Below the pieces are notes generated by a model. It had not been told where the DNA came from. It saw nothing but the letters and a program-made list of their open reading frames with translations, and did no database searches. A program made the position numbers and the translations under genes. A stretch of DNA of 64,000 nt from Bacteroidota bacterium (GTDB taxonomy: Bacteria; Bacteroidota; Bacteroidia; NS11-12g; UBA955), in contig JAMLHC010000005.1 of the NCBI GenBank assembly GCA_023957335.1, positions 186,001 to 250,000 of the forward strand, in the 5' to 3' direction. Numbering within the stretch: position 1 is the stretch's first letter; every line of letters starts with the position of its first letter. This document shows positions 1 to 64,000 of the stretch, one piece after another.

Positions 1-426
1 ATCTATCAAACGAGCTACACTGTTTTCAGAATACCCAAGAAAGTTTTGAGTTTCTTTCTTGTTGTCTTCATCCAGATAATGAATATAAACTGTACGTTCG
101 AGGGCTGTTAAATCACTAAAAAAACTGGTTCTGTTGTCACTGCTCAGATTGTTGAGTAGGTGGGAGGCTTGTTGAGATGATAGTTGTCTTACCAGTTTGT
201 GTTGAAGCTGTTCATCAATGTAAGGGAATGACCATAATTGTAATTCTGCGTCAAATGTGACAAATATGGAACAGGCTTTGTCCTCAGGAATTACATCCAA
301 TACTTCGGCAATTTCTGCGGGATGTACTTTTTCCGGCTCTTTATCAAAGAGAGAAAAAATATTGAATTCGGTTTCCCAGTCAATATTTCTTATTTTGTCT
401 TGTAGTATTTCTTCTACGTTCTCCAT
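1..426 (-). CDS. mgtE: Magnesium transporter MgtE, N-terminal part (runs off the left edge)
   Basis: Translating the minus strand from the ATG at 426 gives 142 codons open to the window edge, so only the N-terminal cytosolic part is present. It contains the phrase HPAEIAEVLDVIPEDKA, then a leucine-rich helical repeat ending in FLGYSENSVARLID, which matches the MgtE N-domain (HPADLAEIL...LLSYPEDSAGRLM). In the family this domain senses cytosolic Mg2+ and gates the membrane pore; the CBS pair and membrane segments would lie to the left of position 1. The gene stands apart from secG: a strong terminator at 535-563 closes the operon upstream. The start is the only early ATG in frame. Identity is good from the domain, but the channel portion is unseen. 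Confidence 0.8.
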   Translation of the reverse strand, partial: MENVEEILQDKIRNIDWETEFNIFSLFDKEPEKVHPAEIAEVLDVIPEDKACSIFVTFDAELQLWSFPYIDEQLQHKLVRQLSSQQASHLLNNLSSDNRTSFFSDLTALERTVYIHYLDEDNKKETQNFLGYSENSVARLID

Positions 427-467
427 GACACATATTCCTGACTAATAATGAATTAACTACATTAAAA

Positions 468-488
468 CTCCCAATTTGGAATTAGGAG
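468..488. repeat. Inverted repeat in the mgtE upstream region
   Basis: CTCC-c-AATT and AATT-a-GGAG face each other around a 3-nt centre, giving 9-bp arms with one mismatch, 42-62 nt before the mgtE start. It could be an operator or a leader hairpin. It does not resemble the known Mg2+ riboswitches. Only the symmetry is seen. Confidence 0.3.
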
Positions 489-534
489 GTGCAAATTAAG
501 TTCTTACTTTTTAAAATTCAGCCATGACACAAAA

Positions 535-563
535 AAAAATCAAAGTATAATACTTTGATTTTT
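535..563 (-). terminator. Intrinsic terminator of the miaB-secG operon
   Basis: A perfect 13-bp stem (535-547 with 551-563) closes a 3-nt loop, and on the minus strand it runs straight into a T tract (the A run at 531-539 on the plus strand). It lies 54 nt past the secG stop. The A/T flanks could let it work in both directions. Confidence 0.8.
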
Positions 564-616
564 AAAAGTTCTTTCTGTTCAACTTAGTAGAACTAAGTTA
601 CGAAACTATTGTTGAA

Positions 617-1027
617 CTACTGTGCCGGAGCAGGTTGAGGTCCCTGTTGGGGAGCCTGTGGTTGAGCAGGGTCCTGTGCTCCATTAGGCTCTGGAGTAGT
701 GGGTAGAGTCGGTGTAGTTGAAGGCAAGCCTTTTTGCATGATTTCCTCTAATTGTGGATCTATTTTACCATCTTTTGTGCCCTGTGTAGGCGACTTTGTG
801 TTGTGTCTTGGCAAATATCCGGCAGCTAACAATGAAACAATCATCACAAGTCCTGCGGCAACCCATGTGATTTTTTCAACGATATCGGTAGTTTTCTTTA
901 CTCCGAAAAATTGATTTCCGGTTGAGAAGTTAGAAGCAAGTCCGCTGCCTTTGGGGTTTTGTACTAATACTACTGCAATCAATACAATACCTACGATAAT
1001 GGCAAAAATTAATAAGAAGGTTAACAT
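617..1027 (-). CDS. secG: Preprotein translocase subunit SecG
   Basis: 136 residues. SecG is the small non-essential subunit of the SecYEG channel in the inner membrane. Two hydrophobic segments are visible (about residues 2-23 and 52-70) with the family loop VQNPKGSGLASNF between them, including the conserved Q-x-x-K-G-x-G-L pattern. After the second segment comes a long Pro/Gln/Thr-rich tail of about 60 residues, a usual Bacteroidota extension compared with the roughly 75-110 residues elsewhere. It is the last gene of a five-gene minus-strand operon, 2 nt after the preceding gene, and is followed by a strong terminator. Identification is firm. Confidence 0.93.
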   Translation of the reverse strand: MLTFLLIFAIIVGIVLIAVVLVQNPKGSGLASNFSTGNQFFGVKKTTDIVEKITWVAAGLVMIVSLLAAGYLPRHNTKSPTQGTKDGKIDPQLEEIMQKGLPSTTPTLPTTPEPNGAQDPAQPQAPQQGPQPAPAQ

Positions 1028-1029
1028 AT

Positions 1030-2028
1030 TTATTCCGTGTCTTTTTTAAGTTCTTTTATAAGGGCTGCAAAATAACTCTCTTTTTGTGGAAATTTCAACT
1101 TTAATTTTTCGTAAGCCCAAATAGCCTCCGGTATATGCCCTTGTTTTACATAAATGCTTGCTAATGTTTCTGTTACAATGTCGTCATCTAGCTCTAAACT
1201 CTTTATAGCAGCCTTTTCTGCTTTGAAAAAATCTGTTTTAGGATGGCTAATACTAGGTTGGTTTTTGAGAAAAGAATCAATTAACGCAATAGAATCAGAA
1301 TGATTTGATTTTATCTCTGAATGGGAAGGGGGGGGCGATGTTGTGGGTGTAGAGTCGGTTGTTAGTATGGATTCAGTTGCGTCTTTGATTGGTTTTGAAA
1401 ATTGATTGAGCCAGTCAGAAAAACTATGGAATTCGGTTGTTTGTGTTTCTATGATAGGTTGCAACAATTCAATTTCTTCAGCATTTTCCACTGTTTCATC
1501 CTGTTCATCCCATTTATCCTGTTGCTTACATGTTTTTGATATGGTTTGCTCAGATTCAATTTCACCTGTTTCTATAATATTATCGGAAGTATTGGTCCTT
1601 GAAACTTGTTCTACATGTTCTATTGTGGGCGTCTCTTCGGGTGCTGTAATTTCTGACTCAGACTCAATATTTTCGTGTAATGTTTGAGGTACAAGGGTAT
1701 CTATACTTGGCAACTCCTTTTGATTTTCAGGCTTATTTGTTAGAATTTCAGTTTTATCTTCTTCACTGATGGGTTGTTCTGTTATTGAAAGTGGTTGTGC
1801 ACTTTGAATGAATGAAAATAACCAAGCTCTGTCTATCACCCTGAGAGAAGCTTTTTTGACCTGTTTATCATATTTATAGTCCTCTTTCTCTTTGTATATT
1901 TTAGCCAATAAAATATGAGGCAAATTGTAATAGGGAAACTCAGCTACAAGTGTCTCAAGTGTTGCTATTTCTTTATCTGAAACAGAGTTTGGGTTATTCA
2001 ATATGTCCGTGAGTCTGGCTGGTGTCAT
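1030..2028 (-). CDS. TPR-like protein of the lptE-secG operon, function unknown
   Basis: 332 residues without a signal peptide. The first 75 residues carry a helical-repeat pattern (EFPYYNLPHILLAKIYKE, then a DRAWLF motif) and the last 65 residues form a TPR-like helix pair (LASIYVKQGHIPEAIWAYEKLK). The middle (about 80-240) is a low-complexity stretch rich in Glu, Thr and Ser, probably disordered. Proteins of this build are common between lptE and secG in Bacteroidota but have no assigned role; the setting suggests an envelope-biogenesis scaffold, which is inference. The reading frame crosses an 8-base G run at 1328-1335 (Pro codons). It starts 4 nt after the lptE stop and ends 2 nt before secG. 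Confidence 0.75.
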   Translation of the reverse strand: MTPARLTDILNNPNSVSDKEIATLETLVAEFPYYNLPHILLAKIYKEKEDYKYDKQVKKASLRVIDRAWLFSFIQSAQPLSITEQPISEEDKTEILTNKPENQKELPSIDTLVPQTLHENIESESEITAPEETPTIEHVEQVSRTNTSDNIIETGEIESEQTISKTCKQQDKWDEQDETVENAEEIELLQPIIETQTTEFHSFSDWLNQFSKPIKDATESILTTDSTPTTSPPPSHSEIKSNHSDSIALIDSFLKNQPSISHPKTDFFKAEKAAIKSLELDDDIVTETLASIYVKQGHIPEAIWAYEKLKLKFPQKESYFAALIKELKKDTE

Positions 2029-2032
2029 GGAG

Positions 2033-2551
2033 TTACCACTTTAATGCAATGTCATTAAAAATATCTTGAACCATCATATTTGTAACATCGGTGATGAGTT
2101 GTGTTTCTATTGCGGAATAGTCCGTTGCAGCGGGGAAATTGACGAAATTAGTGTATGTTTTGTTAAAGTTAAATTTTGAATGTTTTGGGCTGGTGAAATT
2201 AACCTTGGTACTCATGGTTAATCTATTTTCGGTTGCAGCAGTATTTCCCGAAATACTTACAGGTTGTATATTGTAATCGGTAATGAGTCCATCTATTTGA
2301 TAGTCTCCATCTTGGTCTGTCAAATAAAGTTTAGTTTCACTCTGAAATTTGTCTTTGAGTTTTTCAGTAAACACTTGACTGAGTGTGGGTGCAACTTGTG
2401 GTGCTTGGTTAGGGAAATACATGATTGAAATACTCTTTACATCATCGGGAATGTTCACTCCAGACAAGGAATAGATGCCGCAATTACTGAACATTAGCAA
2501 GCTTGTACACAATAATATTATTTTTAAACTATTGATTTTACTCAAGATCAT
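2033..2551 (-). CDS. lptE: LPS-assembly lipoprotein LptE
   Basis: 172 residues from the ATG at 2551. LptE is the outer-membrane lipoprotein that plugs and assembles the LptD barrel, which inserts lipopolysaccharide in the outer leaflet. After a lysine-containing hydrophobic signal the mature protein begins at Cys in SNCGIYSLSG, followed by IPDDVKSISI and a typical Bacteroidota LptE core (TEKLKDKFQ, then a TENRLT strand). The frame is open 16 codons further upstream, but that extension puts charged residues before the signal, so the internal ATG is preferred. This start overlaps the end of the sigma-54 activator gene by 14 bp, indicating co-translation. Confidence 0.85.
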   Translation of the reverse strand: MILSKINSLKIILLCTSLLMFSNCGIYSLSGVNIPDDVKSISIMYFPNQAPQVAPTLSQVFTEKLKDKFQSETKLYLTDQDGDYQIDGLITDYNIQPVSISGNTAATENRLTMSTKVNFTSPKHSKFNFNKTYTNFVNFPAATDYSAIETQLITDVTNMMVQDIFNDIALKW

Positions 2552-3803
2552 ATTGCTTGATTTTACGGTAGAGCGTTCTTTCTGAAATACCCAGTTCAAT
2601 AGCCGCTTTTTTTCTACGTCCTTTATTGCGTTCCAGAGATTTCTTAATCATGTCTCTTTCCTGCTCTTGAATTGTTTTGGCTTCTTCAATTCTAATGGTT
2701 TTAGTTTCGGAATCGTTTGAATATGTTGGGTGAGGAGCAGGTATATTGGTGTGAGGAAGTGAAATGGAAAAATCTAAAGGTTGATTCATATCTTTAATTT
2801 CTTCACTGAATATTTGTCGGATTGCGCCTTCATTCTCTCGCAAGAAGGAGCCATGGTTGTCACCGCTTTCAATCAATCTGAAAACCAATTTTTTAAGCTC
2901 GGTCATATCTCGCTTCAAATCAAACAGAACTTTGTAAAGAAGGTCTCTATCGCTAAAACTTTCTTTCTCATGACCATCATTTGACAAGGCAACAACAGGC
3001 AGACTTGAATATTCGGGAGGCAGATAGTTTTTTAGAGTTTGGGCATCAATTACACCATCTCTTTCAAGCACACAAAGTTGTTCGGTTACATTGCGGAGTT
3101 GTCGGACATTTCCCTGCCATGAATAATTTTCAAGCATGAGTCTTGCATCGGGAGTCAGTTCAATGTAACGAGCATGGTATTTTTCGGCAAAGTCATTAAC
3201 AAACTTTAAAAATATCAAGTAAATATCTTCTTTTCTTGCGCTGAGCTTAGGAATGACAATAGGAACTGTGGCTAGTCTGTAATATAAATCTGTTCTGAAC
3301 TTGCCTTTTCCGGCATTCTCCAAGAGATTATTGTTTGTGGCAGCTACCACTCTTACGTTGGTTTTTTGGATTTTGCTTGAGCCTACACGAATAAACTCTC
3401 CGGTTTCCAATACTCTTAATAATCTTGCTTGTGTTCCCAAAGGAAGTTCTCCTACTTCGTCAAGGAAAATCGTTCCGCCATTTACAGTTTCAAAATATCC
3501 TTTTCTGGCATCGGTTGCACCTGTAAAAGAACCTTTTTCGTGTCCAAACAGTTCGGAATCTATTGTGCCCTCGGGGATTGCGCCACAGTTTACCGCAATG
3601 AAAGAGCCGTGTTTTCTGGCACTATTTTGATGAATGATTTTAGAAAAAACTTCTTTACCTACACCACTTTCTCCAAAAATCAAAACACTCATATCTGTTG
3701 GTGCAACGCGCAAAGCTGTTTCCAAAGCATGATTGAGCAGGGGAGAGTTGCCCACTATTTCATACCTGTTTTTAATTTGTTGTAGTTCTTTCTCGTTAAT
3801 CAT
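2538..3803 (-). CDS. Sigma-54-dependent transcriptional activator without receiver domain
   Basis: 421 residues. The AAA+ module starts almost at the N-terminus: Walker A GESGVGKE (44-51), GSFTGA loop (91-96) that contacts sigma-54, Walker B TIFLDEVG (111-118), and arginine-finger region YYRLATVPI. A linker follows, then a Fis-type helix-turn-helix at the C-terminus (AAIELGISERTLYRKI). There is no phosphorylation domain, so its activity must be set by another protein, a ligand or its amount. It lies between miaB (9 nt upstream) and lptE (14-bp overlap), an arrangement widespread in Bacteroidota, pointing to control of envelope genes. A sigma-54-like promoter occurs elsewhere in the window at 61116. 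Confidence 0.9.
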   Translation of the reverse strand: MINEKELQQIKNRYEIVGNSPLLNHALETALRVAPTDMSVLIFGESGVGKEVFSKIIHQNSARKHGSFIAVNCGAIPEGTIDSELFGHEKGSFTGATDARKGYFETVNGGTIFLDEVGELPLGTQARLLRVLETGEFIRVGSSKIQKTNVRVVAATNNNLLENAGKGKFRTDLYYRLATVPIVIPKLSARKEDIYLIFLKFVNDFAEKYHARYIELTPDARLMLENYSWQGNVRQLRNVTEQLCVLERDGVIDAQTLKNYLPPEYSSLPVVALSNDGHEKESFSDRDLLYKVLFDLKRDMTELKKLVFRLIESGDNHGSFLRENEGAIRQIFSEEIKDMNQPLDFSISLPHTNIPAPHPTYSNDSETKTIRIEEAKTIQEQERDMIKKSLERNKGRRKKAAIELGISERTLYRKIKQYDLE

Positions 3804-3812
3804 CTGATGTTG

Positions 3813-5228
3813 TTAAATGGGACGCCCTTTTAGTGTAGTTGTGGTGGTTTCTTCAACCAGTACATTTACGTAGTCACCTGGTTTTTGTGTTGATTTTGGG
3901 AATACTACCATGATATTCTGATCGCTTCTGCCTCTTAAGTCTGTTTCACTTTTTTTGGATTCTCCTTCTACCAATACTTTTACCACTTTGCCAACAAATT
4001 TCTTGTTTTTTTCAGTTGAAATTTTGTTTTGGAGTTCAATTACCTCTGCTAATCTTCTTTTTTTAACTTCTAAGGGAACATCATCCGGGAACTTCTTTGC
4101 TGCCATTGTGCCCGGACGTTCACTATAAAAATACATGTAGCTGAAATCAAATTGAGAAATTTCCATAATGCTTAATGTTTCTTTATGATCTTCCTCGGTT
4201 TCTGTACAAAATCCGCAAATAACATCACTTGAAATACCACAATCCGGCATGATTTCTCTGATTCTTTTTACTTTGTTCAAGTACCATTCTCTGTCATAAG
4301 TGCGGTTCATTTTCTCCAATATTTTGCTACTACCTGACTGGGCTGGTAGGTGAATATGCTTGCAAATATTGTTGTATTTTTTCATGGTGAATAGGACATT
4401 ATCGTCAATGTCCTTAGGGTGCGAGGTTGAAAAGCGAATTCTCATTTCAGGATTTACTTGCGCACACATTTCAAGCAGTTTAGCAAAAGTAACGGCAGTG
4501 TCTTGAGCGTCTTTGCTCGCTTTTTCAAAATCTTTTTTTGCTCCACCTCCAAACCACAAATAGCTATCAACGTTTTGTCCAAGTAAGGTAACTTCTTTGA
4601 ATCCTGCATCTGACAAGTCTTTGATTTCTTTTATAATACTTTCAGGTTCGCGACTGCGTTCTCTGCCACGAGTGAACGGAACTACGCAGAATGAACACAT
4701 ATTGTCGCAACCTCTGGTAATTGACACAAAGGCGTTGACACCATTAGAGTTAAGTCGAACCGGGCTGATTTCGCCATAAGTTTCTTCACGGGATAAAAGT
4801 ACATTAATTGCTTTGCTCCCTTCGTCAACTTCAGCAAGCAATTTGGGTAATTCTCTATATGCATCGGGACCCGCGACCACATCCACTAATTTTTCTTGTT
4901 CGAGGAGTTTGTCTTTCAAGCGTTCTGCCATACAGCCCAATACCCCAATGATTAAATCTCTGTTCTTTTTCTTATTGGCTCGCAGGTGTTTCAGTCGTTC
5001 TCTTATACGTTGCTCCGCATTATCGCGAACAGCACAAGTGTTGATGAGTATTACATCTGCATCTGTTTCGTCATTTGTAACGCGAAAACCATGATTATAA
5101 AGGATAGAAGCTACAATTTCGCTGTCACTGAAATTCATGGCACAGCCGTAGCTTTCGATATAAAGATTTCTATGTATGGAGCCACTTGAAACGGGTATGT
5201 CGGCAACCATTAATTCTGTATCTGACAT
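3813..5228 (-). CDS. miaB: tRNA-2-methylthio-N6-dimethylallyladenosine synthase MiaB
   Basis: 471 residues. MiaB is a radical-SAM methylthiotransferase that adds a methylthio group to i6A37 of tRNAs reading UNN codons. The UPF0004 domain has its three cluster cysteines C29 (ESYGCAMN), C65 (INTCAVR) and C99 (LGCMAE). The radical-SAM motif is C174-x3-C178-x2-C181 in [11 protein letters not shown]. The C-terminal TRAM domain spans roughly 400-465. Length is normal for the family. It heads the operon to secG, with a candidate -7 box 16 nt upstream of the ATG. Confidence 0.96.
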
Positions 5229-5244
5229 TTTTTTTAATGAGGTG

Positions 5245-5252
5245 CAAAGATA
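5245..5252 (-). promoter_or_regulatory. Candidate -7 box of the miaB operon
   Basis: TATCTTTG on the minus strand fits the Bacteroidota TAnnTTTG consensus and lies 16 nt before the miaB ATG. No TTG is found at the usual -33 spacing, so the call rests on the -7 box alone. Confidence 0.35.
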
Positions 5253-5295
5253 AGAGTTAGACTGTTAAAATGAATGGTTGCATTAACAAAATAGA

Positions 5296-5322
5296 ACAGC
5301 CCGCAATATTGTTGCGGGCTGT
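5296..5322 (-). terminator. Intrinsic terminator of clpC
   Basis: A perfect 11-bp GC-rich stem (5296-5306 with 5312-5322) with a 5-nt loop starts 28 nt past the clpC stop. On the minus strand it is followed by TCTATTTTG, a modest T-rich tail. It separates clpC from miaB transcription. Confidence 0.75.
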
Positions 5323-5349
5323 CATGAGTTTATAATTTGGGTAAATGTT

Positions 5350-7920
5350 CTATTCGTCCTTTTTTAATTCTTCTTTGGATTCATTGCCCTTTTTAGATTT
5401 AGGCTGGGTTTTAATGCTTAATCCGTCTTGCTCTTTGTTCATGGATACAAGCAGCTTAGAACCTTCCTTAACTTCACCCTTGAGGATTTCTTCAGCAAGA
5501 GGGTCTTCCATATACTTTTGTATTGTACGATGTAGAGGGCGTGCACCAAATTCAGCATCAAAGCCCTTTTCCACCAAGAATTCTTTCACATTTGCATCTA
5601 ACTCTACTTCAATACCAAGGTCAGAAACCCTTTTGAGCATTTTGTTCATTGAAATATCCATAATTTTGAAAATATCCTCTTTTTCAAGACTCTTAAATAC
5701 AATAACATCATCAATCCTATTTAAGAACTCAGGGCTAAAGAATTTTTTGAGTGCATTTTCAATGATTTGCTTACTGTCTTTCTCTTGGTTGGTTATTTTG
5801 TTGGAAGTGTTGAAACCTACACCTGTTCCAAAATCTTTGAGTTGTCGTGAACCAATGTTTGAAGTCATGATGATGACTGTATTTCTAAAGTCAATTTTTC
5901 TTCCTAGACTGTCGGTCATAAACCCTTCATCAAGTGCTTGCAACAATAAGTTAAACACATCTTGGTGAGCTTTTTCTATCTCATCAAAAAGAATGACAGA
6001 GTAGGGTTTTCTGCGAACTTTTTCAGTCAACAAGCCACCTTCTTCATAACCTACATAACCGGGAGGCGCTCCCACCAATCTTGATACGGCAAATTTTTCC
6101 ATGTATTCGCTCATGTCAATTCTTATAAGAGAGTCTTGAGTGTCAAATAAGTATTCGCTCAATGCTTTTGCCATTTCAGTTTTTCCTACACCGGTGGGTC
6201 CAAGGAAAATAAATGAACCAATGGGTTTGTTAGGGTCTTTGAGACCGGCTCTTGTACGTTGAATAGCTTTGGAAAGTCGGGCAACTGCTTTGTCTTGTCC
6301 AATTACTCTTTTTTGCAAATCAGCTTCCATGTTGAGTAATTTTTTGCCTTCACCTTGGGCAATTCTTTTCACGGGAATGCCCGTCATCATGGCGATTACT
6401 TCTGCGACATCTTCTTCGCTCACAACATATTTATGGTTTTTGCTGTCTTCTTCCCATTTAAGTTTAGCATTATCAAGGTTTTTTAGCAATGTTTTCTCTG
6501 TATCTCTTAACCTTGCAGCTTCTTCATAGTTTTGGGATTTGACAACCCTGATTTTTTCTACTTTTACCTCTTCAATTTGAGCTTCAAGGTCAAGTATGTC
6601 AGAAGGAACATGAATGTTGGAAATATGAACTCTGGCGCCTGCTTCGTCCAATACATCAATCGCCTTATCGGGAAGATAACGATCTGTAATATATCTTTCG
6701 GATAGTTTCACACAAGCCTCAATGGCTCCAGGGGTAAAACTAACTGAGTGATGTTCTTCGTATTTGTCTTTGATATTATTCAGAATTTCCAAAGTTTCGC
6801 TGGCAGAAGCAGGTTCCACTATAACCATCTGGAAACGTCTTTCTAAGGCGCCATCTTTTTCAATATATTGTCGGTATTCATCTAATGTGGTAGCACCAAT
6901 ACATTGAATTTCTCCTCTTGACAAGGCGGGTTTGAACATGTTGGAAGCGTCCAAAGAACCTGATGCACCACCTGCACCTACAAGTGTATGAATCTCGTCA
7001 ATAAATAGAATTACATCATCACTCTTTTCAAGTTCGTTCATAATGGCTTTGATTCTTTCTTCAAATTGTCCTCTGTATTTTGTGCCTGCCACAAGTGATG
7101 CTAAATCAAGAGTAACCACTCTTTTATTAAAAAGAATTCTGGAAACCTTTTTTTGAACAATCCTAACCGCAAGTCCTTCTGCAATAGCAGTTTTGCCAAC
7201 GCCAGGCTCACCAATTAAAACGGGATTGTTTTTCTTTCTGCGTGATAGGACTTGTGATACACGTTCAATTTCTTTTTCTCGTCCTATTACAGGATCGAGT
7301 TTGCCTTCTTCTGCATCATGAGTCAGATCTCTGCCAAAATTGTCAAGGACAGGGGTCTTAGATTTGGAATTTTTTTTGCGTAAATCGTCCATTTTTTTAT
7401 CTTCACCATAAGCACTTTCTTCAGCGTTCTCATCGTTTGGTGGTAGCTCGGATTTGGGAGATGAGGGTGGAGGTATCTGACCGGGTGTATCTTCTTCTAA
7501 AGCACTTTTGAAGATATCATAAGTGATTCCGTATTGAGAAAGAATTTCGGTTGCTAAATTGTCTTCATCTCTCAAAATAGACAAGAGTAAATGTTCAGTT
7601 CCAATAATCTCTGTTTTGAACATTCTGGCTTCAAGATAGGTTATTTTTAGAGCTTTCTCAGCTTGTCGTGTAAGAGGCAGATTACCAATGTTGGTTGTTT
7701 TACCTGAGGTTGATTTAACGGCATCTTCTATGGATTTTTTAACTCTTAGCACATCTACATCAAGGCTTTTAAGTGTTTGTAAAGCCCTGCCTTCTCCTTC
7801 TCTAATGACTCCAAGAAGCAAATGTTCAGGACCGATATAATCATGTCCCATACGAATGGCTTCTTCGCGACTGAATTGGATGACTTCTTTTACTCTGGGT
7901 GAAAATTTATTTGTTGACAT
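5350..7920 (-). CDS. clpC: ATP-dependent Clp protease ATP-binding subunit ClpC
   Basis: 856 residues. ClpC is a hexameric Hsp100 unfoldase that feeds proteins into ClpP. Visible in order: two Clp_N repeats (1-145), first AAA+ domain with Walker A GEPGVGKT (237-244) and Walker B LFIDEIH, a short UVR-type coiled-coil insert (about 443-480, in place of the long ClpB middle domain), second AAA+ domain with GPTGVGKT (574-581), and a lysine-rich tail. The tripeptide VGF in GTGVGFNTS sits where ClpC/ClpA carry the ClpP-docking loop, so it probably acts with the protease. It is a single-gene unit with its own terminator. Confidence 0.96.
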
Positions 7921-7952
7921 TTTAAGTTATTGCTGATGTTGTTTTAAAGGTT

Positions 7953-7960
7953 CAAAGATA
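7953..7960 (-). promoter_or_regulatory. Candidate -7 box of clpC
   Basis: TATCTTTG on the minus strand, 32 nt before the clpC ATG, is identical to the -7 boxes proposed for miaB, mfd and suhB. No TTG lies 17-23 nt upstream. Confidence 0.35.
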
Positions 7961-7989
7961 TTCAATGTAGTACTATTCTTATGTCCAAC

Positions 7990-8007
7990 TTGCATGAATC
8001 TATGCAA
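7990..8007. promoter_or_regulatory. Inverted repeat upstream of clpC, possible operator
   Basis: TTGCAT-N6-ATGCAA has perfect 6-bp arms and begins 30 bp upstream of the clpC -7 box, so it sits at or just above the -33 region. It matches neither CIRCE nor the CtsR heptamer. The regulator is unknown. Confidence 0.35.
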
Positions 8008-8251
8008 AATATAGTTAGAATTTAAGTGGAAAAATATTGACATTTTACTGTGTAAAATTATTTTTACGTTAAACTCTAAAATCATGCCATCTTAGACTAC
8101 TAACTGTTTTATGCCAGATTGTCTGATTCTGTTGGGTTTGAGGGGTGTTGGTTGAGGGTTGAGTTAAATCTATACTGACAAGCAGGCAAATTTTATTTGC
8201 CTAAACACTCTCAAAAATAATGTGGAAAAGTTCAGGTGAGTATTTGAGAAC

Positions 8252-8282
8252 TTGCAAGCGTTGTATTGTTGGTATTATTTTG
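8252..8282 (+). promoter_or_regulatory. Candidate dnaB promoter
   Basis: TTG at 8252-8254, a 20-bp spacer and TTATTTTG at 8275-8282 (one mismatch to TAnnTTTG). The box ends 8 nt before the ATG at 8291, so the leader would be only a few nucleotides. Confidence 0.35.
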
Positions 8283-8290
8283 CTTGCTGA

Positions 8291-9868
8291 ATGAACGAGA
8301 GATTGTCAAATAGAAATTTAGGAAAAAAGAATAAGCAAAGTGCTGAATTGATTACGGCTTTAGACACAATGGGTCGAAAAGTGCCTGCGGCTCTTGATAT
8401 GGAACAAGCGGTGCTGGGTGCGCTATTGTTGGATGGCACTTCTATGCTTAGAATACAAGAAATATTAATGCCGGAATACTTCTATGACGAAAAAAATCAA
8501 TTTGTCTTTAATGCAATTCGTTCTTTGGTTGAAAGAAACGAGCCAATAGACCTTTTAACTGTTATTGAAAAACTTAGAGCACAAGAAAAACTTGAGTTTG
8601 TTGGAGGCGAGTTCTATGTGAGTGAACTGACAATGAAGGTTACATCCTCTGCAAATATTGAATTTCATGCCCATATAATCGTTGAAAAATATGTACAGAG
8701 AGTTTTGATTAACATTTGTGGTGAAACCATCAGAGATGCGTATGAGCCTAGTGCAGATGCCTTTGCACTATTGGATGACACCGAAAAGAAAATCTATGAA
8801 ATCAAAAACAAGGGCATGAAGCGTAATTATGAAGGCATTGATAATCTGGTTGCAAAAGCTTTAATGCAAATTGAAGCCAATACCAAACATACTTCTGACG
8901 TAACGGGCGTGCCAAGTGGTATTGCAAGCGTGGACAGGATTACTTCGGGTTGGCAAAAATCAGATTTGATTATCATTGCCGGTCGTCCTGGTATGGGTAA
9001 AACTGCATTTGCGCTTACCATGCTCAGAAATGCAGCAGTCGGTCACAATGTTCCGGTGGCATTCTTTTCATTGGAGATGTCTGCAGTTCAGTTGGTTACA
9101 CGTATGATATCTGCCGAAGCAGAGATTAGTTCCGAAGATTTGAGAAAAGGTAATCTGATGGAACACCAATGGCAACAAATTGTTACCAAAACCCAAACTC
9201 TTTCTCAAGCCCCGATTTTTATTGATGACACTCCAAGTTTGTCTGTATTTGAATTAAAAGCTAAAGCCAGAAGGCTACATTCACAACACGGCATTGGAAT
9301 GATAATGGTGGACTATTTACAGTTGATGAAAGGCGATGAGGTAAAAGAATCTAAAATGAACAGAGAGCAGGAAATTAGCCATATTTCCCGTTCCTTGAAA
9401 ACATTGGCTAAGGAGCTCAACATCCCTGTTATTGCACTTGCACAGTTGAGTCGTGAAACCGAAAAAAGAACAGATAAAACGCCACAACTTTCTGACCTGC
9501 GCGAATCGGGATCTATTGAACAAGATGCAGATATGGTGGCGTTTATATACCGTGATGATTATTACAACAAAACCGAAGAGGATATGTCCAATGCAGTAGG
9601 TACGGCTTCCAAATTAATTATAAAGAAACACAGAAATGGTTCAATAGGTGATGCGAATATGTTCTTTAGCAAGAGAGTGCAAAGGTTTGTGGATGAATCT
9701 GAGTCTATGATTGCAAATTATGTAATGCAATCTAAAATGAATCAATCAGGAGAAGAAATGAACTCTTTTAAAGATGCTATAAGTCATAAAGGAAATATTT
9801 TTGATACCGGCAATGATTCTCCTTTTGATGGCGCCTCCGATACAGAAGCTAACTTCTTTGATAATTAA
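8291..9868 (+). CDS. dnaB: Replicative DNA helicase DnaB
   Basis: 525 residues. DnaB is the hexameric 5'-3' helicase of the replication fork. The N-terminal helical domain (about 30-140) begins with the family phrase PAALDMEQAVLGALLLD; the RecA-like domain has Walker A GRPGMGKT (231-238), Walker B MIMVDYLQLM (337-346) and the late motif LRESGSIEQDAD. The C-terminal tail of about 60 residues after the core is acidic and Asn/Ser-rich. No intein is present, unlike in some DnaB genes. It is monocistronic, divergent from clpC. Confidence 0.96.
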   Translation: MNERLSNRNLGKKNKQSAELITALDTMGRKVPAALDMEQAVLGALLLDGTSMLRIQEILMPEYFYDEKNQFVFNAIRSLVERNEPIDLLTVIEKLRAQEKLEFVGGEFYVSELTMKVTSSANIEFHAHIIVEKYVQRVLINICGETIRDAYEPSADAFALLDDTEKKIYEIKNKGMKRNYEGIDNLVAKALMQIEANTKHTSDVTGVPSGIASVDRITSGWQKSDLIIIAGRPGMGKTAFALTMLRNAAVGHNVPVAFFSLEMSAVQLVTRMISAEAEISSEDLRKGNLMEHQWQQIVTKTQTLSQAPIFIDDTPSLSVFELKAKARRLHSQHGIGMIMVDYLQLMKGDEVKESKMNREQEISHISRSLKTLAKELNIPVIALAQLSRETEKRTDKTPQLSDLRESGSIEQDADMVAFIYRDDYYNKTEEDMSNAVGTASKLIIKKHRNGSIGDANMFFSKRVQRFVDESESMIANYVMQSKMNQSGEEMNSFKDAISHKGNIFDTGNDSPFDGASDTEANFFDN

Positions 9869-9983
9869 TAAACTTCAGTAGGTGTAATTATCTTGCCCAA
9901 TTTCTACGAACACTTTGCTCGGAAATTACATCAAATTTTATAATAATCGGTTAACTTTAAAGATATGGGCAGCATTCTCTCGT

Positions 9984-10011
9984 TTGGATGTGTCTTAATT
10001 TCATATTTTTG
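9984..10011 (+). promoter_or_regulatory. Promoter of the large T9SS PKD protein
   Basis: TTG at 9984-9986, a 17-bp spacer and TATTTTTG at 10004-10011 fit the Bacteroidota -33/-7 consensus. The transcript would begin around 10015-10018, which favours the ATG at 10023 over the GTG at 10014 as start codon. Confidence 0.5.
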
Positions 10012-10022
10012 AAGTGTTGGCG

Positions 10023-13000
10023 ATGGATAATTGTTTTCTCAAACTGAGGAATTTTTTTGTATTGATTCTGTTATGCAGTTTTACGGGTATTGCATTTTCA
10101 CAAAGCGAAGAACAATCATGGTTTTTAGTTAAAAATGAAGGACAGTGGGCACAGCCTTTTCTTTTTCGAGCTGAGTTATTTGGGTCTTGGTTTTTTCTGG
10201 AAAAAGACGGCTATACACTTAAAATCAATCAACAGAAGGGGCTTGAAACCATTCGAGAACAAATTCACTCAACCCATTATAATTCAGATACGGAATTTAC
10301 GATCAATCACCATGCAATAAGGTTTAGGTGGTTGAACACTCGAGGAACAGAATCATTTGAGTATGAAACCTATCCATTTTATTACAACTATTTTTTAGGT
10401 AATGATACCAAGCGGTGGAAAGGGAAGGTGCCTGTGGTTAAAAATGTGCTGATGAAATCTTTATACCAGGGCATTGACTGGAAAGTGTATGCACCGAATT
10501 TTAATCCCAAGCACGAACTGATTTTGCGTCCTCATGCAGATTTAACTCAAGTTGCTTTTAAAATCGAAGGTGCAAATGCCCTTTACGTGAATGAAAACGG
10601 AGAGTTAGTGATTCAAACCTCATTGGGAGATATCAAAGAGAGTAAGCCTTTGGTGTGGCAAGTAATTAATGGCAAAAAAAAGTTCGTTGATTGTAGGTAT
10701 TTAATTCATCATAACTCCATTTCCTATTCATTAGCTGAATATAACAAGAATGTAGAGTTAATCATTGACCCTGTTCTTGTTTTTTCCACCTATAGCGGTT
10801 CTTTGGGTGACAATTTTGGATTTACTGCCACCTATGATAAATACGGTAATTTGTATGCGGGAGGAATTGTGGATGGCAATGACGGAGAGTATCCATGGAC
10901 TATTGGAGCATTTCAGACGCATTATGGCGGGAGCACCGGTGGGCAGCCTCCGATTAACCTTGCTTGTGATATCAGTATCAGCAAATACGCTTCCGATGGG
11001 AAGTCACTTTTATTTGCGAGCTATTTGGGAGGCGATGGTAATGAACACCCGCACAGCTTGGTGGTTGACAATAATGATAATTTGATTGTGTTTGGTACCA
11101 CAAATTCGGACAATTTTCCGGTTGATAGTTTTGGGTTTGACACTTCTTATAATGGTGCTTATGACATTGTTTTAGTTAAATTTTCCGAAGACGGCTCGAC
11201 ACTTTTAGGGGGTACTTATATTGGTGGAGTTTCTGATGATGGTATTAATAATGGCTCTCTTCGATTTAATTATGCAGATGATTTTAGAGGAGATGTTTAT
11301 GTGGATTCTAACAATATGGTTTATTTGGCTACTTGCACAAGTTCAGGTGATTTTCCGGTTACAAGCGGAGTAACACAGCCTCTATTTGGTGGGGCGATTG
11401 ACGGAATAGTGATGAAAGCAGATTCCTTGTTTCGCACTATCGCTTGGGGCACTTACTTAGGCTCATCGGGACAGGACGCAGCTTATTCTATCAAAGTCAT
11501 AGACTCAATTGTGTTTGTTTCGGGTGGTACATCTAGTCCGGGTTTAAGTATGTATGCCAATGGAGCCAATAAATCTTATCAAGGAGGCATTGCCGATGGT
11601 TTTATTGCAAGTTTTGAAAAGGATGCAGGGCAGCTGAAAGACTTTACATTTTTTGGTACGGATGACTATGACCAAGTCTTTTTTCTGGATTTTGACACTG
11701 ATAAAAAACTCTTTTTCACAGGTCAGACAAAGGGAAATATCACACGTAGTGCAAATACCTATGGGCAAGATAATACGGGGCAGTTTATCGGGAGGATTAA
11801 CCAAAAGCTTGATAACATTGATATAATAACCACATTTGGGAAGAGGACAAATGCAAGCAAACCAGATTTGTCGCCTTCGGCTTTTTTGGTTGACAAATGT
11901 AATAATGTCTATTTCTCGGGTTGGGGCTCTAATGTTGACCCCGGATTGAACCCCGGTTCTACTGAAGGTTTGCCCATTACGCCCAATGCAATTCAACCCA
12001 CTACGGATAAAAACGATTTTTATTTGATTGTACTCAACCCTCAACTCAAACAACTTGTTCATGCTACTTATTTTGGAGGTTCAATCACAAGCGACCATGT
12101 GGATGGAGGTACAAGCAGATTTGACAAGAATGGTGTTGTTTATCAATCGGTTTGTTCCAGTTGCCCTAATAACTGGTCGCAGTCATATCTGAGTGATTTT
12201 CCGGTTACTTCGGATGCGGTTTTTACTCAAAATTTTAGTAAAAGATGCAGCAATGCCGCCTTTAAAATAGACTTTCAAGTAACTTATCATATTGATGCAG
12301 ATTTTGAAGCAAATCCCATGAATGGGTGTAGTCCTTTGAAGGTGGATTTTACTAATAAATCTAATGGAGGTACTAACTACCAATGGGATTTTGGTGATGG
12401 CAAAACCGATACTTCTACTAACCCCTCACATGTGTTTGACAAGACAGGTACTTACAATGTTAAATTGCAAATTCTTGACTCAAACAGTTGCAATCATACA
12501 GATACGGCTTTTGCAAGCATTGAAGTGTTGACCGGGCCACATCCTGAATTTGAATATGACCTTTCATTTTGTACACTTGAAGCAAATTTTACCAACAAAA
12601 CAAAAGGAAAATATACGCTTCTCTCTTGGGATTTTGGAGATAGTACACAATCACAAGAAGAAAATCCGTCACATCAATATCAGCGAGGAGGAAAGTTTAA
12701 AGCCGTCTTGACACTCGAAAATCCCGATAACGGCTGTATAGATTCCGTAGACACCACATTGGTTTTTGCTGACTTCCCTATTAGTAACCTGCAAATCCCC
12801 AACGTTTTTACCCCCAATGATGACGGGGTTAATGATTGCTATACTATTTTGGGCATTACCGAAGAATGTGACAAAAGTAAGATTTTCATTTACAACCGTT
12901 GGGGAGATTTGATTTACGAAGGAAAATTGGATGGACAAAGTTGTTGGAATGGGAGGGTATATAATCAAGGTGAAGAATTGCCTGCCGGAATGTATCTTTA

Positions 13001-13070
13001 TATCATTATATCCGAACATGAGATAGGGCGAACAAGCAAAACGAATGGAGTCATACACTTGATTAGATAG
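10023..13070 (+). CDS. T9SS-secreted surface protein with beta-propeller repeats, PKD domains and type B sorting domain
   Basis: 1015 residues from the ATG at 10023; a GTG three codons upstream is possible but lies before the likely transcript start. A signal peptide (to about residue 26) ends near TGIAFS. The first 240 residues match the N-terminal domain often seen with SBBP repeats (NEGQW, then a YHGIDW-like YQGIDWKVY). A seven-bladed-propeller-like region with blades such as YLGGDGNEHPHSLVVD follows. Two PKD domains (about 750-910) have the YQWDFGDG and LSWDFGDS cores. The last 91 residues (IPNVFTPNDDGVND ... YNRWGD ... GMYLYII) are the gliding-motility-associated CHU_C / type B sorting domain, read by the type IX secretion system. 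Likely cell-surface or secreted; the ligand is unknown. Confidence 0.88.
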   Translation: MDNCFLKLRNFFVLILLCSFTGIAFSQSEEQSWFLVKNEGQWAQPFLFRAELFGSWFFLEKDGYTLKINQQKGLETIREQIHSTHYNSDTEFTINHHAIRFRWLNTRGTESFEYETYPFYYNYFLGNDTKRWKGKVPVVKNVLMKSLYQGIDWKVYAPNFNPKHELILRPHADLTQVAFKIEGANALYVNENGELVIQTSLGDIKESKPLVWQVINGKKKFVDCRYLIHHNSISYSLAEYNKNVELIIDPVLVFSTYSGSLGDNFGFTATYDKYGNLYAGGIVDGNDGEYPWTIGAFQTHYGGSTGGQPPINLACDISISKYASDGKSLLFASYLGGDGNEHPHSLVVDNNDNLIVFGTTNSDNFPVDSFGFDTSYNGAYDIVLVKFSEDGSTLLGGTYIGGVSDDGINNGSLRFNYADDFRGDVYVDSNNMVYLATCTSSGDFPVTSGVTQPLFGGAIDGIVMKADSLFRTIAWGTYLGSSGQDAAYSIKVIDSIVFVSGGTSSPGLSMYANGANKSYQGGIADGFIASFEKDAGQLKDFTFFGTDDYDQVFFLDFDTDKKLFFTGQTKGNITRSANTYGQDNTGQFIGRINQKLDNIDIITTFGKRTNASKPDLSPSAFLVDKCNNVYFSGWGSNVDPGLNPGSTEGLPITPNAIQPTTDKNDFYLIVLNPQLKQLVHATYFGGSITSDHVDGGTSRFDKNGVVYQSVCSSCPNNWSQSYLSDFPVTSDAVFTQNFSKRCSNAAFKIDFQVTYHIDADFEANPMNGCSPLKVDFTNKSNGGTNYQWDFGDGKTDTSTNPSHVFDKTGTYNVKLQILDSNSCNHTDTAFASIEVLTGPHPEFEYDLSFCTLEANFTNKTKGKYTLLSWDFGDSTQSQEENPSHQYQRGGKFKAVLTLENPDNGCIDSVDTTLVFADFPISNLQIPNVFTPNDDGVNDCYTILGITEECDKSKIFIYNRWGDLIYEGKLDGQSCWNGRVYNQGEELPAGMYLYIIISEHEIGRTSKTNGVIHLIR

Positions 13071-13138
13071 GAATATTTCCAGACAATTTTCTCCATCCAA
13101 ACGCTCAAAAACTAATACTTTTGCCCAAAAAAAGAGAA

Positions 13139-14389
13139 ATGGATATAAATAAAACCGAACTGACCGAGAGGTTTTTTAGATATGTTAAGATAGACACACA
13201 AAGTGACCCCAAGAGCGGTTTGCACCCTTCGACTGAAAAGCAGAAAGATTTGAGTCGGTTACTGGAACAAGAGTTAAAGCAAATGGGCGTTGCAGACGCT
13301 CAGATGGATGAATTCGGATATGTATATGGCACTCTTAAAAGCAATTCAGAGAAAAGTAATATACCCGTTATTTGTTTTTGCAGCCACGTGGACACAGCGC
13401 CTGATTGCAGCGGAACACATGTGAAGCCTATATTGCACAAAAATTTTAATGGCGCGGATATCATCTTACCCGATGATGTAACACAGGTGTTAACGACTAA
13501 AGATTATCCTTATTTGGCTCAAAAAATAGGAGATGATATCATAACTGCTTCCGGACATACCTTGCTAGGAGGTGATGATAAGAGTGGTGTGGCGGCTATC
13601 ATGCAAGCTGTTCAATATTTAAACCAACATCCCGAAATTAAACATGGCGAAATTCGCATTCTATTTACTCCTGATGAAGAAATAGGTAAGGGAACTGCCA
13701 AGATAGATATGGCAAGGCTCGGAGCTGATTTTGGCTATACTCTTGATGGTGGTGAAGCAGGTTCGTTAGAAGTAGAGACCTTTAGTGCAGACCAAGCTAT
13801 TATTACAATTCATGGGGTGATTTCTCACCCGGGGTATGCCAAAAACAAGTTAGTCAATGCATTGAAGATTGCGGGAGAGATTTTAGCCGCTTTGCCCAAA
13901 AATGAATGGTCGCCCGAAACCACAGACAAAATGCAAGGATTTGTACATCCTACACACTTTGAAGGCATTGCAGAGGAAGCCAAACTGGAGTTTATTGTTA
14001 GGGATTTTGATGATGATAAACTCAAAGCTCATGGTGAAAGATTAAAAGAAATTGCAACTCAGGTGCTTGCAAGGCATGCCGGAGCTACTATGGAATTTGT
14101 GATAAAAGAACAATACAGAAATATGAAACGAGTGCTGGATAAATATCCCCAAGTGGCACAGTATGCAGCCAAAGCCATCGAACGAGCCGGCTTGAAGGTG
14201 ATTACCGAGAGTATTCGTGGAGGAACTGACGGAAGCCGATTGAGTTATATGGGCTTGCCTTGTCCTAATGTGTTTACGGGAATGCAGGGAATTCACTCCA
14301 AGAAAGAATGGATTAGTGTGCAAGATATGGCAAAATCAGCTGAAGTAGTAGTTAGAATAGCGCAAATTTGGGAAGAGGAAACCCTTTAA
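13139..14389 (+). CDS. pepT: Peptidase T (tripeptide aminopeptidase)
   Basis: 416 residues from the ATG at 13139; a TTG six codons earlier is in frame but adds only a lysine-rich leader absent from the family. PepT is a dizinc M20 peptidase of the cytosol that removes N-terminal residues from tripeptides. Metal-site motifs visible: CSHVDTAPD, LLGGDDKSGVAAI (bridging Asp), the catalytic glutamates in PDEEIGKG, the TLDGGEAG segment, and a late IRGGTDGSRLS. The lid domain is in the middle. It heads a three-gene run with folB (10 nt) and an alpha/beta hydrolase (5 nt). Confidence 0.94.
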   Translation: MDINKTELTERFFRYVKIDTQSDPKSGLHPSTEKQKDLSRLLEQELKQMGVADAQMDEFGYVYGTLKSNSEKSNIPVICFCSHVDTAPDCSGTHVKPILHKNFNGADIILPDDVTQVLTTKDYPYLAQKIGDDIITASGHTLLGGDDKSGVAAIMQAVQYLNQHPEIKHGEIRILFTPDEEIGKGTAKIDMARLGADFGYTLDGGEAGSLEVETFSADQAIITIHGVISHPGYAKNKLVNALKIAGEILAALPKNEWSPETTDKMQGFVHPTHFEGIAEEAKLEFIVRDFDDDKLKAHGERLKEIATQVLARHAGATMEFVIKEQYRNMKRVLDKYPQVAQYAAKAIERAGLKVITESIRGGTDGSRLSYMGLPCPNVFTGMQGIHSKKEWISVQDMAKSAEVVVRIAQIWEEETL

Positions 14390-14399
14390 TCTACAAGAC

Positions 14400-14735
14400 A
14401 TGTACACGGTTTTTGCAGAAGGAATTGAAGTGGTCAAAAAAGCAGGTGTCTATACTGAAGAATCCTTGGTGGAGAATATTTTTAAAGTAGATATCAAATT
14501 GATTTTTGACAAGCAACCGGAGAAAATTCCTGATTATGAGGTTCTTTGTGATATGGTGATTGCCAATGCGCATAAAGGATTTACTTGGATTGAAGAATGG
14601 GCGGACAAAATTTATAAAGAATTATCTCAACACTACGCTGGTAGCAGAGCTCAAATCAGAATAAAGAAAATTAATCCTGCATTTGCTGCGAAGTTTGTTG
14701 ATGCAGTAGGAATTGAGTTTGAAAAAGAATTATAA
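14400..14735 (+). CDS. folB: Dihydroneopterin aldolase family protein
   Basis: 111 residues, close to the 115-125 of FolB. FolB converts 7,8-dihydroneopterin to 6-hydroxymethyl-dihydropterin in folate synthesis. The family framework is seen: an early GIEVVKKAGVYTEES (general acid/base Glu region), VDIKLIFD strand, the WIEEWADKIYKEL helix corresponding to the substrate-binding glutamate helix, and the C-terminal strand RIKKINPAFAAKFVDAVGIEFE, whose lysine and AVGIE match the family. The helix and N-terminal segments diverge from typical FolB, so a related tunnelling-fold role is possible. It is translationally close to pepT and the hydrolase. Confidence 0.7.
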   Translation: MYTVFAEGIEVVKKAGVYTEESLVENIFKVDIKLIFDKQPEKIPDYEVLCDMVIANAHKGFTWIEEWADKIYKELSQHYAGSRAQIRIKKINPAFAAKFVDAVGIEFEKEL

Positions 14736-14740
14736 AAACA

Positions 14741-15592
14741 ATGATACAAGAAAAAGAGATACTAAGAAATGTTAGGGTAAAAGGTGCAGAAGGCAAAATC
14801 ATACTGCTGGATTTGTTTATTCCCAAAGGAAATCAAAGGTTTCCTTTGCTGGTTTTTGTGCATGGTTTCAAAGGATTTAAAGATTGGGGACATTTTAATT
14901 GGCTTGCCGAACAATTTATGCAATATGGAATTGCTTTTTGTAAATTCAATTTTTCGCATGGTGGTGTAAATCCGGACAATCCCACAGATATCACCGACTT
15001 TGAAACTTTTGGACAAAATAATTATTCCAAAGAAATTAAAGATTTGGGACTTGTATTAGACTATTTACAGAACTGCGAACAGAAATCGCGTTTGGAAACA
15101 GGTAATATTTCTGTTGTGGGACACAGCAGGGGAGGCGCAACGGCAGTCTTGAGAGCGGTTGAAGACAACAGAATCAAGAAATTGATATTGTGGGCTTCGC
15201 CTTTTAATCTCGGCAGATTGTTCAGACCTGCAACCATTGAACAATTAGAAAAAGAAGGTAAAGTTTGGGTGGAAAATAAACGAACCGGTGATGTATATCC
15301 TTTGTACAAACAGTTCTATGACGATTTTATGAAAAACAAAGACCGCTTGGATATCCCCAAAAACATACTCAAAATATCCATACCTATATTACTCATTCAT
15401 GGAGATAAAGATGAAACAGTTGATTTGAGTGAATCTGAGCAATATTATGATGCAATCCCACATTCTATCCTCATCCGTATGGATGGAGCCGGACATACGT
15501 TTGGTGCAACACATCCCTTTGATCTGGATACTTGTAATGATATTGAGATGCTCAACGAAGTGGTTGAGAATACTGCTGAGTTTATTTTGTAA
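14741..15592 (+). CDS. Alpha/beta hydrolase (serine esterase/peptidase-like)
   Basis: 283 residues, single alpha/beta-hydrolase domain, no signal peptide, presumably cytosolic. The oxyanion region is LVFVHGFKGFKDWG, the nucleophile serine is in VVGHSRGG (elbow), the acid in LLIHGDKDETV and the base in GAGHTFGATHP. This is the complete catalytic triad in the expected order. The GFKGFKDW phrase is typical of a group annotated as dienelactone hydrolase or peptidase-like proteins, but the substrate cannot be read. Last gene of the pepT run; it ends 9 nt from a convergent membrane-protein gene. Confidence 0.85.
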   Translation: MIQEKEILRNVRVKGAEGKIILLDLFIPKGNQRFPLLVFVHGFKGFKDWGHFNWLAEQFMQYGIAFCKFNFSHGGVNPDNPTDITDFETFGQNNYSKEIKDLGLVLDYLQNCEQKSRLETGNISVVGHSRGGATAVLRAVEDNRIKKLILWASPFNLGRLFRPATIEQLEKEGKVWVENKRTGDVYPLYKQFYDDFMKNKDRLDIPKNILKISIPILLIHGDKDETVDLSESEQYYDAIPHSILIRMDGAGHTFGATHPFDLDTCNDIEMLNEVVENTAEFIL

Positions 15593-15601
15593 AATTGAGT
15601 T

Positions 15602-16519
15602 CTATTTGCTCACATTGACATGAGCATGCTTTTGTTTTCTTTGGAATTTGGGACTGATAATAAAGAAAACAAAGAGTGCTGCAAATGCAATAAAGAATAA
15701 TGAAACTTGCCACCAATATTCAAGCGGATGAACCCAAATTTCCTTAAATAAATCCCATCTGCCAATCACTTCAATAAAATTCCAAAAAATAATCACTGTA
15801 GGAATAGCATAGCGTATGGCATAGTCAAAACTTTGAATCTTGATAAGTTTTGCAATTAGATATATAGACCAAAGAAGCGAGCCAAAACCTACAATAAAAG
15901 TAGCCGGATGTCTGTCACCAGCAATTTGTTCGTCATACACAACGAGTAAAAGAATATAGAAAAACCACAAAATCATGATAGATTCGCTAAATGTAGAAAC
16001 TGCAAGAGGTTTCTTGAATCCACTTTGAGACAATACGATTTTGTCTCTGAATCTGAAATATTTCTGAAACCAAATAAAGAATGTACAATTGTTTCGGGAG
16101 AACAAATAAAACAGGCATACAGTTAAAAGCAAGCCGATTGAAGATAACATAACTAAATACTCAGGTTTGGTAGCAATTTCACCTGCTTCCATTAGAGGGG
16201 CAACATTGTTTTTTTCAGCAATCCAGACAAAAGAAAATTCTATCCACCCTGTCCATACCAAAATACCTCCCACCAAGCCCATTAACGTTGCAAATGTGGG
16301 TTTGGAGTCTTTAAATATTCCTATAATAAATATGACTACACCTAATATGCCCATCAAGAATGCCCCTAAATATTTATGTCCCACAAGAATCTGCTCGTTT
16401 AACACCATTAATGCGTGTCCGATTGGCATCAGCAACAATACAATGATAAAAGCAAATACACCATTTCTCAGCCCTATTATGTTCATTTCTTCTTTTTTTG
16501 AGTGCGCAAATATATTCAT
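15602..16519 (-). CDS. Polytopic membrane protein of unknown function
   Basis: 305 residues with about eight hydrophobic segments (near residues 17-37, 47-68, 75-97, 120-140, 178-195, 205-222, 232-250, 270-290) and a basic, histidine-containing C-terminus (RKQKHAHVNVSK). I do not recognise the family. Conspicuous polar residues in membrane regions include HKYLGAF, EFSFVWIAE and VYDEQIAGDRH. An alternative start is the ATG at 16486, which removes the charged first 11 residues. It is convergent with the alpha/beta hydrolase and has no operon partner in the same direction except the small cytochrome b5-like gene upstream. Confidence 0.7.
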   Translation of the reverse strand: MNIFAHSKKEEMNIIGLRNGVFAFIIVLLLMPIGHALMVLNEQILVGHKYLGAFLMGILGVVIFIIGIFKDSKPTFATLMGLVGGILVWTGWIEFSFVWIAEKNNVAPLMEAGEIATKPEYLVMLSSIGLLLTVCLFYLFSRNNCTFFIWFQKYFRFRDKIVLSQSGFKKPLAVSTFSESIMILWFFYILLLVVYDEQIAGDRHPATFIVGFGSLLWSIYLIAKLIKIQSFDYAIRYAIPTVIIFWNFIEVIGRWDLFKEIWVHPLEYWWQVSLFFIAFAALFVFFIISPKFQRKQKHAHVNVSK

Positions 16520-16589
16520 TATTAAGATTCAGTCTAAATAAAAATGCTGCAAAAAGAAAGAAACTTTAATCGGTATAAAGTCTTCTATT

Positions 16590-16829
16590 CTATACCAATT
16601 TGCCAATAATTTTAAACTTGTCAAACACCCAAACCGAATGAGGCGCGTCTTTTAGTTCCGCTGTCAAATCTTGTCCTGCCCAATGCTCATAATGTTTGCC
16701 GTTGCGCCATAATCTACTACTGCTTACATCATAAATTAAACCTTTATATGCAATCCAGATTTCAGGTTTGTCTTGTCCATTACGCAATGCGAGTTGTCTT
16801 TTTGAATATTCGGGTAGTGCGGATTCCAT
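16590..16829 (-). CDS. Small cytochrome b5-like heme/steroid-binding domain protein
   Basis: 79 residues from the ATG at 16829; another in-frame ATG at 16850 would add seven residues (MHQIHQI). The sequence follows the stand-alone cytochrome-b5-fold family: LPEYSKRQLALRNGQD, then YKGLIYDVSSSRLW, then GKHYEHWAGQDLT and LKDAPH. These small proteins bind heme or steroid-like ligands; the HYEHWAGQDL segment is the axial-ligand region. No membrane anchor or signal is seen, so a cytosolic redox role is inferred. It is divergent from a histidine kinase, with a perfect palindrome between them. Confidence 0.8.
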   Translation of the reverse strand: MESALPEYSKRQLALRNGQDKPEIWIAYKGLIYDVSSSRLWRNGKHYEHWAGQDLTAELKDAPHSVWVFDKFKIIGKLV

Positions 16830-16859
16830 TATTTGATGTATTTGGTGCAATTTTGAAAA

Positions 16860-16871
16860 CTCAAATTTGAG
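16860..16871. promoter_or_regulatory. 12-bp perfect palindrome between cytochrome b5-like gene and histidine kinase
   Basis: CTCAAATTTGAG is fully self-complementary and ends 3 nt before the GTG start of the kinase gene, 31 bp from the divergent small gene. A site for a dimeric regulator of both genes, possibly the adjacent response regulator, is plausible. Only the symmetry is observed. Confidence 0.35.
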
Positions 16872-16874
16872 GGT

Positions 16875-18002
16875 GTGAAAGTAAAAGTTATACTCGTATT
16901 AGTAATCATCTATTTGGCAGGTGCTTTTAGTTGGTGGACTTATTCTCTGTTAAGTCTGAGTAAATCTGATTATGAATTTGCAAATGACAACATGATTTTG
17001 AAAGCAAGATGGATTGAAAATGAAATTTTGCATAACACAGCAATGTTTTACAGCAATGACGGAGAAAGAATTTATTTTGGAAAATCATTGGAGACCCTTG
17101 ATACAACTTTACTCAATAAATATGTAAAAACAAGTTATCACAACGAATATGAGATTAGCTATTTGCCTTATCTCACCGGAGTTAAGATTCAGGTTGAGGC
17201 ATCTCGACAATTACGCAACAAAACGTTCCGTGAGTATCAAATCAGACGTAGAGCATATATTTCAGAATCTGTTTTCTTTATGTTGTTGATGATAGCCGGT
17301 TTCATCTGGATTTTTGCCAGCGTTGACAAGATTATTAACCTGAACAAATTGCAAAAAAACTTTATGTTGGCGGTAACCCATGAGCTAAAAACCCCTGTTG
17401 CTGCACTCAAACTGATGATGCAAACCTTGGTTAAGCACAATTTGGAAGAATCAAAACGGAAAGAGGTTATAAATAAATCAGAACAAAGTACAGATAGACT
17501 TGCTAACTTGATTGACGAGTTATTGCTTGCAATCAAGGTGGAACACAAAGAATTAAAAACTTATTTTGATTGGGTTGAATTGGATAAACTCATTCGGGAA
17601 CTCACACAAGAATTTAGTTCACAGCCTAATTTTAAAGGCTCAATTACCCTTAATACGGATAAGGAGCTTACAATTTGGGGGGATTATCTTTCACTCAAAA
17701 CTTGTTTCAAAAATATAATTGAAAATGCGGTCAAATATGCCGGTTCACCACTTGAATTAGTAATTAGTATTGATTCCTATGAACGGACAGTCAGTTTTGC
17801 AGATCAAGGTCCGGGCATACCTACGCGGGAGAGACGCAAGATTTTCAGACAGTTTTACAGAATTGGAGATGAGAATGTAAGAACAACCAAGGGGACAGGT
17901 TTAGGATTGTTTTTGGTAAAAAATCTTCTGAAAATTCATAAAGCCAATATCAAAGTTCTAACTAATTCGCCCAAGGGAACAATATTCAGAATCAAATTTT
18001 AG
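16875..18002 (+). CDS. Sensor histidine kinase
   Basis: 375 residues, start GTG at 16875; no in-frame ATG precedes the first membrane segment. TM1 (about 4-27), a periplasmic region of about 100 residues without a recognised sensor fold, TM2 (131-150), HisKA domain with phospho-acceptor His169 in VTHELKTPVAAL, then HATPase with N box NIIENAVKYA, G1 DQGPGIP and G2 GTGLGLF. No HAMP domain is evident between TM2 and HisKA. It autophosphorylates and passes phosphate to the response regulator encoded 3 nt downstream. The signal is unknown. Confidence 0.94.
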   Translation: MKVKVILVLVIIYLAGAFSWWTYSLLSLSKSDYEFANDNMILKARWIENEILHNTAMFYSNDGERIYFGKSLETLDTTLLNKYVKTSYHNEYEISYLPYLTGVKIQVEASRQLRNKTFREYQIRRRAYISESVFFMLLMIAGFIWIFASVDKIINLNKLQKNFMLAVTHELKTPVAALKLMMQTLVKHNLEESKRKEVINKSEQSTDRLANLIDELLLAIKVEHKELKTYFDWVELDKLIRELTQEFSSQPNFKGSITLNTDKELTIWGDYLSLKTCFKNIIENAVKYAGSPLELVISIDSYERTVSFADQGPGIPTRERRKIFRQFYRIGDENVRTTKGTGLGLFLVKNLLKIHKANIKVLTNSPKGTIFRIKF

Positions 18003-18005
18003 ACA

Positions 18006-18707
18006 ATGAAAGATAGAATTCTATTAGTAGAAGACGAAGAAGATATCCGTGATATGATAGTATTAAACCTTGAAATGGAAGGTTATCATGTTACCTCAAG
18101 TGGTGATGGTACAGAAGCACTTCGGATTTTTGGAAATCAGAAATTTGATTTGTTAATTCTTGATGTGATGCTTCCCGGCAAAGACGGATTGAGTTTGTGC
18201 GAAGCCATTCGATTGCGTGACAGAAATGTTCCTGTATTGTTTTTGTCTGCCAAAGGTAGTGCAGAAGACAGAATTGCCGGCTTACGAATGGGAGGAGATG
18301 ATTATTTACCTAAGCCTTTTAATCTGGAAGAATTACTGCTGAGAGTTATGAAACTCTTGAGCAGACGAAGTCGTAAATCAGTAGAAGATGGAAAAGCACC
18401 TGCTGTTTTCCGCTTCTGCAATGAAGGATGTTTTATCAACTTTAACAGCTTTGAAGCCGGTGGGGTTAACGGTGCCATTAAACTCACTCAAAAAGAGGCA
18501 CAATTATTAAAACTATTAGTGGACAATGAAGGGGAGGTAGTTAGCAGGACAAGAATTCTTGAAACCGTTTGGGGCTATAATGTATATCCCTCCACCCGTA
18601 CAATTGATAATTTTATTCTTGCTTTTCGCAAATATTTTGAAGAAGACCCGCGTCATCCACATCATTTTATTTCTGTTCGGGGAGTTGGGTATATGTTTCA
18701 GAAATAA
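18006..18707 (+). CDS. OmpR/PhoB-family response regulator
   Basis: 233 residues. The receiver domain has the acidic pair in LLVEDEEDI, phospho-acceptor Asp53 in LLILDVMLPGKDG, and the switch lysine in YLPKPFN. The C-terminal winged helix contains LTQKEAQLLKLLV and TRTIDNFILAFRKYFE with the terminal hairpin FISVRGVGYMF. Placed directly after its kinase (3-nt gap), it forms a two-component pair. Targets are unknown; the palindrome at 16860 may be an autoregulatory site, which is inference. Confidence 0.95.
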   Translation: MKDRILLVEDEEDIRDMIVLNLEMEGYHVTSSGDGTEALRIFGNQKFDLLILDVMLPGKDGLSLCEAIRLRDRNVPVLFLSAKGSAEDRIAGLRMGGDDYLPKPFNLEELLLRVMKLLSRRSRKSVEDGKAPAVFRFCNEGCFINFNSFEAGGVNGAIKLTQKEAQLLKLLVDNEGEVVSRTRILETVWGYNVYPSTRTIDNFILAFRKYFEEDPRHPHHFISVRGVGYMFQK

Positions 18708-18743
18708 GATTCAACCAAGTCATTGTTCAATCACAATGGATAC

Positions 18744-19646
18744 TTAGTGATTACTCTCAACAATCAATTTCTTGTCTTTTACTAAGGGATGAATGATAAC
18801 CGTAATTAAAATAATAGCTACACCCCAATAAAACTCAGCATTCAGCATTTGGTTTTCGTTGAACAAAATGACTGCCCAAAGAATACCGTATATTGGTTCC
18901 AGATTGATAGCAATATTCGCAGTAAAAGCACTGATACTGCGAAGTGCCTGCAAGTTAAGCGCAAAAGCAATATTGGTACAAAAAAAAGCAAATAAAAGCA
19001 TCAGAATCAGGTCGTTGGCAGAATTTATAGGTTCAAATGAAGCAGGAAAAAATAGGAAGAAAACGGATAGAAATACAAATCCGCTTGTAAGTTCTACGAA
19101 AGTCATTGGAACTGGCTTTGAATCTTTAGCATATCGTGCATTTAGACTGGTGAATATAGCCGCAATTACGCTAGAAAGTACCCCCAAAATAAAAGCTAGA
19201 TTAAATTGTGCCGGTGGAATAGAATTTTGTTCCGATGTCTTGAAAATAATGCTTATTCCTCCAAAAGCCAAAATGCCGATGAGATTATCCAACATTCTGA
19301 ATTTCTTTTTGGTAATCAAAGGCTCGATATAAGATGTAAAAGTAGCCGTCAACCCAAAGCAGGCAAGAGTAAGCGAAACACTGTTTGCAACTTTGATTGA
19401 AGCATAAAAAGTAATCCAGTGTAATGCAACCAAGAAGCCAATCCCAATGTATATTTTGAGTTGTTTTTTGCTCAGTGCTTTGAGTTGTTTGAAAAAATGC
19501 GGAAAAAGCAGAAATATCAATGAGCTGAGTAATATTCGCCACCATACAAGGCTATAAGCATTGAGGGAGATTAGTTTGCCCAATATAGGTGTAAATCCGA
19601 AGAGGAAAACAGAAGTATGAAGCGCAATAAAAGGGTTTTTTTTCAT
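18744..19646 (-). CDS. EamA/DMT-family transporter
   Basis: 300 residues with ten predicted membrane helices in two homologous halves, the build of the drug/metabolite transporter superfamily. The first half begins HTSVFLFGFTPILGKLI and contains WWRILLSSLIF; the second ends with the LNLEPIYGILWAVILFNE segment, typical for EamA repeats. These are inner-membrane exporters or importers of amino acids, nucleobases or other small metabolites; the substrate cannot be predicted. It follows the TrpF-like gene by 5 nt and is probably cotranscribed with it. Confidence 0.9.
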   Translation of the reverse strand: MKKNPFIALHTSVFLFGFTPILGKLISLNAYSLVWWRILLSSLIFLLFPHFFKQLKALSKKQLKIYIGIGFLVALHWITFYASIKVANSVSLTLACFGLTATFTSYIEPLITKKKFRMLDNLIGILAFGGISIIFKTSEQNSIPPAQFNLAFILGVLSSVIAAIFTSLNARYAKDSKPVPMTFVELTSGFVFLSVFFLFFPASFEPINSANDLILMLLFAFFCTNIAFALNLQALRSISAFTANIAINLEPIYGILWAVILFNENQMLNAEFYWGVAIILITVIIHPLVKDKKLIVESNH

Positions 19647-19651
19647 GCAAT

Positions 19652-20179
19652 TTAGTGGATGTCAAGTTCCTCCATTAAGTCCATCCACTCAGACAAGTCA
19701 GTCATGCCCGGTTCTGTTTCTTTTCTGCCTCCCGACAAAGCAATTCCATAAGGCTGCATTAGCTTGATAAAATCTGAACTTTTAGTGGAATTTTCTATTT
19801 CATAAAACACATTGTGTTGAATCGCTGTTGTGTCAGTTAATAGTTTAGAGCGAGTATATTGTGCCATAGGACTATCGCCTTTTACCGTAATTAGTTTATA
19901 TAAACGGCTCAAAGCTTCAATATCGGGATGATCGGCAGGTATTTCAATCCATTCAATTTGCAAACTATCTAAAGATTTTTGGATAGAACTGATGGGTTCA
20001 TATAAAAACTGAGCCACCTTTTCGGCACCGGACAACCATGCGCGAATTTTGATATAATCAATAGGGCTAATATGATGAGGCGAGTGTGTGGAAAACGAAA
20101 ATCCCATAAACTTAGGATGTGTAGAAGCCGCAAATCGTGCTTCGGCAAGGCTTACAAGAGAGTGAAAATAAAGTTCCAT
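19652..20179 (-). CDS. TrpF-like (phosphoribosylanthranilate isomerase fold) protein lacking catalytic residues
   Basis: 175 residues from the ATG at 20179. The frame stays open upstream, but that part is antisense to ruvB and lacks family similarity. The sequence resembles TrpF in segments MGFSFSTHSPHHISP (compare GFVF-x-x-SPRYVSP) and YGIALSGGRKETEPGMTD (compare the phosphate-binding end of TrpF, FALSGG ... PGIKD). The catalytic KICG is replaced by YFHS at the N-terminus, and the LLDS aspartate is not present. It probably has the barrel fold without isomerase activity, or a new activity. A -7 box lies 9 nt upstream. No other trp gene is nearby. Confidence 0.6.
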   Translation of the reverse strand: MELYFHSLVSLAEARFAASTHPKFMGFSFSTHSPHHISPIDYIKIRAWLSGAEKVAQFLYEPISSIQKSLDSLQIEWIEIPADHPDIEALSRLYKLITVKGDSPMAQYTRSKLLTDTTAIQHNVFYEIENSTKSSDFIKLMQPYGIALSGGRKETEPGMTDLSEWMDLMEELDIH

Positions 20180-20188
20180 TGACGGTTG

Positions 20189-20196
20189 CAAAAGTA
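20189..20196 (-). promoter_or_regulatory. Candidate -7 box of the TrpF-like gene
   Basis: TACTTTTG on the minus strand fits TAnnTTTG and ends 9 nt before the proposed ATG at 20179, supporting that start over the longer frame. The nearest TTG upstream is 14 nt away, shorter than usual. Confidence 0.35.
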
Positions 20197-20258
20197 ATTT
20201 AAAAAAACACCAAAGGAAAATAGTGAATAAGTCAGTATAGGTAGAATGGTTTAATTCA

Positions 20259-20266
20259 TAATTTTG
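20259..20266 (+). promoter_or_regulatory. Candidate -7 box of ruvB
   Basis: TAATTTTG lies 7 nt before the ruvB ATG, implying a very short leader or none. No -33 TTG at the usual distance. Confidence 0.3.
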
Positions 20267-20273
20267 ACCCTCG

Positions 20274-21299
20274 ATGTCGAACCCATTTTTGAGAACTGAC
20301 AATGAGTTGATGAGTGCTACTGAAAAAGAAGTAGAAAAAGCACTGCGTCCTTTAAGTTTTGCTGATTTTACAGGGCAGGCAGCCACTATTTCCAATCTTG
20401 AAGTATTTGTGGGAGCTGCAAAAAAACGTGGAGAAGCGTTAGACCATGTATTACTTCACGGACCACCCGGATTAGGAAAAACCACATTAGCTCATATTAT
20501 TTGTAAAGAATTAGGCACTAATCTCAAAATGACCTCAGGTCCTGTGCTTGAGAAACCGGGTGATTTGGCGGGGTTGCTTACTAACCTTGAAAAAGGCGAT
20601 GTGTTATTTATAGATGAAATTCATAGACTAAGCCCCGTTGTTGAAGAGTATCTCTATTCGGCAATGGAAGATTATAGAATTGATATTATGTTGGACAGCG
20701 GTCCAAGTGCGCGTTCTGTGCAAATTTCCATCGAACCCTTTACACTCATTGGAGCTACAACTCGTTCAGGACTGCTTACGTCCCCCTTACGTGCCCGTTT
20801 TGGAATCACTTCTCGATTAGAATATTATGATTCAGAACTATTGACGAAAATTATCACCCGTTCCGCGCATTTGCTCAAGGTTTCTATTGAAAAAGATGCT
20901 GCAGTAGAAATCGCCAAAAGAAGTCGTGGCACTCCGCGAGTGGCTAATTCTTTGCTTCGAAGGACAAGAGATTTTGCAGAAATAAAAGGAGATGGAAAAA
21001 TTACCCTAAAAATAGCAGAGTTAGCACTCAAAGCGCTGAATGTTGATGACTTTGGATTAGATGAAATGGACAATAAAATCTTAAGCACTATTATCCAAAA
21101 ATTCAAGGGAGGTCCGGTTGGACTGACTACAATAGCAACTGCGGTAGGAGAGGATGCCGGCACGATAGAAGAGGTTTACGAACCTTTTTTAATTATGCAA
21201 GGATTTTTGGTAAGAACTCCCAGAGGTCGCGAGGCTACTATTAACGCATACAAGCATTTGGGTATAGTCAAAAACAACAATACTGATACCTTGTTTTGA
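20274..21299 (+). CDS. ruvB: Holliday junction branch-migration DNA helicase RuvB
   Basis: 341 residues, normal length. RuvB is the AAA+ motor that, with RuvA, drives branch migration of Holliday junctions. N-terminal [11 protein letters not shown], Walker A GPPGLGKT (63-70), Walker [11 protein letters not shown], sensor-1 LIGATTRSG, then the arginine finger region in SPLRARFG and the C-terminal winged helix ([16 protein letters not shown]). All family motifs are intact. It is divergent from the TrpF-like gene. Confidence 0.97.
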
Positions 21300-21369
21300 C
21301 CCTATTTATATGGCAGAAAATGTGAATAAGTGTTGTTTGGTTGCATATATAATATGCTAATAAAAATAA

Positions 21370-21377
21370 TAGGTTTG
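21370..21377 (+). promoter_or_regulatory. Candidate -7 box of dnaN
   Basis: TAGGTTTG matches TAnnTTTG, 35 nt before the dnaN ATG. A TTG at 21341 is 26 nt away, beyond the usual spacing. Confidence 0.3.
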
Positions 21378-21412
21378 CAGACTAGTAAAATCAGCAATAA
21401 ATCCTACTCATT

Positions 21413-22534
21413 ATGAAATTCATAGTACCTTCAAGTGTCTTGTTACAAAAATTGCAATCCGTAAACGGAGCAATTCTGTCTAAGCCCGTCATTCCTGCGA
21501 TCGAAAACTTTTATTTTAATCTTGCCGGAGGAAAACTGGCTGTAACCACTACGGATTTAGAAACTTATATGCAAGAAACCTTGGATGTGCAATCTTCTGA
21601 GGATGTAAAAGTGTGTGTACCGGCCAAATCTACTATTGATATATTACGTGAATTCAGTGAACAACCGCTTAATTTTACAGTGAATACCGATAATAATAGC
21701 ATTGAGCTTAGTACCACATCAGGTCGTTATAAATTACCCGGAGAATCAGCTGAAGAATTTCCCGAAGTTCCGGAGATGGAAATAAGCAACAGTTTTTCAA
21801 TCCCCGCCAATATTCTTATCAGAGGTATCAACAAAACCTTGTTTGCAACCGGAACCGATGAATTGAGACTTGCGCTCACCGGAGTATATTTTGAAATCAG
21901 CAATGATAGTTTAAACCTTGTCGCCACTGACGCCAATAGGCTTGTTAAATACACTAATAATGAAGTAGCTCCGGGTTTTAATGGAAATTTCATTCTTCCT
22001 AAAAAATCTTTAAACTTACTAAAATCAAGTTTGCCCAATGACAATAGTGCTGTAACAGTGAATATCAGTGATTCAAACGTGAGATTTACTTGTGGCAGTT
22101 TGGTATTGACAACCCGTATAATGGATGAAAAATTCCCTGATTACAAAATGGTTGTCCCTCAAGACAATAACAATATACTGACTATTTCACGCCAAGAAGT
22201 CCTTAATGCAGTTCGCAGAACTGCTATTTTTGCAAATCAACAAACACATCAAATTAGGTTAAAAGTAGTAGGTAGTCAATTGAGTGCTATGGCAGAAGAT
22301 ACTGAAAAAGAAAGTGAAGCACATGAGGCTTTGGCTTGTGAATATGATGGTGTAGATATGGAAATAGGTTTTAATTCTAAATTTTTGACAGAATTACTTG
22401 CCAACCTTGAAAATTCAGAAGTACAGATTAAATTGTCATCTCCCAGCAGAGCAGGATTAATTATACCTAAGGAGAATGAGGCGCATGAAGATATCCTCAT
22501 GCTTATCATGCCAATGATGCTCAATAATTATTAA
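21413..22534 (+). CDS. dnaN: DNA polymerase III subunit beta (sliding clamp)
   Basis: 373 residues, normal for the three-domain clamp. It begins MKFIVPSSVLLQKLQSVNGAI, the standard first strand and helix, and shows the interdomain phrases KLPGESAEEFPEVP, TGVYFEI, LVATDANRLV and the C-terminal LIMPMMLNNY, equivalent to the family ending P-M-R-L that lines the clamp-binding pocket. It tethers polymerase III and other partners to DNA. Unlike in many genomes it is not next to dnaA; ruvB precedes it and secDF follows. Confidence 0.96.
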   Translation: MKFIVPSSVLLQKLQSVNGAILSKPVIPAIENFYFNLAGGKLAVTTTDLETYMQETLDVQSSEDVKVCVPAKSTIDILREFSEQPLNFTVNTDNNSIELSTTSGRYKLPGESAEEFPEVPEMEISNSFSIPANILIRGINKTLFATGTDELRLALTGVYFEISNDSLNLVATDANRLVKYTNNEVAPGFNGNFILPKKSLNLLKSSLPNDNSAVTVNISDSNVRFTCGSLVLTTRIMDEKFPDYKMVVPQDNNNILTISRQEVLNAVRRTAIFANQQTHQIRLKVVGSQLSAMAEDTEKESEAHEALACEYDGVDMEIGFNSKFLTELLANLENSEVQIKLSSPSRAGLIIPKENEAHEDILMLIMPMMLNNY

Positions 22535-22675
22535 TCTAATTCAACACTTGATGTGTTATTGTTTTTTTAGCTTGTTTAAGAAACTTGCTAAAACCATCTG
22601 AAAATATTTCATGGGTTGAAATTTATGATTATTTTCGCCCACCGTTTTAAAAGTTAAAAATAGTATATCTAAAAG

Positions 22676-25600
22676 ATGAAAAATAAAGGCGCAATAGTAT
22701 GGTTCACCGCAATTTTGGCGTTGGTTTGTATCTATCAGTTATCGTTTACATTCGTTACTCGTAATGTCGAAAAAAACCAGAAAGAAAGTTCAATTGTTAA
22801 TGGAAAGTTAGATAATGATTTGTATAGACACAAATTAGACTCCATGAGTCATGTCACCGTTTACAATATAGGAATAGCTTCATATACCTACGCAGAATGT
22901 AAAGAAAAAGAATTAAACTTAGGTCTTGACCTTCGTGGCGGTATGAACATTATTTTGGAGGTTTCTTCCGAAGATGTAATCAAAGGTCTTGCCGGTGCCA
23001 ATGGAGATGATAAAGACTTACTTGCCGCTTTGCTTAAGGCAAAAGAAATGTCAGTACAGAAGGAAGGTGATTTTGTGGACTATTTTGCTCAAAGTTTCAA
23101 AGAGATTGCCCCTAACAGAAACTTGGCTTCATTATTTGCTTCAAGAGAAAACAGCGAAGACATCAAATATAACTCAACTGATAGAGATGTTATCAATTTC
23201 TTGAAAAAAGAATCAAAACAAGCTTCGGACCGATCCCTCGATGTAATTGAAACTAGGATTAATCAAAGTAATGTTACTCAACCTAACATTCAAAGAGTAG
23301 AAGGCGGTCGTATTTCTGTAGAATTACCCGGTGTTGATAATCCCGAGCAAATTCGAAGAATGTTGCAAGAATCTGCTAAACTTGAGTTCTGGGAAGTTTA
23401 TGGTAACAATCAGAAAAATGAATTTGCCGGTTTCAAAATGATAGATACTGCTAACAATATTTTGAAAGCTAAATATGGAGTGACAGCAGATACAGATACT
23501 TCTAAAATTGAAACTGATTCTACACAAACTGACTCTACACAAAATAAAGTAGATGAAAGTTCAGAAGGAGCATTGTTCAGCAAGAATAATCAAGATAAAG
23601 ATACAAGCAAAGTAGCTTCACAAGATTCTTTGAGTGAAGAAGCTAAATTTAAACAAGAAAACCCCCTTTATACATACCTATATCCTGCCGTTTCTTCTGA
23701 TGGACAACTATACCCAAGTCCTTATGTGGGTTATGCGAAAAAAGAAAATATGGCAAAAATCGAGGAATTGTTGAACGATCCTGCGGTTAGAAAAGTTTTA
23801 CCCCGTAATGTTCAATTTGCATGGGGTGCAGAGCCAATGGGCAAAAATAGTGATATCTATGCCTTCTATCTCTTAAAGCCTAATAAACAAGGTAAAGCTG
23901 CATTGGGTGGTGATATCATTGTGGATGCTCGTCCTTCAACAAGTCAAACAGGACAAATTGAAATTTCCATGAAGATGAACGATGTAGGAGCCAGAGAGTG
24001 GAGGTTGATTACGAAAGCAGCAAGTGTAAATCAAGATTTTATCGCTGTTGTGTTAGATGGTAAAGTATATACAGCACCAACGGTAAACTCTGAGATTCCA
24101 AATGGAATGTCAGTAATTACCGGTAGCTTTGATTTGAAAGAAGCACAATTTATATCCAACATATTAAAAGCAGGTAAACTTCCCGCACCTGCAAGAATTG
24201 TTGCAGAAGACGTTGTAGGACCTACTTTAGGTCAAGAATCTATCACGCAGGGTACTGTTTCCTTAATTATAGGTTTCTTATCAGTTGTACTTGTAATGTT
24301 ACTTTATTATGCAAGAGGAGGTTGGACTGCTACTGTTGTGGTGATGCTTAATATGTTCTTTATTGTAGGTATTCTCGCCTCTTATGGTGCAGCATTAACA
24401 TTGCCCGGTATTGCAGGTTTGATTTTGACAATTGGTATGGCGGTGGATGCTAACGTACTGATATTTGAAAGGATAAAAGAGGAATTGAGGATGGGCAAAA
24501 CTTTGAAGATTGCTATTCATGACGGTTATAAAGCAGCAATGCCATCCATTTTAGACGGTAATATTACAACACTTTTGGTGGGTATTATCATGCTGTTTTC
24601 AGGTGCCGGTCCCGTTTATGGATTTGCTATTATCCTGATTATCGGTATTCTCTCTTCGTTGTTTACATCCATACTTGTAACAAGAGTCATTGTTGATAGA
24701 AGGCTCGAAAAACATAGTGACTATAAAATAGCCTTCAGTTATAGTACAATAGGACAAAATTCCAATTTTGACTTTGTCAAAACACGTAAGTATTCTTATA
24801 TCTTCTCATGGGTGCTCATTGCATCAGGTATAGTAGCAATGGCTATGGGTAATTTGTCTTCAGGAATTGACTTTAAAGGAGGATGGTCGTATCGTGTGCA
24901 GTTGGATAAGTCTATACCTTCAGTCAAGATTAAAGATGCTTTGGATCAAAAATTGCCTGGCAGTAGCAATGAAGTAAAAACTATAGGCTCTGATAACAGA
25001 TATAAAATCGTTACTTCATATATGATTGAATCTACAGACCCTGAAGTGAGCAAGAAAGTACAAGCTGATCTTGTAAATGCTTTGTCTGAGTTTGGATTAA
25101 CAGATAAGAACATTCTATCCAGTACCAAAGTAGGTGCAACAGTCGCAAGTTCGATTAGATCTACTTCAACAATAATTATTATTATTTCTCTCATTGGAAT
25201 GGCTTTGTACATTTTTATCCGATTTAAGACCTGGAGTTATAGCTTAGGTGCTATTATAGCAACGATTCATGACGTATTGGCTATCTTCTCTGTTTATGCT
25301 CTTTTTGGACCATTTCTTCCGTTCAGTACCGAAATTGACCAAACATTTATTGCTGCGGTATTGACAATCATAGGATATTCAATCAATGATACAGTGGTAG
25401 TATTTGACAGGCTGAGAGAATATTTAACCCAAAGGCGTTCGGAGGATGTGCCTACCTTAGTGAATAAAGCCATCAACAGTACCTTAAGTAGAACTATCAT
25501 GACCGCTTTCACAACTATCATTGTAGTAATTATTCTATTCTTATTTGGCGGTGAAGCATTGAAAGGATTCTCTTTTGTTATTATCATTGGTATTGCGTTC

Positions 25601-25687
25601 GGTACTTATTCATCCATTTTTGTGGCGACACCTATTATGATGGATATTTCCAGAATACTCAATAAAAGAAAAAAGATTAAAGAATAA
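22676..25687 (+). CDS. secDF: Protein translocase subunit SecDF (fused)
   Basis: 1003 residues. SecD and SecF are joined in one chain. SecD covers about 1-690: TM1, LGLDLRGGMNI (82-92), the first periplasmic domain containing a Bacteroidota-type hydrophilic insert rich in Asp, Thr and Ser (about 270-325), and the five-helix RND core with GMAVDANVLIFERIKEE. SecF covers about 700-1003: SSGIDFKGG, GYSINDTVVVFDRLRE and further helices. The complex uses proton motive force to complete protein export after SecA/SecYEG. It is followed directly by a strong intrinsic terminator. Confidence 0.96.
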   Translation: MKNKGAIVWFTAILALVCIYQLSFTFVTRNVEKNQKESSIVNGKLDNDLYRHKLDSMSHVTVYNIGIASYTYAECKEKELNLGLDLRGGMNIILEVSSEDVIKGLAGANGDDKDLLAALLKAKEMSVQKEGDFVDYFAQSFKEIAPNRNLASLFASRENSEDIKYNSTDRDVINFLKKESKQASDRSLDVIETRINQSNVTQPNIQRVEGGRISVELPGVDNPEQIRRMLQESAKLEFWEVYGNNQKNEFAGFKMIDTANNILKAKYGVTADTDTSKIETDSTQTDSTQNKVDESSEGALFSKNNQDKDTSKVASQDSLSEEAKFKQENPLYTYLYPAVSSDGQLYPSPYVGYAKKENMAKIEELLNDPAVRKVLPRNVQFAWGAEPMGKNSDIYAFYLLKPNKQGKAALGGDIIVDARPSTSQTGQIEISMKMNDVGAREWRLITKAASVNQDFIAVVLDGKVYTAPTVNSEIPNGMSVITGSFDLKEAQFISNILKAGKLPAPARIVAEDVVGPTLGQESITQGTVSLIIGFLSVVLVMLLYYARGGWTATVVVMLNMFFIVGILASYGAALTLPGIAGLILTIGMAVDANVLIFERIKEELRMGKTLKIAIHDGYKAAMPSILDGNITTLLVGIIMLFSGAGPVYGFAIILIIGILSSLFTSILVTRVIVDRRLEKHSDYKIAFSYSTIGQNSNFDFVKTRKYSYIFSWVLIASGIVAMAMGNLSSGIDFKGGWSYRVQLDKSIPSVKIKDALDQKLPGSSNEVKTIGSDNRYKIVTSYMIESTDPEVSKKVQADLVNALSEFGLTDKNILSSTKVGATVASSIRSTSTIIIIISLIGMALYIFIRFKTWSYSLGAIIATIHDVLAIFSVYALFGPFLPFSTEIDQTFIAAVLTIIGYSINDTVVVFDRLREYLTQRRSEDVPTLVNKAINSTLSRTIMTAFTTIIVVIILFLFGGEALKGFSFVIIIGIAFGTYSSIFVATPIMMDISRILNKRKKIKE

Positions 25688-25710
25688 GGTTTGGTTGTTT
25701 TTTCTTAACG

Positions 25711-25747
25711 AAAGGTTGTGTTTCTATGCGAGACACAACCTTTTTTT
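25711..25747 (+). terminator. Intrinsic terminator of secDF
   Basis: An 11-bp perfect stem (25711-25721 with 25733-25743), extendable to 14 bp with one G-T pair, is followed by a T tract (25741-25747). It begins 24 nt past the secDF stop and abuts the end of the convergent acyltransferase gene. Confidence 0.85.
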
Positions 25748-26897
25748 ATGAAAGATATTTGTCCCTTAATGTAAGAAATCTACCTTCATAAAACCTGTAA
25801 GATAGACTTGCAATCAGAATAGAAATAGAGAGAGCAAGCACAAAGAAAACAATCAACCCGAAATTTGTTTGATAATCATATCCTAATTTATCAAACAATT
25901 TACGCAGAGACATAATAACCGGTGTGTGAAAAACATAAAGCCCATAGCTTATTACTCCTAATCTGGACATAAGAGCAGTATTTGAAATAACTAATTTATT
26001 ATCGCCTTCCATAACACTTGACAAGATACATAAACCGTATATGATAGCGGAAATGGAAATGGCAAAAACACCGAAAAAATCAAACCATAGCTGTTGGAAT
26101 GTTAAGAAGATTGCAGTTAAAATATACACAGTCAATTTGGACTTATAATTTATTTTACTAATCCGAGGAGCGAAAAGTCCATTCATGTATGCTGCCACTA
26201 AGCCTCCAGCAACAAAATAATCTAATGAAGTAATGATTTCAGCACCGTTTATGTGATATTGAGGTAAAAATTGGATGCTTACTGCTCTACTTATAATAGC
26301 TAACACCCAAAGTCCTCCAAAAGTTTTAACAAGATGTTTAAGAGGGGTAAAAATGAAAATAAATATCCATAACAAATAAAAATGTTCCTCAATGCACAAA
26401 GACCAAAAGACTTGTAACGGAACACCTCTTGGGTAGTTGCCCTCAAATATTGATTTGTAATTTTCTAAAAATAAAAATGAATAGAAAGGTTGAGGTGCAT
26501 ATCCGGCACTTTCTGAAATACCCCAATGCGAAGTGAGTGCAATTCCTAAATAAGCTATAACAACACCCAGAAAATAGAGTGGCCATATTCTTAAAGCCCT
26601 GCGCCAGAAAAAGTTCACAGGATTAATTTTGCCATAATTTAATTTTTGTCTTATTAAGATATCGGAGATAAGAAACCCACTCAAAACAAAGAAGATTGAA
26701 ACACCGGTACCTCCACCTAATTTAAGAAAATTATAGACATGTGCATTATGTCCTTCAGGCAGATGTAGCATAAATACCTTGAAGAATGCAATGAAGCGAA
26801 TTGCATCAAGTGTTTGATAGCGTTTCTTATTCAATCGAATAGGTTTAAGATGGCAAATTAACAATGTTCTTTTTAATTTTAAACCTATTATACACAT
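25746..26897 (-). CDS. Acyltransferase family 3 membrane protein
   Basis: 383 residues from the ATG at 26897; the frame extends 12 codons upstream into the start region of the divergent regulator gene, so the shorter start is preferred. The family marks are RYQTLDAIRFIAFFKVFMLH (catalytic His region), GVSIFFVLSGFLIS, FFWRRALRIWPLYFL, and FWSLCIEEHFYLLW, with about ten membrane helices and a basic C-terminus. Such enzymes O-acetylate or succinylate surface polysaccharides, lipids or glycopeptides at the inner membrane. The substrate is unknown and there is no adjacent sugar operon. Confidence 0.88.
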   Translation of the reverse strand: MCIIGLKLKRTLLICHLKPIRLNKKRYQTLDAIRFIAFFKVFMLHLPEGHNAHVYNFLKLGGGTGVSIFFVLSGFLISDILIRQKLNYGKINPVNFFWRRALRIWPLYFLGVVIAYLGIALTSHWGISESAGYAPQPFYSFLFLENYKSIFEGNYPRGVPLQVFWSLCIEEHFYLLWIFIFIFTPLKHLVKTFGGLWVLAIISRAVSIQFLPQYHINGAEIITSLDYFVAGGLVAAYMNGLFAPRISKINYKSKLTVYILTAIFLTFQQLWFDFFGVFAISISAIIYGLCILSSVMEGDNKLVISNTALMSRLGVISYGLYVFHTPVIMSLRKLFDKLGYDYQTNFGLIVFFVLALSISILIASLSYRFYEGRFLTLRDKYLS

Positions 26898-26954
26898 AGC
26901 AATATAATTGAAGCAAGAAATGCATATTTGCATAATAAAGTATACACTCCAATT

Positions 26955-28316
26955 ATGACAAGAATACTGGTAATAGATGATGAAAAGGCAATCAGAGATA
27001 CCTTAAAAGAGATTTTAAGTTTTGAAGGATACACAGTCGATTTGGCTGAGAATGGCAAAGAAGGTATTGACACCCTTACAGAGAACTTGTATGATGTTGT
27101 TTTGTCAGACATCAAAATGCCGGGAATGGACGGTCTTGAGTTTTTAGCCAAAGCTATGGAAATTGCACCGGATGTACCTGTAATCATGATTTCGGGTCAT
27201 GGTTCTATTGAAGTTGCCATTGAGTCAGTGAGAAAAGGAGCTTATGATTTTATTACTAAGCCGCCTGACTTAAACAGATTACTTATTACCATTAAGAATG
27301 CAATAGACAAGAGCAATTTAGTAGTAGAAACCAAAATTCTTAAACGTAAGGTCTCCAAATCCAAAGATATCATTGGGGAGTCTCCATCCATTCTGAGTAT
27401 TAAAAACACAATAGCAAAAGTTGCTCCCACAGATGCAAGAGTACTTATTACAGGAGAAAATGGGACAGGCAAAGAACTTGTAGCCAGATGGCTGCACGAC
27501 ATGAGCCACAGGGCAAATGCACCCTTTGTTGAAGTAAATTGTGCGGCAATTCCATCCGAGCTAATCGAGAGTGAGTTGTTTGGACACGAAAAAGGAGCTT
27601 TTACCACTGCCATTAAGCAAAGGGTAGGAAAGTTTGAGCAAGCTAATGGAGGGACTTTGTTCTTGGATGAGATTGGCGATATGAGCATGGCTGCACAAGC
27701 AAAAATGCTTCGCGCCATTCAAGAAGGTGTTATAACGCGTGTGGGAGGAGAAAAAGGAGTTAAGGTTGACGTGAGAATTGTGGCAGCAACCAATAAAAAC
27801 CTGAATGATGAAATTGAAAAGGGAAATTTTAGATTAGACCTTTATCATAGGTTGAGTGTGATATTGATACACGTCCCGACACTAAATGAACGCAAAGATG
27901 ATATTCCTATTCTTGCAGAAAAATTTCTTAAAGAAATTTGTGAAGATTCAGGGTTGCCACTAAAATCTTTTACTGCCGATGCATTGAATGAACTTAAAAA
28001 TGTGAAGTGGTCCGGAAATATCCGAGAATTAAGAAATGTAATTGAACGTCTTGTCATTCTTTGTGATAAGAAAATAACAGCAGACGATGTGATTAGTTTT
28101 TCAAATCCTTCTCAGGTTGTCAAAGGCGTTGAATCTGTTGACATTACCAAATACGATAAGTTCCAAGATTTTAAAGATTATTCAGAGAGAATATTTTTGA
28201 ACTATATGCTCAATAAAAATGCTTGGAATGTAGCCAAGACAGCCTCTCAGATTGATATCCAAAGGAGTCATCTTTATAATAAAATTGACAAATACGGACT
28301 CAAAAGAGGTTCTTAG
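26955..28316 (+). CDS. NtrC-type sigma-54-dependent response regulator with GAFTTA loop
   Basis: 453 residues from ATG 26955; the frame opens 9 codons earlier but the receiver fold starts at MTRILVIDDE. Receiver domain with Asp52 (VVLSDIKMPGMDG) and switch lysine in ITKPPD; AAA+ domain with Walker A GENGTGKE (167-174), Walker B TLFLDEIGD, and the sigma-54 contact loop reading GAFTTA (214-219) in place of GAFTGA; C-terminal Fis-type helix-turn-helix (AKTASQIDIQRSHLYNKI). It is 14 nt upstream of the tsaC/sua5 gene. No cognate kinase is adjacent. See the finding on the altered loop. Confidence 0.93.
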   Translation: MTRILVIDDEKAIRDTLKEILSFEGYTVDLAENGKEGIDTLTENLYDVVLSDIKMPGMDGLEFLAKAMEIAPDVPVIMISGHGSIEVAIESVRKGAYDFITKPPDLNRLLITIKNAIDKSNLVVETKILKRKVSKSKDIIGESPSILSIKNTIAKVAPTDARVLITGENGTGKELVARWLHDMSHRANAPFVEVNCAAIPSELIESELFGHEKGAFTTAIKQRVGKFEQANGGTLFLDEIGDMSMAAQAKMLRAIQEGVITRVGGEKGVKVDVRIVAATNKNLNDEIEKGNFRLDLYHRLSVILIHVPTLNERKDDIPILAEKFLKEICEDSGLPLKSFTADALNELKNVKWSGNIRELRNVIERLVILCDKKITADDVISFSNPSQVVKGVESVDITKYDKFQDFKDYSERIFLNYMLNKNAWNVAKTASQIDIQRSHLYNKIDKYGLKRGS

Positions 28317-28330
28317 GTTATAGGCTAATT

Positions 28331-29308
28331 TTGGAAAAAATAGGGACAGATATTGAATATGCAGCAAACTTATTGCGTACAGGCAAATTAGTAGCTATTC
28401 CAACCGAAACCGTTTATGGTCTGGCAGCAAATGCTTTTGATTTAGACGCAGTTGCTTCCATATTTTTCGCCAAAAACCGACCATTTTTTGATCCCTTAAT
28501 TCTACATTGCGCTAATAAAGAAGCAGCCTTTTCACTCTTTAAAGAATATCCCTCAGAATTTGAAGATTTAGCCAATCAATTTTGGCCAGGTCCATTAACA
28601 TTGGCAGCACCCAAAACTTCTTTGGTTCCCGATTTGATCACTGCCGGCAGTCCTATTGTTGCAGTAAGAGTGCCGGCACATTCACTAACACTTAATTTAA
28701 TTCAACAACTTGATTTTCCTTTGGCGGCACCCAGTGCAAACCCTTTTGGTTATGTAAGCCCAACTCAGGCTGAACATGTTTATGCTCAACTTGGTGAAAA
28801 GATTGACTATATCTTGGATGGCGGCAGGTGCAATATTGGTATTGAATCCACTATTATAGGATATAAAGATAATACACTACAGTTGTGGAGACTGGGTGGT
28901 ACCGCTTTGGAAGATATAGAAAGGGTGACGAGTCAAAAACTTGAATATCAAGTTCATAAAAGTTCTAAACCTGATTCTTCAGGGCAGTTAGATAAACATT
29001 ACAGCCCGGACACAAAGATGTTACTCTTGGATAAATCTGAATTTGTAAAATATGTTCAGACTTTATCAGTTGAAGATAAAATGAATATGGCATTGTTGGC
29101 TTATGGCGAAATAGACAAATCAAATCATTTTGGTGAAGTGCTTAATCTATCAACGCTTTCCGATTACAAAGAGGCTGCACACAACTTGTATACATATATC
29201 CGTCAATTGGATATAAAAAACTATTCTCAAATCATCGCGCTACGATTGCCCGATGAAGGTCTTGGCAGAGCCATTAATGATCGACTGCAACGCGCAGCTA
29301 TCAAATAG
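28331..29308 (+). CDS. tsaC: L-threonylcarbamoyladenylate synthase (Sua5/YrdC/TsaC type)
   Basis: 325 residues, start TTG at 28331; no in-frame ATG precedes the conserved N-terminus. The enzyme makes threonylcarbamoyl-AMP from threonine, bicarbonate and ATP for the t6A37 modification of ANN-decoding tRNAs. The YrdC domain (about 1-200) shows LVAIPTETVYGLAANAF, KNRPFFDPLILH, FWPGPLTL, and PSANPFGYVSPT. The linker SSGQLDKHYSPDT marks the two-domain Sua5 form, followed by a shorter C-terminal Sua5 domain. It lies 14 nt after the NtrC-type regulator, so probably cotranscribed. Confidence 0.93.
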   Translation: MEKIGTDIEYAANLLRTGKLVAIPTETVYGLAANAFDLDAVASIFFAKNRPFFDPLILHCANKEAAFSLFKEYPSEFEDLANQFWPGPLTLAAPKTSLVPDLITAGSPIVAVRVPAHSLTLNLIQQLDFPLAAPSANPFGYVSPTQAEHVYAQLGEKIDYILDGGRCNIGIESTIIGYKDNTLQLWRLGGTALEDIERVTSQKLEYQVHKSSKPDSSGQLDKHYSPDTKMLLLDKSEFVKYVQTLSVEDKMNMALLAYGEIDKSNHFGEVLNLSTLSDYKEAAHNLYTYIRQLDIKNYSQIIALRLPDEGLGRAINDRLQRAAIK

Positions 29309-29322
29309 GACGGGTTATTGAT

Positions 29323-32061
29323 TTACTCTACAGCCATTTTCCAAACATGGTTGTCAATGCTTATAAAATATAAACCATGTGGCAAGTTGTGTTCTACCTT
29401 GATGGGAGTCTTTGAGTTCAAATCAATAGTATTTTCAAAAACCAATTGTCCATTCAAAGTAAATATTTTCAACGGAACAAGTCCGGTATTTTGCGAGGAT
29501 TCAACCATCACGAAATTAAATGAAGGGTTTGGATAGATTTTGAACGTATTTTTATCAATTTGGTGAATAGAAGAGTTATCAACCCAAGGAACATACACGC
29601 GATTAATAGTGGTGTCTTTGCATCCGTTTTTGATAGAGGTTAAGATCAATCTGACATCATAATTTCCGGTGTCGCTATATTGGTGAGTGGGTGAAATATC
29701 AGTTGCTGTCCCGCCATCTCCAAAACTCCAATCATAGGCATTTCCTGATGTTGTTAAAGGAGTTAATTTGATTTTTTTGTCTTTTAACACATCATAAAAG
29801 AAGCCTGAAAAAGGACTTGCATTTACTAAAACAGAAATTTTAGTCATTGGACCTACACAGCCATTATATCGTGTGTTAATGTAATAATCAATATTGCCTA
29901 ACAATGTGGGAGTTGTGTAGGAATTTCCTAAGGCAAAGGGGATGGTATCGTTTGCGTTCTCGTACCATAAAATATCACCATAAGGAGCTTTAGCATTAAG
30001 AGTTGCAAAGCTTTTGCTGCAAATAGTATCGCCTTTCACTAAAGTGAAATCAGGGGGAGTGTTAATTACCGCAGTAACAGGTATGCGACTTGCGGCAACA
30101 CAATTTCCTGAAAAGGTTTCAATATAGAGAGTAGAGTCTTTGGTAGCACCTTTCATCAGAATCATTGAGTCAGAGCTAATATAATTTCCTCCGCTAAGTT
30201 TGTCATACCAATTAAATGAACCATAAGGAACAGATGCTCTAACATAAGCAGTATTGCCAACACAGCCTTGAGAACCTTCAGTCATTGATACATTGGGTGC
30301 GTTGTCAACATTGATAGTTGCAATAATTCTAGAACTAGCACAGGAACCATTCCATGCTTCTACAAAGATATTATATGTACCACGTGTGGTCGGTGGGGTA
30401 TAATTATAGGTAGTTCCGGTTCCTATAGGAGAACCACCGCTCGCTTGATTAAACCATCTGATTATATCGGGTGAAGGAGTTGTGGCGCTTAGGAATACAA
30501 TAGGAGATGTGCTGCTGCAAACGGTAGTGTCTCCATAATAAATAGGCTCTTGAGGTGCAAAATTAACTCCAACTAATGCTTGAACTTTAACATAGCCCGG
30601 ACTATAACATGAATAATTGCTTGCTCTTACATAAAAGAATGTATCCGCATTCAGAACCGGAGTTTGATATATATTGCCGGTAAAGAAAGAAGGAATTCCT
30701 GTGGTGTCCTTATACCAATTCATGGAGAGGGAACCTGTAGAGATTGCCACCAGTGTAGCTCGTGAGCCGGAGCAAATTGAATCATCTTTTACAGTAGGAG
30801 GGGCGGGATATGCATACACAGGAACGCTCACACTGCCGGCATCGCTCAAACAAACACCATTAGAAACTCTAGCATAAAAGCTCGTGGTAGTGTATAAAGC
30901 CGGAGTGGTAAGTGTGTCACCAAATGCATAACCGGAGGTGTCGTTTTTGACATCACTTGTCCATCTGACATCAGTTCCATTGGGGGGGGTGATATATAAT
31001 TGAGTTTTGTTGCCTTCACACATGGTTGAACTTCCCAAAATAGACGGTATGTCCGGCTTTGGATAGATTGTGTATATGGCTGTGTCGTAACACGCACGCA
31101 AGTTGGTCCATTGCAAAACTGTTGTTGCTAATCTAACTGTATATGGTTTGGATTGAGAGTAAATTGTTTGCCCATCTACCGTATAATAACCGCTAAATGG
31201 ACTTCCGTCAACATCATAATTCCACATGTGGCTGTATAACTCTGTATTGTAAAAAGCTCTGTAGTTATAGAATATACTTGAAACAACACTGTTTTTATTT
31301 TTGTTTTTAAAATTGACAGTTGTGCCGGTTTTAAAACATTGGTCAACTATTGTGAAATCAGTGGCTAAATCATATTTGACATGAGGATTAATCAGAATAT
31401 CTGCATCAAAAGGGGTTCCACCTACATTTAAATTACGACCTCTGTACCAAACTCCGTTAATAGAACCTGCATTAAATGACATTCCTTTTCCGTTGTTGTT
31501 TGTCCAGTCATTGGCAACTATACCCATGCTTAAGGTGTCGTTTACATCTGTTTCAACAGCAATGATATAGTCAAAACTGATAGAAATAGGAGTGAAGCTA
31601 GCGTGTTTTACTATTTTGGTAAGAAGTCCATTGCCAAATGTTGAGTCTAATGTAATGGTGTCACTACGTAGAGGCAAACCACTTGGAAGTGAATCGCTGC
31701 CAGCTTTATACAGATTTACATACACCGTAGATTTGAGTGGTGTAGGCGGGTTGCTTGAAATGTACGCATAGAAAGAAGCACCAGAAATTGTCATTTTTTG
31801 AGGAGCTCCATAAAACTGAGCTAATCCTCTACCGCTGTTGCCTGTAACAACATACAAGCCCGTAGCATTATTTCTGGCATATTCAACTGTGTCCACTACA
31901 CATGCAGTGGGAGTAGCCGCGCTTCTTCTGCCCGGGTTGTCATTAGTTATTTTTTGAATATCATCCGAAATTCTTACTTTGTTTGAAGTGATTTGAGCAT
32001 TCGCCTCAAAATAAAATAAAACAAAAAATGTAAGAAATGAGAGGGTAACGATTCTTTTCAT
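29323..32061 (-). CDS. T9SS-secreted Ig-like/PKD surface protein with type A sorting domain
   Basis: 912 residues. A signal peptide (MKRIVTLSFLTFFVLFYFEANA) is followed by an N-terminal beta-rich domain and by about five successive Ig-like CHU_C-associated repeats of 75-85 residues, each with a cysteine pair and motifs such as SICSGSRATLVA and NWYKDTTG. A PKD domain (YDWSFGDGGTAT) precedes the C-terminal 75-residue sorting domain FKIYPNPSFNFVMVES ... LPHGLYFISI, the type A signal of the type IX secretion system. Likely adhesion or surface role; no enzyme domain is seen. The frame contains an 8-base G run at 30982-30989. It is convergent with tsaC (14 nt). Confidence 0.88.
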   Translation of the reverse strand: MKRIVTLSFLTFFVLFYFEANAQITSNKVRISDDIQKITNDNPGRRSAATPTACVVDTVEYARNNATGLYVVTGNSGRGLAQFYGAPQKMTISGASFYAYISSNPPTPLKSTVYVNLYKAGSDSLPSGLPLRSDTITLDSTFGNGLLTKIVKHASFTPISISFDYIIAVETDVNDTLSMGIVANDWTNNNGKGMSFNAGSINGVWYRGRNLNVGGTPFDADILINPHVKYDLATDFTIVDQCFKTGTTVNFKNKNKNSVVSSIFYNYRAFYNTELYSHMWNYDVDGSPFSGYYTVDGQTIYSQSKPYTVRLATTVLQWTNLRACYDTAIYTIYPKPDIPSILGSSTMCEGNKTQLYITPPNGTDVRWTSDVKNDTSGYAFGDTLTTPALYTTTSFYARVSNGVCLSDAGSVSVPVYAYPAPPTVKDDSICSGSRATLVAISTGSLSMNWYKDTTGIPSFFTGNIYQTPVLNADTFFYVRASNYSCYSPGYVKVQALVGVNFAPQEPIYYGDTTVCSSTSPIVFLSATTPSPDIIRWFNQASGGSPIGTGTTYNYTPPTTRGTYNIFVEAWNGSCASSRIIATINVDNAPNVSMTEGSQGCVGNTAYVRASVPYGSFNWYDKLSGGNYISSDSMILMKGATKDSTLYIETFSGNCVAASRIPVTAVINTPPDFTLVKGDTICSKSFATLNAKAPYGDILWYENANDTIPFALGNSYTTPTLLGNIDYYINTRYNGCVGPMTKISVLVNASPFSGFFYDVLKDKKIKLTPLTTSGNAYDWSFGDGGTATDISPTHQYSDTGNYDVRLILTSIKNGCKDTTINRVYVPWVDNSSIHQIDKNTFKIYPNPSFNFVMVESSQNTGLVPLKIFTLNGQLVFENTIDLNSKTPIKVEHNLPHGLYFISIDNHVWKMAVE

Positions 32062-32150
32062 AGTAGTAATTTTGAATTCACAATATTACTCTTTTTTTGA
32101 ATATAAAGCGTTATTTATAGAAGCTTAACGTTGTGCAATAGCACATAAGA

Positions 32151-32186
32151 ACAAAGAGTTTGAAATCAACATTTCAAACTCTTTGT
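32151..32186 (-). terminator. Strong stem-loop after tyrosine phenol-lyase
   Basis: A perfect 16-bp stem (32151-32166 with 32171-32186) and a 4-nt loop lie 26 nt past the stop. The tail on the minus strand (TCTTATG) is only weakly T-rich, so it may act as a transcript end or processing barrier. Confidence 0.6.
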
Positions 32187-32212
32187 ATTTGGCAATGAAA
32201 TAATTATTAGAA

Positions 32213-33613
<1,401 letters not shown>

Positions 33614-33631
33614 TTAATTTTTATTTTAGCG

Positions 33632-33647
33632 ACTAACATGTGTTAGT
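33632..33647. promoter_or_regulatory. Dyad in the tpl leader, possible operator
   Basis: ACTAACA-TG-TGTTAGT, with perfect 7-bp arms, lies between the candidate tpl -7 box and the ATG, just past the expected transcript start. It is unlike the TyrR box. A repressor site is a reasonable inference. Confidence 0.4.
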
Positions 33648-33657
33648 TTTCGGAGTG

Positions 33658-33665
33658 CAAAATTA
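33658..33665 (-). promoter_or_regulatory. Candidate -7 box of tpl
   Basis: TAATTTTG on the minus strand, 62 nt before the tpl ATG. No TTG at the usual -33 spacing. Confidence 0.3.
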
Positions 33666-33726
33666 CTCATTTGAAATGGATTTAAAAACCATTCAATCTT
33701 AATTTATCTACACTTTAAAAAGAGAT

Positions 33727-34524
33727 TTAAGGGTGAAAGTTTGACTTGATTAAATCAATAACTTGTTGGTATATATGAGAATTACATGCAATAATTTCTT
33801 TGCCAAATAAATAATCACCTTTACCTTTAAAGTCACATACATGACCGCCTGCTTCATTTACTATACAAGCACCGCCAGCAACATCCCAAGGACTAAGTCC
33901 GTACTCAAAAAAACCGTCAAATCTACCACAGGCAGTATAGGCAAGATCAACAGCAGCCGAGCCCATGCGTCTGAGTCCTCGGGTGCTTTTCATTAAATAA
34001 TCCAATACTTTAAGATATGCATTTATCTTTTCAAAATCATAGTAGGGGAATCCTGTTGCAAGTAATGTGTCCGATAGTTGATTTGTTTGTGTTACCACTA
34101 TCCTTTGACTATTTAAAAATGCCCCACCGTGTCTATATGAAGAAAACAATTCTTTGCGATTTGGCTCATAAATAACGCCCAAAACTGGATGGTTGTTTTG
34201 AACAAGACCAATACTAATGCAATATATGGGTAAACCATGTACAAAGTTAGTTGTGCCATCTAAAGGGTCAATAATCCAAGTATATTCTTTCTTAGTTGTA
34301 TTCTCGGGGTTGGTTTCTTCTCCTATAAAACCGGCTTCCGGAAAAATAGTGGACAAACCATGAATAAGTTGTTTTTCTGCTTCTAAATCAACATAACTAA
34401 CTAATTGATTAGGACTTTTTATTTGGGTAGCTTTGGCGTTGAATGTTTTTTGTTCGGTTTCAATAAACGAACCTGTCTCCAATACCAGAGATTTGACATC
34501 TTTCAATATTTCTTGAAGCTGCAT
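33727..34524 (-). CDS. suhB: Inositol monophosphatase family protein
   Basis: 265 residues, Mg2+-dependent phosphatase fold. Metal-binding motifs are present in order: GFIGEETN (E69/E70), WIIDPLDGTTNFVHG (D86, D89, G90, T91), and SPWDVAGGACIVNEAGG. Family members hydrolyse inositol-1-phosphate or related sugar phosphates, and SuhB also has RNA-related roles in enterobacteria. Which substrate applies here is unknown. A -7 box ends only 5 nt before the ATG, so the mRNA should be leaderless or nearly so. It is divergent from a flippase gene with 14 nt between the start codons. Confidence 0.9.
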   Translation of the reverse strand: MQLQEILKDVKSLVLETGSFIETEQKTFNAKATQIKSPNQLVSYVDLEAEKQLIHGLSTIFPEAGFIGEETNPENTTKKEYTWIIDPLDGTTNFVHGLPIYCISIGLVQNNHPVLGVIYEPNRKELFSSYRHGGAFLNSQRIVVTQTNQLSDTLLATGFPYYDFEKINAYLKVLDYLMKSTRGLRRMGSAAVDLAYTACGRFDGFFEYGLSPWDVAGGACIVNEAGGHVCDFKGKGDYLFGKEIIACNSHIYQQVIDLIKSNFHP

Positions 34525-34529
34525 GTTGG

Positions 34530-34537
34530 CAAAGATA
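34530..34537 (-). promoter_or_regulatory. Candidate -7 box of suhB immediately before the start codon
   Basis: TATCTTTG on the minus strand ends 5 nt before the suhB ATG, within the 14-nt gap to the divergent flippase gene. Transcription would start at or next to the A of ATG. Confidence 0.4.
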
Positions 34538-34538
34538 A

Positions 34539-35882
34539 ATGGAAATAGCTGTAATATTTTTTGCTCTTTCAGCTAACTTGTTTTTATTTGGCACATTCAA
34601 AAGAGAGAAGGATTTGGCTGCCAAAAGACTCGTCATTCATTCATTTATTTCTAAAGCTTTTGCGGTTATCTGCGGGGTCGTAACTGTTGTTCTGACCTCG
34701 CGTTGGTTAGGTGCGGAAATTCGAGGCGAGATTAGTTTTTTACTTTCGTGGATTGGCGCATGGATGATTGTGAGTGACTTTGTATCCGGCAGTTCTCTAA
34801 TAAACCTTAGTGCACGCTTTTCAGCAAAACAATTATGGAAATATTCTGTATTGTGGGTAGTGTTATTAGCATTACTTGCTTATATTTTTTATAGTTTAGT
34901 TCCATTCCGACAGAGCCTTTATTCTTGGATTATACCTATTGCCGTTCTTTTAATGGGAATTTATAATACACAAGGCGCAATTTTGATTGGAAAAGGGCTG
35001 CTAAACGAGAGAAACTACTCTTTTGCTTCCATTCCCTTTCTTTCACTTATTGGAATTCTTGCTTATGCTTTGATTGAAGGCGTTGAAAATATTGGTGTTG
35101 CTGAATATTTTTTCTGTTTATTGAGCGCATGGTTACTTGCAGTATTATTTACTTTTTTTAGATTACATATTTTTAATGATGACAATCTTAAAATAGTTCC
35201 AAGAAGAGAGATTGTTCAAAGTATCATAACTAAGGGGACACTTTCTCAGTCAGGGCATTTGGTTCAGTTTTTAGCATCCCGAATGTCTTTTTTTATAATG
35301 CCGATTTTGTTTGGAATGGAAAGTTTGGGTGTGTATTCTAATGTAGTTGTGTTGGGTGAAGGTGTTCTTATTATTTCAGCTTCATTGGGTCAAATACTTC
35401 ATGCTCGTGTAATTCACTCCGACAATTTAGCACTTAATATTCCTGATTTAAAAAAATATACACGCATTTCTGTTCTCTTAGTTATTCCTTTAGTCATTCT
35501 TGTTTTACTAATTCCCGAATCTTTCTGGGTTTGGTTGCTAAAAAAAGAGTTTGCCGGATTAGGAAAAATGTTTGTGCTTTTTGCACCGATGGTGGTGTTT
35601 CAGTCTTTTTCTTCGATTCTCAGTCATTTTTATCATGCTGCTAACCGATTTGCTACGCTCATTGTGGCTAATACTTTTGGTCTTATTTTCGGCTTTGCCG
35701 GGTTTATGATTTTATCTCAAATATTAGGGTTGGATGGTTTTGTGCTGGGTGTGGTCTGTGGTTATTTTGCTCAGTTTGTGTATCTGATTTATAAAATTAG
35801 AAAGGATTTCAAAGTCAGTTTGGTCTCTCTTTTACCCAATCAAGATTCAGTGATTGAAGTGTTTAAGTTAATAAAACGGTAA
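34539..35882 (+). CDS. Polysaccharide flippase (MOP superfamily, Wzx/MATE-like)
   Basis: 447 residues with about 12-14 membrane helices. The N-terminal phrase VVLTSRWLGAEIRGEISFL is the usual first-helix pattern of oligosaccharide flippases (TRWLGPEGRG), and the later MPILFGMESLGVYSNVVVLGE and FSSILSHFYHAANRF segments fit helices 7-10. It would move lipid-linked oligosaccharides across the inner membrane. No glycan cluster surrounds it here; the nearest glycosyltransferase is 20 kb away. The start is the ATG at 34539, 14 nt from the divergent suhB start. Confidence 0.82.
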   Translation: MEIAVIFFALSANLFLFGTFKREKDLAAKRLVIHSFISKAFAVICGVVTVVLTSRWLGAEIRGEISFLLSWIGAWMIVSDFVSGSSLINLSARFSAKQLWKYSVLWVVLLALLAYIFYSLVPFRQSLYSWIIPIAVLLMGIYNTQGAILIGKGLLNERNYSFASIPFLSLIGILAYALIEGVENIGVAEYFFCLLSAWLLAVLFTFFRLHIFNDDNLKIVPRREIVQSIITKGTLSQSGHLVQFLASRMSFFIMPILFGMESLGVYSNVVVLGEGVLIISASLGQILHARVIHSDNLALNIPDLKKYTRISVLLVIPLVILVLLIPESFWVWLLKKEFAGLGKMFVLFAPMVVFQSFSSILSHFYHAANRFATLIVANTFGLIFGFAGFMILSQILGLDGFVLGVVCGYFAQFVYLIYKIRKDFKVSLVSLLPNQDSVIEVFKLIKR

Positions 35883-35957
35883 ACTCTTCAAATGGCGTGA
35901 ATGTAGGTTTGACCTACGCTTTGAGAAATTGTTCAAACCTATGAATGTGAATTGTTT

Positions 35958-37904
35958 TCACCTGTCACGATCGATTTCTATAACACTGGATGGCGCAACT
36001 TTAATGGGAACTTTTTCTTCTTCCATGTTGGTAACATCCAATCCCAAATCTCCGGCAGTGTTGAGTGCCACTTTCTTAATAAGTCGATAACCTTTCACAA
36101 TAAACTGTTCATAGGCAGACAAAGCATCGTCAGATGCAACCCGGGAGTTAATCAAGATAAATTTGAAATCTGCTGCTATGCCGTATTTGCGCATACTTGG
36201 GTATTGTGTCAATCCGTCAACTTCTCCTGATTCTATCATGTCTTCCACAATTTTAGAAAACATTAAATTGACTTTGTGTTCTACTTTGAAACCAAATTTG
36301 AGTTTGATGTAAAAGCATTGTTTGGGTATTAATGTGTCCACAGTGTATGATGCACCATAAGGTTTGTTTGTGATATCAACATGTACAAACCAATAGACAT
36401 TTGCACGTCTGGGACGTTTTCTAAAAATTGAATAAATAATATTGGAATCAATGGTGTCTTTGTTATTTGACATAGCCATATAGACCAGATTATTGGCTTC
36501 AAGTGGTAGAGATTCATCTTTTATTAAGTCTTGCAGCATCGATAGGTAGTTTTCTGATTTGACAAAATCAGTGTGTTTGGCACGCAACTGACGGGCTTCA
36601 TGTAAAATCCACATTGCTAAGAAGAGAGCTGAAGCAATCAAAATGGTAAACCATCCACCATGATGAAACTTCATCAAGTTAGAAATGAAAAATGATCCTT
36701 CTAATGGCAAGAAAATCAAAGGAATTCCGATAATCAACCACCATGCTCTTTGTTGTACACGCATTAAAAATGTCAGTAAAAGAGTTGTCATCAACATATC
36801 TATGGTAATAGCCAAGCCATAAGCTGCTTCCATGTTGGAAGACTCTCTAAAAATCAGTACTACTATAATACATCCAACGAGCAAAAACCAATTCATAAAA
36901 GGAACATAAATTTGACCTTGTCGAATGGAGGGATACATCACCCTAATATTTGGCCACAGTTTAAGTTTCATTGCTTCATTAACCAGAGTAAAGACACCGG
37001 TAATCAATGCTTGGCTTGCAATAATGGCTGCAAAGGTAGAAACTGCAATTCCTATCGGCAGAAACCAATCCGGCATAATAGCATAAAAAGGACTGGCGCC
37101 TTCAAATACTTTACCCTCATAATTTGCAAGAATATTTGCATTTTGACCGGCATAATTCAAAACCAAACAAATGATAACAAAATACCATGACATACGAATA
37201 TTCTCTTTGCCGCAATGACCCAAATCGCTATAAAGAGCTTCACCTCCGGTTGTGCATAGAAATACTGCTCCTAAAAACCAAAATCCACCGGGGTAATTAA
37301 CAAGCAAATTGAGCGCATAATAAGGGTTCAATGCTTCTAAGATTAGAGGATATTGAATCATTTGAATCAATCCCAAAGTGCCAATCATAAAAAACCATAA
37401 GAGCATTACTGGTCCAAAGATTTTACCTACCACTTGCGTTCCAAACTGTTGAAAAACAAATAAGGCAATCAGAATAATAATAACAATAGGAACTGTGGGA
37501 ATATTAGGATTGATTACCAATAAACCCTCAACAGCGGAAGATATAGAAATAGGAGGGGTTATAAAACCGTCTGCAATCAACATGGCACAACCTATCATTG
37601 CCGGTATTATCGTCCATAAAACCTTCTTTTTGCGAACCAATGCATAGAGCGCAAAAATCCCTCCTTCGCCATTATTATCTGCATTGAGTGCAAGCCACAC
37701 ATATTTTACGGATGTGAGAATAATCAAAGTCCAAAACACACAACTCATCCCACCTAAAATAAGTTCTTTTGTTATGATATGTCCGCTAATAATAGCATTT
37801 AGAACATACATAGGCGATGTTCCTATGTCTCCAAAAACAATTCCTAAAGTAATTAAGACACCTGCTGCAGAGAGCTTGTATTGTCTGTTTTTATTTGATG
37901 CCAA
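35958..37904 (-). CDS. kup: Low-affinity potassium transporter Kup
   Basis: 648 residues, normal for the KUP/HAK/KT family of H+-coupled K+ importers. The N-terminal half has about 12 membrane helices including LGIVFGDIGTSPMYVLNA (the family signature GDIGTSPLY), NNGEGGIFALYALV, and TGGEALYSDLGHCGKENI. The last ~200 residues form the cytosolic domain. The end (KVAPSSVIEIDRDR) is charged. A candidate -7 box lies 29 nt upstream, and a terminator of the preceding operon separates it from the kinase-like gene. Confidence 0.95.
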   Translation of the reverse strand: MASNKNRQYKLSAAGVLITLGIVFGDIGTSPMYVLNAIISGHIITKELILGGMSCVFWTLIILTSVKYVWLALNADNNGEGGIFALYALVRKKKVLWTIIPAMIGCAMLIADGFITPPISISSAVEGLLVINPNIPTVPIVIIILIALFVFQQFGTQVVGKIFGPVMLLWFFMIGTLGLIQMIQYPLILEALNPYYALNLLVNYPGGFWFLGAVFLCTTGGEALYSDLGHCGKENIRMSWYFVIICLVLNYAGQNANILANYEGKVFEGASPFYAIMPDWFLPIGIAVSTFAAIIASQALITGVFTLVNEAMKLKLWPNIRVMYPSIRQGQIYVPFMNWFLLVGCIIVVLIFRESSNMEAAYGLAITIDMLMTTLLLTFLMRVQQRAWWLIIGIPLIFLPLEGSFFISNLMKFHHGGWFTILIASALFLAMWILHEARQLRAKHTDFVKSENYLSMLQDLIKDESLPLEANNLVYMAMSNNKDTIDSNIIYSIFRKRPRRANVYWFVHVDITNKPYGASYTVDTLIPKQCFYIKLKFGFKVEHKVNLMFSKIVEDMIESGEVDGLTQYPSMRKYGIAADFKFILINSRVASDDALSAYEQFIVKGYRLIKKVALNTAGDLGLDVTNMEEEKVPIKVAPSSVIEIDRDR

Positions 37905-37933
37905 TTAAAGTGCATTTTGTTTGTATGCGTTTG

Positions 37934-37941
37934 CAAAAGTA
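37934..37941 (-). promoter_or_regulatory. Candidate -7 box of kup
   Basis: TACTTTTG on the minus strand, 29 nt before the kup ATG. No clear -33 TTG. Confidence 0.3.
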
Positions 37942-38001
37942 TAAAGAGCATGAGTAGATTGAACTGTTTATCTGAGAATTTTTTGCATCTGTATAAAAAA
38001 G

Positions 38002-38023
38002 CTGATTCTCTTTTTAAAATCAG
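38002..38023 (-). terminator. Probable intrinsic terminator after the BadF-type kinase
   Basis: CTGATT and AATCAG form a 6-bp stem with a 10-nt A/T-rich loop, followed on the minus strand by C and six T. It lies just past the kinase stop (38034), before the kup promoter region. Confidence 0.5.
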
Positions 38024-38033
38024 GTATTCCGCT

Positions 38034-38846
38034 TTATTTCATTTCATCTAAAGGTGATTTTACAATCTTTCCACACGCTAATCTATGCTCTTGTAATACT
38101 GACTTGAGTTCATCAGCAAAATGAAATGCAATAGAGCCGGAGAAATGCAATGGACAGTCAAACTTTTGGGACGATAAAATAAAAGCATCTAAAAATGCAT
38201 GAAACCCTTTGTGTAACAAACGCTGAGCGTACTCTGTATGTCTAAAATCAGAAAGAAAGTGAGTGAAACCTGCTATGTATTTATTTGCTCCTTCGGTTCT
38301 ATACACCTTTTCAATAACATTGCCAATTTCAAGGTTTCCGTATTGGTTGATAGCTTCTTCAAAATCAGTAGGTAGTTGACGATAAAAATAATCTCTTAAA
38401 ATTTGTTTGCCAAACCAGCTTCCACTGCCTTCATCTCCTAAGATATACCCCAGAGAAGGCACAAGTTGAATGGCAGATTCGCCATCAAAAAAAAGTGAAT
38501 TGCTACCTGTGCCAAGAATATTGATAAAACAAGGTTCATTGTCGGATAGCGCGTCTAATGTTAAGTCTAAATCATGTTTAACAAAAATCAGTGCTTGGGG
38601 ACAAAGTTTTAAAAGCACATTTCGCACCCTGTCTTTGTTCTCTTCCTTTGAGCACCCCGTTCCATAATACACGATTTCATGAGCAATTTGCAGTGCATGA
38701 AAAAGTTCCGGATTTGATTTAATGTTATTTTCTAAACGGGAATCTTGTGCTACATTTGGGTTGAAACCCGGGCATTGTAACATTTGTCCGGTTGTTGTCA
38801 ATAAAAAATCACATTTTGTGCTTCCGCAATCTACTATAACTTTCAT
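38034..38846 (-). CDS. BadF/BadG/BcrA/BcrD-type ATPase, N-acetylglucosamine kinase-like
   Basis: 270 residues, ASKHA fold. Phosphate-1 loop VDCGSTKCDFLL at the very N-terminus, phosphate-2 region NILGTGSNSLFF, the LGDEGSGSWFGKQIL signature of N-acetylglucosamine kinase-like members, and a late SGSIAFHFADEL adenosine-binding segment. A role in recovering amino sugars from cell-wall turnover is likely for this subfamily but not proven here. The start overlaps the preceding GNAT stop as ATGA, so translation is coupled. Last gene of the operon starting with the peptide-binding lipoprotein. Confidence 0.85.
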   Translation of the reverse strand: MKVIVDCGSTKCDFLLTTTGQMLQCPGFNPNVAQDSRLENNIKSNPELFHALQIAHEIVYYGTGCSKEENKDRVRNVLLKLCPQALIFVKHDLDLTLDALSDNEPCFINILGTGSNSLFFDGESAIQLVPSLGYILGDEGSGSWFGKQILRDYFYRQLPTDFEEAINQYGNLEIGNVIEKVYRTEGANKYIAGFTHFLSDFRHTEYAQRLLHKGFHAFLDAFILSSQKFDCPLHFSGSIAFHFADELKSVLQEHRLACGKIVKSPLDEMK

Positions 38847-39280
38847 AATATTTTAGTCATTTGATAATGGGGTAGCCCTACTTCGATAAACGACTTACCT
38901 TCAATTTTGTAATTTGCTTTCAAATAAAAAGGTACTGCGGTTTCACGTGCATGCAAACTCATAATTTGATAACCTTCTGATTTTGCTAAATTCTCTGCAA
39001 ATTCAATCAGTCGCGTACCTATACCTTTGTTTTGCATATCTGTATCAATTGCCACTTGACGCATTTTGATTTCGTTTTTACTTATAGGTTTTAGTAATAG
39101 AATACCCACTAACTTGTTGTGAATGAGTGCAGCTATATGAAACTCGGAACATTCGGCTGCCAATTCCTTGTCGCTGAATTTAAACCCAATAGGCGTGCGC
39201 AATATGCGGGTTCTGAGCGCAATACTTTCTTTTTGTATTGTACTGCCAAACGGTAATTCCTTTATTTCAATTTGTGTCAT
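38843..39280 (-). CDS. GNAT-family N-acetyltransferase
   Basis: 145 residues from the ATG at 39280, with an alternative ATG at 39295; both overlap the end of the upstream substrate-binding gene (14 or 29 bp). The acetyl-CoA binding motif is MRQVAIDTDMQNKGIGTRLIEFAE (V-x-x-x-x-x-x-G-x-G), followed by MSLHARETAVPFYLKANYKIEGKSF, typical of the GNAT C-terminal strands. The acceptor is unknown. It overlaps the kinase gene by 4 bp. The setting with a peptide-binding protein and a sugar kinase suggests cell-wall fragment metabolism, which is inference. Confidence 0.85.
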   Translation of the reverse strand: MTQIEIKELPFGSTIQKESIALRTRILRTPIGFKFSDKELAAECSEFHIAALIHNKLVGILLLKPISKNEIKMRQVAIDTDMQNKGIGTRLIEFAENLAKSEGYQIMSLHARETAVPFYLKANYKIEGKSFIEVGLPHYQMTKIL

Positions 39281-40973
39281 TGTTTTTGGAAACATATTTG
39301 AGTCTCAGAAAATTCATTGGGTTAGCCTCTAAACCTTGCACTCTGTTTGATACCAGACGCACGCTCTTATCATAGTACAGAAACAATACAGGACATTCGG
39401 CTGATACAATACTATCCATCTGTGCAAGGTACTTCATTCTTATCTTTGTGTCCGGTTCAGACATAGATTTGACATAAAGTTGGTCACATTCTTCATTAGT
39501 AAAATGAGTGTAATTGGGACCGTTTGGACTGTGAAAAGGAGAATAGAAATAAGCCATGAAATTATCAGGGTCAGGATAGTCTGCAATCCAACTGGCGCGA
39601 AACAGCAAGGCTTTACCTTGATTTCGAAGTTGTCTGAGAAAGCTGCCCGGGTGGATTTCAATAGTTAAATCTACATAGATTTTTTTCCATTGATTTTTGA
39701 GCAAAACCGCAATATCCACATAATCGGCTGTCGTATTGAGTGTAAGTTTGAGTGTGGTGTTTGCATTGTATCCTTGGGATTTCATCCATGCTTCTGCTTT
39801 GAGGGGGGCAAAGGCAAGCCCGGCAGTTCTTACAGAGTCATAGGATGCAATCCCATAAGGGACAAAACCTCTGTCAGCAGGTGAACCAAGTCCATTCTTC
39901 AAGAAAGTGATGATTTCAGCTCTATTGGTCGCCAGATTTAGCATCTTACGCAATTCGGCAAACTTGTCTTTATTCATTCCCGGAGGAGTTTTATCTATAT
40001 AAAATCCAATAAATTCCGAATTTAGAAAAGGAGTAGATTTGAGCGTAAAATCTTTTTGATATTTCTGCTTTAAAGTACCGTTTTGAGTGAAAAGTTCATC
40101 TTTTATATTGGGATTGATACCGTTAAAAAAATCGTATTTTCCGGCAATAAACCCCATAAAAGCGGCTTGTTTATTCTTGTTCAAATCAATCAATATACCT
40201 TGTAAATAAGGTATTTTTCCTTTTTTAGATGTTTCGTGATAGAATGGGTTTTGATGCAACAACATTTGTACGTCTTCATCCCAGCGAACAAATCTAAAAG
40301 GTCCTGTGCCTGTGGGTCTTGAACGAAATTCTTTGCCTTGTTTTTCAGCCTCTTCGGGCATCACAACAAAACAATAAGGATTGGCAAGCAAAGATAAGAA
40401 GGGTGCAAAGGGTATTGTAAGATTAATTTCAAAAATAGAGTCATTGACAGCCCTAAATGGAAAGGCAGTATCTTGTTCTGAGCCATTTTCAAATAGAGTT
40501 AGATCAATTTTATCATTAAAAATCCAGCTGCCGGGAGACGCATTCTCTTTCTTAACAAGTCGTGAGAAACTATACACAAAATCTTGAGCAGTTAATTTTC
40601 GCCTTTGTTTGCCCTGATAATCTATAAAAAACACATTGTCTTTGAGTTTAAATCTATAGGTTTTGTTACTGTTAGAAATTTCCCATTCTTTGGCGATGCA
40701 AGGGACAATATTCAGATTGTCATCAAACTCAACTAATCCTTCAAAGATTTGACTACAAGCCCAAATTTCGGCTTGATTGCGTACAAAAGCAGGATCTAAG
40801 GTAGTGATTGCGGCATCTTCATTATATCTAAAAAATGCTGCATTTTGAGAATTATCCACATTGTTACACCCGATAACTACAAGTAAAATGTGCACAAGTA
40901 ACACCCATTGAAAGGGTATAAGAGATATCGGCAGAGTATTTTTGTGCAGTCTAAAAATGTAGTCAAAAGTCAT
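39267..40973 (-). CDS. ABC transporter substrate-binding lipoprotein (peptide/nickel, SBP family 5)
   Basis: 568 residues. The N-terminus carries a hydrophobic signal ending in the lipobox VVIGC (Cys36), unusually long before the hydrophobic part. The mature protein shows SBP_bac_5 features: AAITTLDPAFVRNQAE, IFEGLVEFDDNLNIVPCIAKEWE, RPTGTGPFRFVRW, and a late SWIADYPDPDNFMAYFYS. It binds peptides or similar solutes outside the inner membrane; no permease or ATPase genes are adjacent. The start ATG shares the bases CATG with the start of the divergent hydrolase gene. A later non-ATG start cannot be excluded. Confidence 0.88.
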   Translation of the reverse strand: MTFDYIFRLHKNTLPISLIPFQWVLLVHILLVVIGCNNVDNSQNAAFFRYNEDAAITTLDPAFVRNQAEIWACSQIFEGLVEFDDNLNIVPCIAKEWEISNSNKTYRFKLKDNVFFIDYQGKQRRKLTAQDFVYSFSRLVKKENASPGSWIFNDKIDLTLFENGSEQDTAFPFRAVNDSIFEINLTIPFAPFLSLLANPYCFVVMPEEAEKQGKEFRSRPTGTGPFRFVRWDEDVQMLLHQNPFYHETSKKGKIPYLQGILIDLNKNKQAAFMGFIAGKYDFFNGINPNIKDELFTQNGTLKQKYQKDFTLKSTPFLNSEFIGFYIDKTPPGMNKDKFAELRKMLNLATNRAEIITFLKNGLGSPADRGFVPYGIASYDSVRTAGLAFAPLKAEAWMKSQGYNANTTLKLTLNTTADYVDIAVLLKNQWKKIYVDLTIEIHPGSFLRQLRNQGKALLFRASWIADYPDPDNFMAYFYSPFHSPNGPNYTHFTNEECDQLYVKSMSEPDTKIRMKYLAQMDSIVSAECPVLFLYYDKSVRLVSNRVQGLEANPMNFLRLKYVSKNNDTN

Positions 40974-41652
40974 GGATGTAACATATTATGGTCAGTCTTG
41001 TTTTGGTGTCAGCATTGCGGACAAAAGTATAGTTTTTGACCCATTTCTTTCCGACAATCCTTTAGCCAAAAATGTCAATCTGAACAATTTACTGTGCGAT
41101 TATCTTTTGTTGACACATGCGCATGGAGACCATCTGGGGGATACTTTGTTTTTTGCTAAAACCAAAGGCGCAACTTTAGTTTCAATATTTGAAATTACAG
41201 ATTGGGCTTCCAAGCAAGGCGCAACATCGGTTCATCCTATGAATATTGGCGGAGCTTGGACTTTTGATTTTGGAAAAGTTAAAATGGTTAACGCTGTTCA
41301 CTCAAGCGGTTTCCCGGATGGGACTTATGGAGGAAATCCATGTGGATACGTGGTTCAATCTGCTGATCAGACTTTTTATTTTGCCGGAGACACCGCATTG
41401 ACTTATGATATGAAATTGATAGGAGAGTCTTTTAAACTCGATTTTGCTTTTCTTCCTATCGGAGACAACTTTACAATGGGTATTGACGATGCAATCAAAG
41501 CAGCCTCTTTTGTTCAATGCAAAAAAATTGTGGGTATGCATTTTGATACATTCGGATACATAAAAATCAATCATCAAGAAGCAATAGACAAATTCAAGCA
41601 GGCAGGTATAGAGTTAATCCTGCCAAAAATTGGAGAAACATTTAACATTTAA
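40972..41652 (+). CDS. UPF0173-type metal-dependent hydrolase
   Basis: 226 residues, metallo-beta-lactamase fold. The N-terminus DVTYYGQSCFGVSI matches the family start (ITYYGHSCF). Metal motif THAHGDHLGD, then a histidine in VHSSGF, FYFAGDTAL with the bridging Asp, and HFDTFGYIKI near the end. The family members are cytosolic zinc or manganese hydrolases of uncertain substrate. It is followed 8 nt later by parA and shares its start codon bases with the divergent peptide-binding gene. Confidence 0.88.
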   Translation: MDVTYYGQSCFGVSIADKSIVFDPFLSDNPLAKNVNLNNLLCDYLLLTHAHGDHLGDTLFFAKTKGATLVSIFEITDWASKQGATSVHPMNIGGAWTFDFGKVKMVNAVHSSGFPDGTYGGNPCGYVVQSADQTFYFAGDTALTYDMKLIGESFKLDFAFLPIGDNFTMGIDDAIKAASFVQCKKIVGMHFDTFGYIKINHQEAIDKFKQAGIELILPKIGETFNI

Positions 41653-41660
41653 TAAATACA

Positions 41661-42458
41661 ATGGGAAAAATAATAGCAATAGCAAATCAAAAAGGCGGAG
41701 TAGGTAAAACAACATCAGCCATCAATCTGGCTTCGAGCCTTGCTGTGTTGGAGTGTAAAACCTTAGTAGTGGATGCAGACCCGCAAGCTAACGCCACATC
41801 AGGATTAGGATTTGAACCCAAGAGAATAAAAACAGGACTATATGAATGTCTTACAGGTAGTGCAAAAATCAAAGACACTATTTTGGAAACAGAAAACAAA
41901 TTCTTGGATGTATTACCTGCATCCATTGATCTCGTTGGGTTTGAAATAGAAATGGTGAATAGCAATAATCGTGAGTTTTTTATGAAAGATATATTGCAAG
42001 AAGTCAAAGGTAATTATGACTTTATTATCATCGATTGTTCTCCCTCCTTGGGGATTCTTGTAACAAATTCGCTCGCAGCAGCTGATTCTATCATTATTCC
42101 GGTTCAATGTGAGTACTTTGCCTTGGAAGGACTTGGTAAATTGCTCAATACCATCAAGATAGTGCAACAGAATCTAAATAAAAATCTTGAAATAGAGGGC
42201 ATTTTGCTTACCATGTATGATTCGCGTTTACGCTTGTCAAATCAGGTGGTGGATGAAGTGAAAATGCATTTTCAGAATTTTGTATTTGATACAATTATCC
42301 ACAGAAATACTAAATTGGGTGAGGCTCCAAGCTACGGGCTGCCGGTATTGGAACACGATGCAACCAGCAAAGGCGCAGTGAACTATCTGAACCTTGCCAG
42401 AGAAGTAATGCAAAAGAATGGTATGACTCAATTTAAAGACGCAAGCTTAGCTATATAA
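41661..42458 (+). CDS. parA: Chromosome partitioning ATPase ParA (Soj)
   Basis: 265 residues. Deviant Walker A QKGGVGKTTSAINLA (10-24), DADPQANATSGLG (A' region), and Walker B FIIIDCSPSLG. The C-terminal DNA-binding face includes the usual RNTKLGEAPSYG. ParA forms ATP-dependent gradients on the nucleoid and works with ParB bound at parS. Size and lack of an N-terminal helix-turn-helix indicate the chromosomal type. It is 13 nt before parB. Confidence 0.95.
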   Translation: MGKIIAIANQKGGVGKTTSAINLASSLAVLECKTLVVDADPQANATSGLGFEPKRIKTGLYECLTGSAKIKDTILETENKFLDVLPASIDLVGFEIEMVNSNNREFFMKDILQEVKGNYDFIIIDCSPSLGILVTNSLAAADSIIIPVQCEYFALEGLGKLLNTIKIVQQNLNKNLEIEGILLTMYDSRLRLSNQVVDEVKMHFQNFVFDTIIHRNTKLGEAPSYGLPVLEHDATSKGAVNYLNLAREVMQKNGMTQFKDASLAI

Positions 42459-42471
42459 TCAGTCAGTAATC

Positions 42472-43347
42472 ATGTCAAAAAATATTAAAGGAGGCTTGGG
42501 GAGAGGTTTGTCGGCATTGCTGGCATCCGAGAATGTGAATATTGAAGAATTTGGTGATAACAAGATTGTTAGCAGTGTGAGCGAAGTTCCTATCAGTCAA
42601 ATTGAAGCCAACCCCTTTCAACCCAGAACTGAATTTGAGAAACAAGCATTGGAAGAATTAGCAGACTCCATTAAGCTGCATGGTATTATTCAGCCTGTTA
42701 CACTTAGAAAAATGGGCTATGAAAAGTATCAACTCATTTCAGGAGAACGTAGAACAAGGGCAGCAATACTTGCCGGTTTGACAGCTATTCCGGCTTATGT
42801 CCGTATTGCCAACGATCAAGATATGCTTGAAATGGCTTTGATTGAAAACATTCAACGCGAGAATTTGAATGCTATTGAGATTGCTTTGTCTTATAAAAGG
42901 CTGTTGGACGAATGTGATTTGAAACAAGAAGAGCTTGGCGAAAGAGTGGGGAAGGATCGCTCTACTGTTGCGAACTATATGCGTTTGTTGAAATTGCCTG
43001 ACGAAATTCAGGCAGCTATCAAAAACAATGAATTGTCTATGGGACATGCACGTTCTATTCTTGGATTAAAGGATGAACAAGATCAATTGGCATTGTTTCA
43101 CAGAATTACTCAGGACAACCTATCTGTGAGAGCTACCGAGCAGATAGTTAAAGAACATAGCAAAGTAGGAAGAAAAACAGCAAATACTTTGAAACCGCAA
43201 GTTTTCGAATCTTCTATATTTAAAAAGTATTCAGGTTTTCTCAAAGACAGGCTAACACTAAAGGTAGGCAAGGGAAAGAAAGGACAGTTGTTGATTAAAT
43301 TTAACAACGAAAACGAATTAGAGGAGATATTAGAAAAACTACACTAA
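42472..43347 (+). CDS. parB: Chromosome partitioning protein ParB (Spo0J)
   Basis: 291 residues. Start MSKNIKGGLGRGLSALLAS, the ParA-stimulating N-terminus. ParB/sulfiredoxin CTPase domain with NPFQPRTEFE, LISGERRTRAAILAG and MALIENIQRENLN (C-motifs), a helix-turn-helix (LGERVGKDRSTVANYMRLLKLP), and a dimerisation tail. It loads at parS and spreads as a CTP-dependent clamp. No canonical parS is seen in the window; the closest match is a partial site in the GNAT gene (see rejected). Its stop is directly abutted by the DUF5683 start. Confidence 0.95.
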   Translation: MSKNIKGGLGRGLSALLASENVNIEEFGDNKIVSSVSEVPISQIEANPFQPRTEFEKQALEELADSIKLHGIIQPVTLRKMGYEKYQLISGERRTRAAILAGLTAIPAYVRIANDQDMLEMALIENIQRENLNAIEIALSYKRLLDECDLKQEELGERVGKDRSTVANYMRLLKLPDEIQAAIKNNELSMGHARSILGLKDEQDQLALFHRITQDNLSVRATEQIVKEHSKVGRKTANTLKPQVFESSIFKKYSGFLKDRLTLKVGKGKKGQLLIKFNNENELEEILEKLH

Positions 43348-43914
43348 ATGAAAAATATTAAGGGCTTGGCTATTCTTATGTTTGCCCTTTTGCTGTCCGG
43401 CAAAGGTCTTTGTACCGGTGATTTCAATACTTCTTTTATGCGTTTTGCACCACCAACAAAAACACATTCCCCTCATCTTGCCAGTGTTTTGTCGGCTGTT
43501 CTGCCGGGGGCAGGGCAGGTTTACAATAAAAAATACTGGAAAGTCCCCATCATTTATGCCGGTTTAGGTGCGTTGACATATTCTATTTATTACAATCAAA
43601 GCTCATTCAAAACATTCCAAAATGAATTGCTTGCACGCAATAACAATGATACCAATGCAATGAGTGCAAATTTTTTTGGCTACCCTGACGAATACCTCCG
43701 TTCCAACCGCGACCAGTTTAGGAATAACAGGGATTTATCCATCATTGGTGTTGCCTTACTTTACACATTAAATATAATAGATGCTGCCGTTGATGCTCAT
43801 TTGTATAATTTTGATGTAAACAAAAGCCTCAGTATTAAATCAAATATAACCCCAACTTATTCTCAATATTCAGCGGATTTCAACCTTGGAATGGGCTTTG
43901 TGTTAAAGTTTTAA
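43348..43914 (+). CDS. DUF5683 membrane protein
   Basis: 188 residues, starting immediately after the parB stop. N-terminal signal peptide-like segment (to about residue 22), then a conserved SVLSAVLPGAGQVYNKKYWKVPIIYAGLGALTYSIYYN, the DUF5683 signature of two hydrophobic helices, and a later helix DLSIIGVALLYTLNIIDAAVDAHL. The C-terminal segment ends in beta-rich FNLGMGFVLKF. The pairing with parB is common in Bacteroidota, but the function is not established. It probably belongs to the envelope. Confidence 0.85.
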   Translation: MKNIKGLAILMFALLLSGKGLCTGDFNTSFMRFAPPTKTHSPHLASVLSAVLPGAGQVYNKKYWKVPIIYAGLGALTYSIYYNQSSFKTFQNELLARNNNDTNAMSANFFGYPDEYLRSNRDQFRNNRDLSIIGVALLYTLNIIDAAVDAHLYNFDVNKSLSIKSNITPTYSQYSADFNLGMGFVLKF

Positions 43915-43945
43915 TCGCCTTATTTAGAATGATTAAAAAATAATT

Positions 43946-43963
43946 TCGGATATGCTTGTCCGA
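43946..43963. promoter_or_regulatory. Inverted repeat over the -33 element of the Rrf2-ric-azurin operon
   Basis: TCGGATA-TGCT-TGTCCGA has 7-bp arms with one mismatch and covers the -33 TTG. Placement is ideal for repression, most likely by the Rrf2 regulator encoded 45 bp downstream. Which protein binds is inferred. Confidence 0.5.
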
Positions 43964-43986
43964 GATGCAAAATCAGTATATTTTTG
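43956..43986 (+). promoter_or_regulatory. Promoter of the Rrf2-methyltransferase-ric-azurin operon
   Basis: TTG at 43956-43958, a 20-bp spacer and TATTTTTG at 43979-43986 match the Bacteroidota consensus, 22 nt before the ATG of the Rrf2 gene. Confidence 0.55.
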
Positions 43987-44008
43987 CACCCGTTAAAAAA
44001 ACAAATTC

Positions 44009-44443
44009 ATGTTTTCCAAATCTTGTGAATACGGCATAAAAGCCACTTTATACATCGCAACCAATTCGCTTGTGGGAAAGAGAGTTAGTTTACATGAAAT
44101 TGCCGAAGATATTGATTCTCCCAAAGCATTTACAGCCAAGATTTTACAACATCTTTCCAAAAATGGCATTATTACCTCTACTAAAGGTCCCAGCGGAGGT
44201 TTTGAAATAGATTTAGGTGATATGTTATCTATAAAATTAAACAAGATTGTCCAAGCATTTGATGGAGATGATATCTACAAAGGTTGTGGGTTAGGATTGA
44301 GTGAGTGTAATGACAGCAAACCTTGTCCGGTTCATTCAAGGTTTAAGGATATTAGAGAAAATTTGAGAAAAATGCTTGAAACAACGAGCATTTTGGAATT
44401 AACGAATGGGTTAAATGAAGGATTGACCTTTTTAAAACATTAA
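44009..44443 (+). CDS. Rrf2-family [Fe-S] transcriptional regulator, NsrR-like
   Basis: 144 residues. The winged-helix N-terminus has CEYGIKATLYIA, SLHEIAEDIDSPKAFTAKILQHLSKNGII and SGGFEI, the Rrf2 pattern. Three cysteines that would hold a Fe-S cluster are at C93, C100 and C106 (C-x6-C-x5-C), close to the NsrR/IscR spacing. Rrf2 members with this cluster sense nitric oxide, iron-sulfur status or redox stress. Being the first gene of an operon with RIC and azurin, an NsrR-like sensor of nitric oxide is the best guess; IscR-like is the alternative. A dyad overlaps its promoter. Confidence 0.88.
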   Translation: MFSKSCEYGIKATLYIATNSLVGKRVSLHEIAEDIDSPKAFTAKILQHLSKNGIITSTKGPSGGFEIDLGDMLSIKLNKIVQAFDGDDIYKGCGLGLSECNDSKPCPVHSRFKDIRENLRKMLETTSILELTNGLNEGLTFLKH

Positions 44444-44473
44444 TTTGAAAAAGAAACAGACAATATAAAAATT

Positions 44474-45244
44474 ATGGAAGTAACAGATTTTTCAAAAGCA
44501 CAAGGTCACTGGATTTTAGCTAAAATGGGAAAGAAAGTATTGCGTCCCGGAGGCAAAGAATTAACCGAGAAGTTGGTTTCCGGTCTTGATATACAACCTA
44601 ATGATGATATAGTAGAGTTTGCGCCCGGCTTGGGGTACACCGCCTCTCTCGCATTACAAAATCATCCGCATACCTATGTAGGTGTAGATGCAGACGAAGA
44701 AGCAATTAAAATATTGAACCAAAAACTCAAAGGAGATAATGTTCAGTTTATTCTGGGGCAGGCCTCAGAAACACACCTTAAAGATGAATCCAAAGATAAA
44801 GTCTATGGAGAAGCCATGTTAACAATGCATGCAGACCATCGAAAATCAGAAATCATCAGAGAATCACATAGAATCCTTAAAAAAGGTGGATTATATGCCA
44901 TTCATGAATTAGGTCTTGTAGGTGTAACAGAAGAGCTGAAAAACACTATTCAGCATGATCTTGCCCTTTGTATCAAAGTAAATGCTCGCCCTCTGACCGA
45001 AGATGAATGGAAAGCATTGTTGGAGAAAGAAGGGTTTAAAATTAAAAAGGTGTACACTAATGCCATGCATCTTTTGGAAAGCAAACGAATCTTTGACGAT
45101 GAAGGTTTCTGGCGAGCTATCAAAATCACATTTAATATATTGAGAAATAAACCGGCTCGCATGAGAATTAATGAGATGAAAAGTGTATTCAAAAAACACG
45201 ACAAACACATGAACTCTATTGCTATCATTGCCGAAAAAATTTAG
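44474..45244 (+). CDS. Class I SAM-dependent methyltransferase
   Basis: 256 residues. The SAM-binding motif I is DDIVEFAPGLGYTASLAL (E/D-x-G-x-G), motif II has TYVGVDADEEAIKIL, and the later ESHRILKKGGLYAIHELG is the usual post-motif III. The C-terminal part (about 170-256) is helical and basic, without a known cap. The methyl acceptor is unknown. It lies between the Rrf2 regulator (30 nt) and ric (24 nt), so it is presumably expressed with the stress genes; similar genes have no defined role in iron-sulfur repair. Confidence 0.85.
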   Translation: MEVTDFSKAQGHWILAKMGKKVLRPGGKELTEKLVSGLDIQPNDDIVEFAPGLGYTASLALQNHPHTYVGVDADEEAIKILNQKLKGDNVQFILGQASETHLKDESKDKVYGEAMLTMHADHRKSEIIRESHRILKKGGLYAIHELGLVGVTEELKNTIQHDLALCIKVNARPLTEDEWKALLEKEGFKIKKVYTNAMHLLESKRIFDDEGFWRAIKITFNILRNKPARMRINEMKSVFKKHDKHMNSIAIIAEKI

Positions 45245-45268
45245 AAATAAACAAATTATATAATCATC

Positions 45269-45988
45269 ATGGAAATATCAAAAAATTCAATCGTAGGAGA
45301 TTTGGTAGCACAAGACTACCGTGTAGCCTCAGTATTCAAGCAACAAGGAATTGACTTTTGTTGCAATGGCAATCGCTCAATCGCAGATGTCTGTCAACAA
45401 GATAATATTGCTGTAGAACCACTCATTGATGCATTGAAAGAAGCAGCACAAAACAAAGGTGGTTCAAGTATTGACTACACTTCATGGCCTCTTGACCTCT
45501 TAGCAGATTATATTGAAAAAACACATCACAGATATGTTGAAACTAAATCAAGAGAGATTATGCCATTCTTGGAGAAAATTGTACGTGTACATGGAGAAAG
45601 ACATCCGGAATTGGAAACAGTAGAACAGCTGTTTAATGCGTCAGTAGGGGAGCTTGCTATGCACATGAAAAAAGAAGAATTGGTGCTTTTTCCTGCAATC
45701 AGAAAAATGGTTCAAGCAAAATTACAAGGAGTTAAATCTGATGCACCCGTTGGCAGTATTGCCGCCCCCATAAATGCAATGATGCAAGAGCATGATACTG
45801 AGGGAGAAAGATTTAGGCAGATATCCAAACTCACTCAAAATTATACAGTTCCTGCCGATGGTTGTAATACATATAAAGTTACATTATTTATGTTGCAGGA
45901 ATTCGAAGAAGATTTACATTTGCACATCCATTTGGAGAACAACATTCTATTCCCAAAATCAATAGAAATGGAAGCTCAGATGGCTTAA
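45269..45988 (+). CDS. ric: Iron-sulfur cluster repair di-iron protein RIC (YtfE/ScdA)
   Basis: 239 residues. The N-terminal ScdA_N/DUF542 domain contains the CCNG motif (C31, C32) and the VAQDYRVASVFKQQGIDF phrase. The C-terminal hemerythrin-like domain (about 75-235) has its iron-ligand histidines and glutamates in KTHHRYVE, RVHGERHPE, MHMKKEELVLFPAI, MQEHDTEG, and HIHLENNILFP. RIC repairs iron-sulfur clusters damaged by nitric oxide or peroxide and may deliver iron. It is third in the operon and followed 39 nt later by azurin. Identity is firm. Confidence 0.95.
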   Translation: MEISKNSIVGDLVAQDYRVASVFKQQGIDFCCNGNRSIADVCQQDNIAVEPLIDALKEAAQNKGGSSIDYTSWPLDLLADYIEKTHHRYVETKSREIMPFLEKIVRVHGERHPELETVEQLFNASVGELAMHMKKEELVLFPAIRKMVQAKLQGVKSDAPVGSIAAPINAMMQEHDTEGERFRQISKLTQNYTVPADGCNTYKVTLFMLQEFEEDLHLHIHLENNILFPKSIEMEAQMA

Positions 45989-46027
45989 GAACGAAACCTT
46001 TATAAAACAAAAATAAATAAATCAAAA

Positions 46028-46564
46028 ATGAAAAAATCAATTTTAACCCTTGCAAGTGTAGCATTCTTATTTGCTGCTTGTAACAACACACCTGCTACCG
46101 AAACAACTGAAACAACTCAGGACACAACTGCAACAACTGCACCTGAAACACCTGCTGCTCCTGCACAAGAAGAAGCTGCTGCACCTGCAGTTGCTGAAGT
46201 TACTATTGAAGGTAACGATCAAATGAAGTTTAACCTTACTGAAATCAAAGTAAAAGAAGGTCAAACTGTAAAACTTACGCTAAACCACGTGGGTAAAGCT
46301 CCTAAAGCTGTTATGGGACACAATCTTGTAATACTAGCTTCTGGCGTTGACATGATGGCTTTTTCTAAAGATGCAATCAGTGCTAAAGCTACTGATTATA
46401 TTCCTGAAAAAGATTTGAAAAACATCATTGCTCACACCAAGTTAATTGGTGGTGGAGAAAGTGATGTAATTGAATTTCAAGCACCAGCGAAAGGAACTTA
46501 TGATTTCTTATGTTCTTTCCCCGGTCATTCTGCTCTAATGAAAGGTAAATTTATCGTAGAATAA
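46028..46564 (+). CDS. azu: Azurin-type blue copper lipoprotein
   Basis: 178 residues. A lipobox FAAC (Cys18) ends the signal, then a Thr/Glu/Ala/Pro-rich linker of about 35 residues, partly from repeated ACAACT-like codons near 46097-46145, separates the anchor from the azurin fold. The fold starts at VTIEGNDQMKFN and has copper ligands His98 (MGHN, after Gly97), Cys162, His167 and Met171 (LCSFPGHSALM). The IIAHTKLIGGGESD segment is nearly azurin-standard. Unlike classical azurins it has no disulfide: the only cysteines are C18 and C162. It carries electrons on the periplasmic face, in other bacteria to nitrite reductase or peroxidases. Its operon ends with a strong terminator. Confidence 0.92.
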   Translation: MKKSILTLASVAFLFAACNNTPATETTETTQDTTATTAPETPAAPAQEEAAAPAVAEVTIEGNDQMKFNLTEIKVKEGQTVKLTLNHVGKAPKAVMGHNLVILASGVDMMAFSKDAISAKATDYIPEKDLKNIIAHTKLIGGGESDVIEFQAPAKGTYDFLCSFPGHSALMKGKFIVE

Positions 46565-46588
46565 TAAATAACAAAAAATAAAGGTTTG

Positions 46589-46616
46589 AAAAAGGGGCTG
46601 TGTAAGCCCCTTTTTT
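46589..46616 (+). terminator. Intrinsic terminator after azurin
   Basis: An 11-bp stem (46589-46599 with 46605-46615) with GGGGCT/AGCCCC core and a 5-nt loop ends in six T. It begins 25 nt past the azurin stop. Confidence 0.85.
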
Positions 46617-46629
46617 ATTGCTTTAAGAA

Positions 46630-46637
46630 TATCTTTG
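46630..46637 (+). promoter_or_regulatory. Candidate -7 box of the ABC permease gene
   Basis: TATCTTTG lies 20 nt before the proposed TTG start at 46658 and supports initiation there. No -33 TTG at the usual spacing. Confidence 0.35.
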
Positions 46638-46657
46638 AACCTTAGAAAAGTGTACAA

Positions 46658-47962
46658 TTGTTAGCAAAGCTCAATTTATATTTAAAATTGATTTTTGAAA
46701 ACGCAAAAATGGCGTTTCAGACCTTGTTGAACAACAAAGTGCGTTCAATTTTATCGGTCAGTGGAATCAGCATAGGTATATTCTCCATTGTTACTGTATT
46801 TACAATTATTGATTCATTTGAATTACAAGTTAAAAACAGCCTCGCATCCTTGGGTAAAAGTGTTATTTATATTGAAGTATTTCCTTGGGAAACCGAAGAA
46901 AAGCAAGAATACCCATGGTGGAAATTTATCCAACGCCCCGACCCGACCATTCAAGAATTGCAATTATTAGAACAATCGCATGTTTCAAATATCATTGATG
47001 CCATCAGCTACAAGTTGACATACCCGTCTGCTACACTCATCAATATTGATAACGGAGTTAATGCCAATGGTATTGATATGCTTGGTGTTTCGTATGCTTT
47101 CAATCAGATTCAGGATTTAAAGATAGCGTATGGACGTTATTTTTCTGAACAAGAATGTAATTTTGGTAGTCCGGTTATTGTTTTGGGCAATAAAGTTGCA
47201 ACACAACTTTTTGACAATGCTGAAAATGCACTTGGTAAAAATGTCAGAATTGCAGGCAAATTACTACAGGTCATTGGTGTCATGGAGTATGACGGGGAAA
47301 ATATGATTGACAATTCCTCCGATGAGAACGTATATGTACCCGTGTCATTGATGGATGATATAATTGGGCAAAACATACGTTCATTTAATCCTCAAATAAT
47401 GGTAAAAGCCAAAGACGGTGTGTCTATTGATGCGCTGGCAAATGAGATTAAAGGCGCTATGAGGTCAATCAGAAGATTGCAGCCTAATGAAGATGATAAT
47501 TTTGCTATCAACAAGGTTACTTTTCTAATCCAGTTTTTAGATGAATTCTTTGTTAAAATGAATCTTTTTGGGTTGATTATTGGTGGATTTGCTTTACTGG
47601 TAGGCGGTTTTGGTGTTGCCAATATTATGTTCGTATCTGTCAAAGAAAGGACAGGCATTATTGGTATTCAAAAGGCATTGGGTGCAAAAAGGTTGTATAT
47701 ATTAACTCAGTTCTTGACAGAAGCCATAGTACTATGCGTGCTGGGGGGTATTATCGGGATTGCTTTTGTTTTCTTACTCACGTTTGCCGCTAACATTTTT
47801 CTCGCACATGCAGGAGATGTAAGTTTTAGAATTTATCTGACTATGAGTAATTTTACAAGCGGAATTATGTTCTCCATTATCACCGGAATTGTTGCAGGTA
47901 TTATCCCTGCGTGGGTTGCTGCTAAACTTATGCCGGTAAAAGCTATAAGGTTTAATGGTTAA
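46658..47962 (+). CDS. MacB-type ABC transporter permease
   Basis: 434 residues from the TTG at 46658; the next in-frame ATG at 46709 would leave little before the first membrane helix, so TTG is preferred, with modest certainty. Features: NNKVRSILSVSGISIGIFSIVTV (TM1 of the family), a large extracytoplasmic MacB_PCD domain (about 60-285), and three C-terminal helices of the FtsX-like domain with GFGVANIMFVSVKERTGIIGIQKALGAKR. It would export a ligand or lipoprotein with an ATPase partner, but no ATP-binding gene is adjacent. Convergent with an outer-membrane gene, 3 nt apart. Confidence 0.87.
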   Translation: MLAKLNLYLKLIFENAKMAFQTLLNNKVRSILSVSGISIGIFSIVTVFTIIDSFELQVKNSLASLGKSVIYIEVFPWETEEKQEYPWWKFIQRPDPTIQELQLLEQSHVSNIIDAISYKLTYPSATLINIDNGVNANGIDMLGVSYAFNQIQDLKIAYGRYFSEQECNFGSPVIVLGNKVATQLFDNAENALGKNVRIAGKLLQVIGVMEYDGENMIDNSSDENVYVPVSLMDDIIGQNIRSFNPQIMVKAKDGVSIDALANEIKGAMRSIRRLQPNEDDNFAINKVTFLIQFLDEFFVKMNLFGLIIGGFALLVGGFGVANIMFVSVKERTGIIGIQKALGAKRLYILTQFLTEAIVLCVLGGIIGIAFVFLLTFAANIFLAHAGDVSFRIYLTMSNFTSGIMFSIITGIVAGIIPAWVAAKLMPVKAIRFNG

Positions 47963-47965
47963 AAA

Positions 47966-49126
47966 TTATGCTCCAATTCGATAAAGAAAATATATACCCA
48001 AAGCATGCTGGAATTTATTTTCTGTGATCTCGAATATAGGTTCAAACCTTAAGTTAAGGCTCAGATTATTATTAATTAAAGGTTTTGAGTATATGAATCT
48101 GAAGAATATTAATTCTCGCTCCCTTTGAAGGGTGTAATAATTCTCATAGTTAAAACTATTAAACAAAGGAGTACCCAATGATGAGAAATACTCCCAACCT
48201 TTCCAATAACTTGCAATAAAAGAAAAGTGCTGATGGGTAATACCGCCATTTAGGTATATGCCCATACCGTTTTTATAAGGTTGAGTAAGCACTAAAGAAT
48301 GGTCTAAGGCATGCAGAAAATAGGGTTGGAACGTCCATTGCAACTTTTCTTTTTTTCCATAAGTAATATCTAAACCAAATGCATTATTGGTGTGATTGAC
48401 AAGGGGAAGCCCCACAGAGGAACCTCCTCGGTGTTGATTTGTCATTTGAGCAATTATTTTTGCTAGAAATGAGGCTTCTTCATTTCCCGTTAAAAAATAA
48501 TACAAAGAAATACCCGACTCCAAAATTTCTTGTTGTTTAGTTTTGGCATTGACAGTTTGACGCCAATTTAACCAGATGTCAGCAAAAAAGCGTTTGTCGT
48601 GATGGATGATTTGAAAACCGTTTTCTATTCTATCATACAGCCCTCTTTCAAATTGATAGAGAGGCTCAATCAATCTGTGCTCCAGACCTCCGTAGAGTGT
48701 ACCAAAAACAATATGGGTATGTTTGATTTGATAATCTAAGGTAAAGGTTGTCTGCATATTTGCAAATCGGTTTTCGCCAAAATTCTTTTCTAAATACAAG
48801 CCGCCTTTCAGCCTGAAATCTTTATTTATAAAGGGTTTCCAAACAAGGGTGGGGTAGAATTGATAGCCGAAATAAGTAGCACCAGGTTCAATATTGCTGA
48901 AGTACTCGTTGTTTTTAACAAAAAATAATGATTGAAAATCTAAATAAAGCTGTTGGGATAGTTTGTGAAAAGGATTAAAAGCAGATTTGCCACTTTCTTT
49001 GTTAATCCTATCCGGTATAATGTTCTTTTCATTTTGTAATACAAAAAAAGACTCATTAGGCAACTGTGCAAAAACGTTCCCTAAGCTAAGCAGAAAAAAT
49101 CCAAGACATAATAAATAATTTCTCAC
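47966..49126 (-). CDS. Putative outer-membrane beta-barrel protein
   Basis: 386 residues with a signal peptide (MRNYLLCLGFFLLSLGNVFAQ). The rest has alternating hydrophobic/aromatic strands (for example YFGYQFYPTLVWKPFI, KDFRLKGGLYLEKNFG, FQHALGIYFLYRIGA) and ends in an aromatic-rich strand, consistent with an outer-membrane barrel of about 12-16 strands. I do not recognise a named family. It is the last gene of a three-gene unit with DUF5723 and a lipoprotein gene, 17 nt after DUF5723. Confidence 0.7.
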   Translation of the reverse strand: MRNYLLCLGFFLLSLGNVFAQLPNESFFVLQNEKNIIPDRINKESGKSAFNPFHKLSQQLYLDFQSLFFVKNNEYFSNIEPGATYFGYQFYPTLVWKPFINKDFRLKGGLYLEKNFGENRFANMQTTFTLDYQIKHTHIVFGTLYGGLEHRLIEPLYQFERGLYDRIENGFQIIHHDKRFFADIWLNWRQTVNAKTKQQEILESGISLYYFLTGNEEASFLAKIIAQMTNQHRGGSSVGLPLVNHTNNAFGLDITYGKKEKLQWTFQPYFLHALDHSLVLTQPYKNGMGIYLNGGITHQHFSFIASYWKGWEYFSSLGTPLFNSFNYENYYTLQRERELIFFRFIYSKPLINNNLSLNLRFEPIFEITENKFQHALGIYFLYRIGA

Positions 49127-49143
49127 TTGATAAGTAGGTAATA

Positions 49144-50613
49144 CTATTTGTCAACATCTGCCGGAACCTCAGTGGGAGGTGTGTCAACAGGAGCAACCGG
49201 TGTATTTTTTTTACCTTTTTTAGAATTCTCTTTCTTGTTTCGCTCGCCCGGAGGTATATAGTCCGGTGAACAAGGATTCTTTTTGTCTTTTCCATAGGCA
49301 AAAACAAAGTTTATACCTGTTCTCAAATGCACAGATCTTCTTTCAAGCGGATTGAAAAAAAGAACCTCCGCATTATTACTAAGAATCCACCATTGTATAG
49401 GTCCCAAATTGGCTGCAAACCCAAGCCCTATATTGGATATTTGTCGATTGATTAAGCTGATATTTCCTTGCATATTGAGTATTCTGCCTAATCTTACCTG
49501 ACCATTTACAGACCAAGCAGTACTGAACCTCTTGTTTGCAATTTCACCATACATCATTGCACCTACGCGGTTTCCCCTAAACAGCTCATAAGAACCGGAA
49601 AGATATATCTTAGGAATTAGGTTAGTTCTGTATTTTGGAGAGTTTTCTTCTGCCAAATCAAAGGTGGTTTTAATGGTATCAACAAGTTTTTTAAACATGT
49701 CGGAATTTCCGGAAAGAGTATTGCCGTCAAAGCCGTTGAATGTAAATGTCTTATTTTGTGATTTGTTATAATATCTTTTGCCACCGTCAACCCAGTTTAA
49801 ATAGCCGATATCAATTACCGATGCTGTCAATAAAAGTTTTTTGTCAAGCATTAAATAGGTTGCCCCCAAATCCATACCTACTCCATTATTTTTGGATGTA
49901 AATAAACTTGAAGGACTAAAATTACTGTCATTAAATGGCAGAGTAGTTCTAAAATCCAAATCATTATCAAATGTAACTTGATAGTATTCCGGATTGGTAG
50001 TAATGTTCAATTTAGCTTGTTTAGTATAAACATTTGCAATTCCTTTTAAATATTTCACGCGTGCACCAACCGATAAATTACAATTAAGTTGATAGGCAGC
50101 ACCGGCAGAGAAGTCCAAGTATGCCGTGCTATTCACTCGAAAACCGCCAATATTCATTGATTTGCCAACATTGTTCTCATGTAGATTTCCCTGTATTAAG
50201 AAAGCAAACAAATCATAAGGGTAGTTCATTCTAAATTGAAATTTTTCTGCTACAGCTGCATGGACAAACAGTTTTGGTGTAACGCGCACACCGAATGAGA
50301 AGTTCAATAATTGGTCAAGCTTAGTTGCATTGTTCCTTCTCATGCTCTCCAAAAATTTATTGGTTGACCAAACAAAACTGTCGGAATTTTGGTCAAACCT
50401 TCTTAAATCGTTTACCGCAAAACTGTTAGAGAAGCCAAAGCCTACGTCATACATCGTAAAGTAAAACCTCGTAATTGGGTTGAGTGCAGGGTTAAGGGAA
50501 TGTCTTTGTCCCAAAAATTCCATGTTATGCAAAGTAAGTTCTTGTGCACTCATTGTAGAACTAATAGCCATAAACACGGCTAACAAAATAGAATTTAATG
50601 TTAACTTTTTCAT
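49144..50613 (-). CDS. DUF5723 outer-membrane protein
   Basis: 489 residues. Signal peptide to about residue 23 (SSTMSAQ), then LHNMEFLGQRHSLNPALNPITRFYF, the DUF5723 opening, and a barrel with repeated amphipathic strands (FDNDLDFRTTLP, GVGMDLGATYLM, GLGFAANLGPIQWWI). The last 50 residues are a hydrophilic Lys/Asn/Pro-rich tail with a cysteine (NPCSPDYIPPGERN). Family proteins are Bacteroidota-specific outer-membrane proteins of unknown role, sometimes near motility or secretion genes. It lies 5 nt after the 540-residue lipoprotein gene. Confidence 0.82.
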   Translation of the reverse strand: MKKLTLNSILLAVFMAISSTMSAQELTLHNMEFLGQRHSLNPALNPITRFYFTMYDVGFGFSNSFAVNDLRRFDQNSDSFVWSTNKFLESMRRNNATKLDQLLNFSFGVRVTPKLFVHAAVAEKFQFRMNYPYDLFAFLIQGNLHENNVGKSMNIGGFRVNSTAYLDFSAGAAYQLNCNLSVGARVKYLKGIANVYTKQAKLNITTNPEYYQVTFDNDLDFRTTLPFNDSNFSPSSLFTSKNNGVGMDLGATYLMLDKKLLLTASVIDIGYLNWVDGGKRYYNKSQNKTFTFNGFDGNTLSGNSDMFKKLVDTIKTTFDLAEENSPKYRTNLIPKIYLSGSYELFRGNRVGAMMYGEIANKRFSTAWSVNGQVRLGRILNMQGNISLINRQISNIGLGFAANLGPIQWWILSNNAEVLFFNPLERRSVHLRTGINFVFAYGKDKKNPCSPDYIPPGERNKKENSKKGKKNTPVAPVDTPPTEVPADVDK

Positions 50614-50618
50614 GACTC

Positions 50619-52241
50619 TTACTTAGATTTAATGGTACCTTTTGCTTTTACCTTGACACCCGCTTTAATGACAATTTTATCTTCAGGATAAACTTTCACA
50701 GGAGTGTTGCCATTATTGAATGACAATGCTTCAGCTTTGATGATGATTTTATTGACATTCTTAGCATTGAGTTTCTTAAGTAATGTCTGATCGACTCTGA
50801 AAAATGTAGTTTTTCGGGCTGCATTGACAACTTTGCCGTTTACATCAACGGTGGCCGCAGGAATCACATGAGTTTTGTCTAAATCAGAAAAGAGTGAATC
50901 TACTCTGAAACCATTGGTTGAGTCAATAAAATAAATTTGAAATTTGAGCCCCACAGCCAGCGTATTTTCAATGATGAGTTTAATCTCGGCATATTCTAAG
51001 ATATCAGCATCTTTGGGCGGGGTGAAGACAGCAGTATCTTCAAATCCGAAGTTTTTGAATGAACCATAGAAAGGGAGTTCAATTTCTGAAATCATTGTAA
51101 CCCGGCTGGTGTCTAATGCAAAATTCTTGGTTATTCCTCCCGGATTAATTACTGCTCCGGCTCCAAAGTGCACTTCTGAGATTTTAGATTCAATGAGTTG
51201 TTTTACATTTACTTCAGGTGATTTGAGCGTTAGTTTACTCCTTTTGGTTTCAAATATTTGAGCAGGCCTGTCAATGATAAAAGGGAGAGAAACTCCGGAA
51301 ATAGGAGTTATCGTTCCGTCTTGCTCTTTTGCTTCAAAGGGTATGAGGGAATTTATTTGAACTGCCATTCCGTAGGTGTTGTCAAAATATAAATTCAGGC
51401 GCGGATCTTCTACTGTAATATTTCCTTCGCCTGATGCCAATTCGAATAATTTGATATCAAGTGTTTTGGCTGGAATGAGCATGGGTGAGTTTCCAAAGTA
51501 CCCATGTATTTTTTTGAATTTTTGATTTTGAAACTTCAGGTCATAACTTACTTTTTGACCGGCACTGAGTACATCAAGCGGTGAGTTTTTATCAAGTCTG
51601 ACAACCATCTTTACACGTAATCTGTTGGTGTTCGACCCGTTCAATGTCAAATCAGCCTTGTATCCGTTGAGAGCCGTGTTGTTGGAAGAAGTGCTTGAAG
51701 CAGGAATATTGAAATTATCTGTATATGCACTTCCGCTTGGGTTAAACAAACTTTCTAATTTAAAAGAAATATTGACCGGTATAGTTAAAGAAGATGTTAA
51801 TGCAATATTAAATGTACCTTCCTTGTATAAAATGGAATCTATTTCATAGGGATTTAATCCTAATACCCAATCAAAAGTGCTGCTGTCATATACCGATGTT
51901 CCAACAGAAGCTGAGTTAAAGGCGACTACTGCTGACGGAGATATGGGCATATTATTGCTAAATGTTTGATCTGTCAATACAATGTAATCATTACCAATTA
52001 ATGAGGATGAATTCTGTCCTGCAATATAGCTTATGTAGCCATCATCATTAATAAACACTTGGTTTAAAGAGTCGAATCGCCTCAATATACGCATCGAAGT
52101 GAATTCGTCATTAAAGAGTGCTATACCATAGGTGCCGTCAATTTCCACACCTTGTGATTTTGAGAAATCAAAATCTGACTCTTTAATACATCCCCACAGA
52201 GAGACAGATAAAATAAATGATAAGAGTAATTTATTTTTCAT
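50619..52241 (-). CDS. Large outer-membrane lipoprotein of unknown function
   Basis: 540 residues from the ATG at 52241; an in-frame ATG 15 codons upstream would put a hydrophilic leader before the signal. The lipobox is SLWGC (Cys18). The mature protein is beta-rich without a recognised family; it contains repeated hydroxy-residue stretches such as NIPASSTSSNNT and a lysine-rich end (KVKAKGTIKSK). First gene of the three-gene envelope unit, 70 nt after mfd. Confidence 0.7.
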   Translation of the reverse strand: MKNKLLLSFILSVSLWGCIKESDFDFSKSQGVEIDGTYGIALFNDEFTSMRILRRFDSLNQVFINDDGYISYIAGQNSSSLIGNDYIVLTDQTFSNNMPISPSAVVAFNSASVGTSVYDSSTFDWVLGLNPYEIDSILYKEGTFNIALTSSLTIPVNISFKLESLFNPSGSAYTDNFNIPASSTSSNNTALNGYKADLTLNGSNTNRLRVKMVVRLDKNSPLDVLSAGQKVSYDLKFQNQKFKKIHGYFGNSPMLIPAKTLDIKLFELASGEGNITVEDPRLNLYFDNTYGMAVQINSLIPFEAKEQDGTITPISGVSLPFIIDRPAQIFETKRSKLTLKSPEVNVKQLIESKISEVHFGAGAVINPGGITKNFALDTSRVTMISEIELPFYGSFKNFGFEDTAVFTPPKDADILEYAEIKLIIENTLAVGLKFQIYFIDSTNGFRVDSLFSDLDKTHVIPAATVDVNGKVVNAARKTTFFRVDQTLLKKLNAKNVNKIIIKAEALSFNNGNTPVKVYPEDKIVIKAGVKVKAKGTIKSK

Positions 52242-52311
52242 AGACTTTATGTTTGAAAATAATTCAACAAATTTATAAATAAACACTTTACCTCTACTTG
52301 GTATGGGTAAA

Positions 52312-55300
52312 TTATTTGAGATTCTTTAAAACTTCAATAGCATAAAACAAGTTGGACACATTGTGTACGTGCAATATCAAAGATTTTATACTTTGTTTTA
52401 GATTGAATTTAGTTGGATGTTGAGTAATATACGCCAAGAGATTTTGGAAAGCATTGCTGTTGAAATAGGTGTTTTGTGGATTTGCAGGAAGATAGATTTT
52501 CATCTCATTGTTTGCCAATGTAATTTTTTCAAATCCGAGTTCTTTGCCTTTCCATTTCAATCGTATGGTTTCTATTAAATCAAGTGTGCTTTGAGGGATT
52601 TTGCCAAATCTGTCTTCTAAGTTTTGAGTAAATAATGCCAAATCTGAATCATTATCAATGGCAGAAAGCTCTTGATAGAGTGCAAGTCTTTCTGATATTT
52701 GACTGATATAGTGATCGGGGATGAGCATTTCATAATCTGTTTCAACCACACAATCTCTAGATTTAATATTTTCAGGCTGATTCTCAAACAAGTCCTTAAA
52801 TTCTTCTTCTTTGAGTTCCCCCACAGCTTCATCCAAAATTTTGTGATACATATCAAACCCGATTTCAGAAATAAAACCACTCTGTTCACCTCCCAATAAA
52901 TTGCCCGCTCCTCGTATATCCATGTCGCGCATAGCAATCTGAAAACCACTGCCCAAATCCGAAAACTCTTCTATGGTTTTGAGTCTTTTTCTTGCTTCTT
53001 CTGTCAGCGAAGAAAGTGGGGGAGCTAATAGGATACAATAGGCTTTGGTATTTGACCTGCCAACTCTGCCGCGCATTTGGTGCAAATCACTCAAGCCGAA
53101 CATGTGCGCATTGTTAATAATAATAGTGTTCCCGTTGGGTATATCCAGCCCGGTTTCAATGATGGTTGTGGAAATCAATACATCATAATCACCTTCAATA
53201 AATCGTATCATGGTTTTTTCCAACTCGTTACCGTCCATTTGACCATGAGCAATGGCAATGCGAATGTCAGGCATTTCGTTTTCAATCATTTCACGTAGTG
53301 TTTCAATGTCTTTGACTCTGTTGTGCACAAAAAAGACCTGTCCGCCACGACTGACTTCTTTGTCAATGGCATTGATGATTATATCTTTGTTAAAAACATG
53401 AAGTTCAGTTTGGATAGGTTGGCGATTAAGTGGTGGAGTATTGATGACTGATAAATCTCTTGCGCCCATTAATGAGAAGTGTAATGTGCGTGGAATTGGT
53501 GTTGCTGTTAGGGTCAAGGTGTCCACATTGACACGTAGTTCTCGTAATTTTTCTTTGGCACTTACTCCGAATTTCTGTTCTTCGTCTATTATTAATAAGC
53601 CTAAGTCCTTGAATCTGACATCTTTCCCCAATAATCTATGCGTACCTATAATAATATCTATCTTTCCTTCGGTCAGTTTTTTAAGCGTTTCTTTCTGGTC
53701 TTTGGTTGATTTGAAGCGGTTGATGAATTCTACAGAAACGGGCAAACTCTCCATTCTTTCACTAAATGTTCTGTAATGTTGATAGGCGAGGATGGTTGTG
53801 GGTACCAGAATTGCTACCTGTTTGCCATCAACCACCGCTTTGAAAGCAGCCCTAATGGCAACTTCTGTTTTGCCAAAACCGACATCGCCACATAGCAGCC
53901 TGTCCATTGGCTGAGTTTGCTCCATGTCTTTTTTGACTTGCTCGGTTGCTGTGGCTTGATCCGGTGTGTCTTCATACATAAAGGAAGCTTCTAATTCGTT
54001 CTGCAAATAATTGTCGGGGCTGAATGCAAATCCGGGTTGCGATTTGCGAGCCGCATACAGTTTGATTAACTCTCTGGCAATGTCCTTGACATTACGCTTG
54101 GTGTTTGATTTTTGTTTTTCCCAGACCCCGCTACCCAGCTTGTGTACTTTGGGTGCAGTACCTTCTTGTCCGGAAAAACGAGATATTTTGTGCAAAGAAC
54201 TGATGCTCACATAAAGCATGTCATTATCTCTATAAATGATTTTGACAACTTCTTGCATTTTACCTTTTACATCCATTTTTTGCAACCCTGCAAACTTGCC
54301 GACTCCATGGTCTATATGGGTAACAAAATCACCTATTTTCAAATCTTTTAGCTCTTTGAGCGTAAGGGCTGCATTTTTGTTGATTCTACCATGTTTATTT
54401 TTGAACCGGTAAAAGCGGTTGAAAATCTGATGTTCTGTATAAACCGCGATTTTTAAATCTTTATCCAAAAAACCCGATGATAAAGCGTGATACATTGGCT
54501 CAAAAGGAATAATGCGCTGTTTATCTTTGATAATGGCTTCGAGCCTTTCTAATTGCCTTGGCTGGTCAGAAAAAATCAGGTTCTTAATGCTTAAAACTTC
54601 ATTTTCTTTGAGATGATTCAAAGCGAGGTCTAAGCCTTTTCCAAAAACAGGTTGAGGACTTTGATTGAAATTAATTTCATGATTGGGTTTTAGTTTGAAA
54701 TAAGAACCAAATTCTAATACGGGATAGTTACATAACTCTCTGAGTGTTTGTTCATGATTTATAAAAACAGATTCATCCGTTACTTCTTTCTCAATGTTCT
54801 CAAGTATCCAAGACAGGTCTTTGGTAACAACGATGGTGTTTAATTTGAGATAACTGAAAAATGTTTGTGTGTTTTGCTCAGTTTGTATTTGACTGATATT
54901 GGGCACAAGTTTAAACCATCGAACATTCTGAATAGACAGTTGTGTTTCAGGTGAGAAAGAGCGAATAGATGCTATAGAATCCCCATCAAACTCAATACGA
55001 TAGGGAAGGTTGGAGTTGAGTGAAAAGATGTCAATAATGGAGCCGCGTATAGCAAAATGTCCCGGTTGGAAAACAAAATCTTCACGTTCATACCCTTGTT
55101 CAAAGAGGATTTCCATCATAAAGTCCAAGTCAGGACTGTCACCTACATTAATAGTATAAGTTTTGTCTTCTAACGCCTCTCCTGAAATGGTTTTTTCGGC
55201 AAGTGCTGCTGGATAAGTAACAATGAGCAAAGGTTTGTTGCTAAGGTTAATTCTTTCTAATGAAGAAGTTCGCAGTTGCAGTTTGTCAGAATCTTTTTCA

Positions 55301-55584
55301 GAGGCGTCAAAATGCTTTTTGCAAGAGTCAAACAACATGACTGTTTGTCTCTCCATCTCCAGATTTTCTAAATCATTTCTAAAATATTCAGCTTCTTCTT
55401 CATTAGGAAGCACTATCAGAAAATGACTTTTTAAATGATTGAACAATGCACTCAATAGTATTGGGACTGCGGAACCGGAGATTTTATTTAGATGAATACT
55501 TTTCCCGTTGGGACGTAGAAATTCGTCCATCCCTTTGACAGCAGGATGAAATTCAAACAGGTGCTTTAACTCACTAATCTTCAC
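52312..55584 (-). CDS. mfd: Transcription-repair coupling factor Mfd
   Basis: 1090 residues. Mfd removes stalled RNA polymerase and recruits UvrAB. N-terminal UvrB-homology region (about 1-350) including QPGHFAIRGSIIDIF, the CarD-like RNA polymerase-interaction domain (about 415-475, GDFVTHIDHGVGKFAGL), helicase lobes with Walker A GDVGFGKT (566-573) and DEEQ box IIDEEQKFG, motif III TATPIPRTLHFS, motif VI QMRGRVGRS, and the TRCF C-terminal domain. Complete and normal length. A two-part promoter lies 42 nt upstream. Confidence 0.97.
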   Translation of the reverse strand: MKISELKHLFEFHPAVKGMDEFLRPNGKSIHLNKISGSAVPILLSALFNHLKSHFLIVLPNEEEAEYFRNDLENLEMERQTVMLFDSCKKHFDASEKDSDKLQLRTSSLERINLSNKPLLIVTYPAALAEKTISGEALEDKTYTINVGDSPDLDFMMEILFEQGYEREDFVFQPGHFAIRGSIIDIFSLNSNLPYRIEFDGDSIASIRSFSPETQLSIQNVRWFKLVPNISQIQTEQNTQTFFSYLKLNTIVVTKDLSWILENIEKEVTDESVFINHEQTLRELCNYPVLEFGSYFKLKPNHEINFNQSPQPVFGKGLDLALNHLKENEVLSIKNLIFSDQPRQLERLEAIIKDKQRIIPFEPMYHALSSGFLDKDLKIAVYTEHQIFNRFYRFKNKHGRINKNAALTLKELKDLKIGDFVTHIDHGVGKFAGLQKMDVKGKMQEVVKIIYRDNDMLYVSISSLHKISRFSGQEGTAPKVHKLGSGVWEKQKSNTKRNVKDIARELIKLYAARKSQPGFAFSPDNYLQNELEASFMYEDTPDQATATEQVKKDMEQTQPMDRLLCGDVGFGKTEVAIRAAFKAVVDGKQVAILVPTTILAYQHYRTFSERMESLPVSVEFINRFKSTKDQKETLKKLTEGKIDIIIGTHRLLGKDVRFKDLGLLIIDEEQKFGVSAKEKLRELRVNVDTLTLTATPIPRTLHFSLMGARDLSVINTPPLNRQPIQTELHVFNKDIIINAIDKEVSRGGQVFFVHNRVKDIETLREMIENEMPDIRIAIAHGQMDGNELEKTMIRFIEGDYDVLISTTIIETGLDIPNGNTIIINNAHMFGLSDLHQMRGRVGRSNTKAYCILLAPPLSSLTEEARKRLKTIEEFSDLGSGFQIAMRDMDIRGAGNLLGGEQSGFISEIGFDMYHKILDEAVGELKEEEFKDLFENQPENIKSRDCVVETDYEMLIPDHYISQISERLALYQELSAIDNDSDLALFTQNLEDRFGKIPQSTLDLIETIRLKWKGKELGFEKITLANNEMKIYLPANPQNTYFNSNAFQNLLAYITQHPTKFNLKQSIKSLILHVHNVSNLFYAIEVLKNLK

Positions 55585-55626
55585 TTACACAATGTTTCAA
55601 TCCACAGGGGTAGAAGAAACGGGCAG

Positions 55627-55658
55627 CAAAGATATTATGATATGGCATTCAAATTCAA
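55627..55658 (-). promoter_or_regulatory. Promoter of mfd
   Basis: On the minus strand TTG (55658-55656), a 21-bp spacer and TATCTTTG (55634-55627) match the -33/-7 consensus. The box ends 42 nt before the ATG. Confidence 0.5.
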
Positions 55659-55711
55659 GTCAAGCACAAGGGATTGAGTTTAAAAAGAAAAAATAAAGCT
55701 AAATAGGTGGT

Positions 55712-55719
55712 TATATTTG
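55712..55719 (+). promoter_or_regulatory. Candidate -7 box of the glycosyltransferase gene
   Basis: TATATTTG lies 24 nt before the proposed TTG start at 55744. No -33 TTG in range. Confidence 0.3.
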
Positions 55720-55743
55720 CAAACTCTTTTGAATTAAACTGTT

Positions 55744-56931
55744 TTGAAAATTCTGATTGTAGCCAACAGATTCCCGTTTCCGCCTCATAGAGGCGATAAA
55801 CTTAAGATTTATAATCTTGCCCAAAAACTATCAAAAAAGCATGAGTTGATATTGGTTACATTTACGCAAGACAAACAGGATTTGGCAAATCTCCATCAAT
55901 TGAATAATATCTTTTCCAGAATAGAGACTATTCATCTGCCCCAATGGAAGTCAGTTTTGTCGTCTGCGCGTTTCATCATAGACAAAAGCCCATTGCAGGT
56001 TTTATATTTTCGATCTTTAGCATTCAGAAAACTACTTAAAAAAGTTGTTGAAGAAGAACAGCCCGATGTGGTACACGTTCAGCACTTGCGCATGTCGCAG
56101 TATTTGCCCGAATTGGCTCAAATTCCGGCATTGCTCGATTTGCCCGATGCGTTTAGTATGTATTGGGAACGCAGAATGAAACAAGCCGGTAATCCTTTTA
56201 GAAAGTGGTTTAATTCTATGGAGTTTCATAGGGTTGAGAAATATGAGCAAATACTCAAAAAGTACAATCTTTGCACAGCGTGTTCTTCTGAGGATGTCAA
56301 TTATTTAAAGCGTAAGCATGGATTAGATAATATCAAAGTTTTCCCCAATGGAGTAGATACAACTACGTTCGGCCCCGGAGCCGGACATGATTACTCCCAA
56401 AATCAGATTTTGCTTTTTACGGGCAATATGAATTATGCACCCAATGTGGACGGGGTTTCTTATTTTGTAAAAGAGATATTTCCCTTGATATTGGAAAAAC
56501 ATCCACAAGCAAGATTTGTTATAGCCGGTCAAAAACCTGTTAAATCAGTGCTGTCACTTGCCTCGGACAATGTCGAAGTTACCGGATTTGTTCATGATAT
56601 TTCTGATTGTTACCGCAAAGCAGCCATCGTTGTTGCGCCACTTAGAATAGGTGCCGGAACACAAAATAAAGTATTGGAGGCATTATCAATGGCAGTGCCG
56701 GTGGTCTGTACTAACGTTGGCTTTGAAGGATTAGGCATTCAATCCGGTGAAGGTGCTTTTATGGAGACTGACAAAATTGCCTTTGCTGAAAGGGTGAATG
56801 AGCTGCTATCTAATGAAGAACTGCGTAAAAAAACCGGTTTGGCTGGAAAAGAGATAATAGCTCAAAAATTTGATTGGGATGTAGTAGCTCAACTTTTAGA
56901 AAAATATTTTAAAGAGATAGTTCATGGGTAA
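55744..56931 (+). CDS. Glycosyltransferase, GT4-type (PEP-CTERM/EpsH1-like sugar transferase)
   Basis: 395 residues from a TTG start at 55744; there is no in-frame ATG near the conserved N-terminus KILIVANRFPFPPHRGDKL. The two Rossmann-like domains show a first domain with DVVHVQHLRMSQYL, and a second with FPNGVDTTTF, LFTGNMNYAPNVDGV, and the donor-binding IGAGTQNKVLEALSMAVPVV (E-x7-E-like). It transfers an activated sugar to an unknown acceptor. The following membrane gene overlaps by 8 bp, so they are translated together and probably form one surface-glycan step. Confidence 0.88.
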   Translation: MKILIVANRFPFPPHRGDKLKIYNLAQKLSKKHELILVTFTQDKQDLANLHQLNNIFSRIETIHLPQWKSVLSSARFIIDKSPLQVLYFRSLAFRKLLKKVVEEEQPDVVHVQHLRMSQYLPELAQIPALLDLPDAFSMYWERRMKQAGNPFRKWFNSMEFHRVEKYEQILKKYNLCTACSSEDVNYLKRKHGLDNIKVFPNGVDTTTFGPGAGHDYSQNQILLFTGNMNYAPNVDGVSYFVKEIFPLILEKHPQARFVIAGQKPVKSVLSLASDNVEVTGFVHDISDCYRKAAIVVAPLRIGAGTQNKVLEALSMAVPVVCTNVGFEGLGIQSGEGAFMETDKIAFAERVNELLSNEELRKKTGLAGKEIIAQKFDWDVVAQLLEKYFKEIVHG

Positions 56932-58321
56932 GATTCGTTTCTTTGGAGCTGTTATACTCCTTTCTCTCATTATTCAGGCAGCAAACTTTGGTGATGCAAA
57001 ATCCATGTTTGGAGACTCTGCATTTACGGTTTTTAAGATGTTGAATAATGAAAATATTCCGGTTGAACATAACCGTTATTTTGGTGCAATCGTAAATGTT
57101 CCTGCTTATTTAGGTGTCAAAATGGATGCCCCTGTTTCCTTGATTTTTCAACTCTATGCAGTTGGTCCATGGCTGTTGATGATAGGGATTTTCAGTTTGT
57201 TGATATATTTGAAAAGACCTATTGAAGCGTTGACTTTGGTTATCACACATGTATGGTTTATGAGAGAGAGTTTCTTTATTACTACCGAAGTCCCTGCTGC
57301 CGGTGCATTTGCTTTGCTATATAGTGTTTTTCTTTGGTGGGATAAGTCAATGGAAGTTAAGTTTAGTTGGTTGCCTATGGTTCTGGGCTTTTTGGGAGTG
57401 GCAGGAGCATTGTTCTCGCACCCTATCGGATTAATTTTTATTGTTTTTTTACTGGGATGGAAAATCGTGCAAAGCATTGATAAAGTTAGAAGATGGTGGA
57501 TATATGCTTTGCCTGTCGTGCTTATTTTTAGTTTGAAATATTTTCTGTTTCAATCCTCTTCGTATGAAGATTCTTTCTTTACCAAGGTATTTTCAGATTT
57601 GACCTGGGTGGGAAATTTTAATGAATTATATTCTGTAGATTTTTTCTTTAGGGCTCAGAATGGGATATATATTCTGCTAATCATGTTTTGGATTATGGGT
57701 CTGTTCCGACTTAATACTCCTGATTCAAGGGTCGCATTTTTTGCAAGTTTGATTGGGATGCCTCTTTTGTGGGTATTAGTGATGGTTACATTTAAGGATG
57801 GAGATGTTAATCCTATGATGGAAAAAAGTTATCTGGCGATTGTGTTGCCGGTAGTTTATATTTTCATTTTCAGGACTTATCAGTTGTTTAAAGGTATGGG
57901 CGGATTATTGTTTATTGCTATCTGGATTATCAGTCTCGGTAGTATTAGCAAAATAATACAAACCGGTAACGATGTTTTTGAAAACCGCCTCGAACATTTG
58001 GAAAGACTTGTCAAGATTCAACAGCGTATAGGACCTGATAAGTTTTATGTGAAAAGAGAACAGATTAAAGATGAAATTTGGCTGACACATTGGGCTCTGC
58101 CATTTGAGACCCTATTAATGTCGCTCGATAAAAATGGAATTGGCAGTCTTACAGTGTTGGACTTATCTACACGAAATTCCTCCGAATTATTACCTAATCA
58201 ATACTATGGACCTGATTGGTATGGCGGATGGGATGTAAAATCTCTTAACAAAAAATATTTCAAACTGACCCCATCTGATTGGGTAGAAATTGAGAACCTA
58301 AATTACATTAAGGATAAGTAA
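56924..58321 (+). CDS. Polytopic membrane protein, possible glycan polymerase or glycosyltransferase partner
   Basis: 465 residues with about ten membrane helices (first at about 7-20, dense helices at 80-330) and a soluble C-terminal region of about 100 residues. No catalytic signature of GT39 (early DE) or Wzy was recognised, though DAKSMFGDSAF near the N-terminus holds two acidic residues in a loop. Its start overlaps the glycosyltransferase stop by 8 bp. A role in the same surface-sugar pathway is inferred from that coupling only. Confidence 0.65.
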   Translation: MGKIRFFGAVILLSLIIQAANFGDAKSMFGDSAFTVFKMLNNENIPVEHNRYFGAIVNVPAYLGVKMDAPVSLIFQLYAVGPWLLMIGIFSLLIYLKRPIEALTLVITHVWFMRESFFITTEVPAAGAFALLYSVFLWWDKSMEVKFSWLPMVLGFLGVAGALFSHPIGLIFIVFLLGWKIVQSIDKVRRWWIYALPVVLIFSLKYFLFQSSSYEDSFFTKVFSDLTWVGNFNELYSVDFFFRAQNGIYILLIMFWIMGLFRLNTPDSRVAFFASLIGMPLLWVLVMVTFKDGDVNPMMEKSYLAIVLPVVYIFIFRTYQLFKGMGGLLFIAIWIISLGSISKIIQTGNDVFENRLEHLERLVKIQQRIGPDKFYVKREQIKDEIWLTHWALPFETLLMSLDKNGIGSLTVLDLSTRNSSELLPNQYYGPDWYGGWDVKSLNKKYFKLTPSDWVEIENLNYIKDK

Positions 58322-58328
58322 GAAGTAA

Positions 58329-58397
58329 ATTTCAGGTCTTTTTGTCTTTTTTTTCTTTCATTTGCTTTCTGTATTCTATATTTCAGGTCATTTAGTC
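58329..58397 (+). promoter_or_regulatory. Pair of 18-bp direct repeats upstream of clpB
   Basis: ATTTCAGGTCTTTTTGTC (58329-58346) and ATTTCAGGTCATTTAGTC (58380-58397) differ at two positions and start exactly 51 bp apart, about five helical turns. They lie 58-126 bp before the clpB ATG. A further inverted repeat GTCTG-N9-CAGAC is at 58413-58431 in the leader. A heat-shock regulator site is plausible, but no known consensus is matched. Confidence 0.4.
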
Positions 58398-58454
58398 ATA
58401 AAATTTCATTTGGTCTGATATTTTCCCAGACAATTTCAAAATAATCAAACTAAA

Positions 58455-61046
58455 ATGAATTTTGAAAAATTCACCATTAAAGCGCAACAAAGTATTCAAG
58501 CAGCACAGCAGAATGCTTTTAACAGACATCACACAGCCATAGAGCCGGTGCATTTACTTTCAGGGCTTTTTCAAGAAGCAAAAGAAGTATTAGAATTTGT
58601 ATTCCAAAAAGCAGGTGTTCATGCAGGCAGGATTGAACAAACAACAGAATCATTATTAAAATCGCTACCTACCGGAAATGCAGATAATAACATGTATCTT
58701 TCTCCGGATGCAAACAAAGTATTGATGGAGGCAGGAAGAATTTCCGGCAAAATGGGCGATGAGTTTACTTCAACTGAACATATTCTTCTGGCATTGATTG
58801 AGGTGAAAAGTAATGTTTCAGAAATGTTGAAGGATGAGGGGTTGAGCAAAAACATAGTTGAAAAATCCATTACTGAACTACGCAAAGGAGCCAAAGTAAC
58901 ATCGCAATCAGCCGAAGAGCAATATAATGCACTTGGCAAGTACGCCATTAATCTTAATTCGCAAGCATCTAAAGGAAAATTAGATCCCGTTATCGGAAGG
59001 GATGATGAAATCCGTAGAGTGTTGCAAATACTATCTCGTAGAACCAAAAATAACCCAATATTGATAGGAGAACCCGGTGTAGGAAAAACTGCTATTGCGG
59101 AAGGTTTGGCTCATAGAATCATCAAAGGAGATGTTCCGGAGAATCTTAAATCCAAAGTGATTTACTCCTTGGATATGGGAGCCTTGATTGCCGGAGCAAA
59201 ATACAAAGGCGAGTTTGAGGAAAGATTGAAAGCAGTAGTAAACGAAGTGATTTCAGCTTCGGGTGAAATCGTTTTGTTTATAGATGAAATTCACACATTG
59301 GTTGGAGCCGGGAAAGGCGAAGGGGCAATGGATGCTGCAAATATTTTGAAACCCGCTTTGGCAAGGGGAGAGTTGAGAGCCATAGGAGCAACAACCTTAA
59401 ACGAATATCAAAAGTTTATCGAACAAGATAAAGCGCTTGAAAGACGTTTCCAAAAAGTCTATGTGGATGAGCCCTCACCCGAAGACGCTGTTTCTATTTT
59501 GAGAGGATTAAAAGAAAGATATGAAGTACATCATAAAGTCAGGATTAAAGATGAAGCTATTGTGAGCGCGGTTGAGCTTTCATACCGATACATATCGGAC
59601 AGGTTTTTGCCGGACAAAGCCATTGATTTGCTTGATGAAGCTGCTTCCAAACTCAGAATGGAGATTGATTCAGTGCCGGTTGAGTTAGATGAACTCAATA
59701 GAAAAATCATGCAATTAGAAATTGAGCGTGAAGCGTTGAAGCGTGAAAATGACACTCTTAAATTGGAAGAACTCAACAAGGAACTTGCTAATATCACGGA
59801 GAAACAGACTGCATTAAAAGCAGAATGGCAAAAAGAAAAAGCCATCGTTGATGCAATACAGGCATTAAAGAAAAGAATAGAAGAGTTGAAATTAGAGGCT
59901 GAACAAGCAGAACGTAACGGAGACTATGGGAAAGTGGCAGAAATACGCTATGGACGTATGCTTGAAACGCAAAAAGAACTTGAGTCCAAACAGTCAGAAC
60001 TTGCTGAAATCCAGAAAGACTCTTCAATGGTAAAAGAAGAAGTAACTGCTGAAGAAATAGCAGAAGTAGTATCGAAATGGACGGGCATACCCGTGCAAAA
60101 AATGATGCAAACCGAAAGAGAAAAACTCTTGCATTTGGAAGACGAATTGCACAAAAGAGTTGTAGGACAGGATGAAGCTATAGAATCTGTTGCCGATGCT
60201 GTGCGCAGAAGCAGGGCAGGCTTGCAAGACCCAAAACGACCCATAGGCTCTTTCATTTTCTTGGGTACGACCGGAGTGGGAAAAACCGAGTTGGCAAAGG
60301 CATTGGCAAACTATCTGTTTGACACAGAAGATGCTATGGTTCGCATTGACATGAGTGAATATCAAGAGAAACATACGGTGAGCAGATTGATTGGCGCGCC
60401 TCCCGGTTATGTTGGGTATGATGAGGGCGGACAGCTGACTGAGGCGGTACGCAGAAAACCTTATTCTGTTATTTTGCTCGATGAAATCGAAAAAGCACAT
60501 CCAGATGTTTTTAATATACTCCTACAGGTATTGGATGATGGTCGATTAACTGATAACAAAGGACGGAGAGCAGATTTTAGAAATACCATTATCATCATGA
60601 CTTCAAATATTGGCTCCCATATCATTCAAGAAAATTTTGAAGAAATGAGCAAAAACAACCATGACGAAATCATGGCAAAAACTAAGTCTGAAGTCTTTGA
60701 ATTACTGAAAAAAACACTCAGACCAGAGTTTTACAATAGAATTGATGAAATTGTCATGTTCGAACCTTTGAGTAGAAACAATATCAGTTCCATCGTAAAA
60801 ATCCAGTTGGATATATTGAAACAAAGACTTGCAGAAAGTGGTATTGAGTTTGAAGCCACAGAAGAAGCTATTGACTGGTTAAGTCAATTAGGTTATGACC
60901 CTCAATACGGTGCCAGACCTCTCAAACGAGTAATTCAAAAAAGAGTGTTGAATGAACTTTCAAAAAAGATTTTAGGAGGAACTGTAAGCAAAGATAAGAA
61001 AGTGATTTTGGATACATTTGACAATCAGTTTGTGTTCAAAAATTAA
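58455..61046 (+). CDS. clpB: ATP-dependent disaggregase ClpB
   Basis: 863 residues. ClpB works with DnaK to extract proteins from aggregates. Clp_N domain (1-150), AAA+ 1 with GEPGVGKT (205-212), the long middle coiled coil (about 405-525) that distinguishes ClpB from ClpC and ClpA, AAA+ 2 with GTTGVGKT (604-611, the Pro of the usual GPTGVGKT is Thr), and a small C-terminal domain. There is no VGF-type ClpP loop, in line with ClpB not partnering a protease. It stands alone; direct repeats and a leader dyad precede it. Confidence 0.96.
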   Translation: MNFEKFTIKAQQSIQAAQQNAFNRHHTAIEPVHLLSGLFQEAKEVLEFVFQKAGVHAGRIEQTTESLLKSLPTGNADNNMYLSPDANKVLMEAGRISGKMGDEFTSTEHILLALIEVKSNVSEMLKDEGLSKNIVEKSITELRKGAKVTSQSAEEQYNALGKYAINLNSQASKGKLDPVIGRDDEIRRVLQILSRRTKNNPILIGEPGVGKTAIAEGLAHRIIKGDVPENLKSKVIYSLDMGALIAGAKYKGEFEERLKAVVNEVISASGEIVLFIDEIHTLVGAGKGEGAMDAANILKPALARGELRAIGATTLNEYQKFIEQDKALERRFQKVYVDEPSPEDAVSILRGLKERYEVHHKVRIKDEAIVSAVELSYRYISDRFLPDKAIDLLDEAASKLRMEIDSVPVELDELNRKIMQLEIEREALKRENDTLKLEELNKELANITEKQTALKAEWQKEKAIVDAIQALKKRIEELKLEAEQAERNGDYGKVAEIRYGRMLETQKELESKQSELAEIQKDSSMVKEEVTAEEIAEVVSKWTGIPVQKMMQTEREKLLHLEDELHKRVVGQDEAIESVADAVRRSRAGLQDPKRPIGSFIFLGTTGVGKTELAKALANYLFDTEDAMVRIDMSEYQEKHTVSRLIGAPPGYVGYDEGGQLTEAVRRKPYSVILLDEIEKAHPDVFNILLQVLDDGRLTDNKGRRADFRNTIIIMTSNIGSHIIQENFEEMSKNNHDEIMAKTKSEVFELLKKTLRPEFYNRIDEIVMFEPLSRNNISSIVKIQLDILKQRLAESGIEFEATEEAIDWLSQLGYDPQYGARPLKRVIQKRVLNELSKKILGGTVSKDKKVILDTFDNQFVFKN

Positions 61047-61115
61047 GAAAGTAAAAGTGTTCAAAAGTGTATGATTTGCTGATTGGGGGATAAAATTTCT
61101 TTCTTGTATTATTTC

Positions 61116-61132
61116 TTGGCACAAAACTTGAA
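61116..61132 (+). promoter_or_regulatory. Sigma-54-like -24/-12 promoter of the DUF3108 gene
   Basis: TTGGCAC-AAAAC-TTGAA has the full TGGCAC -24 box, and the GG is followed by the exact 10-nt spacing to the -12 dinucleotide, which is GA in place of GC. A start about 12 nt downstream would give a leader near 15 nt containing a strong AAGGAG (61146-61151) before the ATG at 61158. Confidence 0.5.
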
Positions 61133-61157
61133 AAAACATAGATAAAAGGAGAAAATT

Positions 61158-62045
61158 ATGAAAACCACAGATCAAAAACACTTTGTTAGAACTTATTTCT
61201 TTCCCCTAATTTTAACCTTAGCTGTTCTTTGGGAAGGAAGTGTGGCTATGAAAACTTCTGTTTTTCAAACACCCAATTCTACACAGGTTCAGGCTAATAA
61301 TGGTGATTATATATATCGTACAATTGAAAATACTGCATTTCAAGAAGGGGAAAAACTTAATTTCAGAGTCCACTACGGAATCATTAATGCAGCCAATATA
61401 CAAATGGAAGTGGCTGCCGGAAATCAAGGTTTTGACAGACCGGAAGAGTTAAAAGGCAGAAAAGCTTACCATGTTATTGTGCAAGGAAGTACCATTAAGG
61501 CTTTTGACTGGGCTTTTAAAGTGCGCGACAGATTTGATTCATGGATTGACGAAGATGCACTCGCACCTTTGAAATACAGTAAATCTGTATTGGAGAATAA
61601 TTATACCGATCAAGACTTGGTATATTACAGACATGTATCAGGGAAACTTAATGGCAAAAAAGGTAATTTAGATATTCCAAGCTACACACAAGATATTGCT
61701 TCTGCATTGTATTATGCCAGAAACATTGATTTTAAGAATGCTCATAAAGGTCAGGTATTTCCTATTGACGTTTATTTGGATAATCAAATTTATAATCTGA
61801 ACTTCAAATATGAAGGAATTGAAACTATAAAATCAGACATTGGCAAAGTAAAATGTTATAAACTCAAACCACGCCTTGTGGTGGATAGGGTTTTCAAAGA
61901 CGAAGACGATATGACTGTATGGATTTCTGCTGATGAAAACAAAATTCCTGTGCGTGTTCAGTCTGAAATTCAAGTAGGAAGTCTTAAAATTGATTTGACA
62001 AGTTATTCAGGTTTAAGAAACAATTTTGCTTCTAAGCTGAAATAA
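61158..62045 (+). CDS. DUF3108 envelope protein
   Basis: 295 residues. An N-terminal hydrophobic segment (about 12-27) follows a basic start and acts as a signal or anchor. The DUF3108 domain begins at FQEGEKLNFRVHYGIINAA and includes FKVRDRFDSWID, the YYARNIDF stretch, and KCYKLKPRLVVDRVFKDEDDMTVWIS ... IPVRVQSEIQVGSLKIDL near the end. Proteins of this family are periplasmic and of unknown role. The leader has a canonical AAGGAG, rare in this window, 6 nt before the ATG, and a sigma-54-like promoter precedes it. It ends 36 nt from a convergent YkgJ-type gene. Confidence 0.85.
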   Translation: MKTTDQKHFVRTYFFPLILTLAVLWEGSVAMKTSVFQTPNSTQVQANNGDYIYRTIENTAFQEGEKLNFRVHYGIINAANIQMEVAAGNQGFDRPEELKGRKAYHVIVQGSTIKAFDWAFKVRDRFDSWIDEDALAPLKYSKSVLENNYTDQDLVYYRHVSGKLNGKKGNLDIPSYTQDIASALYYARNIDFKNAHKGQVFPIDVYLDNQIYNLNFKYEGIETIKSDIGKVKCYKLKPRLVVDRVFKDEDDMTVWISADENKIPVRVQSEIQVGSLKIDLTSYSGLRNNFASKLK

Positions 62046-62081
62046 AAGAAATCTACTTGTAAGAGATTCAATGCAAGGTCA

Positions 62082-62576
62082 TCAATGAATTTCTTTTTTG
62101 ATATTTTCAGTTATTTCGGCTACTACCGGACAGATGAGTGAGTTTCTGAAAGTAATATCAAGAATCTGGTGTATGTTTTTGCGGTCAGTATGCGGGTATT
62201 CTCTGCATGCTTTAGGACGCACCTCATAGATTGAACAATAATTGTCTTTGCCCAGAAAAGGACATGGAGCAGTGTTTAACACCCAATCGTCATCTTCATC
62301 AATATGCAAGTATTTCTCTGAAAACTCAGATGGACGCATACCTAAATACTTGGCAATACGATTGATATCAACATCTCTAAATATTGGGGATGTCGTTTTG
62401 CAGCAGTTAGCACATTGCAGACAGTTAATATGTTCAAATGCTTGTTCGTGTTGGCGATGAAACAAAGTGTCGAGTTCTTTTCTTCTCGCCAGATTTCGAT
62501 AAAATTTTTGATTCTCTTTCTTTTTCTGACGTGCAGCCTCTAATAATTTTTTATATGAATCAGGCATTTCGGACAT
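62082..62576 (-). CDS. YkgJ-family cysteine-cluster protein
   Basis: 164 residues. The CxxCxxCC-type motif INCLQCANCCKTTSP is followed by CPFLGKDNYCSIYEVRPKACREYPH, the second cluster of the family (PF03692). These proteins are thought to bind a Fe-S cluster or zinc; the biochemical role is unknown. The N-terminal 50 residues are helical and basic. It is convergent with the DUF3108 gene and divergent from a hemerythrin-like gene 83 bp away. Confidence 0.85.
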   Translation of the reverse strand: MSEMPDSYKKLLEAARQKKKENQKFYRNLARRKELDTLFHRQHEQAFEHINCLQCANCCKTTSPIFRDVDINRIAKYLGMRPSEFSEKYLHIDEDDDWVLNTAPCPFLGKDNYCSIYEVRPKACREYPHTDRKNIHQILDITFRNSLICPVVAEITENIKKEIH

Positions 62577-62645
62577 GGTACAAGATTAAGGGCATTTTGG
62601 GAATATTAAACCTCTTTTATAGCCAAAAATAAAAGGCATTAGTCT

Positions 62646-62653
62646 TAACTTTG
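62646..62653 (+). promoter_or_regulatory. Candidate -7 box of the hemerythrin gene
   Basis: TAACTTTG ends 6 nt before the ATG at 62660, so the transcript should start at or next to the start codon. No -33 TTG in range. Confidence 0.35.
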
Positions 62654-62659
62654 CCCACA

Positions 62660-63190
62660 ATGAACAAAGCTATATACCATTTCTTTACAGACGATCACAG
62701 AGAAATCGAAGAGTTGCTGAATGATGCAGATTCATTGCCTGTGGAAATCAAACCGGAACCTTATAATCAATTTAGAACTCGATTGTTAACACATATCAAA
62801 ATGGAAGAGAAGGTGCTTTTTCCTGCTGCACAAGAAGCAAATGGTGGCATTCCTTTGGAATTGCAAGCAAAATTGAGATTAGACCATGGTGCTATTACCG
62901 CATTGATGGTGCCGCCACCAAACAAAGACTTGATTAAGGTTATCCGCTTTGTATTAGAAGTGCACGACCGTTTGGAAGAAGATCCGGGAGGTATGTATGA
63001 TATTTGCGAAAGCCTGACGCTGAAAAGAACAGAAGAACTTTTGCAAACGCTACGAAATATACCCGTTGTCCCCGTTGTCAAACACAATCCCGAACCTTTT
63101 GCTTTGGAATCGGCAAAGAGGTCGCTTATAAGAGCAGGGTTTGACTTTGATAGTATTATAAGTCAAATAAATTCTGAACAAGGATTTTGA
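62660..63190 (+). CDS. Hemerythrin-domain protein
   Basis: 176 residues from the ATG at 62660; an in-frame TTG three codons earlier overlaps the -7 box and is unlikely. The HHE-type helical bundle shows TDDHREIEELL, LLTHIKMEEKVLFPAA, RLDHGAITALM and LEVHDRLEE, a plausible di-iron ligand set. Such proteins bind oxygen or nitric oxide or store iron. It is unlinked to the ric operon (17 kb away). It precedes ddl. Confidence 0.82.
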   Translation: MNKAIYHFFTDDHREIEELLNDADSLPVEIKPEPYNQFRTRLLTHIKMEEKVLFPAAQEANGGIPLELQAKLRLDHGAITALMVPPPNKDLIKVIRFVLEVHDRLEEDPGGMYDICESLTLKRTEELLQTLRNIPVVPVVKHNPEPFALESAKRSLIRAGFDFDSIISQINSEQGF

Positions 63191-63228
63191 TGGTGGAAAA
63201 ACAAAATAAACTGAGCATATTGTAGCTT

Positions 63229-63236
63229 TATATTTG
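63229..63236 (+). promoter_or_regulatory. Candidate -7 box of ddl
   Basis: TATATTTG ends 8 nt before the ddl ATG. No -33 TTG in range. Confidence 0.35.
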
Positions 63237-63244
63237 TTGCCTTA

Positions 63245-64000
63245 ATGGATAAAATTAGAGTAGGAATATTTTTTGGAGGAAGGTCGCGCGAGAGAGAAGT
63301 GTCATTTGCGGGAGGGCGCACTGTATATGACAATTTGGATAAAACCTTGTTTGATGCAATTCCGGTTTTTGTTGATAGTTTTAATCAGTTTATTGTTTTA
63401 GAATGGAATTATATCTATAAAGGTACAATTAGAGATTTTTATCCCCCAACTGAGTTTTTGCCCGCACTTCCTGAAAAAATACAGATTTATGCTGAAAGTC
63501 TGGACATGACGGATTCAGACAAAGCCCGCATGGCTGCTAAAATAGGACGGATTATTCAGCCCCAAGATTTTAAAAAGGAATTTGATTTTGCTTTTCTTGC
63601 CTTGCACGGCAGTTACGGAGAAGACGGCTCAATACAAGGTTTGTTGGAATGGTATGATATTCCATACTCTGGCAGTGGAGTATTCGGAACTGCCCTCGGC
63701 ATGAATAAACGCCTGCAAAAGCAACTCGCCCCTCATGACAAAGGCTTCAATATGTTACAATGTCAAAGTATTGACAAAAACAATTGGTTCGGACGCGATT
63801 TTAACAGACAATTATTTTATCAAAAAATCAAAAATGAAATAGCCTTCCCAATTGTTGTTAAATCAGCCAACCAAGGCTCCAGCATTGGAGTTTCTTTTGT
63901 TAAAGAAGATAATTTTAAGGACTTTGAACAAAAAGTGAATCGTTCATTTTTTTGTGAATATATTGAGTCTAAGCAATGGCGTACTTATTCCGAAGAACAA
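63245..64000 (+). CDS. ddl: D-alanine--D-alanine ligase, N-terminal part (runs off the right edge)
   Basis: 252 codons open to the window end. Ddl joins two D-alanines with ATP for peptidoglycan precursors. The N-terminus IRVGIFFGGRSREREVSFAGG is the family signature (FGG-x-S-x-E-x-x-V-S), followed by FLALHGSYGEDGSIQGLLEWYDIPYSGSGVFGTALGMNK, and the start of the ATP-grasp domain with FPIVVKSANQGSSIGVSFV. The catalytic C-terminal part lies beyond 64000. The start is the ATG at 63245. Confidence 0.95.
   Translation, partial: MDKIRVGIFFGGRSREREVSFAGGRTVYDNLDKTLFDAIPVFVDSFNQFIVLEWNYIYKGTIRDFYPPTEFLPALPEKIQIYAESLDMTDSDKARMAAKIGRIIQPQDFKKEFDFAFLALHGSYGEDGSIQGLLEWYDIPYSGSGVFGTALGMNKRLQKQLAPHDKGFNMLQCQSIDKNNWFGRDFNRQLFYQKIKNEIAFPIVVKSANQGSSIGVSFVKEDNFKDFEQKVNRSFFCEYIESKQWRTYSEEQ

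Follow-up and report, generated by a model that had tools for sequence, protein, structure and literature searches.

A candidate nitric oxide-responsive Rrf2 operon with a promoter-embedded operator and a conserved methyltransferase in a denitrifying Bacteroidota bacterium

We identified a four-gene unit in a 64,000-nucleotide stretch of a Bacteroidota genome (contig JAMLHC010000005.1; the whole stretch is referred to here as the window) that is probably an autoregulated nitric oxide (NO) response operon of a denitrifying Bacteroidota bacterium, in which a cluster-bearing Rrf2 repressor would sit on a palindrome and be relieved by NO. This reading draws on the gene order of the unit, the conservation and promoter register of its operator, the linkage of a methyltransferase gene to ric and the denitrification genes of the host, all observed at the level of sequence. 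The predicted operator places a conserved methyltransferase, a TDO-like heme enzyme and a tyrosine phenol-lyase within the predicted NO regulon, and the switch and the methyltransferase recur beside other NO genes across the phylum.

The open reading frame list of the window places all four genes on the + strand. In order, they encode an Rrf2-family regulator (44009-44443; 144 aa; PF02082, 81 bits), a class I SAM methyltransferase (MTase; 44474-45244; 256 aa; PF08241/PF13649), a RIC/YtfE/ScdA-type di-iron Fe-S cluster repair protein (45269-45988; 239 aa) and an azurin-type lipoprotein (46028-46564; 178 aa; lipobox Cys18). The original prediction of four co-directional genes separated by 24-39 nt and closed by a strong terminator was borne out, with measured gaps of 30, 24 and 39 nt and a predicted Rho-independent terminator (13-pair stem with a T run) at 46587-46617 on the + strand. 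Genes for parA, parB and a DUF5683 protein lie 5' of the operon, and a MacB/FtsX-type permease gene lies 3' of it. The RIC protein scored 238.4 bits against TIGR03652 (cut-off 204.7) and carries ScdA_N (PF04405) and hemerythrin (PF01814) domains. The azurin scored 119.7 bits against TIGR02695 (cut-off 105.1), and its type-1 copper ligands G97, H98, C162, H167 and M171 are invariant in the alignment.

An 18-bp dyad, TCGGATA-TGCT-TGTCCGA, had been proposed to sit on the -33 element of the operon promoter. The dyad is present at 43946-43963 on the + strand, with one inter-arm mismatch, and does lie on the -33 element, but it is only the core of a longer conserved element of about 24-26 bp with the form ATTTNNGAYA-N4-TRTCNNAAAT. 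In the window, this predicted operator is the 26-bp imperfect palindrome AATTTCGGATATGCTTGTCCGAGATG (43942-43967, + strand). The palindrome precedes the Rrf2 gene in about 18 of 21 loci, and related sites were found in more than 20 loci. From 17 sites upstream of orthologous Rrf2 genes we built a 26-bp scoring matrix (consensus TATTTAAGACAAATTTGTCCTAAATA); the window site, itself among the 17 used for training, scored 24.8, whereas no other position in the window scored above 9.1. The bare 18-mer with three mismatches allowed was not unusual within the window; the significance of the dyad comes from its conservation across loci. Its interpretation as a terminator of the upstream gene rests on a weak minus-strand flag, and conservation with promoter register argues against it.

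Sites held out from the matrix were found in front of several other genes. Four lie directly before MTase genes with no adjacent upstream rrf2 (L034, 31.2; L046, 29.8; L051, 28.7; L054, 21.5), two before truncated globin (trHb) genes (L048, 31.7; L050, 25.7), two before the HTHP region (L038, 19.2; L041, 21.1) and one before c37 (L058, 26.5). Scores above 18 were obtained at 26 positions in 597 kb of real loci and at none in 20 Markov-shuffled null sets. Globin, HTHP, RIC, hemerythrin, NnrS, cbb3 and NOR-like genes are neighbors at the operator and MTase loci. We had checked whether the dyad is absent from orthologous operons, and found it conserved there as well as before other NO-related genes. 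A scan of 395 phylum genomes that did not rely on proteins found the exact operator pattern 19 times and the reversed control pattern 6 times. Of the ten scan sites scoring at least 20, seven lie in front of genes for Rrf2, CcoNO, tyrosine phenol-lyase or azurin, two fall between divergently oriented genes for membrane proteins (one DUF2238-like), and one is within coding sequence.

Bacteroidota promoters carry TTTG at -33 and TAnnTTTG at -7. In the window, the -33 element CTTG (43955-43958, + strand) falls within the right arm of the operator, in a register common to 28 further sites, and the -7 element TATTTTTG (43979-43986, + strand) follows 20 nt past it. We analyzed register and symmetry over 51 distinct sites, after five weak sites judged spurious had been removed by hand. 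An exact TAnnTTTG occurs 19-23 nt past a fixed right-arm position in 29 of the 51, always towards the regulated gene, and in most of these 29 the fixed position itself reads TTTG. Because this position is the -33 element, a bound protein would cover it, which is the geometry of a repressor. The arms also covary, as expected if a symmetric dimer reads the site: we counted 464 complementary inter-arm matches against 436.7 +/- 8.0 expected from 2000 shuffles, a comparison that is not a strict probability because the sites are related by descent. Covariation was strongest at the outer arm positions 4, 5 and 1. Such a fixed register between the predicted operator and the -33 box offers a direct route to mapping the regulon.

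The regulator (44009-44443) was predicted to carry three cluster-type cysteines, and these (C93, C100 and C106) are invariant among 18 aligned Rrf2 members, as are C6 and H109. Most members have an acidic residue (E7) at the position of Asp8, a cluster ligand in NsrR (PMC13404960), in the alignment; three members have K, V or Q instead. The window protein falls below the NsrR equivalog PRK11014/NF008240 (26.6 bits; cut-off 182) and IscR TIGR02010 (51.4 bits; cut-off 207.55), and is likewise below the curated cut-offs for RirA and CymR. We therefore call it NsrR-like rather than NsrR; the best reading is that it represses an NO regulon as a distinct Rrf2 protein resembling NsrR. An Rrf2 of the same group was present in all 18 operator-bearing genomes tested, with strong scores in 17; in the operator-bearing genome G452 the Rrf2 match was weak, at 62 bits. 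Many group Rrf2 genes in these genomes adjoin RIC, trHb, TDO-like or azurin genes.

The protein could instead sense the Fe-S supply, oxygen or redox state of the cell in the manner of IscR or RirA, and the operon could be a general Fe-S or oxidative-stress unit. H109 occupies the position of an IscR cluster ligand, and the IscR model outscores the NsrR model. HTHP, which has known peroxidase-like activity, and a SufT-like DUF59 gene would also fit oxidative or Fe-S stress. We consider this explanation unlikely, however, because NO-related partners (RIC, NnrS, globin and NOR-like genes) are commoner than Fe-S-assembly genes and because the acidic residue at position 7 aligns with the NsrR ligand position.

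Members of the Bacteroidota are prominent among non-canonical denitrifiers and consumers of N2O. The genome that contains the window is that of a denitrifier: its copper nitrite reductase, NirK, and its NosZ, which is of the Sec-dependent clade II type, both scored above cut-off. It also carries a second NO locus (C6; L154:5475-13228), with a RIC containing five DUF2249 repeats, a DUF2249/DUF1858 gene, NnrS-like and SufT-like genes and a second Rrf2 gene. A perfect palindrome, AATAAAGGACAAGGTTGTCCTTTATT, lies there at 8274-8299, after the second Rrf2 gene and upstream of genes for CoxII- and COX1-like proteins, SCO and cytochrome c; by context, the CoxII/COX1-like pair is a candidate NO reductase. 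Among the stretches of this genome scanned with the matrix, the operon site and the L154 palindrome were the only strong and correctly placed sites, and no site was detected near nirK or nosZ. A loose IUPAC scan of the same genome gave 108 matches against 71 for the control and was too loose to use. NosZ was found above cut-off in 5 of the 7 MTase-bearing genomes checked and in none of 10 MTase-lacking genomes of the same family, a comparison confounded by kinship; one genome of the same genus (G001) has no NosZ above cut-off. Rrf2 genes have been noted beside clade II nosZ (PMC6264515).

The MTase (44474-45244) belongs to a distinct, highly conserved subfamily. Relatives were found at 72 genome loci in Bacteroidota and Ignavibacteria, and 57 aligned members share 53-86% identity with the window protein and long invariant motifs, with no conserved cysteine. 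We asked whether the gene is conserved beside ric: ric follows it directly in 31 of 71 loci, with gaps of -17 to 36 nt. The fuller operons run Rrf2, HTHP, truncated globin, membrane protein, TDO-like, MTase, RIC, azurin, DUF488 and hemerythrin, and the TDO-like gene directly precedes the MTase in 11 of the 11 loci that have one. In L053, L056 and L086 the MTase joins a cluster of DUF2249-RIC, DUF2249, NnrS and DUF59 genes, and with L085 and L169 these loci place it within or beside DUF2249-RIC/NnrS operons. An independent draw of 395 phylum genomes contained the MTase in five genomes besides the window's own (about 1.5%); ric is directly adjacent in two of the five, and a third locus lies about 5 kb from nosZ. 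This linkage, together with the operator before NO-related genes and the denitrifier genome, supports the nitrosative-stress reading of the original prediction, in which NO sensing itself is deduced.

The sparse distribution could mean that the MTase is an operon passenger with an unrelated housekeeping role. Some of its loci have no NO genes nearby, and its fold is that of a generic class I small-molecule methyltransferase. Such a role is nevertheless very unlikely, given the recurrent position before ric and after the TDO-like gene, the operator directly before the MTase where no rrf2 adjoins it, and its place in or beside DUF2249-RIC/NnrS operons.

The predicted structure of the MTase is a confident class I fold (pLDDT 90.8), and the matches to this fold (TleD, phosphoethanolamine MT and RebM) were generic class I enzymes that indicate no substrate. 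The closest curated family is the DVU_1556 family methyltransferase (NF045667), at 67.8 bits far below its cut-off of 155. We rejected ArsM arsenite methyltransferase (NF008823; 44.8 bits, cut-off 263), whose assignment is also at odds with the lack of conserved cysteines, and UbiE/MenG quinone methyltransferase (TIGR01934; 27 bits, cut-off 158.35). The TDO-like gene, at L025:3040-3978 and ten more loci, encodes a divergent protein resembling tryptophan 2,3-dioxygenase (97.5 bits against a cut-off of 390.7). Tyrosine phenol-lyase genes adjoin the MTase in L033 and L082. The gene at L033:2548-3912, directly upstream of the MTase, is of the tyrosine phenol-lyase cluster, and that at L118:1500-3013 (TIGR02618, above cut-off) stands behind the same operator as the window operon. 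One speculative and distinctly improbable proposal is that the MTase and these aromatic-amino-acid enzymes act in one pathway that clears nitrated or nitrosated aromatics formed through the action of NO. If true, the NO response would include repair of small molecules alongside Fe-S repair.

For the operon as a whole, we infer the following sequence of events. An Rrf2 dimer with a cysteine-ligated Fe-S cluster would bind the palindrome, overlap the -33 box and exclude RNA polymerase. NO produced by nitrite reduction would then damage or nitrosylate the cluster, so that the repressor would leave and the operon would be expressed. RIC would repair Fe-S centers, the azurin lipoprotein would carry periplasmic electrons, plausibly to NirK or an NO reductase, and the MTase would be a constant component of the response that modifies some small molecule. 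Points against this reading are that some MTase loci carry neither ric nor an operator within 4 kb, that the Rrf2 protein scores below the NsrR cut-off, that no site was detected near nirK or nosZ of the host, that the Rrf2 match in G452 is weak and that G001 has no NosZ above cut-off.

Crp/Fnr-type NO regulators recognize a TTGAT-N4-ATCAA box. That such a regulator (HcpR, NnrR or DNR) binds the palindrome, with the Rrf2 gene one of its targets, is likewise very unlikely. In its favor, regulation of dnrN by HcpR has been reported in Bacteroides fragilis (PMC1274295), and Crp-type genes (c15) occur in several loci. Against it, the half-sites here are spaced GAY-N6-RTC, unlike that box, most loci have the site in front of the Rrf2 gene itself, and such an Rrf2 is present in every operator-bearing genome tested.

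The preferred reading, an NO-relieved Rrf2 repressor, has precedent. NO-responsive Rrf2 regulons are already known: those of NsrR, in proteobacteria and in Gram-positives (Rodionov et al. 2005, PMC1274295), likewise pair an Rrf2 regulator with a palindromic operator and control ric/dnrN, nnrS, globin and denitrification genes, and a tehB homologue has been reported as a member. Here too a palindromic operator precedes NO-detoxification genes including ric, although its sequence is unlike the proteobacterial motif. The Bacteroidota system further differs in that its Rrf2 is below the equivalog cut-off, its operator is fused to the Bacteroidota -33 element, and HTHP, TDO-like, tyrosine phenol-lyase, MTase and azurin are extra members. 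The HcpR regulon of Bacteroides also controls dnrN (RIC) in B. fragilis (PMC1274295), but HcpR is of the Crp/Fnr family and has a different type of DNA site, unlike the Rrf2 of the window operon. In the open-licence literature searched, absence from which is weak evidence, we found no description of a Bacteroidota Rrf2 NO regulon with a defined operator, nor of a -33-locked operator or the membership of MTase, TDO-like, HTHP and tyrosine phenol-lyase genes.

Two genomes belonging to a single genus carry operator-like sites, at L121:400 (22.0) and L122:1500 (20.9), in the region where membrane-protein genes diverge; one of these genes is DUF2238-like. In L040, L064, L128, L143 and L154 the operator ends read AATAAA/TTTATT rather than ATTT/AAAT, a subtype that is possibly read by Rrf2 paralogues.
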